From: an uncultured Clostridia bacterium
GTDB lineage: Bacteria > Bacillota > Clostridia > Oscillospirales > Oscillospiraceae
Reading direction: 5' to 3'
Assembly (NCBI GenBank): GCA_945948185.1
Contig: CAMFAL010000015.1
Coordinates: 1-32,151, forward strand
DNA: 32,151 nt
Below, in pieces: positions 1-32,151 of the stretch (its first letter is position 1; every line of letters starts with the position of its first letter). The notes below the pieces were generated by a model that searched no databases, was not told the origin of the DNA, and was given only the letters and a program-made list of their open reading frames with translations. Both the position numbers and the translations under genes were made by a program.

Positions 1-14
1 CCTATTATACCAGA

Positions 15-43
15 AGAACCTCGCCACCGGCGAGGTTCTTTGA
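15..43. terminator. Intrinsic terminator-like hairpin (AGAACCTCGCC-ACC-GGCGAGGTTCT then TTTG)
   Basis: 11-bp perfect inverted repeat followed by short T run; probably ends a gene left of the window. Confidence 0.7.
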
Positions 44-50
44 CAAGCTG

Positions 51-85
51 AAAGGTGCTGTACCCAATGGGTACAGCACCTTTTT
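51..85. terminator. Bidirectional terminator downstream of rpsU
   Basis: AAAGGTGCTGTACCC-AAT-GGGTACAGCACCTTT perfect stem with T tract on + strand and T run on - strand. Confidence 0.85.
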
Positions 86-90
86 CGGCA

Positions 91-273
91 TTAATAAAAA
101 CGCTTCTTGTTCTTGCGAGCAGCCTCAGACTTCTTGCGACGCTTGACGCTGGGGCTCTCATAATGCTCTCTCTTACGGACCTCGGCGATGACGCCCGCCT
201 TGGCGCAGGAGCGCTTGAAACGCTTCAGTGCGCTGTCGATGGACTCGCCGTCCTTCACATGAATTTCAGACAT
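91..273 (-). CDS. rpsU: 30S ribosomal protein S21 (bS21)
   Basis: 60 aa, [60 protein letters not shown], characteristic bS21. Confidence 0.97.
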
Positions 274-357
274 CTATATTTCCCTCCCTCCGAGGTATCC
301 GGCTCAATCCAGGATACTTTAAGGGCCATAATTGAATTCTATGGCGTTAACAACGAT

Positions 358-386
358 ATTATACGTAAGTTCTCCACCGTTGTCAA
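358..386 (-). promoter_or_regulatory. Perfect-consensus sigma-A promoter for rpsU (TTGACA-N17-TATAAT)
   Basis: Minus strand TTGACA ACGGTGGAGAACTTACG TATAAT upstream of rpsU. Confidence 0.88.
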
Positions 387-440
387 GGGAATTTTTCCGA
401 ATTCCTGTGTTTTTCCACAGTAAGGGTGGAAAATACCAGC

Positions 441-2867
441 TTACTGGGGCTTCACGATCAGGTTGACCAGGCGGTTCTTCACCAAAATGGTCTTGACGAT
501 CTTCATGCCCTCGGTGGCCTTCTGGACCTTTTCCACAGCCAGGGCGGCGTCCACCACGGCCTTCTCCTCGCTGTCGGCGGGCATGGTGATGGTGCCCTTC
601 AGCTTGCCGTTGACCTGGACGGCCATGTCCACGGTGGAAGCCACGGTCTTGCTCTCATCATACACGGGCCACTCCGCCTGGCAGCACATCTTGCCGGTCT
701 GGGCGGCGAAGCCCAGCATCTCCCACAGTTCCTCGGTGATGTGGGGGGCGAAGGGATTCAGCAGCAGGAGCAAGTACTTCACATCACCCTTGGTGACGCC
801 GTTGGCGCTCAGCTCGTTGACCATGGTCATCATGGCGGCGATGGCGGTGTTCATCTTCAGGTTATCGATATCATCGGTAACCTTCTTGATGGTCTTGTGG
901 ATAATGGGCTCGTTGGCGGAGGTCACGTCATAGCTGTCAGAAGCGCCCTCGGCCAGGTTCCAGACACGGTCCAGGAACCGCTTGGAGCCCTTGACGGCCT
1001 CGGTGGACCAGATGGCCGCCTGCTCGAAGTCGCCCACGAACATGATATACAGGCGCATGGTATCGGCGCCGTACTGGGCCACGATATCGTTGGGGTTCAC
1101 CACGTTGCCGCGGGACTTGGACATCTTCTCGCCGCCCTCGCCCAGGATCATGCCGTGGCTGGTGCGCTTGGCGTAGGGCTCCTTGGTGGGCACCACGCCG
1201 ATGTCATACAGGAACTTATGCCAGAAGCGGCTGTACAGCAGGTGCAGGGTGGTGTGCTCCATGCCGCCGTTGTACCAGTCCACGGGAGACCAGTATTCCA
1301 GAGCCTCCTTGGAAGCCAGGGCCTTGTCGTTGTGGGGGTCCATATACCGCAGGAAGTACCAGGAGGAACCGGCCCACTGGGGCATGGTGTCCGTCTCACG
1401 CTGGGCAGGGCCGCCGCACTGGGGGCAGGTGGTGTTGACCCAGTCGGTCATCTTGGACAGGGGGGATTCGCCGGTATCGGTGACCTCGTAGCTGTCCACC
1501 TCAGGCAGCAGCAGGGGCAGCTGGTCCTCCGGCAGGGGCACCCAGCCGCACTTGGGGCAGTTCACCAGGGGGATGGGCTCGCCCCAGTAGCGCTGGCGGG
1601 AGAACACCCAGTCACGGAGCTTGAAGTTGGTCTTGGGATGGCCGATGCCCTGCTCGGTGACCCACTTCTTCATGGTGGGGATAGCCTCCTTGACAGTCAG
1701 GCCGTCCAGGAAGCCGGAGTTCACCATGATGCCGGTGTCGTCCTTCAGGGTGAAGGCCTCCTTGGTGATGTCGCCGCCCTTGACCACCTCGATGATGGGC
1801 AGGCCGAACTTGGTGGCAAACTCCCAGTCGCGCTGGTCGTGGCCGGGCACGCCCATGACGATGCCGGTGCCGTAGCCCATCAGCACGTAGTCGGAAACAA
1901 ACAGGGGCACATGCTTGCCGCTGGCGGGGTTGATACCCTCGATGCCCTCCAGGCGGACGCCGGTCTTTTCCTTGTTCAGCTCGCCGCGCTCGAAGTCAGA
2001 CTTGTGGGCAGCCTCGTCCCGGTAAGCAGCAATCTCGTCCCAGTTCTTGATCTGGTCCTTCCACTGATCCAGGAAGGGATGCTCGGGAGAAATGACCATG
2101 TAGGTCACGCCGAACAGGGTATCGCAGCGGGTGGTGTAGACCGTCAGCTTGTCGCCGTTGGTGGCGGTGAAGTCCACCTCGGTACCCTCGCTGCGGCCGA
2201 TCCAGTTGCGCTGCTGGATCTTGACGCGGTTGATGAAGTCCACGTCCTCCAGATCGTCGATCAGGCGGTCGGCGTACTTGGTGATGGCCAGCATCCACTG
2301 GCTCTTCTCCTTGCGGATGACTTCGCCGCCGCAGCGCTCGCAGACGCCCTCCACGACCTCCTCGTTGGCCAGGACGATCTTGCAGCTGGTGCACCAGTTC
2401 ACGGGCATGGAGGCCTTATAGGCCAGGCCCTTCTTGAACATCTGCAGGAAGATCCACTGGGTCCACTTGTAATAATCAGGGTCAGTGGTGTTGACCTCAC
2501 GGTCCCAGTCGAAGGAGTAGCCCAGCATGTGGAGCTGCTTGCGGAAGTTGGAGATGTTGTCGTGGGTCACCTTGGCGGGATGGATGTGGTTCTTGATGGC
2601 GAAGTTCTCCGTGGGCAGACCGAAGGCGTCATAGCCGATGGGGAACAGGACGTTATAGCCCTGCATCCGCTTCTTGCGGCAGATGATGTCCATAGCGGTA
2701 AAGGGGCGGGCGTGGCCCACATGGAGGCCCTGGCCGGAGGGATAGGGGAACTCGATCAGGCCGAAAAACTTCTCCCGGGTGGTGTCCCCGGTGACGGCAG
2801 CGAAGGGCTTCTCCTCCAGCCACTTCTGCTGCCACTTTTTCTCAATGGCGGTAAAATCGTACTTCAT
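441..2867 (-). CDS. leuS: Leucyl-tRNA synthetase
   Basis: 808 aa; [12 protein letters not shown] (HIGH-type) and KMSKSRGN (KMSKS) motifs. Confidence 0.98.
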
Positions 2868-2894
2868 ATTTTTCTCCCTTTCGGATGTGATTTT

Positions 2895-2929
2895 AAAAAA
2901 ACAGCCCCCGACCGTCTCCGGTCAGGGGC
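2895..2929 (-). terminator. Terminator helix of the leuS T-box
   Basis: 10-bp stem plus U tract on minus strand. Confidence 0.88.
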
Positions 2930-3133
2930 GTGGAAAACGCGGTACCACCCTGCTTCAGCCGCCCATCAGGCAGCCCTTGGGAGCCTGTAACGGGGCTAAC
3001 CGTTCCGCCCTACTATGCGTTCAGGCGAAAGACTCCGGGACCAGTATACCGCAGGCTCCCCCACCGGCTCACACCAGCCGCCGGCTCTCTTTGGGCGGGA
3101 CCTCTGGGCTTTCTTCCCATCAAAGTCGCTAAC
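2895..3133 (-). ncRNA. T-box leader of leuS
   Basis: Minus-strand T-box motif CAGGGTGGTACCGCG (2938-2952), AGAGAGCCGGCGGCTGGTG stem I-like segment, terminator GCCCCTGACC-GGAGAC-GGTCGGGGGC followed by TGTTTTTTT; directly upstream of leuS. Probable specifier CTG (Leu) at 3042-3044. Confidence 0.92.
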
Positions 3134-3139
3134 GTATCT

Positions 3140-3168
3140 ATTTTATGAGGATTTTGGGTGTTTGTCAA
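3140..3168 (-). promoter_or_regulatory. Promoter of leuS T-box (TTGACA-N17-TAAAAT)
   Basis: Minus strand TTGACA AACACCCAAAATCCTCA TAAAAT immediately upstream of the leader. Confidence 0.85.
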
Positions 3169-3205
3169 GGAAAACGGAGAAAATCTCCTCTTTTTTCGCA
3201 AACAC

Positions 3206-3568
3206 TCAGTCTGCCGTCAGGACGCTGCTCAGATCCAGAGGCTTGCCGTCGTGCCACAAACGCTCCAGGGAGTAGAACTCCCGAGCCTCGGCGGAGAATA
3301 CGTGGACCACGACACAGCCGTAGTCCAGCAGGACCCAGGTACCATCCCGGTAGCCCTCCCGGCGCAGGGGATTCTCCCCGGCCTGTTCCTCCATGGCTTT
3401 CTCCACAGCGCCGCACAGGGCGTTGATCTGGGTGTTGGAGGTACCGGTGGCGATGACGAAGTAATCCGCCAAAGTGGTCTGCTCCGTCACCTCGATGGCC
3501 GCGATCTCCTTGCCCTTCTTCTCGTCCAGGGCCTTGGCGGCAATGATTGCTAATTCTTTCGGTGTCAT
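3206..3568 (-). CDS. rsfS: Ribosomal silencing factor RsfS
   Basis: 120 aa; LADYFVIATGTSNTQ, WVLLDYGCVVVHVFSAEAREFYSLERLW typical RsfS. Confidence 0.96.
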   Translation of the reverse strand: MTPKELAIIAAKALDEKKGKEIAAIEVTEQTTLADYFVIATGTSNTQINALCGAVEKAMEEQAGENPLRREGYRDGTWVLLDYGCVVVHVFSAEAREFYSLERLWHDGKPLDLSSVLTAD

Positions 3569-3583
3569 ATCAGTTTCCTTTCC

Positions 3584-5068
3584 TCAGGCCGCGGGCTGCG
3601 GCTCCATGATGATGAAATCGGGATTCTCCGGCTCCGCCGGGGTCTCAGGGATGGTCTGGGGTGTCTCTCCGCCGCCCTCCGGCGGGGTCGCAGGATCTGT
3701 TGTGGTTCCGGGATCTGTTGTCCCCGGGTCAGTGATGCCGGGATCGGTCATTCCGGGGTCCGCGGTGCCGGGATTGGTGGATTCTCCGGTGCCGGGGTCC
3801 ACTGCAATGGGGGTTTCCGGATCAATCGGATCGCCGTTTTCATCCACCACAGGCTCCTCGACGGGGTCACTCTGGGTGGGCTTCACCGGAGGCACCGCCG
3901 CCTTACTGTCCTCCACATGACCGGTGGTGGAGCGGAGGCTGCCGTCGGCATTGACGGACATGATGTCCAGGTCGCTGAGGGTAAAGGTCTCCACGAAGGG
4001 GCTCAGCTTGTTGTTCACGATTTCCAACAGCTCATTGGCAATGGGGACCACGTAGTCCAGGTTCTGGTTATAGCTCCGGCTCCAGGCGTAGGCTCCCTTC
4101 CAGGGCATGGTGAGGAACTCCACATTCTCCACGCTGAGGCCCCCGGAGACCGCGGACTTGCCGAACCACAAAATCTCCTGGAAACTCAAGTCCGTCTCCA
4201 CGCACTCCTGAAACACCTTGGCAATCTTGCCGATGTTCATCACATTGGCAGGCTTCATCAGCTGCTGGATCACCGCCTTCAGGAAGTCCTGCTGGACCTC
4301 CATACGGCCACTGTCACCGATGCCGGAGGCGTATCCGTAGAGGCTGCCCTTATCGTTCTTCCGCCAGCGGATGACCTGCATGGCGTCATCGCCGGTCAGC
4401 AGACGGTAGCCCTTGGCCTGCTCGATGACCAGATCCTGATAGGGGTCATGGTAGTCCATGTCATAGGGCACGTCAAAGTACACGCCGCCGATGGCGTCCA
4501 CCAGCTTGCCCACGGCCTCCCATTCCACCACCACCTGGTAATCCGGCTCGAAGCCCACCAGCTGAGCGATCTCCTTGTACAGGGCCTGGATGCCCTTGTC
4601 ACCGCCGTTGTGCATATTGTAAACGGAGTTGATCTTCTTCACATCCCAGCTGACATTCACCATGGTGTCCCGGGGGATGGACATGACCGTGGCCTTCTGG
4701 TTGGTCACATCATAGCTTGCCAGCAGCATGGTGTCCGTATTCCCGCCGCCGCCGGTATCCCGGCCTAAAATCAGGACGGTATAATAATCCTCGCTCTTGC
4801 GCTCACCGTCGGCCTTGGGGCGGACGCCGTCGCCGTAGTCGATGACTTCCTCCTGCGCGTTTTCGCCCTTCTTGTCGTTGTTCTTCTTGTTCTCCACGTC
4901 CGGGCGGACGAACAGGCTCTGGCAGGCCGCCACCACCGCCAGCACAACGGTCAGGCAGATGGCAATGACCAGCAGGACCTTCTGCTGCCGGGTCAGCCGG
5001 CTGGGTTTTTTCGGCTTTTTCTGTTTCGGCGTTCCACCCGCCACGCGCTTTCCTGTCTCTCTAGCCAC
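3584..5068 (-). CDS. LytR-CpsA-Psr (LCP) family protein with N-terminal TM anchor and low-complexity C-terminal tail
   Basis: 494 aa; LILGRDTGGGGNTDTMLLASYDVTNQKATVMSIPRDTMV and GGVYFDVPYDMDY motifs; TM near N-terminus; PG/T/D-rich tail. Confidence 0.93.
   Translation of the reverse strand: MARETGKRVAGGTPKQKKPKKPSRLTRQQKVLLVIAICLTVVLAVVAACQSLFVRPDVENKKNNDKKGENAQEEVIDYGDGVRPKADGERKSEDYYTVLILGRDTGGGGNTDTMLLASYDVTNQKATVMSIPRDTMVNVSWDVKKINSVYNMHNGGDKGIQALYKEIAQLVGFEPDYQVVVEWEAVGKLVDAIGGVYFDVPYDMDYHDPYQDLVIEQAKGYRLLTGDDAMQVIRWRKNDKGSLYGYASGIGDSGRMEVQQDFLKAVIQQLMKPANVMNIGKIAKVFQECVETDLSFQEILWFGKSAVSGGLSVENVEFLTMPWKGAYAWSRSYNQNLDYVVPIANELLEIVNNKLSPFVETFTLSDLDIMSVNADGSLRSTTGHVEDSKAAVPPVKPTQSDPVEEPVVDENGDPIDPETPIAVDPGTGESTNPGTADPGMTDPGITDPGTTDPGTTTDPATPPEGGGETPQTIPETPAEPENPDFIIMEPQPAA
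3683..3778 (-). repeat. Short degenerate coding repeats (DPGxT) in LCP tail
   Basis: Translation TNPGTADPGMTDPGITDPGTTDPGTTTDPATP. Confidence 0.8.
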
Positions 5069-5074
5069 GTTTCT

Positions 5075-6265
5075 CTATCCTTTCAATGCGTCCCGCGCCT
5101 CGATGGTGGCGCGGTGCACAGGGTTCCCCATCGCTGTCATTTCCTCGATGGTCATCTCCAGGCCTTTCAAAAGGCCCTTGTCCAGATCCTCATAACACAC
5201 GTTCCGCAGTTCGTCCACACCGGGGAAATCCCGGGAGGGCTCAATATAGTCCGCCAGGTAGATAATCTTTTCCAGTTTGGTCATGTTGGCGTGGCCGGTG
5301 GTGTGATACCAGATGGCGCTGTAAATGTCGTCATCTACACCGAACACATCCCTGGCGATGGCCGCGCCGGTCTTGGAATGAAGGAGCTTTAACGCCTTTT
5401 GTTCCAGGTCGTCCAGTTGGATGTCGTATTTCGTACAAAGGGCCAGCTGCTCTTCCATGCTGAGTTTTTTCGTGCAGTCGTGGAGCAGAGCCGCCACACG
5501 TGCCTTTTCCACGTCGGCGCCGTAGCGCTCCGCCAGCCGGACCGCCTCCTGCTCTGTCCCCAGCACATGGGGAATGCGCTTGTGCTTCAGATAGCTGAGA
5601 GCCACCGGCCGCAGCTGCTCCAAAGGCAGGCGCTTCATGTCGGCGCCGGTGTGGTACAGGCCCTCCCGCAGGATGTAGCCGTACACAGCCGGGGCCAACA
5701 GGTTCGCCCCCTGGCCCTTCACCAGCTTTTCCCGCAGTTCCGTGGAGGACACTTCCACCACGCTGGGAATACGAAGGGTACAGATACTGGCCTGTGGATA
5801 CACTTCCATCAGTGCCTCCCGCTGGGCGGAGAACTGCGTCTCCCCGTCCCCTGCCGTGCGGCCGAAGGCAGCGATGTTCGCCAGAGACAGGATTTTCCCC
5901 GGCTCATGCCAGGTCTGGAGGCTCATAAACATGTCCGTTCCCATCAGAAGCCACAGTTCGTCACCCGGGTATTGGGCGCTCAGGGCTTCCAGCGTGTCGG
6001 AAGTGAAGCTCCGCCCCTCCCGGTGCAGCTCCATATCCAACACCTGCACCTGCTCCCCCAGCTCCGTGGCTTCCGCCGCAAGCCGGGTCATCTCCAGCCG
6101 CTGGGTCGCCGTAGGACTGCCGGCGGGCAGCTCCTTATGAGGCGGCAGCCCCGCCGGGATCAGCAGCAGCCGGTCCAGGCCCAGCAGCGCAAAGGCCTCC
6201 CGGGCCGCCGTGATGTGGCCCAGGTGGGGCGGGTTGAAGGTGCCGCCGAAAATGCCAATCCTCAT
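5075..6265 (-). CDS. nadD/yqeK: Fused nicotinate-nucleotide adenylyltransferase (NadD) and YqeK-like HD-domain phosphohydrolase
   Basis: 396 aa; N-terminus MRIGIFGGTFNPPHLGH (NadD), C-terminus from about 5638 with AALLHDCTKKLS, HSKTGA, IWYHTTG, LADYIEPSRDFPG (YqeK). Confidence 0.93.
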   Translation of the reverse strand: MRIGIFGGTFNPPHLGHITAAREAFALLGLDRLLLIPAGLPPHKELPAGSPTATQRLEMTRLAAEATELGEQVQVLDMELHREGRSFTSDTLEALSAQYPGDELWLLMGTDMFMSLQTWHEPGKILSLANIAAFGRTAGDGETQFSAQREALMEVYPQASICTLRIPSVVEVSSTELREKLVKGQGANLLAPAVYGYILREGLYHTGADMKRLPLEQLRPVALSYLKHKRIPHVLGTEQEAVRLAERYGADVEKARVAALLHDCTKKLSMEEQLALCTKYDIQLDDLEQKALKLLHSKTGAAIARDVFGVDDDIYSAIWYHTTGHANMTKLEKIIYLADYIEPSRDFPGVDELRNVCYEDLDKGLLKGLEMTIEEMTAMGNPVHRATIEARDALKG

Positions 6266-6597
6266 TCCCGGATCGCCTTCCTTTTGGTGGGCTTCACCAG
6301 CTGAATTCGCTTCTCCTTGGGCTTGGAATGGGTCTCCCGGTACAGCACAAACTTGGTGCCGATGACCTGGACCACCTCGCTGCGGGTAGCTTTCGCCAGC
6401 TCCTCCGCCGCCAGACGGGCGTCGTATTCAATATTGTTGTCCAGGACCTTGCCCTTGATGAGCTCCCGGGCTTCCAGGGCATCATCAGCCTGCTTGATCA
6501 GGTTCTCGCTGATGCCATCTTTGCCGATGTGGATAATGGTGTTGATGCTGTTGGCCAGCCCCCGCAGTTGGGAGCGCTGCTTGCTTGTCAGTTCCAT
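6262..6597 (-). CDS. yhbY: YhbY/CRM-type RNA-binding protein
   Basis: 111 aa; MELTSKQRSQLRGLANSINTIIHIGKDGIS...; overlaps nadD/yqeK by 4 bp. Confidence 0.93.
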   Translation of the reverse strand: MELTSKQRSQLRGLANSINTIIHIGKDGISENLIKQADDALEARELIKGKVLDNNIEYDARLAAEELAKATRSEVVQVIGTKFVLYRETHSKPKEKRIQLVKPTKRKAIRE

Positions 6598-6676
6598 AGT
6601 TGTTTTTGATTACCTTTCCTATTATCGAGCAGTGGAGCGAAGGCGCCCCACCCTGCGGATTTATATAATTTTATAT

Positions 6677-6705
6677 AATATAGATATAGACGGTTATTTC
6701 TTCAA
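6677..6705 (-). promoter_or_regulatory. Internal promoter upstream of yhbY (TTGAAG-N17-TATATT)
   Basis: Minus strand TTGAAG AAATAACCGTCTATATC TATATT within AT-rich rdgB-yhbY gap. Confidence 0.6.
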
Positions 6706-7284
6706 ATAAGTTTCCAGTTTCTCAGCAAAAGCTGCCAGTGCCTTTCCCCGGTGGGAGATGGCGCTCTTCTCCGCCCCCGTCAGCTGGCCGAAGGTTTTTT
6801 TCAGTTCCGGCACGAAGAACACCGGATCGTAGCCGAAGCCGCCCTCCCCCATAGGGGCGAAGGCGATGGTGCCGTCGCAGCGGCCCTCGGCCCTCAGTTC
6901 ATCGCCGTTGGGGAAGGCGCAGGCGATGGCACAGGTGAAGTGTGCCGCCCGGGTAGGCTGGCCCCGCATGTTGTTCAGCAGCAGCATGTAGCGGCCCTTA
7001 TCGTCCAGGCCCTCGCCGCCGTACCGGGCGGAATAGACCCCGGGACCGCCGTTGAGCGCATCCACGCAGAGTCCGGAGTCGTCGGCAATGGCAGGCAGAC
7101 CCGCCGCTTCGCAGATGGCTTTTGCCTTCAGCATGGCGTTTTCCGCAAAGGTCGTACCGGTCTCCTCCACATCCACAGTGATCCCCAGATCTTTCGGGCT
7201 GACCACCTCCACGCCGAACCGCGCCAGGATAGCGCCCATCTCCTTCAGCTTGCCCGGATTGTGGGTTGCAAGTATAAATTTCAT
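6694..7284 (-). CDS. rdgB: XTP/dITP diphosphatase (RdgB/HAM1)
   Basis: MKFILATHNPGKLKEMGAIL..., IADDSGLCVDALNGGPGVYSARYGG, GFGYDPVF; start set at ATG 7284 inside the longer ORF. Confidence 0.96.
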   Translation of the reverse strand: MKFILATHNPGKLKEMGAILARFGVEVVSPKDLGITVDVEETGTTFAENAMLKAKAICEAAGLPAIADDSGLCVDALNGGPGVYSARYGGEGLDDKGRYMLLLNNMRGQPTRAAHFTCAIACAFPNGDELRAEGRCDGTIAFAPMGEGGFGYDPVFFVPELKKTFGQLTGAEKSAISHRGKALAAFAEKLETYLKK

Positions 7285-7568
7285 ATCCGCTCCTCCATTT
7301 CTGCCAGTCGGTCCAGCCGGCGGTTCCGCAAAGTCAGTGCCAGGTCGATGGACACCATACAGATATCCAGCAGATAGACCGCCAGAACATAGGTAATGTT
7401 TCCTCCAACAATTTTTCCGGCCACGCCGCACAGGTAACCCACAATGATACAGATTTCAAAATAAATACTCTTTCCCCTGGCCGTGCGGGACCGAAGAGAT
7501 TTTGAAATATTAAAGGGCCAGGACGCGCCGAAGCACAGCAGCATGATGGTCTCAAACACCTGTGCCAT
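7281..7568 (-). CDS. Small PQ-loop/SemiSWEET-like membrane protein
   Basis: 95 aa, about three hydrophobic segments, PFNISKSLRSRTARGKS PQ-loop-like segment; 4-bp overlap with rdgB. Confidence 0.7.
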   Translation of the reverse strand: MAQVFETIMLLCFGASWPFNISKSLRSRTARGKSIYFEICIIVGYLCGVAGKIVGGNITYVLAVYLLDICMVSIDLALTLRNRRLDRLAEMEERI

Positions 7569-7574
7569 GCCTGT

Positions 7575-8291
7575 TCACCCCTCCAAAGCCGCTTTCTGGA
7601 TCGCCAAAAGTTCCTTGTTGCCCTTGGCGCACAGGCGGACCAGCTCCTGCTGCTCAGTCAGGGTAAAGGCCCGGCCCTCGCCGGTGCCCTGAAGCTCAAT
7701 GATCTCCCCCAGCTCGTTCATGACACAGTTCAGGTCCACCTGGGCATGGCTGTCCTCGCTGTACTGCAGGTCCAGCATAGCCTGCTCGCCCACGATTCCG
7801 GCGGAGACGCCGGTGACGTAGTGGCGGATGGGGCTGGAGGCCAGCACGCCGTCCTCCACCAGCTTCCGGCAGGCCAGGCTCAGGGCGATGAAACCGCCGG
7901 TGACGGAGGCAGTGCGGGTGCCGCCGTCCCCCTGGAGCACATCGCAGTCGATGGTGATGGTATGTTCGCCCAGCTTGCTCATATCCACGGCGGCCCGGAG
8001 AGACCGCCCCACCAGCCGCTGAATCTCGGCGCTGCGGGGAGAGAGCTTCAATTTGGAAACGTCCCGTTTGCTGCGCTCCCGGTTGGCTCGGGGCAGCATG
8101 GAATACTCGGCGGTAACCCAGCCCTCGCCCTCGGGAACGTGGGGCGGCGTCCGATCCTCCACACTGGCGCAGCAGAGAACCTTCGTGTCACCGCACTCAA
8201 TGAGGCAGCTGCCCTCCGCGAATTTTACAAAATCGGTAGTGATCTTAATGGGGCGCAGCTCGTCCAGCGCCCGTCCGTCTTGTCTGCTCAT
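7575..8291 (-). CDS. rph: Ribonuclease PH
   Basis: 238 aa; MSRQDGRALDELRPIKI..., GWVTAEYSMLPRA, CDVLQGDGGTRTASVTGG. Confidence 0.97.
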   Translation of the reverse strand: MSRQDGRALDELRPIKITTDFVKFAEGSCLIECGDTKVLCCASVEDRTPPHVPEGEGWVTAEYSMLPRANRERSKRDVSKLKLSPRSAEIQRLVGRSLRAAVDMSKLGEHTITIDCDVLQGDGGTRTASVTGGFIALSLACRKLVEDGVLASSPIRHYVTGVSAGIVGEQAMLDLQYSEDSHAQVDLNCVMNELGEIIELQGTGEGRAFTLTEQQELVRLCAKGNKELLAIQKAALEG

Positions 8292-8305
8292 ATGTTATCC
8301 TCTTT

Positions 8306-8560
8306 TCAGTTTCCCCGCAGAGCGGTCTGGATGGCCGCCATAGCGCGGTCATAGTCGTCCTTGTGGACGTAGATTTTATACTGATTCAAGTAATCCATTT
8401 TGATAAAAGGTGTTCTCCCGCGGGTCCGGAAGGGGCCGCCATGGTCCAACGCAGCGGTATGACAGGGAATGCCGGCGTCTGCCAACGCGTTTTTGACCCG
8501 GAATAACTGCTCCGCGGAAAGCGCGGTCAACAGTTCCCGGCGGTTGAAGATGGTCAGCAT
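8306..8560 (-). CDS. Small DUF2007-like protein
   Basis: 84 aa from internal Met (MLTIFNRRELLTALSAEQLFRVKNALADAGIPCHT...), resembles putative signal-transducing DUF2007 fold; start choice uncertain. Confidence 0.55.
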   Translation of the reverse strand: MLTIFNRRELLTALSAEQLFRVKNALADAGIPCHTAALDHGGPFRTRGRTPFIKMDYLNQYKIYVHKDDYDRAMAAIQTALRGN

Positions 8561-8579
8561 ACAGCTCCTCTCCCAGAAA

Positions 8580-9452
8580 TCAGATAATGGCTTCCACGTA
8601 AGAGCGGGCGTCGAAGGGACGCAGGTCATCAATACCCTCGCCCACACCGGCGAACTTCACGGGCACGCCCAGCTCCCGGGCGATGGCGATGACGATGCCG
8701 CCCTTGGCGGTGCCGTCCAGCTTGGTGAGGACAATGCCGGTGAGGCCTGCGGCCTCCTTGAACTGCTTGGCCTGGATCAGACCGTTCTGGCCGGTGGTGG
8801 CATCCAGCACCAGCAGGGTCTCCCGGGCGGCGCCGGGGCACTCCCGGTCAATGATCTTACTGAGCTTGGAAAGCTCAGCCATCAGGTTGGACTTGTTGTG
8901 AAGGCGTCCGGCGGTGTCGCACAGCACCACGTCCACATTCCGGGCCTTGGCGGCCTGGAGGGCGTCAAAGAGGACCGCGCCGGGGTCGGCGCCCTCATGC
9001 TGGCGGACCAGCTCACAGCCCGCCCTCTGGGACCAGATCTCCAGCTGGTCGGCGGCAGCGGCCCGGAAGGTATCCGCCGCGCAGAACAGGACCCGCTTGC
9101 CCTGGCTTTTCAGCTGGTGGCCCAGCTTGCCGATGGAAGTGGTCTTGCCCACGCCGTTGACGCCGATGAACAGCACCACGCTGGGGGTGGTGGACAGGTC
9201 CAGGTCGGTGTTCTCCACCGAAATCTCCTCCACCAGGATGTCCCGCAGGGCCGCCCGAACCTCCTCCTGATCGTGGAGCTTTTCCCTGCGGACCTTTGTC
9301 CGCAGCTTTTCCACCGCGTCCAGAGCAGTGTCCATGCCCAGATCGGCCAGGATCAGGGTCTCCTCCAGCTCCTCGAAGAAGGCCTCGTCGGCCTCCGTGA
9401 AGCCGGAGAACAGGTTGGTGGTGATTTTTTTCAGTTTGTCAAAAAAGCCCAT
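8580..9452 (-). CDS. ftsY: Signal recognition particle receptor FtsY
   Basis: 290 aa; [54 protein letters not shown]. Confidence 0.98.
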
Positions 9453-9465
9453 AACGTTCGTCCTT

Positions 9466-12400
9466 TTACTTGATTTTTAGCTCTTTGGCCATGTCATTCA
9501 GATTGATGGTCAGGATCTTGGAAACGCCCTGCTCCTGCATGGTGACGCCGTAGAGGACGTCGGCCTCCTCCATGGTGCCACGGCGATGGGTGATGACGAT
9601 GAACTGGGTCTTGTCCGAGAGCCGCCGCATGTAGCGGGCCACCCGGATGACGTTGGGCTCGTCCAGGGCGGCCTCGATCTCATCCATAACGCAGAAGGGC
9701 GTGGGATGGACCTTCAAAATGGCAAAGTACAGGGCAATCGCCACGAAAGCCTTCTCGCCGCCGGACAGCAGGGAGATGGTCTTGAGGGTCTTTCCGGGGG
9801 GCTGGGCCTTGATCTCGATGCCGCAGCCCAGGATGTCGTTCTCGTCCTCCAACTCCAGCCGGGCCTGACCGCCGCCAAAGAGGTCGGTGAAGGTGGTCTG
9901 GAAGCTCTCGTTGATGAGCTTGAACTGCTCCGAGAAAATGGCGGTCATCTGTCCGGTGATCTCCTCGATGATGCCGCCCAGCTCCTCCCTGGCCTTCTCC
10001 ACGTCGTTGCGCTGCTCCGACAGATAGGTATAGCGGCCATTGACCCGGTCAAACTCCTCGATGGCGCCAATGTTGATGGCGCCCAGGCCCTTGATGTCCC
10101 GCTTCAGCTCGCCGATGCGGCGGGTGGCCTTGGGGACGCTCTCCAGCTCGATGCGGATCGCTGTGGCATCGGAATGGCTCAGCTCGTAGTCTTCCCACAG
10201 CCGGTCCAGAATCTGCTTCTCCTCCATGGCGCTGGTGGCCTTCTTCTGCTCCAGGCGGCTCACCGCCCGCTCCAGGTTCAGCAGGTCCTCGTTCATATCC
10301 TGGCTCCGCTTGTTCTGGGCGGTGCGCTCCGCTTCCAGTGCCAGCTTTTCCTCGTTCAGGGCCGCCAGGCGGTCCTTGAAGGACTGGCCCTGGTGAGACA
10401 ACGCCGCCAGTGCTTCCTTCCGCTGGGCGATCTCCGTCTCCGCGCTGTCGATGTTCTGTTGGTAGGAACGGACCGTCTCCTCCTTCTGGGTCCGGTCCCC
10501 GGTCAGGTCCGCCACCAGCTGCCGCAGGTCGGCAGCACGGCGGACAGCGGCCTCCCGCTCGGCGTTGAGGGCGGCCAGCTGCGCCTTTCTGCCGGTGATC
10601 TCCTCCGTCAGAGCACCGGACTGAGCCAGCAGCTCCGTCTGGCCGGAGAGGGCCTCCTCCGCTTTGGCCCGGAATCCGACGGCCAGAGCTTCCTGCTCCG
10701 CCACCGCCTTCTCCGCCTCGGCGGAGCGGACGGCGTTGTCGCCAAGGCGGCCCGTCAGGCTGGTGAGTTCACCCTCCAGATTTTCCAGATTGTCCCGCAG
10801 GGACCGCAGGAGGATGTCGAAGTGATTTTTGGCGCCCTCCAGGCGCAGGACCTCGTCCTCCGCCTGGCGGCGCTGGGCCTCGGCGGTCTCCAGCTCATAC
10901 CGTGCGGCGGCCAGCTCCCGGGCCGCCGTCTCCTCGTCCCGCTGGGCGGCGGCCAGCTTTTCGTGCATGGCGCTGGCACGGCTGTTGAGGGTTTTCAGCT
11001 CGGCGGCACGGCTCAGCACACCGGCATTGCGGCTGGTAGAACCGCCGGTCATGGAGCCGCCCCGGTTGATGACCTGGCCGTCCAGGGTCACAATGCGGAA
11101 AGCATTGCGGTACTTCCGGGCCATGGCAATGCCGCAGTCCATGTCCTCCACGATGACCGTGCGGCCCAGAAGGCTGTTAAAAATGTTCTGATATCTGGCG
11201 TCAAATTCCACCAGGCGGGAGGCCAGACCCACGAAACCGAACTCATCCTCCACGCCTTTTTCCCGCAGTTCGTCGCCCCGGATGGCAGTCAAAGGCAGGA
11301 AGGTGGCGCGGCCGCCGTCCCGCTGCTTTAAGAAGTTGATGGCCGCCTTGGCATCCTCCTCCCGGTCCACCACGATGTTCTGGAGGCCCGCCCCCAGGGC
11401 GATCTCGATGGCGAGACTATACTTCTGGTCGGTCTTTATCAAGTTGGCCACGGGGCCGTGGATGCCCCGCAGGCTGCCCTTGGCCTGCATGACCACCTTG
11501 ACGGCCTTGGAAAATCCCTCGTACTCCTTCTCCATCTCCGTCAGGAGGCGGATGCGGTTATCCAGGGCGCCTACGTCCATGGTCAGCTTTACCCGTTGCT
11601 CCGACGCGGCGGCGGCTTTCTTCTCCCGCTCCTCCATCCGGAGGGTATGACCCGCGATGATATTGGCGGCGGCGGCGGCCTCATCCTGTGCGTCCTCAAG
11701 GGCGCGGCGGTTGGCCTTTGCCTGCTTTTCAGACTCCGCCATCTGTTCCTCGGCGGCGGTCTTGTCGGCCTCCACCGTTTCCTTTCGCTCTGCGATCTGG
11801 CCGTTTTCGGCGGCGATGGCCGCCAGCTCGGCGCGCCGGTCTGCGGCGGCGGCCACGGCGATGGCCTCCTGGGCCCGCAGAGCCTCCGCCTGCGTCTGGG
11901 CACCGCCCGCCTGCTCGGCGGCGATGCGGGCCTGTTCCAAGAGGCTATCCAGGACATCATTCAGTTCCGTCAGCTGACGGTCGATCTCGGAGATTCGCGC
12001 CTCCTGCTCCGCCGCCTGCTGTTCCAGCCCTCCGGCCCGGCTGTCGGTCTCCTCCAGTTCCCGGCGGGCCCGGTCAATGTTCTCCCGGTTGTGAACGATG
12101 GCGCTCTCCAGCACCGCCACGGCGGACTCCTGCTCCTTCACCCGGCTGTCCAGCTCGGCGGCCTCGGTGCGGATGCGCTCCGCCTCCATGTCCTTCTCCC
12201 GCATTTTCTCGCCGAACTGCTCCCCCTCGGCATAGAGGGCGTCCAGAGCGGCGCGGGCCTCGTCCCGCTGGGTCTCGGCGGCCCGCAGGTCAGCTTCCAG
12301 CTTCCGGGCATCCATTTTCAGCTTGTCCAGATTCTCCAGCCACACGGAGATTTCCAACAACCGCAGCTCATCCCGGAGGATCAGATACTTTTTGGCCTTT

Positions 12401-13032
12401 TCGGACTGCTCCCGCAAAGGCCCCACCTGCAGCTCCAGCTCGGCGATTTTGTCGTTGATGCGGACCAGGTTCTCCTCCGTGCGCTCCAGCTTCCGCTCCG
12501 CCTCCTCCTTCCGGTGGCGGAACTTGGAGATGCCGGCTGCCTCTTCGAAAATCTCCCGGCGCTCGCCGCTCTTGGCGGACAGAATCTCGTCGATCTTGCC
12601 CTGACCGATGATGGAGTAGCCCTCCCGGCCCAGGCCCGTGTCCATGAACAGCTCCGTCACGTCCTTCAGCCGGACGGACTGGCGGTTGATGTAATATTCA
12701 CTCTCCCCGCTGCGGTAATACCGGCGGGTGACGGAGACCTCGCTCTCCTCCATGGTGGGAAAAATGTGTTCCGTGTTGTCGATGACCAGCGTCACCTGGG
12801 CAAACCCCACCGGGGGCCGCTTTTCGGTACCGCTGAAGATCACATCCTCCATCTTGGCACCACGGAGGGCCTTGGCACTCTGCTCGCCCATGACCCAGCG
12901 GATGGCGTCGGAGATGTTGGACTTTCCGGAGCCGTTGGGCCCCACCACAGCGGTGATGTCCTCCGCAAAGTTCAGGACCGTTTTGTCAGGGAATGCCTTG
13001 AATCCCTGGATCTCCAATGCTTTCAGATACAC
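9466..13032 (-). CDS. smc: Chromosome segregation protein SMC
   Basis: 1188 aa; MYLKALEIQGFKAFPDKT, VVGPNGSGKSNI, coiled coils, hinge, LLSGGEKAFVAIAL, DEIEAALDEPNV. Confidence 0.98.
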   Translation of the reverse strand: MYLKALEIQGFKAFPDKTVLNFAEDITAVVGPNGSGKSNISDAIRWVMGEQSAKALRGAKMEDVIFSGTEKRPPVGFAQVTLVIDNTEHIFPTMEESEVSVTRRYYRSGESEYYINRQSVRLKDVTELFMDTGLGREGYSIIGQGKIDEILSAKSGERREIFEEAAGISKFRHRKEEAERKLERTEENLVRINDKIAELELQVGPLREQSEKAKKYLILRDELRLLEISVWLENLDKLKMDARKLEADLRAAETQRDEARAALDALYAEGEQFGEKMREKDMEAERIRTEAAELDSRVKEQESAVAVLESAIVHNRENIDRARRELEETDSRAGGLEQQAAEQEARISEIDRQLTELNDVLDSLLEQARIAAEQAGGAQTQAEALRAQEAIAVAAAADRRAELAAIAAENGQIAERKETVEADKTAAEEQMAESEKQAKANRRALEDAQDEAAAAANIIAGHTLRMEEREKKAAAASEQRVKLTMDVGALDNRIRLLTEMEKEYEGFSKAVKVVMQAKGSLRGIHGPVANLIKTDQKYSLAIEIALGAGLQNIVVDREEDAKAAINFLKQRDGGRATFLPLTAIRGDELREKGVEDEFGFVGLASRLVEFDARYQNIFNSLLGRTVIVEDMDCGIAMARKYRNAFRIVTLDGQVINRGGSMTGGSTSRNAGVLSRAAELKTLNSRASAMHEKLAAAQRDEETAARELAAARYELETAEAQRRQAEDEVLRLEGAKNHFDILLRSLRDNLENLEGELTSLTGRLGDNAVRSAEAEKAVAEQEALAVGFRAKAEEALSGQTELLAQSGALTEEITGRKAQLAALNAEREAAVRRAADLRQLVADLTGDRTQKEETVRSYQQNIDSAETEIAQRKEALAALSHQGQSFKDRLAALNEEKLALEAERTAQNKRSQDMNEDLLNLERAVSRLEQKKATSAMEEKQILDRLWEDYELSHSDATAIRIELESVPKATRRIGELKRDIKGLGAINIGAIEEFDRVNGRYTYLSEQRNDVEKAREELGGIIEEITGQMTAIFSEQFKLINESFQTTFTDLFGGGQARLELEDENDILGCGIEIKAQPPGKTLKTISLLSGGEKAFVAIALYFAILKVHPTPFCVMDEIEAALDEPNVIRVARYMRRLSDKTQFIVITHRRGTMEEADVLYGVTMQEQGVSKILTINLNDMAKELKIK

Positions 13033-13071
13033 AGCGTCACCTCATACAGATCAACATACTTTAACTAGAAT

Positions 13072-13100
13072 ACTATAACAGACAAGCCGCCGTATTTCAA
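13072..13100 (-). promoter_or_regulatory. Promoter for smc-ftsY block (TTGAAA-N17-TATAGT)
   Basis: Minus strand TTGAAA TACGGCGGCTTGTCTGT TATAGT upstream of smc. Confidence 0.75.
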
Positions 13101-13183
13101 GGCAAAATCCGTGAAGGGCCGGGCTTTTCTCAGGGCGTTCCGGCGGAGCCGCAGGACGCGAAGCGTGATACTCGAAACAGATC

Positions 13184-13212
13184 TCGACATTTCCGGGAGA
13201 TCATGTTATTCT
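13184..13212 (+). promoter_or_regulatory. Promoter for the DUF3343-yedE-tusA cassette (TCGACA-N17-TATTCT)
   Basis: TCGACA TTTCCGGGAGATCATGT TATTCT upstream of GTG-started ORF. Confidence 0.55.
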
Positions 13213-13249
13213 ATCAAAAGAATAGCGATATGGAAAGGAGTCCATCCCT

Positions 13250-13486
13250 GTGCGAAGCAAAGAGCCGCGTCTTGTCATCTCGTTCCACACCACGGCGGAG
13301 GCCATGGCCACGGAGCGGCTGTGCCGTCAGAACGGGCTGGAGGGCAAGCTGATCTCCGTACCCCGCAGCATCACCTCTGACTGCGGACTGGCCTGGTCCG
13401 CCCCGGTCGCTCTGCGGGAGGCCATCGAAGCCCTGCTGGTCCGGCACGCCGTGGAGGCTGCGGGATATCACGAGCTGCTGCTTTAA
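13250..13486 (+). CDS. DUF3343 family, putative Se/S carrier-like protein
   Basis: 78 aa, GTG start with GGAAAGGAG RBS; LVISFHTTAEAMATERLCRQNGLEGKLISVPRSITSDCGLAWSAP. Confidence 0.85.
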   Translation: MRSKEPRLVISFHTTAEAMATERLCRQNGLEGKLISVPRSITSDCGLAWSAPVALREAIEALLVRHAVEAAGYHELLL

Positions 13487-13550
13487 TTTTTTCGTTCATT
13501 GGTATTCTTTTCAAAAAATATCGCAAAGCAAAGTTTTAGGAGTGTGCGCT

Positions 13551-14654
13551 ATGAAAGAAAAAAACTGGCTGAAAAGCTACGGACTGATCATTCTGACCGG
13601 TATTGTGGTGGGCATTGCCGCGCTGGTGCTGACCGCTGTCGGCAACCCCAAGAACATGGGCTTCTGCATCGCCTGCTTTGAGCGGGACATTGCCGGTGCC
13701 CTGGGTCTCCACAGTGCGGGCAAAGTCCAGTACATGCGTCCCGAGATCATCGGCATCGTGCTGGGCTCCATGGTAGCCGCTCTGGCCGCCAAGGAGTTCC
13801 GGGCCAGAGCCGGTTCCTCCCCCGCCATCCGCTTCGTGCTGGGCCTGTTCGTCATGATCGGCGCCCTGGTGTTCCTGGGTTGCCCCCTGCGTATGGTCAT
13901 CCGCCTCGGCGGCGGCGACCTGACCGCCGTGATCGGCCTGCTGGGCTTCCTGGCAGGCATCCTGGTGGGTGTGGTGTTCCTGAAAAAGGGCTTTTCCCTG
14001 GGACGGGCCTATTCCGTCCGCAAGAGTGAGGGCTTTATGCTGCCCGGTGTCATGGTGGTACTGCTGGTACTGCTGGTGGCCGCTCCCCAGCTGCTGAAGT
14101 TCTCTGAGGAAGGTCCCGGCTCCATGCGGGCTTTCTGGATCATCTCCCTGGTGGCCGGCCTGGTCGTGGGCCTGCTGGCCCAGCGCAGCCGCCTGTGCAT
14201 GGCTGGCGGCCTGCGGGATGCCTTCATGCTGCGGGACTTCACCTTGCTGTCCGGCTTCCTGGCCATCTGGATCACCATTACCATCGGCAACCTGATCATG
14301 GGCAAATACAACCTGGGCATGCTGTCTCAGCCCATCGCCCACACCCAGCATCTATGGTCCTTCCTGGGCATGGCTCTGGCCGGCTGGGGTTCCATCCTGC
14401 TGGGCGGCTGCCCCCTGCGCCAGCTGATCCTGGCCGGTGAGGGCAACGGCGACTCCGCCGTCACCGTGCTGGGCATGGTGGTCGGCGCCGCTATCGCCCA
14501 CAACTTCGGCATGGCCGGCAACCCCGACAGCGTGGTGGACGGCGTCTACAAGGTGGGCGGCACTTCCACCGTCGGCATGGTAGCCGTGGTCCTGGGCTTT
14601 GTGGTCCTGGCTGCCATCTCTGTCACTCATCTGCCCGGAAAGGAGAATGCGTAA
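13551..14654 (+). CDS. yedE: YedE/YeeE family membrane protein, putative selenium or sulfur transporter
   Basis: Polytopic; two GCPLR motifs (GCPLRMVIRLGGGD, GGCPLRQLILAGEGNGDS); ATG 13551 preceded by TAGGAG. Confidence 0.9.
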   Translation: MKEKNWLKSYGLIILTGIVVGIAALVLTAVGNPKNMGFCIACFERDIAGALGLHSAGKVQYMRPEIIGIVLGSMVAALAAKEFRARAGSSPAIRFVLGLFVMIGALVFLGCPLRMVIRLGGGDLTAVIGLLGFLAGILVGVVFLKKGFSLGRAYSVRKSEGFMLPGVMVVLLVLLVAAPQLLKFSEEGPGSMRAFWIISLVAGLVVGLLAQRSRLCMAGGLRDAFMLRDFTLLSGFLAIWITITIGNLIMGKYNLGMLSQPIAHTQHLWSFLGMALAGWGSILLGGCPLRQLILAGEGNGDSAVTVLGMVVGAAIAHNFGMAGNPDSVVDGVYKVGGTSTVGMVAVVLGFVVLAAISVTHLPGKENA

Positions 14655-14857
14655 TGGTCGATACAAGAGGTCTTTCCTGCCCCATCCCCGTGGTGATGGT
14701 CCAGCAGGCTATCAAGAAGGATGCCCCCGCCAAGCTGGAGGTCCTGGCTGACGCCAAGGTGGCTGTGGAGAACATCACCCGTCTGGCAACCACCAACGGC
14801 TATCAGGTCTCTGTGGTTGAGGACGGTCTTGATTTCAAGCTGACCCTGACAAAATAA
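14654..14857 (+). CDS. TusA-like sulfurtransferase (YedF N-terminal-like)
   Basis: 67 aa; VDTRGLSCPIPVVMVQQAI CPxP motif; TAATG stop/start overlap with yedE. Confidence 0.93.
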   Translation: MVDTRGLSCPIPVVMVQQAIKKDAPAKLEVLADAKVAVENITRLATTNGYQVSVVEDGLDFKLTLTK

Positions 14858-14871
14858 CAAAAAGAACAACA

Positions 14872-14910
14872 GGCCGGGAGTTTTCAAGGAAAACTCCCGG
14901 CCTTGTTATC
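14872..14910 (+). terminator. Terminator after tusA-like gene
   Basis: GGCCGGGAGTTTT-CAAGG-AAAACTCCCGGCC followed by TTGTTAT. Confidence 0.85.
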
Positions 14911-15018
14911 AGTTTGTTGCTTTTTGTTGGGGATTTGTGGTTGTTGGCACCGCCCTTTCCGCCTAAGATGAAGATGAAAGATCACCCAGAACATGAAATC
15001 CGGAAAGGAGTTTTGAAG

Positions 15019-16326
15019 ATGCGCAAGTCTTTGGTCTCTCTGTGTCTGTCGGCACTTCTGCTGCTGACGGTCAGCTGTGGGCAGGCGGAGCCTGTCTCCC
15101 CCGCCCCGGAGGCCCCGCCGGAGGAAGTGGCAGCGCCCATCGATCCCCACACCCTGAAAACTGAGATTCCGGAAGAATACCGGGACCTGCTGATCGTCAC
15201 CACAGAATTTGAGGAGACGGACGAGCACTGGATTTCCCTGCTGTCCGTCCAGGAAAAGGCGTCGGTGGAGGCGATGGAGAAGGACTACGGCAGCGGCGCG
15301 GGCGGCGGGTTCCTGTTCGGCATCGCCGCCATGGATCAGGTGGGATTTGAACAGTTTCTCCAATACGATTACAGCGGATGTGACGTCTTTGCCCGGGACG
15401 AAACCTGGTACTACGTCAAAATCTATCCCACCGACGTGCAATTCTACCGCTCCGGCGGCGTTATCGACAGCCAAACCGAGGACTGGAAGCAATGGGAGAC
15501 CCTGAACACCCTGGGGGACTGGGTGTGCCAGGACTTCGTGGACCGCAACGGCCTGACGCCGTACAGCCAGCGGGAGGTCCGGAATCAGCCCTTCACCTGG
15601 GAAAGCGAACACACCTACGCCAAATATTACAATTACTACAATTTCGACGGCTCCAAATCAGAGTTCTACACGCTGGTACTCTCCCAGCCCGCGAGGCAGG
15701 GGGAAGGCGGTCTCTGGTGCGTGGAGCGGTTCTATGACGAGTGCGGTAATCTGTGCCTGTATTTCCCGGAAAGCGATGTGCCCGCCGCCGAATATTACGC
15801 CGATCTGCAGGTGGAGTGCGATGAGGGCCAGCACCCGGAGCTGCTGACGCCTCTGGGTGCGGCGAAAGACTTTGTTGCCAACTCCGTCTGGTTCAGCGAT
15901 GAGGCCACTGACGCGAACGTGGAGCAGACGGACGGCGTCGACAGCGACTATTCGGAGACCAACCAGCGCACGAGCCGGGTCATCGCCTCCCTGCTGGTTT
16001 GTCCGGAAGAGGTCACGGACCAGGAGGTGCTGGACTGCATCGGTGCCTTCCGGAACGACACCTGGGGTGTCATGGGGCGGAATTTCTACGGTTCCGACTG
16101 GTGGACGCCCCTGCAGGCAGCGCTGGAGAACGCCGCCGTGGGAACCGGACAGGCGGATCGGGACCGGAGCATGATGAAGTTCTGCCTCACCTCCTATGGT
16201 CGGTACGCGGACTTCATCGGCAGCCTGCTGCAAGCCCAACGGGCGGCGGAGCCAGAGACCTTCCAGGCAGTGCTGGAGGAGTTTTATCCAGAGCAGCAGT
16301 CGGTACTGCTGGCGGCGACGGAATAA
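15019..16326 (+). CDS. Uncharacterised lipoprotein
   Basis: 435 aa; MRKSLVSLCLSALLLLTVSCGQ signal peptide with lipobox; GGAAAGGAG RBS; no family recognised. Confidence 0.85.
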   Translation: MRKSLVSLCLSALLLLTVSCGQAEPVSPAPEAPPEEVAAPIDPHTLKTEIPEEYRDLLIVTTEFEETDEHWISLLSVQEKASVEAMEKDYGSGAGGGFLFGIAAMDQVGFEQFLQYDYSGCDVFARDETWYYVKIYPTDVQFYRSGGVIDSQTEDWKQWETLNTLGDWVCQDFVDRNGLTPYSQREVRNQPFTWESEHTYAKYYNYYNFDGSKSEFYTLVLSQPARQGEGGLWCVERFYDECGNLCLYFPESDVPAAEYYADLQVECDEGQHPELLTPLGAAKDFVANSVWFSDEATDANVEQTDGVDSDYSETNQRTSRVIASLLVCPEEVTDQEVLDCIGAFRNDTWGVMGRNFYGSDWWTPLQAALENAAVGTGQADRDRSMMKFCLTSYGRYADFIGSLLQAQRAAEPETFQAVLEEFYPEQQSVLLAATE

Positions 16327-16339
16327 CCGAATATATGCA

Positions 16340-16372
16340 AGGAGACAGGCATCACCGCCTGTCTCCTCGTCT
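16340..16372. terminator. Bidirectional terminator between convergent genes
   Basis: AGGAGACAGGC-ATCACC-GCCTGTCTCCT followed by TCGTCTTT. Confidence 0.75.
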
Positions 16373-16567
16373 TTATTCCTCCCAGAACAGCTCGTCCAGG
16401 GTCTTGCCCAAGGCCTTGCAGATGGCCAGACACAGCTTGATGGTGGGGTTGTAATCGCCCTTCTCGATGGCGTTGATGGTCTGGCGGGAGACGCCCACCG
16501 CGTCAGCAAGCTGCTGCTGGCTCATGTCCAGGGCCGCCCGGGCGGATTTCAGCCGCAGGTTCTTCAT
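16373..16567 (-). CDS. XRE-family (Cro/CI-type HTH) transcriptional regulator
   Basis: 64 aa; MKNLRLKSARAALDMSQQQLADAVGVSRQTINAIEKGDYNPTIKLCLAICKALGKTLDELFWEE. Confidence 0.95.
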   Translation of the reverse strand: MKNLRLKSARAALDMSQQQLADAVGVSRQTINAIEKGDYNPTIKLCLAICKALGKTLDELFWEE

Positions 16568-17094
16568 TCCCCGGCCTCCCGCTTCGCCAGCAGATAATTC
16601 ACCACATATACCACCAGGATCGTCAGCATCAAGACGCCGCAGATGCCGTTCACCGCGCCGTAAGTCAGGACGCCGTCCTTCACCACCCGGCCGTTTTTCA
16701 GATTCATGGCGCCGATGGACAGATTCAATAATGCGATGACGGTAAGCAGGGTCATGATGGTCCGGGGCTTCTCCTTCAGACTCAGGTAGGCGTCCTTCAC
16801 GATGCAGACGGAGCCAAACACGATCAACGCCGCGGCGACGCACAGCATAACGCCGGTGAGGACGTCGCACCAGCGGCCCAGGACCATGTCGGAAAAGCCG
16901 TACAGCAGCAGGCAGGTCATCAGGGTCCAGAAGCCGTATTTGTAGGCCTGTCCCCGGGCCCGCTCCTGCCGCTCGTCAAAGGTCAGGTCCATGACCTTCA
17001 GCTTAAACAGCAGCGCCACGATGCCGACGCCCACCAGCGCCCCCACCAGTACCGCCATCAGCATGCCAAGGTTGTATCCCAAAGAATGTTCCAT
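16564..17094 (-). CDS. Uncharacterised membrane protein paired with XRE regulator
   Basis: 176 aa, several TM segments, DERQERARGQAYKYGF motif; 4-bp overlap with XRE gene. Confidence 0.85.
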   Translation of the reverse strand: MEHSLGYNLGMLMAVLVGALVGVGIVALLFKLKVMDLTFDERQERARGQAYKYGFWTLMTCLLLYGFSDMVLGRWCDVLTGVMLCVAAALIVFGSVCIVKDAYLSLKEKPRTIMTLLTVIALLNLSIGAMNLKNGRVVKDGVLTYGAVNGICGVLMLTILVVYVVNYLLAKREAGE

Positions 17095-17136
17095 AGATAT
17101 TTCCTCCCGTTTCTGTTCTCTCTTTGTTGTGAGGTC

Positions 17137-17165
17137 AGTGTAATACCACGTAAGCTATTTGTCAA
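17137..17165 (-). promoter_or_regulatory. Promoter for membrane protein/XRE operon (TTGACA-N17-TACACT)
   Basis: Minus strand TTGACA AATAGCTTACGTGGTAT TACACT. Confidence 0.8.
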
Positions 17166-17178
17166 GTATATTTTACTT
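17164..17178. promoter_or_regulatory. Candidate operator palindrome
   Basis: AAGTA-TATTT-TACTT inverted repeat overlapping the upstream edge of the -35 element. Confidence 0.45.
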
Positions 17179-17206
17179 TTTGACGCAAAAATTTTCCGGC
17201 AGCACG

Positions 17207-17926
17207 TTACTGTGCCGCCGGCTTTCCTTTCTGCTCCCCGATCTGGCGGTAAAGGCAGGCAAGACCGTCGGACAGGCCTCCCACAGTGTCGATGATACCC
17301 AGCCGGACAGCCTCCTCCCCGTAGAGAACGCTGCCCACATCGGCGGCCATATCGTCCTTTTTCAGCATCAAGGCCTGAAAATTCTCTGCGCTGATCTGGC
17401 TGTGACCGGAGACAAAGGCCACGATGCGGTCCTGGAGCCGCTGGAAGTAGTTATAGGTCTGAGGGGCAGCGATGACAGTGCCGCTCATGCGGACGGGATG
17501 GACGGTCATGGCGGCGGATGGCACAGCAAAGCTCCGCTTGGCGGCCACCGCCAGAGGCACACCGATGGAGTGACTGCCTCCCAGGACGATGGAGACCGTA
17601 GGCTTGGTCATCCCCGCGATGAGCTCCGCAATGGCCAGACCCGCCTCCACATCGCCGCCCACGGTGTTGAGAAGAAACAACACACCGTCCACCTCGTCAC
17701 TCTCCTCCAGTTTGGCAAGAAGTGGGAGCACATGCTCATACTTGGTGGTCTTGGCAGAATTCCCCGCCGTGGTGTGACCCTCAATCTGGCCGATGATGGT
17801 GAGGCAGTAGACATTCCCATGGGGCGTGCGGGTCATGGCGGAGCCGAAATCCAGAATGGACTGGGCAGTGTCGTTGCCGCCGTCTTTTTCCTTTTCCGGT
17901 TCCGTGGGTTTCGTATTTTCGGTCAT
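17207..17926 (-). CDS. tepA: TepA-like ClpP/SppA-class serine protease
   Basis: NTVGGDVEAGLAIAELI, GGSHSIGVPLAVAA (nucleophile region), MTVHPVR; ATG 17926 with GAGAGGG RBS preferred over 17959. Confidence 0.88.
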   Translation of the reverse strand: MTENTKPTEPEKEKDGGNDTAQSILDFGSAMTRTPHGNVYCLTIIGQIEGHTTAGNSAKTTKYEHVLPLLAKLEESDEVDGVLFLLNTVGGDVEAGLAIAELIAGMTKPTVSIVLGGSHSIGVPLAVAAKRSFAVPSAAMTVHPVRMSGTVIAAPQTYNYFQRLQDRIVAFVSGHSQISAENFQALMLKKDDMAADVGSVLYGEEAVRLGIIDTVGGLSDGLACLYRQIGEQKGKPAAQ

Positions 17927-18051
17927 AGTATCCCTCTCTTTCCCCGGTATTGTCTCCATTTTTATGAAAACTACACGCAGGCCGGGGTTTCTTTTTTGCC
18001 GGTTTCATGCTATACTGATTTATTATTTTTCAAGGACCGGGAGCTGATACC

Positions 18052-18852
18052 ATGGAACAGAACAAACAGCGCATTGTGGTAAAGGTGGGTACCTCTACTC
18101 TGACCCACGATTCCGGCGCCGTGGACCTTCGAAGCATGGAGCACCTTGTGCGGGTACTGTCCGACCTCAGCGGCGCAGGCCACGAGGTCATTCTGGTGAC
18201 CTCCGGTGCCATCGCCGTGGGCACTGCGCGGCTGGGGCTCCCGGAGCGGCCCAGGGAGCTGCGGATGAAGCAGGCGGCTGCCGCCGTGGGCCAGTGCCGG
18301 ATGATGCACATTTACGATAAGCTCTTTTCCGAATATAACCGCACCATGGCTCAGATTCTGTTGACCGGGGACGACGTGGAAGATCCCGAGCGGGCAGAGC
18401 ATTTGCGGAGCACCTTCTCCGCCCTGCTGGAAATGGGCGTCATCCCCGTGGTCAACGAAAACGACTCCGTCTCCTCCGCCGAGATCGAAACCGGACACCA
18501 CAAGGTGCTGGGCGACAACGATACCCTGTCCGCCATCGTGGCGGAGCTGTGTCAGGCGGACCTGCTGGTGCTGCTCAGCGACATCGATGGCCTGTACAAT
18601 GCCGACCCCAAGCGATATCCCGGTGCCCGGCTGCTCCATCAGGTACGGGAGCTGACGCCGGAAATTCTGGAAATGGCCGGCGGCGCGGGAAGCTGGCGCG
18701 GCACCGGCGGCATGGCCACCAAGCTCTCGGCCGCCCGCGTCGCCATGGCAGCCGGATGCGACATGGTCATTACCAACGGTGAGCGGATGGAGGACCTCTA
18801 CGGCATCGTGGAGGGACAGGACATTGGGACGCGGTTCATCGCTTCCAGATAA
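18052..18852 (+). CDS. proB: Glutamate 5-kinase
   Basis: 266 aa; RIVVKVGTSTLTHDSG, VTSGAIAVGTARLG, NENDSVSSAEIE, GTGGMATKLSAA. Confidence 0.97.
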   Translation: MEQNKQRIVVKVGTSTLTHDSGAVDLRSMEHLVRVLSDLSGAGHEVILVTSGAIAVGTARLGLPERPRELRMKQAAAAVGQCRMMHIYDKLFSEYNRTMAQILLTGDDVEDPERAEHLRSTFSALLEMGVIPVVNENDSVSSAEIETGHHKVLGDNDTLSAIVAELCQADLLVLLSDIDGLYNADPKRYPGARLLHQVRELTPEILEMAGGAGSWRGTGGMATKLSAARVAMAAGCDMVITNGERMEDLYGIVEGQDIGTRFIASR

Positions 18853-18865
18853 GGAGGATAGGGAT

Positions 18866-20113
18866 ATGACAGCATTACAGCAGCAGGGAAAGCTGGCAAA
18901 GGACGCCACCTACATTTTGGCCACTGCCGGGACGGCGAAGAAAAACGCCGCTCTGGCCGCCATCGCCGACATTTTGACAGAGCGTCAGGAAGAATGGCTC
19001 TCCGCCAACGCCGCTGACGTGGCCGCCGCCAAAGAGGCGGGCATGCGGCCCGCCATGCTGGACCGGCTGACCCTGAGCCGGGACCGCATTGCCGGCATTG
19101 TGGAGGGTGTGCGGCAGGTAGCCGCCCTGCCGGACCCCATTGGGCAGGTGACGAAGATGGAGACCCGCCCCAACGGCCTTATTATTGGCAGAAGGAGGGT
19201 CCCTCTGGGGGTCATCGCCATCATCTTCGAGGCCCGGCCCAACGTCACCGTAGATGCCGCGGCCTTGTGCCTGAAGAGCGGCAACGTGTGTATCCTCCGG
19301 GGCGGCAAGGAGGCCATTCGGTCCAACCGCACCGTGACAGAGCTCATGCGGGAAGCGTTGCTGTCCGTCGGTCTGCCCGAGGACTGCATCTCTCTGGTGC
19401 AGGACACCAGCCATGAGACAGCAAACGAACTGATGCACCTGGACGGTTATGTGGATGTGCTGATTCCCCGGGGCGGTGCGGGCCTGATTCGGGCGGTGGC
19501 CAAGGAGGCCAGCGTGCCGGTCATCCGCACCGGAGAGGGCGTGTGCCACATCTATGTGGATGATGAGGCAGACCTGGATATGGCCGCCAAGATTCTGTTC
19601 AACGCCAAGTGCTCCCGTCCCTCCGTATGCAACGCCGTGGAGTGCGTGCTGGTACAGGAGGACATTGCCAGGGATTTCTGGCCCAAGGCCCTGCCCTTAC
19701 TGGACGAAAAGGGTATGGAGCTGCGGGCGGACGAAGCCGCTCTGAAGCTTCTGGGCACCCGGGCCCGTCCCGCCGCCGAAAGCGACTGGGACGCGGAGTA
19801 CGACGACTACATTCTGGCTGTGAGGACCGTGAAGGATATGGACGAAGCCATTGGTTTCATCAACGCCCACGGCACCGGCCACTCCGAAGCCATCATCACA
19901 AAGAATTATTTCAAGGCCCAGCACTTTCTGGACCAGGTGGACGCGGCGGCAGTGTATGTCAACGCCTCCACCCGGTTCACCGACGGCGGCGAGTTCGGTC
20001 TGGGAGCCGAGATCGGCATCTCCACCCAGAAAATACACGCCCGGGGACCCATGGGACTGGAGGAGCTGACTTCCTGCAAGTATGTCATCTACGGTGAGGG
20101 GCAGGTGCGGTAA
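18866..20113 (+). CDS. proA: Glutamate-5-semialdehyde dehydrogenase
   Basis: MTALQQQGKLAKDATY..., RVPLGVIAIIFEARPNVTVDAAALCLKSGN, NAKCSRPSVCNAVE; ATG 18866 with AAGGAGG RBS. Confidence 0.97.
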   Translation: MTALQQQGKLAKDATYILATAGTAKKNAALAAIADILTERQEEWLSANAADVAAAKEAGMRPAMLDRLTLSRDRIAGIVEGVRQVAALPDPIGQVTKMETRPNGLIIGRRRVPLGVIAIIFEARPNVTVDAAALCLKSGNVCILRGGKEAIRSNRTVTELMREALLSVGLPEDCISLVQDTSHETANELMHLDGYVDVLIPRGGAGLIRAVAKEASVPVIRTGEGVCHIYVDDEADLDMAAKILFNAKCSRPSVCNAVECVLVQEDIARDFWPKALPLLDEKGMELRADEAALKLLGTRARPAAESDWDAEYDDYILAVRTVKDMDEAIGFINAHGTGHSEAIITKNYFKAQHFLDQVDAAAVYVNASTRFTDGGEFGLGAEIGISTQKIHARGPMGLEELTSCKYVIYGEGQVR

Positions 20114-20172
20114 ATCCCCCCTGACTGGGGAACCACTCGTCCCGTTTCCATACAGAGAAAGGATGTGCAACT

Positions 20173-20970
20173 ATGGCAACTTTAGGTTTTATCGGCACCG
20201 GCAACATGGGCGGTGCCCTGGCCCGGGCGGCCTGCAAGAGTGTCCCCAGTGACCAGGTATTTCTGTCCAACCGGACAGTTGAAAAAGCGAAGGCACTGGC
20301 AGAGGAGCTGGGCTGCCGCGTAACGGACAACTTCGCCATTGCGGAGAGTGCCGACTTCATCTTCCTGGGGGTCAAACCCCAGTACATGGCGGAGGTCATG
20401 GCAGACATTACGCCCATTCTGGAAAAACGCGAGAGCCGCTTCATCCTGGTGTCCATGGCGGCTGGCCTGACCATTCCCCGTATCCGGGAACTGTCCGGCA
20501 ATGACTATCCTGTTATTCGCATCATGCCTAACACCCCCGCCGCCATCGGCGAAGGCATGGTATTCTACGACTGCAGTGAAAACATCACCAAACCGGAGGA
20601 AAAAATCTTCCTGGAGTCCCTGGCTGGGGCCGGACGGCTGGCACCTCTGGCGGACCGTCTGATGGATGCCGGCAGCGCCGTGGCAGGCTGCGGCCCCGCC
20701 TTCGCGGACCTGTTCCTGGAGGCGCTTGCGGACGGCGGCGTGGCCTGCGGCCTGCCCCGGGCTCTGGCGCTGGAAAGCGCCGCCCAGATGATGATCGGCA
20801 CGGCGAAGCTGATGCTGGAGACCGGCAAGCACCCCGGCCAGTTGAAGGACGAGGTCTGCTCCCCCGGCGGTGCCACCATTCAGGGCATCCGCGCTCTGGA
20901 GGAAGCGGGTTTCCGGGGCGCCGTCATGGATGCTGTCATCGCCGCCTGGGAGAAGAGTCAGGGCATGTAA
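20173..20970 (+). CDS. proC: Pyrroline-5-carboxylate reductase
   Basis: 265 aa; GFIGTGNMGGALARA, GVKPQYMAEVM, IRIMPNTPAAIGEG, CSPGGATIQGIRALEE. Confidence 0.97.
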   Translation: MATLGFIGTGNMGGALARAACKSVPSDQVFLSNRTVEKAKALAEELGCRVTDNFAIAESADFIFLGVKPQYMAEVMADITPILEKRESRFILVSMAAGLTIPRIRELSGNDYPVIRIMPNTPAAIGEGMVFYDCSENITKPEEKIFLESLAGAGRLAPLADRLMDAGSAVAGCGPAFADLFLEALADGGVACGLPRALALESAAQMMIGTAKLMLETGKHPGQLKDEVCSPGGATIQGIRALEEAGFRGAVMDAVIAAWEKSQGM

Positions 20971-21061
20971 CCTTTGCGAAAAAAGAGGCTCGGCGCAATC
21001 GTGAAGGCATATGACATAATTGGCCATATGGCTCAAAAAGCCGCTATCTGAATACACATAA

Positions 21062-21103
21062 GAACGCCCGAAAGTCTTTGAACTTCCCCGGGCGTTCCTT
21101 TTT
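21062..21103 (+). terminator. Terminator after proBAC
   Basis: GAACGCCCG...CGGGCGTTC with CCTTTTT. Confidence 0.75.
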
Positions 21104-21111
21104 GCAGATGA

Positions 21112-21139
21112 TTGAATTTTCGCACATTTCTGGTACACT
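21112..21139 (+). promoter_or_regulatory. Promoter of AT-rich HEAT-like gene (TTGAAT-N16-TACACT)
   Basis: TTGAAT TTTCGCACATTTCTGG TACACT; RBS AGAGGA further downstream. Confidence 0.6.
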
Positions 21140-21189
21140 TTACTTGGTAAAAGAACACGATGAATTGAAATTTGTAGAGGACAAAAAAG

Positions 21190-21630
21190 ATGAATATTAT
21201 AGAAAGTCTGCAAAGTAAAAATGATAAAGAATCATATCAACTGCTGCTTCAGCTTGAAATGCAAGCGTCTAAATCCAACGTGTTATACGGTTATTTTGAC
21301 GAGTTTATTGCACTGCTAAATCATAAAAAGTCGCTTGTAAGAACAAGAGGCTTTAGACTGGTATGTTCGCAAGCGCAATGGGACACGGAGAACAAGCTTG
21401 AAAAAAACTTAGATATATTACTGTGCATGCTTGATGATGAAAAGCCCACAGCAGTAAGACAATGTTTAGCAGCGCTCCATACAGTTATCCTCTATAAACC
21501 TGATTTATCGGAGAAAATCGAAGTCAAATTAAATACCATGGATTTATCGAAATACAAGGACAGTATGATTTCATTGATTAAAAGGGATATGGAAGAATTG
21601 CGAAAACATTGTTGTGATTCAAGATTGTAA
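21190..21630 (+). CDS. Small helical HEAT-like protein (often labelled SufBD protein)
   Basis: 146 aa; YFDEFIALLNHKKSLVRTRGFRLVCSQAQWD, MLDDEKPTAVRQCLAALHTVILYKPDL; AT-rich codon usage unlike neighbours. Confidence 0.8.
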   Translation: MNIIESLQSKNDKESYQLLLQLEMQASKSNVLYGYFDEFIALLNHKKSLVRTRGFRLVCSQAQWDTENKLEKNLDILLCMLDDEKPTAVRQCLAALHTVILYKPDLSEKIEVKLNTMDLSKYKDSMISLIKRDMEELRKHCCDSRL

Positions 21631-21875
21631 CTTTCTATTTATCGGGCCGATGCGAAACGCCTCCGAAACGAAATGGCGCACTTCTGTACTTTCCTAACGG
21701 GAGTATCGTGCCTCATGCTCTGTCTGCAGAAGAAAACTGCCTGCAGAGAATGTTGCGTTGCTTTGTTCCGTCAAGGTGACCGCCCACTTGCGCCGCTAAA
21801 GCGGCTATCTCCTGTGGACATGCCGCCCTCAACCGGGTTTAACAAGTGTTTGCGGCCGGTGAATTGGCAAAAAGG

Positions 21876-21916
21876 ACAGTCCTCTTGCAATACTGCAAGA
21901 GGACTGTTTCTGTTTT
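21876..21916 (+). terminator. Strong terminator-like hairpin
   Basis: ACAGTCCTCTTGCA-ATAC-TGCAAGAGGACTGT followed by TTCTGTTTT. Confidence 0.8.
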
Positions 21917-22052
21917 ACAGACACCCGCCTAATGCGCCGAGTCTCCTTTCAGCTTATCAAAAAATCTTTCCGAACTTGACGCGTTCTGAAAAACGGCCGG
22001 TTAAAGACGGATAGCCCAGGCCTCACTTTTACCGCCGCGAGGGCTATCTGTG

Positions 22053-23405
22053 TCAGACCAGGCCCCGGATCAGGATCACCAGGATCAAAACAGGCAGAAC
22101 GAACTGGAAGAAAGGCTTCAGCTTCCGGGACATACGGATGCCGGTGCCGGTGTTGGCCTCCTCCAGATACTTGTCGAAGCCCCATCCGCACCGGGTGACG
22201 CAGAACAGCAGGAACACCAGGGAGCCGCCCGGCAGGATCAGGTTGGACACCAGGAAGTCCTCGGTATCCATGATACCCATTCCCCGGAACAGAGTCACAC
22301 CGCTCCAGACGTTGTGGCCCAGGACGCAGGGGATCCCCGCCACCAGCAGAAGCAGGCCGTTCAGCAGGGCAGACTTTTTCCGACTCCAGCCAAAGTTGTC
22401 GCAGCAGGAAGCCAGCAGGTTCTCAAAGACGGCCGTGACGGTGGAAAAGCTGGCAAAGGTCATAAACAGGAAGAACAGGGCGCCCCAGAGGCGGCCACCG
22501 GTCATGTTGGCAAAGATGTTGGGCAGCGTCTCGAAAATCAGAGGCGGCCCCGCGTTGGGCTCCACACCGAAGCTGAAGCAGGCGGGAAAGATAATGAGGC
22601 CGGCCATCAGGGCCACGAAGGTATCCAGCAGGCAGATACGGATGGACTCACTGGTGAGGGTGTTGTCCTTGCTCATGTAGCTGCCGAAAATCTGCATACC
22701 GGCCATGCCCAGGCTCAGGGTGAAGAAGGCCTGGTTCATGGCAGCCACAATGACGTTGGAAAGGCCGCTCTCCATGGCCCGGCCAAAGTCGGGCAGAAGA
22801 TAAAACTTCACGCCCTCCAGAGCCCCCTCCAGGGTCAGACTGTGGACGGCCAGTACCACGATCAGGCCCAGCAGGCCCAGCATCATGACCTTGGTGATGC
22901 GCTCCAGGCCGTTCTGCAGGCCCATGCTGCACACCAGCACACCCAGCACCAGGCTCAGGGCCATCCAACCCAGCAGTTCCAGGGGAGAGGCCAGCATGGC
23001 GGAAAAGACACCGCTGATGGCAGTGCTGTCAAGGCCTGCAAAGGTGCCGGCCAGGAACTTAAAGAAATAGCCGAACATCCAGCCGCAGACAGTTGTGTAA
23101 TACATCAGCAGGATGTAGTTACCTGCAATGGCCACCCAACCGTGAATGTGCCACTTGCTGCCCTTGGGCTCCAGGGTGTGGAAGGCCTGGATCACACTTT
23201 TGCGGCTGGCCCGGCCCACCGCCAGTTCCATGGTCAGGATGGGCACACCCATGATGGTCAGGAACAGAAGATAGAACAGCACGAACACACCGCCGCCATT
23301 CTGTCCGGTAACGTATGGAAATTTCCAGACATTGCCGATACCGATGGCACAGCCGGCGCTCACCAGCAGGAATCCCAAGCGGGATTGGAAGCTCTCTCGT
23401 TTCAT
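22053..23405 (-). CDS. Neurotransmitter:sodium symporter (NSS/SNF) family transporter
   Basis: 450 aa; LGFLLVSAGCAIGIGNVWKFPYVTGQNGGGVFVLFYLLFL, TM-rich. Confidence 0.96.
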   Translation of the reverse strand: MKRESFQSRLGFLLVSAGCAIGIGNVWKFPYVTGQNGGGVFVLFYLLFLTIMGVPILTMELAVGRASRKSVIQAFHTLEPKGSKWHIHGWVAIAGNYILLMYYTTVCGWMFGYFFKFLAGTFAGLDSTAISGVFSAMLASPLELLGWMALSLVLGVLVCSMGLQNGLERITKVMMLGLLGLIVVLAVHSLTLEGALEGVKFYLLPDFGRAMESGLSNVIVAAMNQAFFTLSLGMAGMQIFGSYMSKDNTLTSESIRICLLDTFVALMAGLIIFPACFSFGVEPNAGPPLIFETLPNIFANMTGGRLWGALFFLFMTFASFSTVTAVFENLLASCCDNFGWSRKKSALLNGLLLLVAGIPCVLGHNVWSGVTLFRGMGIMDTEDFLVSNLILPGGSLVFLLFCVTRCGWGFDKYLEEANTGTGIRMSRKLKPFFQFVLPVLILVILIRGLV

Positions 23406-23450
23406 GGGAGGAATCTCCTTTTTCTCGTGACGTTTTGAACCGCGGATGGC

Positions 23451-23478
23451 AAAAAGAGAAGGGGGGTAAACCCTCCTC
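23451..23478 (-). terminator. Terminator-like hairpin inside the NSS transporter 5' leader
   Basis: Minus strand GAGGAGGG-TTTACCC-CCCTTCTC followed by TTTTT, between promoter and start codon. Confidence 0.6.
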
Positions 23479-23503
23479 CACGGTCCTCTTTGACGGCACT
23501 ATT

Positions 23504-23532
23504 AGTTTAAGCCTTTAAAGCAGTTCTGTCAA
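23504..23532 (-). promoter_or_regulatory. Promoter of NSS transporter (TTGACA-N17-TAAACT)
   Basis: Minus strand TTGACA GAACTGCTTTAAAGGCT TAAACT. Confidence 0.78.
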
Positions 23533-23584
23533 GGAAAGAATGTATGCGTCGTGCCGCCGGCCAGCCAGGGCCCTGTGCGCAAAA

Positions 23585-23608
23585 CAGGCACCGGATATCC
23601 GGTGCCTG
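23585..23608 (-). terminator. Terminator of DUF4330 gene, perfect 24-bp palindrome
   Basis: CAGGCACCGGATATCCGGTGCCTG, minus strand followed by TTTT. Confidence 0.75.
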
Positions 23609-23619
23609 CACGCTTGTCC

Positions 23620-24108
23620 TTATTCGCCCCAGACCACATCCACGATGGTGCAGTTAGAGAACTCGATGAATTCACTCTTGAGAATGTAGTCCGTCTTGCC
23701 GATGCGGACCTCCTGCTCGCCCACCTTGGTGGTCATGACCTCAGCGGTAGGGGTCTCCGTCTCCGCCGTAAACAGCAGGGTCACATGGTTGGGATCCTCT
23801 ACCCAGTTTCCGCCGGCGTCCAGCACATAGTAGGGCTCCTGCTCCACCGCTACGATCTCGCCGCCTACCAGGGCGCCGGAGGCCATCAGCGGAGAGGGCA
23901 TGTGGGCCTGACAGTTGTCATACAGCTCCGCAGCCACGCCTTCCACCCTCACGGTGTAGGTGACCTTCGTCATCTCCCGCTCGGCGGTGACGGTATCATC
24001 CCGGCCCAGCAGCTTATATGCCGCGAACACAACCACCGCCAGGATCAGCACCACAGCAATGATATCCACGATATTGAACTTTCCAATGCGCTTTGCTTTC
24101 TGTTCCAT
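23620..24108 (-). CDS. DUF4330-like single-pass membrane protein
   Basis: 162 aa; FNIVDIIAVVLILAVVVFAAYKLLG followed by extracytoplasmic beta-rich domain. Confidence 0.75.
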   Translation of the reverse strand: MEQKAKRIGKFNIVDIIAVVLILAVVVFAAYKLLGRDDTVTAEREMTKVTYTVRVEGVAAELYDNCQAHMPSPLMASGALVGGEIVAVEQEPYYVLDAGGNWVEDPNHVTLLFTAETETPTAEVMTTKVGEQEVRIGKTDYILKSEFIEFSNCTIVDVVWGE

Positions 24109-24199
24109 ACATTCCTCCTATGGACATTATCTGCGGAATATTGTATACTATTTTTTACAATTTCTCAAGACCATTTTCTCGAAAAGCGAGGTCTTTCCC

Positions 24200-26425
24200 A
24201 TGAAAGTCATCCATTTGATCAGCGGCGGTGACTCCGGCGGCGCCAAGACCCACGTGCTGAGCCTGCTGCAGAACCTGAACAAGACCATCACTGCCCAGTT
24301 GGTGTGCTTCCGGGACGGTCCCTTTGCCGAGGAGGCCCGGGCACTGGACATCCCCACGGAAATCATGGGCGGCAACAACATTCCCCGCCTGCGGCGCCAG
24401 CTGAGCGCCTATATCAAAGAGAGCGGCTATCAGCTCATTCACTGCCATGGCTCCCGAGCCAACATGGTAGGCGCCCTGCTGCGGTCCTCCACCGGACTGC
24501 CGGTAGTCTCCACCGTCCACAGCGACTATAAGCTGGACTACATGGGCCGCCCCCTCAGCCGCCTGACCTTCGGCACCATCAACGCCTGGGCCCTACGACG
24601 CCTGGACTACCGCATCGGCGTATCCGACGCCATGGTGGACCTGCTGATTGACCGGGGATTTGCTCCCGACCGCTTCTACACCATCTACAACGGTATCGAC
24701 TTCACCCCAGCCTCCATTCAGGGGGACCGGCTGGCATATCTGTGCTCTCTGGGGGCCGACGTGGACGAAAACAGCGTGGTGGTGGGCATTGCCGCCCGGC
24801 TGAACCCCGTCAAGGACATGTCCACCCTGGTGCGGGGTTTCGCGGCAGGGTATCAGAAATGTCCCCGGCTGCGGCTGGTGATTGCCGGTGACGGCGAGGA
24901 GCGCCAGAAGCTGGAGAGCCTCGCCAAAGAGTTGGGCGTGGAAAAGCAGGTGACTTTTGCCGGGTGGATCAGCGGCGGCATGGACCGCTTCTACTCCGCT
25001 CTGGACATCAACGCCCTGACCTCCCTGTCCGAGACCTTCCCCTACGCCCTGACGGAGGGCGCCCGGTTCCATCTGGCCACCGTGGCCACCGCCGTGGGCG
25101 GCATCCCTTACCTCATTGACACCGGCGTTAACGGCTATCTCTTCCAGCCGGGAGACTGGGAAGCCCTGGGAGAGCATCTGGCCGCCATGGGCAATGATGA
25201 CGCTCTGCGGAAGTCCCTGGGCGAGAAGCTGTACGAAAAGGCGTCCACCCAGTTCTCCATTCAAAAAACCGTGGATACCCAGCTGCACATCTATGAGGAA
25301 ATTCTCCGCCGCCACGCCCGGCCCAAGCACAACCGGGACGGCGTGGTGATCTGCGGCGCTTATGGCCGGGGCAACGCCGGAGATGACGCCATCCTGGAGG
25401 CCATTCTTCAGGAGATGCGGTCCATCGACCCGGACATGCCTGTGACAGTGCTCAGCAAGGACCCCAAGAGCACCCGCCTCACCTACCGGGTCCGGTCCGT
25501 AAGCCGGATGAATATTCCGGCATGGCGGTCGGCCATGAAGCAGGCAAAACTCTATATCAACGGCGGCGGCAGTCTGATTCAGGACGTGACCTCCCGGCGG
25601 TCTCTGTGGTTCTATCTCCACAATATCCGGGCCGCCAAGCAGGCGGGCTGCAAGGTGCAGATGTACGGCTGCGGCATCGGCCCCGTCACCCGGGAAAACC
25701 ACCGGAAGCTGGCCGCCAAGGTTCTGAACCAGTATGTGGATGTGATCACCTTGCGGGAGCCGGACTCTCTGGCGGAGCTGCGGGCCATGGGCGTCACCGT
25801 GCCGGAGACCGTCCTGACGGCGGACCCTGCTCTGACGCTGCACCGGGCTGTGGACGACGCCACCGACAGTGTTTTGCTGCGGGCGGGCATCCCCACGGAG
25901 GGGCGCTACCTCTGCTTCGCTCTGCGGAAGTGGAAGGGCTTTGAAGAAAAGGCCCCCCTGTTTGGACGGGCTGCCAGATACGCCTATGAGACCTACGGCC
26001 TGACGCCCGTGTTCGTGGCGGTGGAAAAGCACCAGGACCCCGGGGCCAATCAGCTGGCCGCCCGGGGGTTGGACATCCCCCACTACTTTCTGGACGACGC
26101 AGGCGGTGCGGGTACCATCATCGGCGCCCTCAGCCGCATGGAGGCGGTGGTGTCCATGCGGCTCCACGCCCTGATTTTCGCCGCTGGGCAGGGCATCCCT
26201 CTGGCGGGCGTGGTATACGACCCCAAGGTGTCTGCCTTCCTGCGGTATATCGGCCAGGACCTGTTCACGGATCTGGAAGTCCTGACGGAGGAAAATCTGC
26301 GGGCCATGATTGACCAGGCGGTGGCCCGGTCTGCCCATCCGGAGACCCAGGAGGCCGCCGTGAAACAGCTGCAGGAAATGGAGCAGAAAAACGTGGAAGT
26401 AGCCAGACGGCTGCTGGAAATGTGA
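24200..26425 (+). CDS. csaB: Fused GT4-type glycosyltransferase and CsaB polysaccharide pyruvyl transferase
   Basis: 741 aa from ATG 24200; N-terminus MKVIHLISGGDSGGAKTHVLSLL, VVGIAARLNPVKDMSTLVRGF; C-terminus VVICGAYGRGNAGDDAILEAIL, YINGGGSLIQDVTSRRSLWFYL, MYGCGIGPVTRENHRKL. Confidence 0.92.
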   Translation: MKVIHLISGGDSGGAKTHVLSLLQNLNKTITAQLVCFRDGPFAEEARALDIPTEIMGGNNIPRLRRQLSAYIKESGYQLIHCHGSRANMVGALLRSSTGLPVVSTVHSDYKLDYMGRPLSRLTFGTINAWALRRLDYRIGVSDAMVDLLIDRGFAPDRFYTIYNGIDFTPASIQGDRLAYLCSLGADVDENSVVVGIAARLNPVKDMSTLVRGFAAGYQKCPRLRLVIAGDGEERQKLESLAKELGVEKQVTFAGWISGGMDRFYSALDINALTSLSETFPYALTEGARFHLATVATAVGGIPYLIDTGVNGYLFQPGDWEALGEHLAAMGNDDALRKSLGEKLYEKASTQFSIQKTVDTQLHIYEEILRRHARPKHNRDGVVICGAYGRGNAGDDAILEAILQEMRSIDPDMPVTVLSKDPKSTRLTYRVRSVSRMNIPAWRSAMKQAKLYINGGGSLIQDVTSRRSLWFYLHNIRAAKQAGCKVQMYGCGIGPVTRENHRKLAAKVLNQYVDVITLREPDSLAELRAMGVTVPETVLTADPALTLHRAVDDATDSVLLRAGIPTEGRYLCFALRKWKGFEEKAPLFGRAARYAYETYGLTPVFVAVEKHQDPGANQLAARGLDIPHYFLDDAGGAGTIIGALSRMEAVVSMRLHALIFAAGQGIPLAGVVYDPKVSAFLRYIGQDLFTDLEVLTEENLRAMIDQAVARSAHPETQEAAVKQLQEMEQKNVEVARRLLEM

Positions 26426-26433
26426 TACGCGGA

Positions 26434-26462
26434 AAGCCCCGGGCGCATTGCGCCCGGGGCTT
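26434..26462. terminator. Bidirectional hairpin between csaB fusion and DUF421 gene
   Basis: AAGCCCCGGGCGC-ATT-GCGCCCGGGGCTT. Confidence 0.75.
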
Positions 26463-26489
26463 GATACGTCAGGCGGCGATACCCCCGTC

Positions 26490-27194
26490 CTACGGCTCCG
26501 CCGGCGGGTCCATGGGGAATACCGTCAGCTTCTCGCCACCGTCCCACAGGGCCAGCAGTACGGTTTTCTCGTCCTTGTAGCCCTGCCGCAGAAGGCTGCT
26601 CTGCACCCAGCTCTCCTCTTTTCCTGCCTGATGGATGTTATCCGCCAGCAGAATGCCGTCCATGACGAAGGGCACCTGGACCTGAGACTGCTTGGGATTG
26701 AGATTCAGGTCCGTGGGCGTGGCGGGACGGTCCGTCTCCTTGGGCAGGAAGCTGACCACGCCGTTGTGCTCCAGCACCGCCGACTGAAGCTGATTCAGGT
26801 CGAACCAGCCGCCGATGCGGCAGTAGGTCAGGAATTCGTTCAGGTCCAGCCGGGCTTTTTTCAGGTTTTCCCGGTAGATGACGCCGTTTTCCAGCAAAAC
26901 CATAGGCTTGCCCGTCACCATGGTCCGCACCTTGATGGATTTGTTGGTCAGCACCGAGATCAGCACGGCAATCAGGCCGTACAGGATCATGGCTGTCAGA
27001 GGCTTGGCAGGCTCCTCCAGCTCCGTAGCCAGTTCTGCCGCGATGGAGCCGATGGTAATGCCCACCACATAGTCGAACATGGTCATCTGAGACACCTGCT
27101 TGGTGCCCATCAGCTTCGCCAGCAAAAAGATCACCGCAATGGACAGCAGGGTGGTAAGGCTCGTCATACCGACCTGGTTCAGTATTTCTCCCAT
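26490..27194 (-). CDS. DUF421 (YetF-like) membrane protein
   Basis: MGEILNQVGMTSLTTLLSIAVIFLLAKLMGTKQVSQMTMFDYVVGITIGSIAAELATE; ATG 27194 with GGGAGG RBS. Confidence 0.92.
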   Translation of the reverse strand: MGEILNQVGMTSLTTLLSIAVIFLLAKLMGTKQVSQMTMFDYVVGITIGSIAAELATELEEPAKPLTAMILYGLIAVLISVLTNKSIKVRTMVTGKPMVLLENGVIYRENLKKARLDLNEFLTYCRIGGWFDLNQLQSAVLEHNGVVSFLPKETDRPATPTDLNLNPKQSQVQVPFVMDGILLADNIHQAGKEESWVQSSLLRQGYKDEKTVLLALWDGGEKLTVFPMDPPAEP

Positions 27195-27257
27195 AAAAAC
27201 CTCCCGGGGCAATGTCTGTTGCAGGCAGTTTGCCACGGGAGGGATGCTTTTATTCTC

Positions 27258-28577
27258 TTATTCTTTTATGCTGCCCTTGGTGGGCGGGGCCGCATGGGGG
27301 TCCCCGGCGTGGTAGGCGTTGGTATGAACGTTGATGTACTCCGCCTTCAGCTTGGAGTACAGGATGGTCTGGCTGGAGTACAGGCCATTATAGCCGGAGA
27401 GCATATAGCTGACGCCGCAAACCAGTGCGAAATACAGCAGTCCTTCGTCTCCGAACAGCTCCACTGCCAGGAAAATGGAAGCAATCGGACAATTGGTGGC
27501 ACCGCAGAACACACCGATCAGGCCAAAGGCCGCCGCAAAGCCGGCGGGAATCCCCAGCAGCGGACCGACTACACAGCCAAACGCAGCCCCCACAAAGAAG
27601 GATGGCACCACCTCGCCGCCCTTGAAACCGGAGGACAGGGTGACAGCGGTGAACAAGAGCTTCAGCAGAAAGGCCTCCGGGCGGGCGGTCCCCTGCTCCA
27701 CGGCGGCGGTGATAACGCCCATACCGGCACCGTTATAGTCCGTGGTGCCGCAGAGATACGTCAGAACCACAACGGCGACACCCCCAACCACTACCCGGAA
27801 CCAGGCGTTAGGAATGTGCTTTTGCATCTGGTGCTCTGCAAACTGGATGGTACAGCAAAACAGGACGGATACCAAGGCACACAGTGCCGCCAGCACCGCC
27901 ACCCGCAGCAGCAGTCCTACCTCCAGGGCGGGCATGTTCACCGTAAACCGGGTGGGCTCAACGCCCATCACCAAGGAGACGCCGAAGGCCACCAGAGAAG
28001 CCGTCAGGCAGGGGATGAAGGCGGCGTGGTACATGACCCCGATGCTGATGACCATCATGGCGAACACCGTGGCCGCCAGAGGCGTGCCGAACAGGGCGGA
28101 GAAAAAGGCCGCCATACCCGCCATGGTGGCGGTGCGCATGTCCCGGTCATCCAGGCGGAACAGACGCCCGGTGTGGTAGCCGATGGTGCCGCCCATCTGG
28201 AGTGCCGCGCCCTCCCTGCCGGCGGAGCCGCCTCCCAGGTGGGTCAGGACCGTGCCCAGAAAAATAGCCGGCAGCAGCCAGAGGGACAGGCCCTTGCCCT
28301 GGCTGACCTCGTCGATGATGTCATTGGTGCCCTGGCCCTCCGTCTTTGTCAGCTTATAAAAGCCCACGATCACAAGCCCCAGCAGCGGCAGGCACCACAG
28401 CAGCCAGGGGTGTTCTCCCCGCAGCTCCGTGGCGTGGTGGACACCGATGTGGAAGGCAGAGCCGATGATGCCGCAGAGAGTGCCGATCACCGCCGCCAGC
28501 GCCAGCCATTTGGCCAGTGCCCGGATGTACAGCCCGATGTGGGATAGCCACGCCGGGAACGGGTTTTCGCGTTTCAA
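27258..28577 (-). CDS. ClC-family anion channel/antiporter
   Basis: 439 aa; GGGSAGREGAALQMGGTIG gating-Glu motif, FKGGEVVPSFFVGAAFGCVVG, GATNCPIASIFLAVELFG. Confidence 0.92.
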   Translation of the reverse strand: MKRENPFPAWLSHIGLYIRALAKWLALAAVIGTLCGIIGSAFHIGVHHATELRGEHPWLLWCLPLLGLVIVGFYKLTKTEGQGTNDIIDEVSQGKGLSLWLLPAIFLGTVLTHLGGGSAGREGAALQMGGTIGYHTGRLFRLDDRDMRTATMAGMAAFFSALFGTPLAATVFAMMVISIGVMYHAAFIPCLTASLVAFGVSLVMGVEPTRFTVNMPALEVGLLLRVAVLAALCALVSVLFCCTIQFAEHQMQKHIPNAWFRVVVGGVAVVVLTYLCGTTDYNGAGMGVITAAVEQGTARPEAFLLKLLFTAVTLSSGFKGGEVVPSFFVGAAFGCVVGPLLGIPAGFAAAFGLIGVFCGATNCPIASIFLAVELFGDEGLLYFALVCGVSYMLSGYNGLYSSQTILYSKLKAEYINVHTNAYHAGDPHAAPPTKGSIKE

Positions 28578-28589
28578 GAGAATGCCCCC

Positions 28590-29420
28590 TTACTCCGCCT
28601 TGCCGTCCAGGCGGGTCTCCAGCAGCTCCGGCTTTTTCAGATACCGTTCAAAGGCAGCGAAAAAGCGGGAGTACTCGATGCCGGTGGCAATGCGCTCGTC
28701 CATCACCACGCCCAGAGGCATCCGCTTCTTGTGGGTACCCTCCGGTGCAAAGGGGTCTTTTACCGGCTTACCCATGCAGACAAAGACGCTGGTGGTTCCG
28801 AACTCATAGCAGTGGTGGAAGATATAGCTGGTATTGATAGAGGCCAGATTCGTGATGAACAGGCTGGTATGGAAGGGGCTCAGGTCGATGATCTTCTTCG
28901 GCAGCAGGCCATGGAGGTCCAGGTGGTAAGCCAGCCAGAACACGAACCGTGCCAGTCCCGGAATGGAGAAAGCAATGCTGGCAAACTTGTCAGTGCTGTT
29001 GTTGTGGATCGCCTCCATGTTCCGGTCGATGTGCTCCTGAATGCGCTGGCTGATGGTGAACACATCATCCTCGGGATTCAAATAGATCTTCAGGGTGGTC
29101 TCGTCAGGGGTGCCGTCCGCCCGGGTCTTGAGAATTACAAAGCTGACGCAGAAGTGGTTCCGCTTGTACACCTTCCGGTTCATGATGAAATAGTTCACCT
29201 TGGGGTTCTCCAGCGCGGCTTTATAGTAGGCGGCGATCAGGACGCTCATATGGGTCACCCGGTGACCCTCCCGCCGCTTCTGGCGGATGAAGGTCTTCAT
29301 GATCTCCTCGTCCACAGAGTCGCTGGCCCAGTTCATGGCATCGAATCGCTTTGGCATGATGTAGGGCAGGGCCTGCACGATGGGGGTCAGTCCCTTGACC
29401 CGGGTTCCGTCTGCTCTCAT
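28590..29420 (-). CDS. E2/CAT-fold acyltransferase-like protein lacking lipoyl domain, degenerate catalytic motif
   Basis: 276 aa from ATG 29420; LTPIVQALPYIMPKRFDAMNW..., FITNLASINTSYIFHHCYEFGTTSVFVCMGK, LGVVMDERIATGIEYSRFF. Confidence 0.75.
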   Translation of the reverse strand: MRADGTRVKGLTPIVQALPYIMPKRFDAMNWASDSVDEEIMKTFIRQKRREGHRVTHMSVLIAAYYKAALENPKVNYFIMNRKVYKRNHFCVSFVILKTRADGTPDETTLKIYLNPEDDVFTISQRIQEHIDRNMEAIHNNSTDKFASIAFSIPGLARFVFWLAYHLDLHGLLPKKIIDLSPFHTSLFITNLASINTSYIFHHCYEFGTTSVFVCMGKPVKDPFAPEGTHKKRMPLGVVMDERIATGIEYSRFFAAFERYLKKPELLETRLDGKAE

Positions 29421-29496
29421 ATGGTTTCTCCTTGCTCTCTTTTTTTCAAATACGATCCGGAGGAATCCCTTGCCGGATTGCAGCACACACACGGTC

Positions 29497-29525
29497 ATTA
29501 TAGTTCAGAATCCGTTAAGACGCAA
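29497..29525 (-). promoter_or_regulatory. Promoter for E2-like/ClC/DUF421 genes (TTGCGT-N17-TATAAT)
   Basis: Minus strand TTGCGT CTTAACGGATTCTGAAC TATAAT. Confidence 0.75.
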
Positions 29526-29649
29526 CTACTTTTCCTGGGTTTCTCCCGTCCGTTTTCCTCCAGCTTTTCAGGCAATCGTTTGCGGCAACCACTGATTTCC
29601 CACACAGAACAAAAATTTATTTTTCGGACTGAAAAATTTTCGGAATTGG

Positions 29650-29678
29650 TTGATTCTCCCGTCCCCCTGTCGTATACT
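29650..29678 (+). promoter_or_regulatory. Promoter of serC (TTGATT-N17-TATACT)
   Basis: TTGATT CTCCCGTCCCCCTGTCG TATACT about 90 nt upstream of serC ATG. Confidence 0.78.
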
Positions 29679-29769
29679 GAAAACAAGATCGCAGGAAAAG
29701 GGCGACCTTTTCCCTGGCGTCGGGGACACCCGCGCCCGTTCAAATACGAAAAGATGGAGGAATTTTGCT

Positions 29770-30858
29770 ATGAAATACGGTCGTACCTACAACTTCTCCG
29801 CTGGTCCCGCTATGATGCCCGAGCCCGTTCTGGAGGAGATCGCAGCCGAGATGATGAACTACCGCGGCAGCGGCATGTGCGTCATGGAGATGAGCCACCG
29901 CTCCAAGGTGTTCCAGCAGATCCGGGATGAGGCCGAAGCTGACCTCCGCAAGCTGATGGGCATTCCCGACAATTACAAGGTCCTGTTCGTCCAGGGCGGC
30001 GGCACCGTCCAGTTCGCCATGGTCCCCATCAACCTGATGAAGAACGGCGTGGCCTGCTACGTGGAGACCGGTGCCTGGTCCAAGAAGGCCATCGCCGAGG
30101 CCAAGAAGTACGGTGAGGTCAAGATCGTGGCCTCCTCCAAGGACGAAAACTTCTCCTACATCCCCGACTGCTCTGACCTGGACATCCCCGAGGATGCGGA
30201 CTACGTCTACATCTGCGAAAACGAGACCATCAACGGCACCACCTACTTCAAGCTGCCCAACACCAAGGGCAAGATCCTGGTGTCCGACCAGTCCTCCATG
30301 TTCCTCTCCCGCCCCTGTGACGTGAGCAAGTACGGCCTCATCTGGGCCGGTGTGCAGAAGAACGTGGGCCCCGCCGGTATGGCCGTGGTCATCATCCGCG
30401 AGGACCTGATTCGTGAGGATCTGGACCCCAAGACTCCCGTTTACATGAGTTATAAGACCCATGCTGACAACGACTCTATGTACAACACCCCCAACTGCTG
30501 GGCCATCTACTGCTGCGGCAAGGTGTTCAAGTACCTGCTGGATAACGGCGGCCTGGAGGCCATGGCGAAGCGGAATGAGGAGAAAGCCGCCATCCTGTAC
30601 GATTTCCTGGATGAAAGCAAACTGTTCACCGGCGCCGTCCGCAAGGAGGACCGTTCCCTGATGAATGTGCCCTTCGTCACCCCCAGCAAGGAGCAGGATG
30701 CCGACGTAGTGGCCGCTTCCAAGGCCGCTGGCTTTGACAACCTGAAGGGACACAAGTCCGTGGGCGGCCTGCGGGCTTCCATCTACAACGCCATGCCCAA
30801 GGAGGGTGTGGAGGCCCTGGTGGAGTTCCTGAAGGCTTACGAAAAAGAGCACGCCTGA
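29770..30858 (+). CDS. serC: Phosphoserine aminotransferase
   Basis: MKYGRTYNFSAGPAMMPEPVLEEIAAEMMNYRGSGMCVMEMSHRSKVF; WAGVQKNVGPAGMAVVII (PLP Lys); ATG 29770 with GGAGG RBS. Confidence 0.97.
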   Translation: MKYGRTYNFSAGPAMMPEPVLEEIAAEMMNYRGSGMCVMEMSHRSKVFQQIRDEAEADLRKLMGIPDNYKVLFVQGGGTVQFAMVPINLMKNGVACYVETGAWSKKAIAEAKKYGEVKIVASSKDENFSYIPDCSDLDIPEDADYVYICENETINGTTYFKLPNTKGKILVSDQSSMFLSRPCDVSKYGLIWAGVQKNVGPAGMAVVIIREDLIREDLDPKTPVYMSYKTHADNDSMYNTPNCWAIYCCGKVFKYLLDNGGLEAMAKRNEEKAAILYDFLDESKLFTGAVRKEDRSLMNVPFVTPSKEQDADVVAASKAAGFDNLKGHKSVGGLRASIYNAMPKEGVEALVEFLKAYEKEHA

Positions 30859-30878
30859 CCGCGTCTGATACTTATTTT

Positions 30879-30925
30879 CAATAAAACGATTTCATTGTTT
30901 TATTGCGCCGCATTTTGCGGCGCAA
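30879..30925 (+). terminator. Terminator-like hairpins downstream of serC
   Basis: CAATAAAAC...GTTTTATTG then TTGCGCCGC-ATTTT-GCGGCGCAA. Confidence 0.5.
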
Positions 30926-30999
30926 GCGGCAAAGCCGCTGAAAATGTTGTTCCATGCTATCTTCACCGCCGAAGGCGGCTCGGCGCTTCGCGCCGTGAT

Positions 31000-31021
31000 A
31001 AAAACATTTTTAAATGTTTTT
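31000..31021. repeat. AT-rich perfect inverted repeat in serC-serA gap
   Basis: AAAAACATTT-TT-AAATGTTTTT, terminator-like on both strands. Confidence 0.6.
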
Positions 31022-31153
31022 ATTGAAGAATAGTAGGGCTCCCTGGCTTTTGCCAAGCGCCTGTCCCCCAATGGGCGCTGGGATTTTCCAATGTTCAAAC
31101 ATACGCCCCTGGGGTGCGTATACCGGAAAATTGATAAAAAGGGGTAATTGAAT

Positions 31154-32062
31154 ATGTCAATGCGCGTTTTGGTCACTGACGGTATGGACGCCGGCGCCAT
31201 CGAAACCTTACGCCGGGACGGTCATGAGATCGTGGAGCAATTCTATGAGCCCGACCAGCTGGGCGAAGCCCTGCGGGACTTCGACGCGGTCATCATCCGC
31301 TCCGCCACCAAGATCAAGGAGCCCCAGATCGATGCCGCCAAGGGCAGCCGCCTGAAGCTCATCGTCCGGGCCGGTGTCGGTGTGGACAACATTGCGGTCA
31401 AGTACGCCGAGGCGGCGGGCATCACCGTGAAGAATACGCCCCGGGCGTCCTCCAACGCTGTGGCGGAGCTGGCCATCGCCCTTCTGTTCTCCTGCGCCCG
31501 GAATATCTCCATCGCCGGACACACCATGCGGGAGAAAAAGTGGGAGAAGAAAGCCTACTCCAAGGGCTTTGAGGTTATGGGCAAGACCATGGGCGTTATC
31601 GGCTACGGCCGCATCGGCCGTATGGTGGGCGACAAGGCCCAGGCCCTGGGAATGAAGGTGCTGTCTGTGGTCCACCGCAACAAGCCCGAAGGCTGCGAGT
31701 GCGACACCATGCACTTTGTCTCCATGGATGAGCTGCTGGCCCAGTCCGACATCATCGTCCTCTGCGCCCCCGGCGGCGACAAGCCGCTGGTAGACGCCGA
31801 GTCCATTGCAAAGATGAAGGGCGGCGTGGTAATCGTCAATGTGTCCCGGGGCAGCAACGTGGACGAGACCGCTCTGCTGGAAGCCCTGAACAGCGGCAAA
31901 GTCAAGGCCGCAGGTCTGGATGTGTGGCTCAGTGAGAAGAACCCCAACTGGGAACTGGCTTCCCATCCCGCCGTCAGCTGTATGCCCCATGTGGGCGCAG
32001 GTACCAAGGAGGCCCAGAAGCGTATCGGTGCCGAGCTGGTAGACATCATCGAGCATTTCTAA
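31154..32062 (+). CDS. serA: D-3-phosphoglycerate dehydrogenase-like 2-hydroxyacid dehydrogenase, short form without ACT domain
   Basis: 302 aa; LIVRAGVGVDNIAVKYAEAAGI, GVIGYGRIGRMVG, VNVSRGSNVDE, MPHVGAGTKEAQ; follows serC. Confidence 0.9.
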   Translation: MSMRVLVTDGMDAGAIETLRRDGHEIVEQFYEPDQLGEALRDFDAVIIRSATKIKEPQIDAAKGSRLKLIVRAGVGVDNIAVKYAEAAGITVKNTPRASSNAVAELAIALLFSCARNISIAGHTMREKKWEKKAYSKGFEVMGKTMGVIGYGRIGRMVGDKAQALGMKVLSVVHRNKPEGCECDTMHFVSMDELLAQSDIIVLCAPGGDKPLVDAESIAKMKGGVVIVNVSRGSNVDETALLEALNSGKVKAAGLDVWLSEKNPNWELASHPAVSCMPHVGAGTKEAQKRIGAELVDIIEHF

Positions 32063-32151
32063 AGCATATTCTGAACAAGAAGGCACTCCTGAACAGCTGA
32101 ACAGCTCCAGTAAAAACGGACAATAGACAAAAGGCCCCCTATGTAGGACAA

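Follow-up and report, generated by a model that had tools for sequence, protein, structure and literature searches.

A candidate cis-regulatory RNA leader with two covarying hairpins and Shine-Dalgarno-complementary loops upstream of serA in Oscillospiraceae

What lies between serC and serA in the contig CAMFAL010000015.1 of an uncultured Clostridia bacterium, and on which strand is it read? A sequence-only reading of the window, which here means the whole stretch of 32,151 nucleotides that was analysed, had described two adjoining three-way junctions just upstream of serA, and had offered two options for them, a leader of serA on the plus strand or an independent small RNA on the minus strand. 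The comparative analysis presented here identifies a compact element on the plus strand before serA (Table 1), a candidate for an uncatalogued, lineage-restricted family of cis-regulatory RNA.

The gene downstream of the element encodes a short 3-phosphoglycerate dehydrogenase (PGDH). In the domain search, SerA has full-length Pfam matches to PF02826 and PF00389, and covers the first 297 of the 525 positions of the TIGR01327 PGDH model with a score below the cut-off, because it lacks the C-terminal part. The Pfam and TIGR01327 profiles thus find the catalytic and NAD domains only, and no ACT or ASB regulatory (allosteric) domain. The upstream partner serC is separated from serA by a gap that ranges from about 100 to over 500 bases in relatives and is not conserved outside the element. 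At the loci that show serC on the same side, the leader sits between the two genes, and in two loci (L026 and L027) hairpin 1 begins a few bases 3' of the serC stop. No intrinsic terminator was found on the plus strand of the serC-serA gap. Elsewhere in the window, a T-box leader (RF00230, 101.6 bits) at 2921-3132 on the minus strand precedes a gene for a class I aminoacyl-tRNA synthetase that resembles leuS (441-2867, minus strand), which is an ordinary arrangement.

Table 1 Features of the serC-serA region of the window.
Feature	Position	Strand	Description
serC, phosphoserine transaminase, upstream partner of serA	29770..30858	+	NF003764 527 bits, TIGR01364, both over cut-off
Whole conserved leader element	31054..31145	+	covariance model R1, E = 9.8e-23, 74.8 bits
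Hairpin 1	31056..31079	+	stem AGCGCCUG/UGGGCGCU, loop UCCCCCAA at 31064-31071
Optional helix UUUUCC (31084-31089)/GGAAAA (31125-31130) enclosing hairpin 2	31084..31130	+	part of the lineage
Hairpin 2	31101..31121	+	stem AUACGC/GCGUAU (31101-31106 with 31116-31121), loop CCCUGGGGU at 31107-31115
serA Shine-Dalgarno (SD) AAAGGGGU	31138..31145	+	complementary to the hairpin 1 C-run and to the loop of hairpin 2 (5' half)
serA, 3-phosphoglycerate dehydrogenase, 302 aa	31154..32062	+	ATG at 31154; Pfam domains

The element is composed of two simple hairpins with invariant loops, followed by an SD that is complementary to both loops and lies outside both hairpins. The stem of hairpin 1 is topped by two G-U pairs, and hairpin 2 is centred on CCCCTGGGGTG. 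This conserved architecture replaces the two adjoining three-way junctions, of which the AGCGCC/GGCGCT hairpin is real. The letters of the earlier folds are all present: TCCC (31040-31043), TGGC-TTTT-GCCA (31044-31055), AGCGCC...GGCGCT (31056-31079) and GGGA (31080-31083) in the first, and TTTTCC (31084-31089), ATGT-TCAA-ACAT (31091-31102), ACGC...GCGT (31103-31119) and GGAAAA (31125-31130) in the second. The absence of any unpaired linker holds for the first fold but not for the second, where A31090 and ATACC (31120-31124) are unpaired. The additional small hairpins are less general. TGGC-TTTT-GCCA, and with it the first three-way fold, is confined to close relatives; across the set, stable hairpins are formed at its place in only 24% of leaders (p<0.05), with a median p of 0.21. 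ATGT-TCAA-ACAT is absent in close relatives and takes two bases of the hairpin 2 stem, with which it conflicts. Some of the leaders keep the TTTTCC/GGAAAA helix that encloses hairpin 2, in one locus (L229), for example, as the variant UUUGC/GCAAA; the helix is missing from the CCCUUGCG sub-clade and is not significant alone. The fold energy of the single sequence is remarkable on neither strand (z = -1.29 for the plus strand and z = -1.85 for the minus strand).

Covariation on homologous serC-serA leaders, a check proposed with the sequence-only reading, supports the stems of hairpin 1 and hairpin 2 (the latter as ATACGC/GCGTAT). The stems were tested on alignment A2 of 33 distinct leaders, with shuffled and slid controls. 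Over both stems, 95.6% of cells are paired and two-sided changes number 78, vs 20 in the shuffles. The stem covariation score is 0.616 vs 0.276 in the shuffles (reached in 0 of 500), and the slid controls stay at or below 0.16; an earlier set of 27 sequences gave the same covariation outcome. Among the 33 homologues, hairpin 1 has 94.8% of cells paired over the seven pairs tested, with two-sided changes in four of them, and hairpin 2 has 96.5% over six pairs, with two-sided changes in five. The loops behave differently from the stems. The loop UCCCCCAA of hairpin 1 is almost invariant in these homologues, and CCCCUGGGGUG of hairpin 2 is constant in 33 of 33, the second genus included. Both loops are near letter-for-letter constant, compared with a mean identity of 0.66 (minimum 0.46) at the 4-fold sites of serA. 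Together, the paired cells, the covariation and the comparison with 4-fold sites indicate selection for pairing in the stems and for sequence in the loops. The pairings between loop 1 and loop 2 and between the loops and the SD are 98.8% paired with zero two-sided changes; their partners are invariant, which places them outside the reach of covariation.

The element is tied to a single gene. A covariance model (R1) built from 27 leaders gives a strong match in 37 of 86 genomes of the same genus, all of the inspected ones before serA, and a single strong match in the genome of the window. With two genomes of a second genus, the element precedes serA in 39 genomes, and all 7 genomes checked for the exact pattern contain it once. 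At homologous serA genes of at least 78% identity, nearly every listed locus keeps the UCCCCCAA loop, the CCCUGGGGU loop and the SD AAAGGGG before the start codon. When 84,980 species genomes were scanned with a short pattern, the genuine copies among the matches listed all lay before serA, in records named Oscillibacter (among them O. valericigenes An890 and An411, and Oscillibacter sp. PC13), Dysosmobacter, Oscillospiraceae and uncultured Clostridia. In the two genomes of the second genus, where SerA is 77% identical (measured in one of them), the stems have been replaced and the C-run (CCCCCA), the loop CCCUGGGGU and the GGGG SD are kept: hairpin 1 reads CCCUCCC-CGCCCCCACA-GGGAGGG and hairpin 2 UCCGC-CCCUGGGGU-GCGGA. 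The element thus combines covarying structure with a fixed position before one gene on the same strand, as cis-regulatory leaders in general do, and its occurrence in 39 genomes of two genera strongly supports the plus-strand option of the sequence-only reading.

SerA relatives of 56-67% identity, from other genera and one from the same genus, mostly have an AAGGAG-type SD and no element; in the same genus, G099 carries a distinct serA of 65% identity with a plain SD and without the element. About 26 same-genus genomes of the first search have no close serA of the window type (G003, G008, G009, G010, G011, G017 and others). The search of 394 genomes of the order gave only weak matches outside the genus, the best at 23.8 bits. 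None of those inspected (L062-L066) lies at serA; they resemble coding sequence or terminator-like sequence. The family matches L242-L244 also proved not to lie at serA. In the GTDB pattern scan, 39-base matches clustered in Monoglobus-like genomes are rplB coding sequence. A motif-like TCCCCCAT...CCCCTGGGGT found in many Clostridia (L122, L127, L129, L140, L172 and others) likewise comes from the coding sequence of rplB (GKSPIGRPGPVTPWG) and can mislead pattern searches.

In the SerA tree, the carriers form one group and occupy 36 of its 39 leaves; the three non-carrier leaves are scattered among them and retain GGGG ahead of the start codon. The common node of the carriers has modest support (0.65), although a long branch leads to the group. 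The distribution reads as a single origin of the element followed by a few losses. GGGG is present in the SD of all motif carriers, and also in three relatives with decayed hairpins. Among the decayed forms, L232 has lost hairpin 1 and its hairpin 2 loop has drifted to CUCUGGAGU, by a C-to-U and a G-to-A change at positions able to pair with each other. Such a drift after the loss of hairpin 1 would be expected if pairing with loop 1 keeps the G-run (GGGG) of loop 2 constant, and so supports that pairing indirectly and from one event. Moreover, L014 has a degenerate hairpin 1 with the loop UCCGCCAA far upstream, and in L090 and L245 the element is restructured or beyond recognition. Three further loci (L004, L016 and L231) have intact hairpins 1 and 2 split by roughly 100 bp of inserted sequence. 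The element is not essential, since three genomes have dropped the motif yet keep serA, and several carry inserts of about 100 bp or longer between the hairpins. The inserts in L016, L004 and L231 are always located just 5' of hairpin 2, and their ends resemble inverted repeats. The one in L016 (1325-1455) has 12 further matches in its genome (G001), 13 in total, and is a dispersed repeat.

The conserved letters allow several pairings that involve the SD. In the carriers, the CCCC of loop 1 and the RCCCCU of hairpin 2 are complementary to GGGG and AGGGGU, which is the complementarity that SD masking calls for. The calculated duplex of loop 1 with loop 2 (CCCCA/UGGGG) has 5 bp and -9.4 kcal/mol, that of loop 1 with the SD (CCCC/GGGG) has 4 bp and -8.3 kcal/mol, and that of the 5' half of the hairpin 2 loop with the SD has up to 6 bp (ACCCCU/AGGGGU) and -10.1 kcal/mol; the SD and the 16S tail, the latter taken from general knowledge, give -8.0 kcal/mol. 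In nested folding, the SD is paired with a mean probability of 0.63, to partners that differ by species, so that there is no single consistent SD state. In addition, in the L018-L028 sub-clade, which has the linker ACCCUUGCG, a CCCUU before hairpin 2 is complementary to the SD AAGGG, with pairing probabilities mostly of 0.65-0.97; this CCCUU is predicted to be an additional, clade-specific anti-SD.

These complementarities suggest a mechanism, and we consider it probable that the element is a cis-acting leader controlling serA translation through exposure or masking of the SD. It would act as a 5' leader within the serC-serA messenger, at translation initiation of serA. The pairings of loop 1 with loop 2, of loop 1 with the SD and of hairpin 2 with the SD would partly exclude one another, and their competition would give either an SD-free (ON) or an SD-masked (OFF) state. 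A position inside the serC-serA messenger and translational control, rather than attenuation, are indicated because the plus strand has no terminator and the serC stop lies near hairpin 1 in L026 and L027. Pairing of the loops in the cell, translation as the controlled step and the direction of the response are what we infer from the complementarity. The signal choosing between the two states would most likely be either a compound of serine metabolism (a product or an intermediate) or the SerA protein. The single target gene per genome is compatible with both signals and provides no regulon to hint at a ligand.

In longer PGDHs, serine feedback inhibition is carried by C-terminal domains. The SerA studied here has no regulatory domain, so control at the level of synthesis would make sense. 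A more specific form of the proposed leader, which we put forward only tentatively, is a new riboswitch class of one Oscillospiraceae lineage that would sense serine or an intermediate of the phosphorylated pathway directly, and would control SerA translation through a three-way competition of loop, loop and SD. If true, the riboswitch would substitute for the allosteric domain missing from the short SerA. We know of no riboswitch that senses serine directly.

The same conservation can be read in terms of a protein site. In autogenous control, SerA or another RNA-binding protein would bind both hairpins, with the loops as its recognition site instead of pairing partners, and block ribosome loading on the serA messenger. 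The single copy per genome at serA only, its inheritance with one SerA lineage and absence from others, and constant loops on changing stems would all suit such a site. A protein site, however, does not need invariant letters that are mutually complementary C- and G-runs, nor an SD that has itself turned into GGGG, and SerA has no RNA-binding domain beyond the dehydrogenase fold; we regard autogenous control as unlikely, somewhat less so than the remaining alternatives. Still less probable is a structure without a regulatory role, such as an element for mRNA stability or processing that fixes how much SerC is made relative to SerA. Intercistronic hairpins are common, and the leader does sit between serC and serA in the loci with serC visible on the same side, but a plain stabiliser needs neither invariant loops complementary to the SD nor a change of the SD to GGGG.

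Two further readings place the function in the DNA or on the opposite strand. The palindrome CACCCCTGGGGTG might bind a transcription factor close to a promoter of serA; it is a perfect palindrome of odd length in many carriers, and CCCCTGGGGTG is invariant. Against such an operator, which we consider very improbable, the covarying pairs reach five bases past the invariant core with their letters free, the hairpin 1 loop is not palindromic, and the spacing to the SD and the start codon is kept. Moreover, little room is left for a promoter in L026 and L027, where a few bases separate the serC stop from hairpin 1. The independent small RNA running through both folds on the minus strand is the least credible of all and can nearly be set aside. 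Its hexamers TTGACA-N18-TATCAA are indeed present at 31160-31131, an AT-rich hairpin followed by T's also exists on the minus strand, and folding is slightly better on that strand. The opposing promoter, however, does not hold up among homologues, 7 of 38 having TTGACA and 4 of 38 having TATCAA, and it is not listed by the promoter scan; read on the plus strand, TTGACA becomes TGTCAA, a hexamer overlapping the start codon of serA. The hairpin at 31000-31021, proposed as the minus-strand terminator, is missing in the nearest relatives (e.g. L003). The conserved G-run occupies the position of a plus-strand SD, and the conservation as a whole follows the layout of a serA leader, with its SD and fixed spacing to the ATG. 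We return to the plus-strand leader with SD masking as the preferred reading.

In line with the sequence-only reading, no known class matches the element. A search against Rfam 15 gave no match over it at the gathering threshold or at E up to 10; the sole match at E up to 10 lies outside the element, at 30902-30923. In twelve homologous loci, with E up to 2, Rfam likewise gave nothing over the element. Two RNA-discovery papers do not mention serA in their main text, and the 2017 screen of 224 candidate RNAs was compared via Rfam only. The apparent novelty of the element thus rests on Rfam 15 and on these main texts. Among known layouts, guanidine-II (mini-ykkC, RF01068) has two small hairpins with complementary ACGR loops, a short distance apart, upstream of the SD. 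The serA element shares this arrangement of two hairpins with complementary loops before an SD and differs in the loops, which here are UCCCCCAA and CCCUGGGGU. A guanidine-II score of 25.9 bits in L055, below the cut-off of 32, lies at the start of serA, 3' of the motif, and was taken as chance. Small translational riboswitches that act on the SD, such as the preQ1 classes (e.g. PMC10622847), are similarly compact and directly precede an SD that serves as pairing partner. They differ from the serA element, which has no sequence or covariance match to them and consists of two separate hairpins with complementary loops.

Leaders of serine biosynthesis genes are known from other bacteria. In Paenibacillus polymyxa, also a Firmicute, serA has an RNA leader of the T-box type, which is 280 nt long, has a specifier codon and a terminator, and senses serine supply (PMC8002221). 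The leader described here is about 90 nt long and has no terminator, and no T-box (RF00230) was found before serA by the same search that detects the one at 2921-3132. Functionally, the closest counterpart is the serC element (RF00517) of alpha-proteobacteria, described in 2005, which has two conserved stems, lies upstream of a serC-serA operon and was proposed to mask the ribosome-binding site (PMC1273637). Its ligand was left unfound after serine, threonine and PLP-type compounds had been tested (PMC1273637). Both elements are short, have two stems, belong to serine biosynthesis genes and have a proposed masking of the SD. RF00517, however, lies before serC, after a promoter, whereas the Oscillospiraceae element lies between serC and serA, and the RF00517 model matches neither the element in the window nor the homologous loci. 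RF00517 has the SD inside the stem of its last hairpin and a GNRA loop, in contrast to the serA leader, where the SD lies outside the hairpins and is complementary to their loops. The Oscillospiraceae element would be a second, unrelated leader of the serine pathway, found in gut bacteria; its simple anatomy is testable by point mutation, the three serA genes without the element are natural controls, and the comparison may offer a new handle on the ligand question of RF00517.
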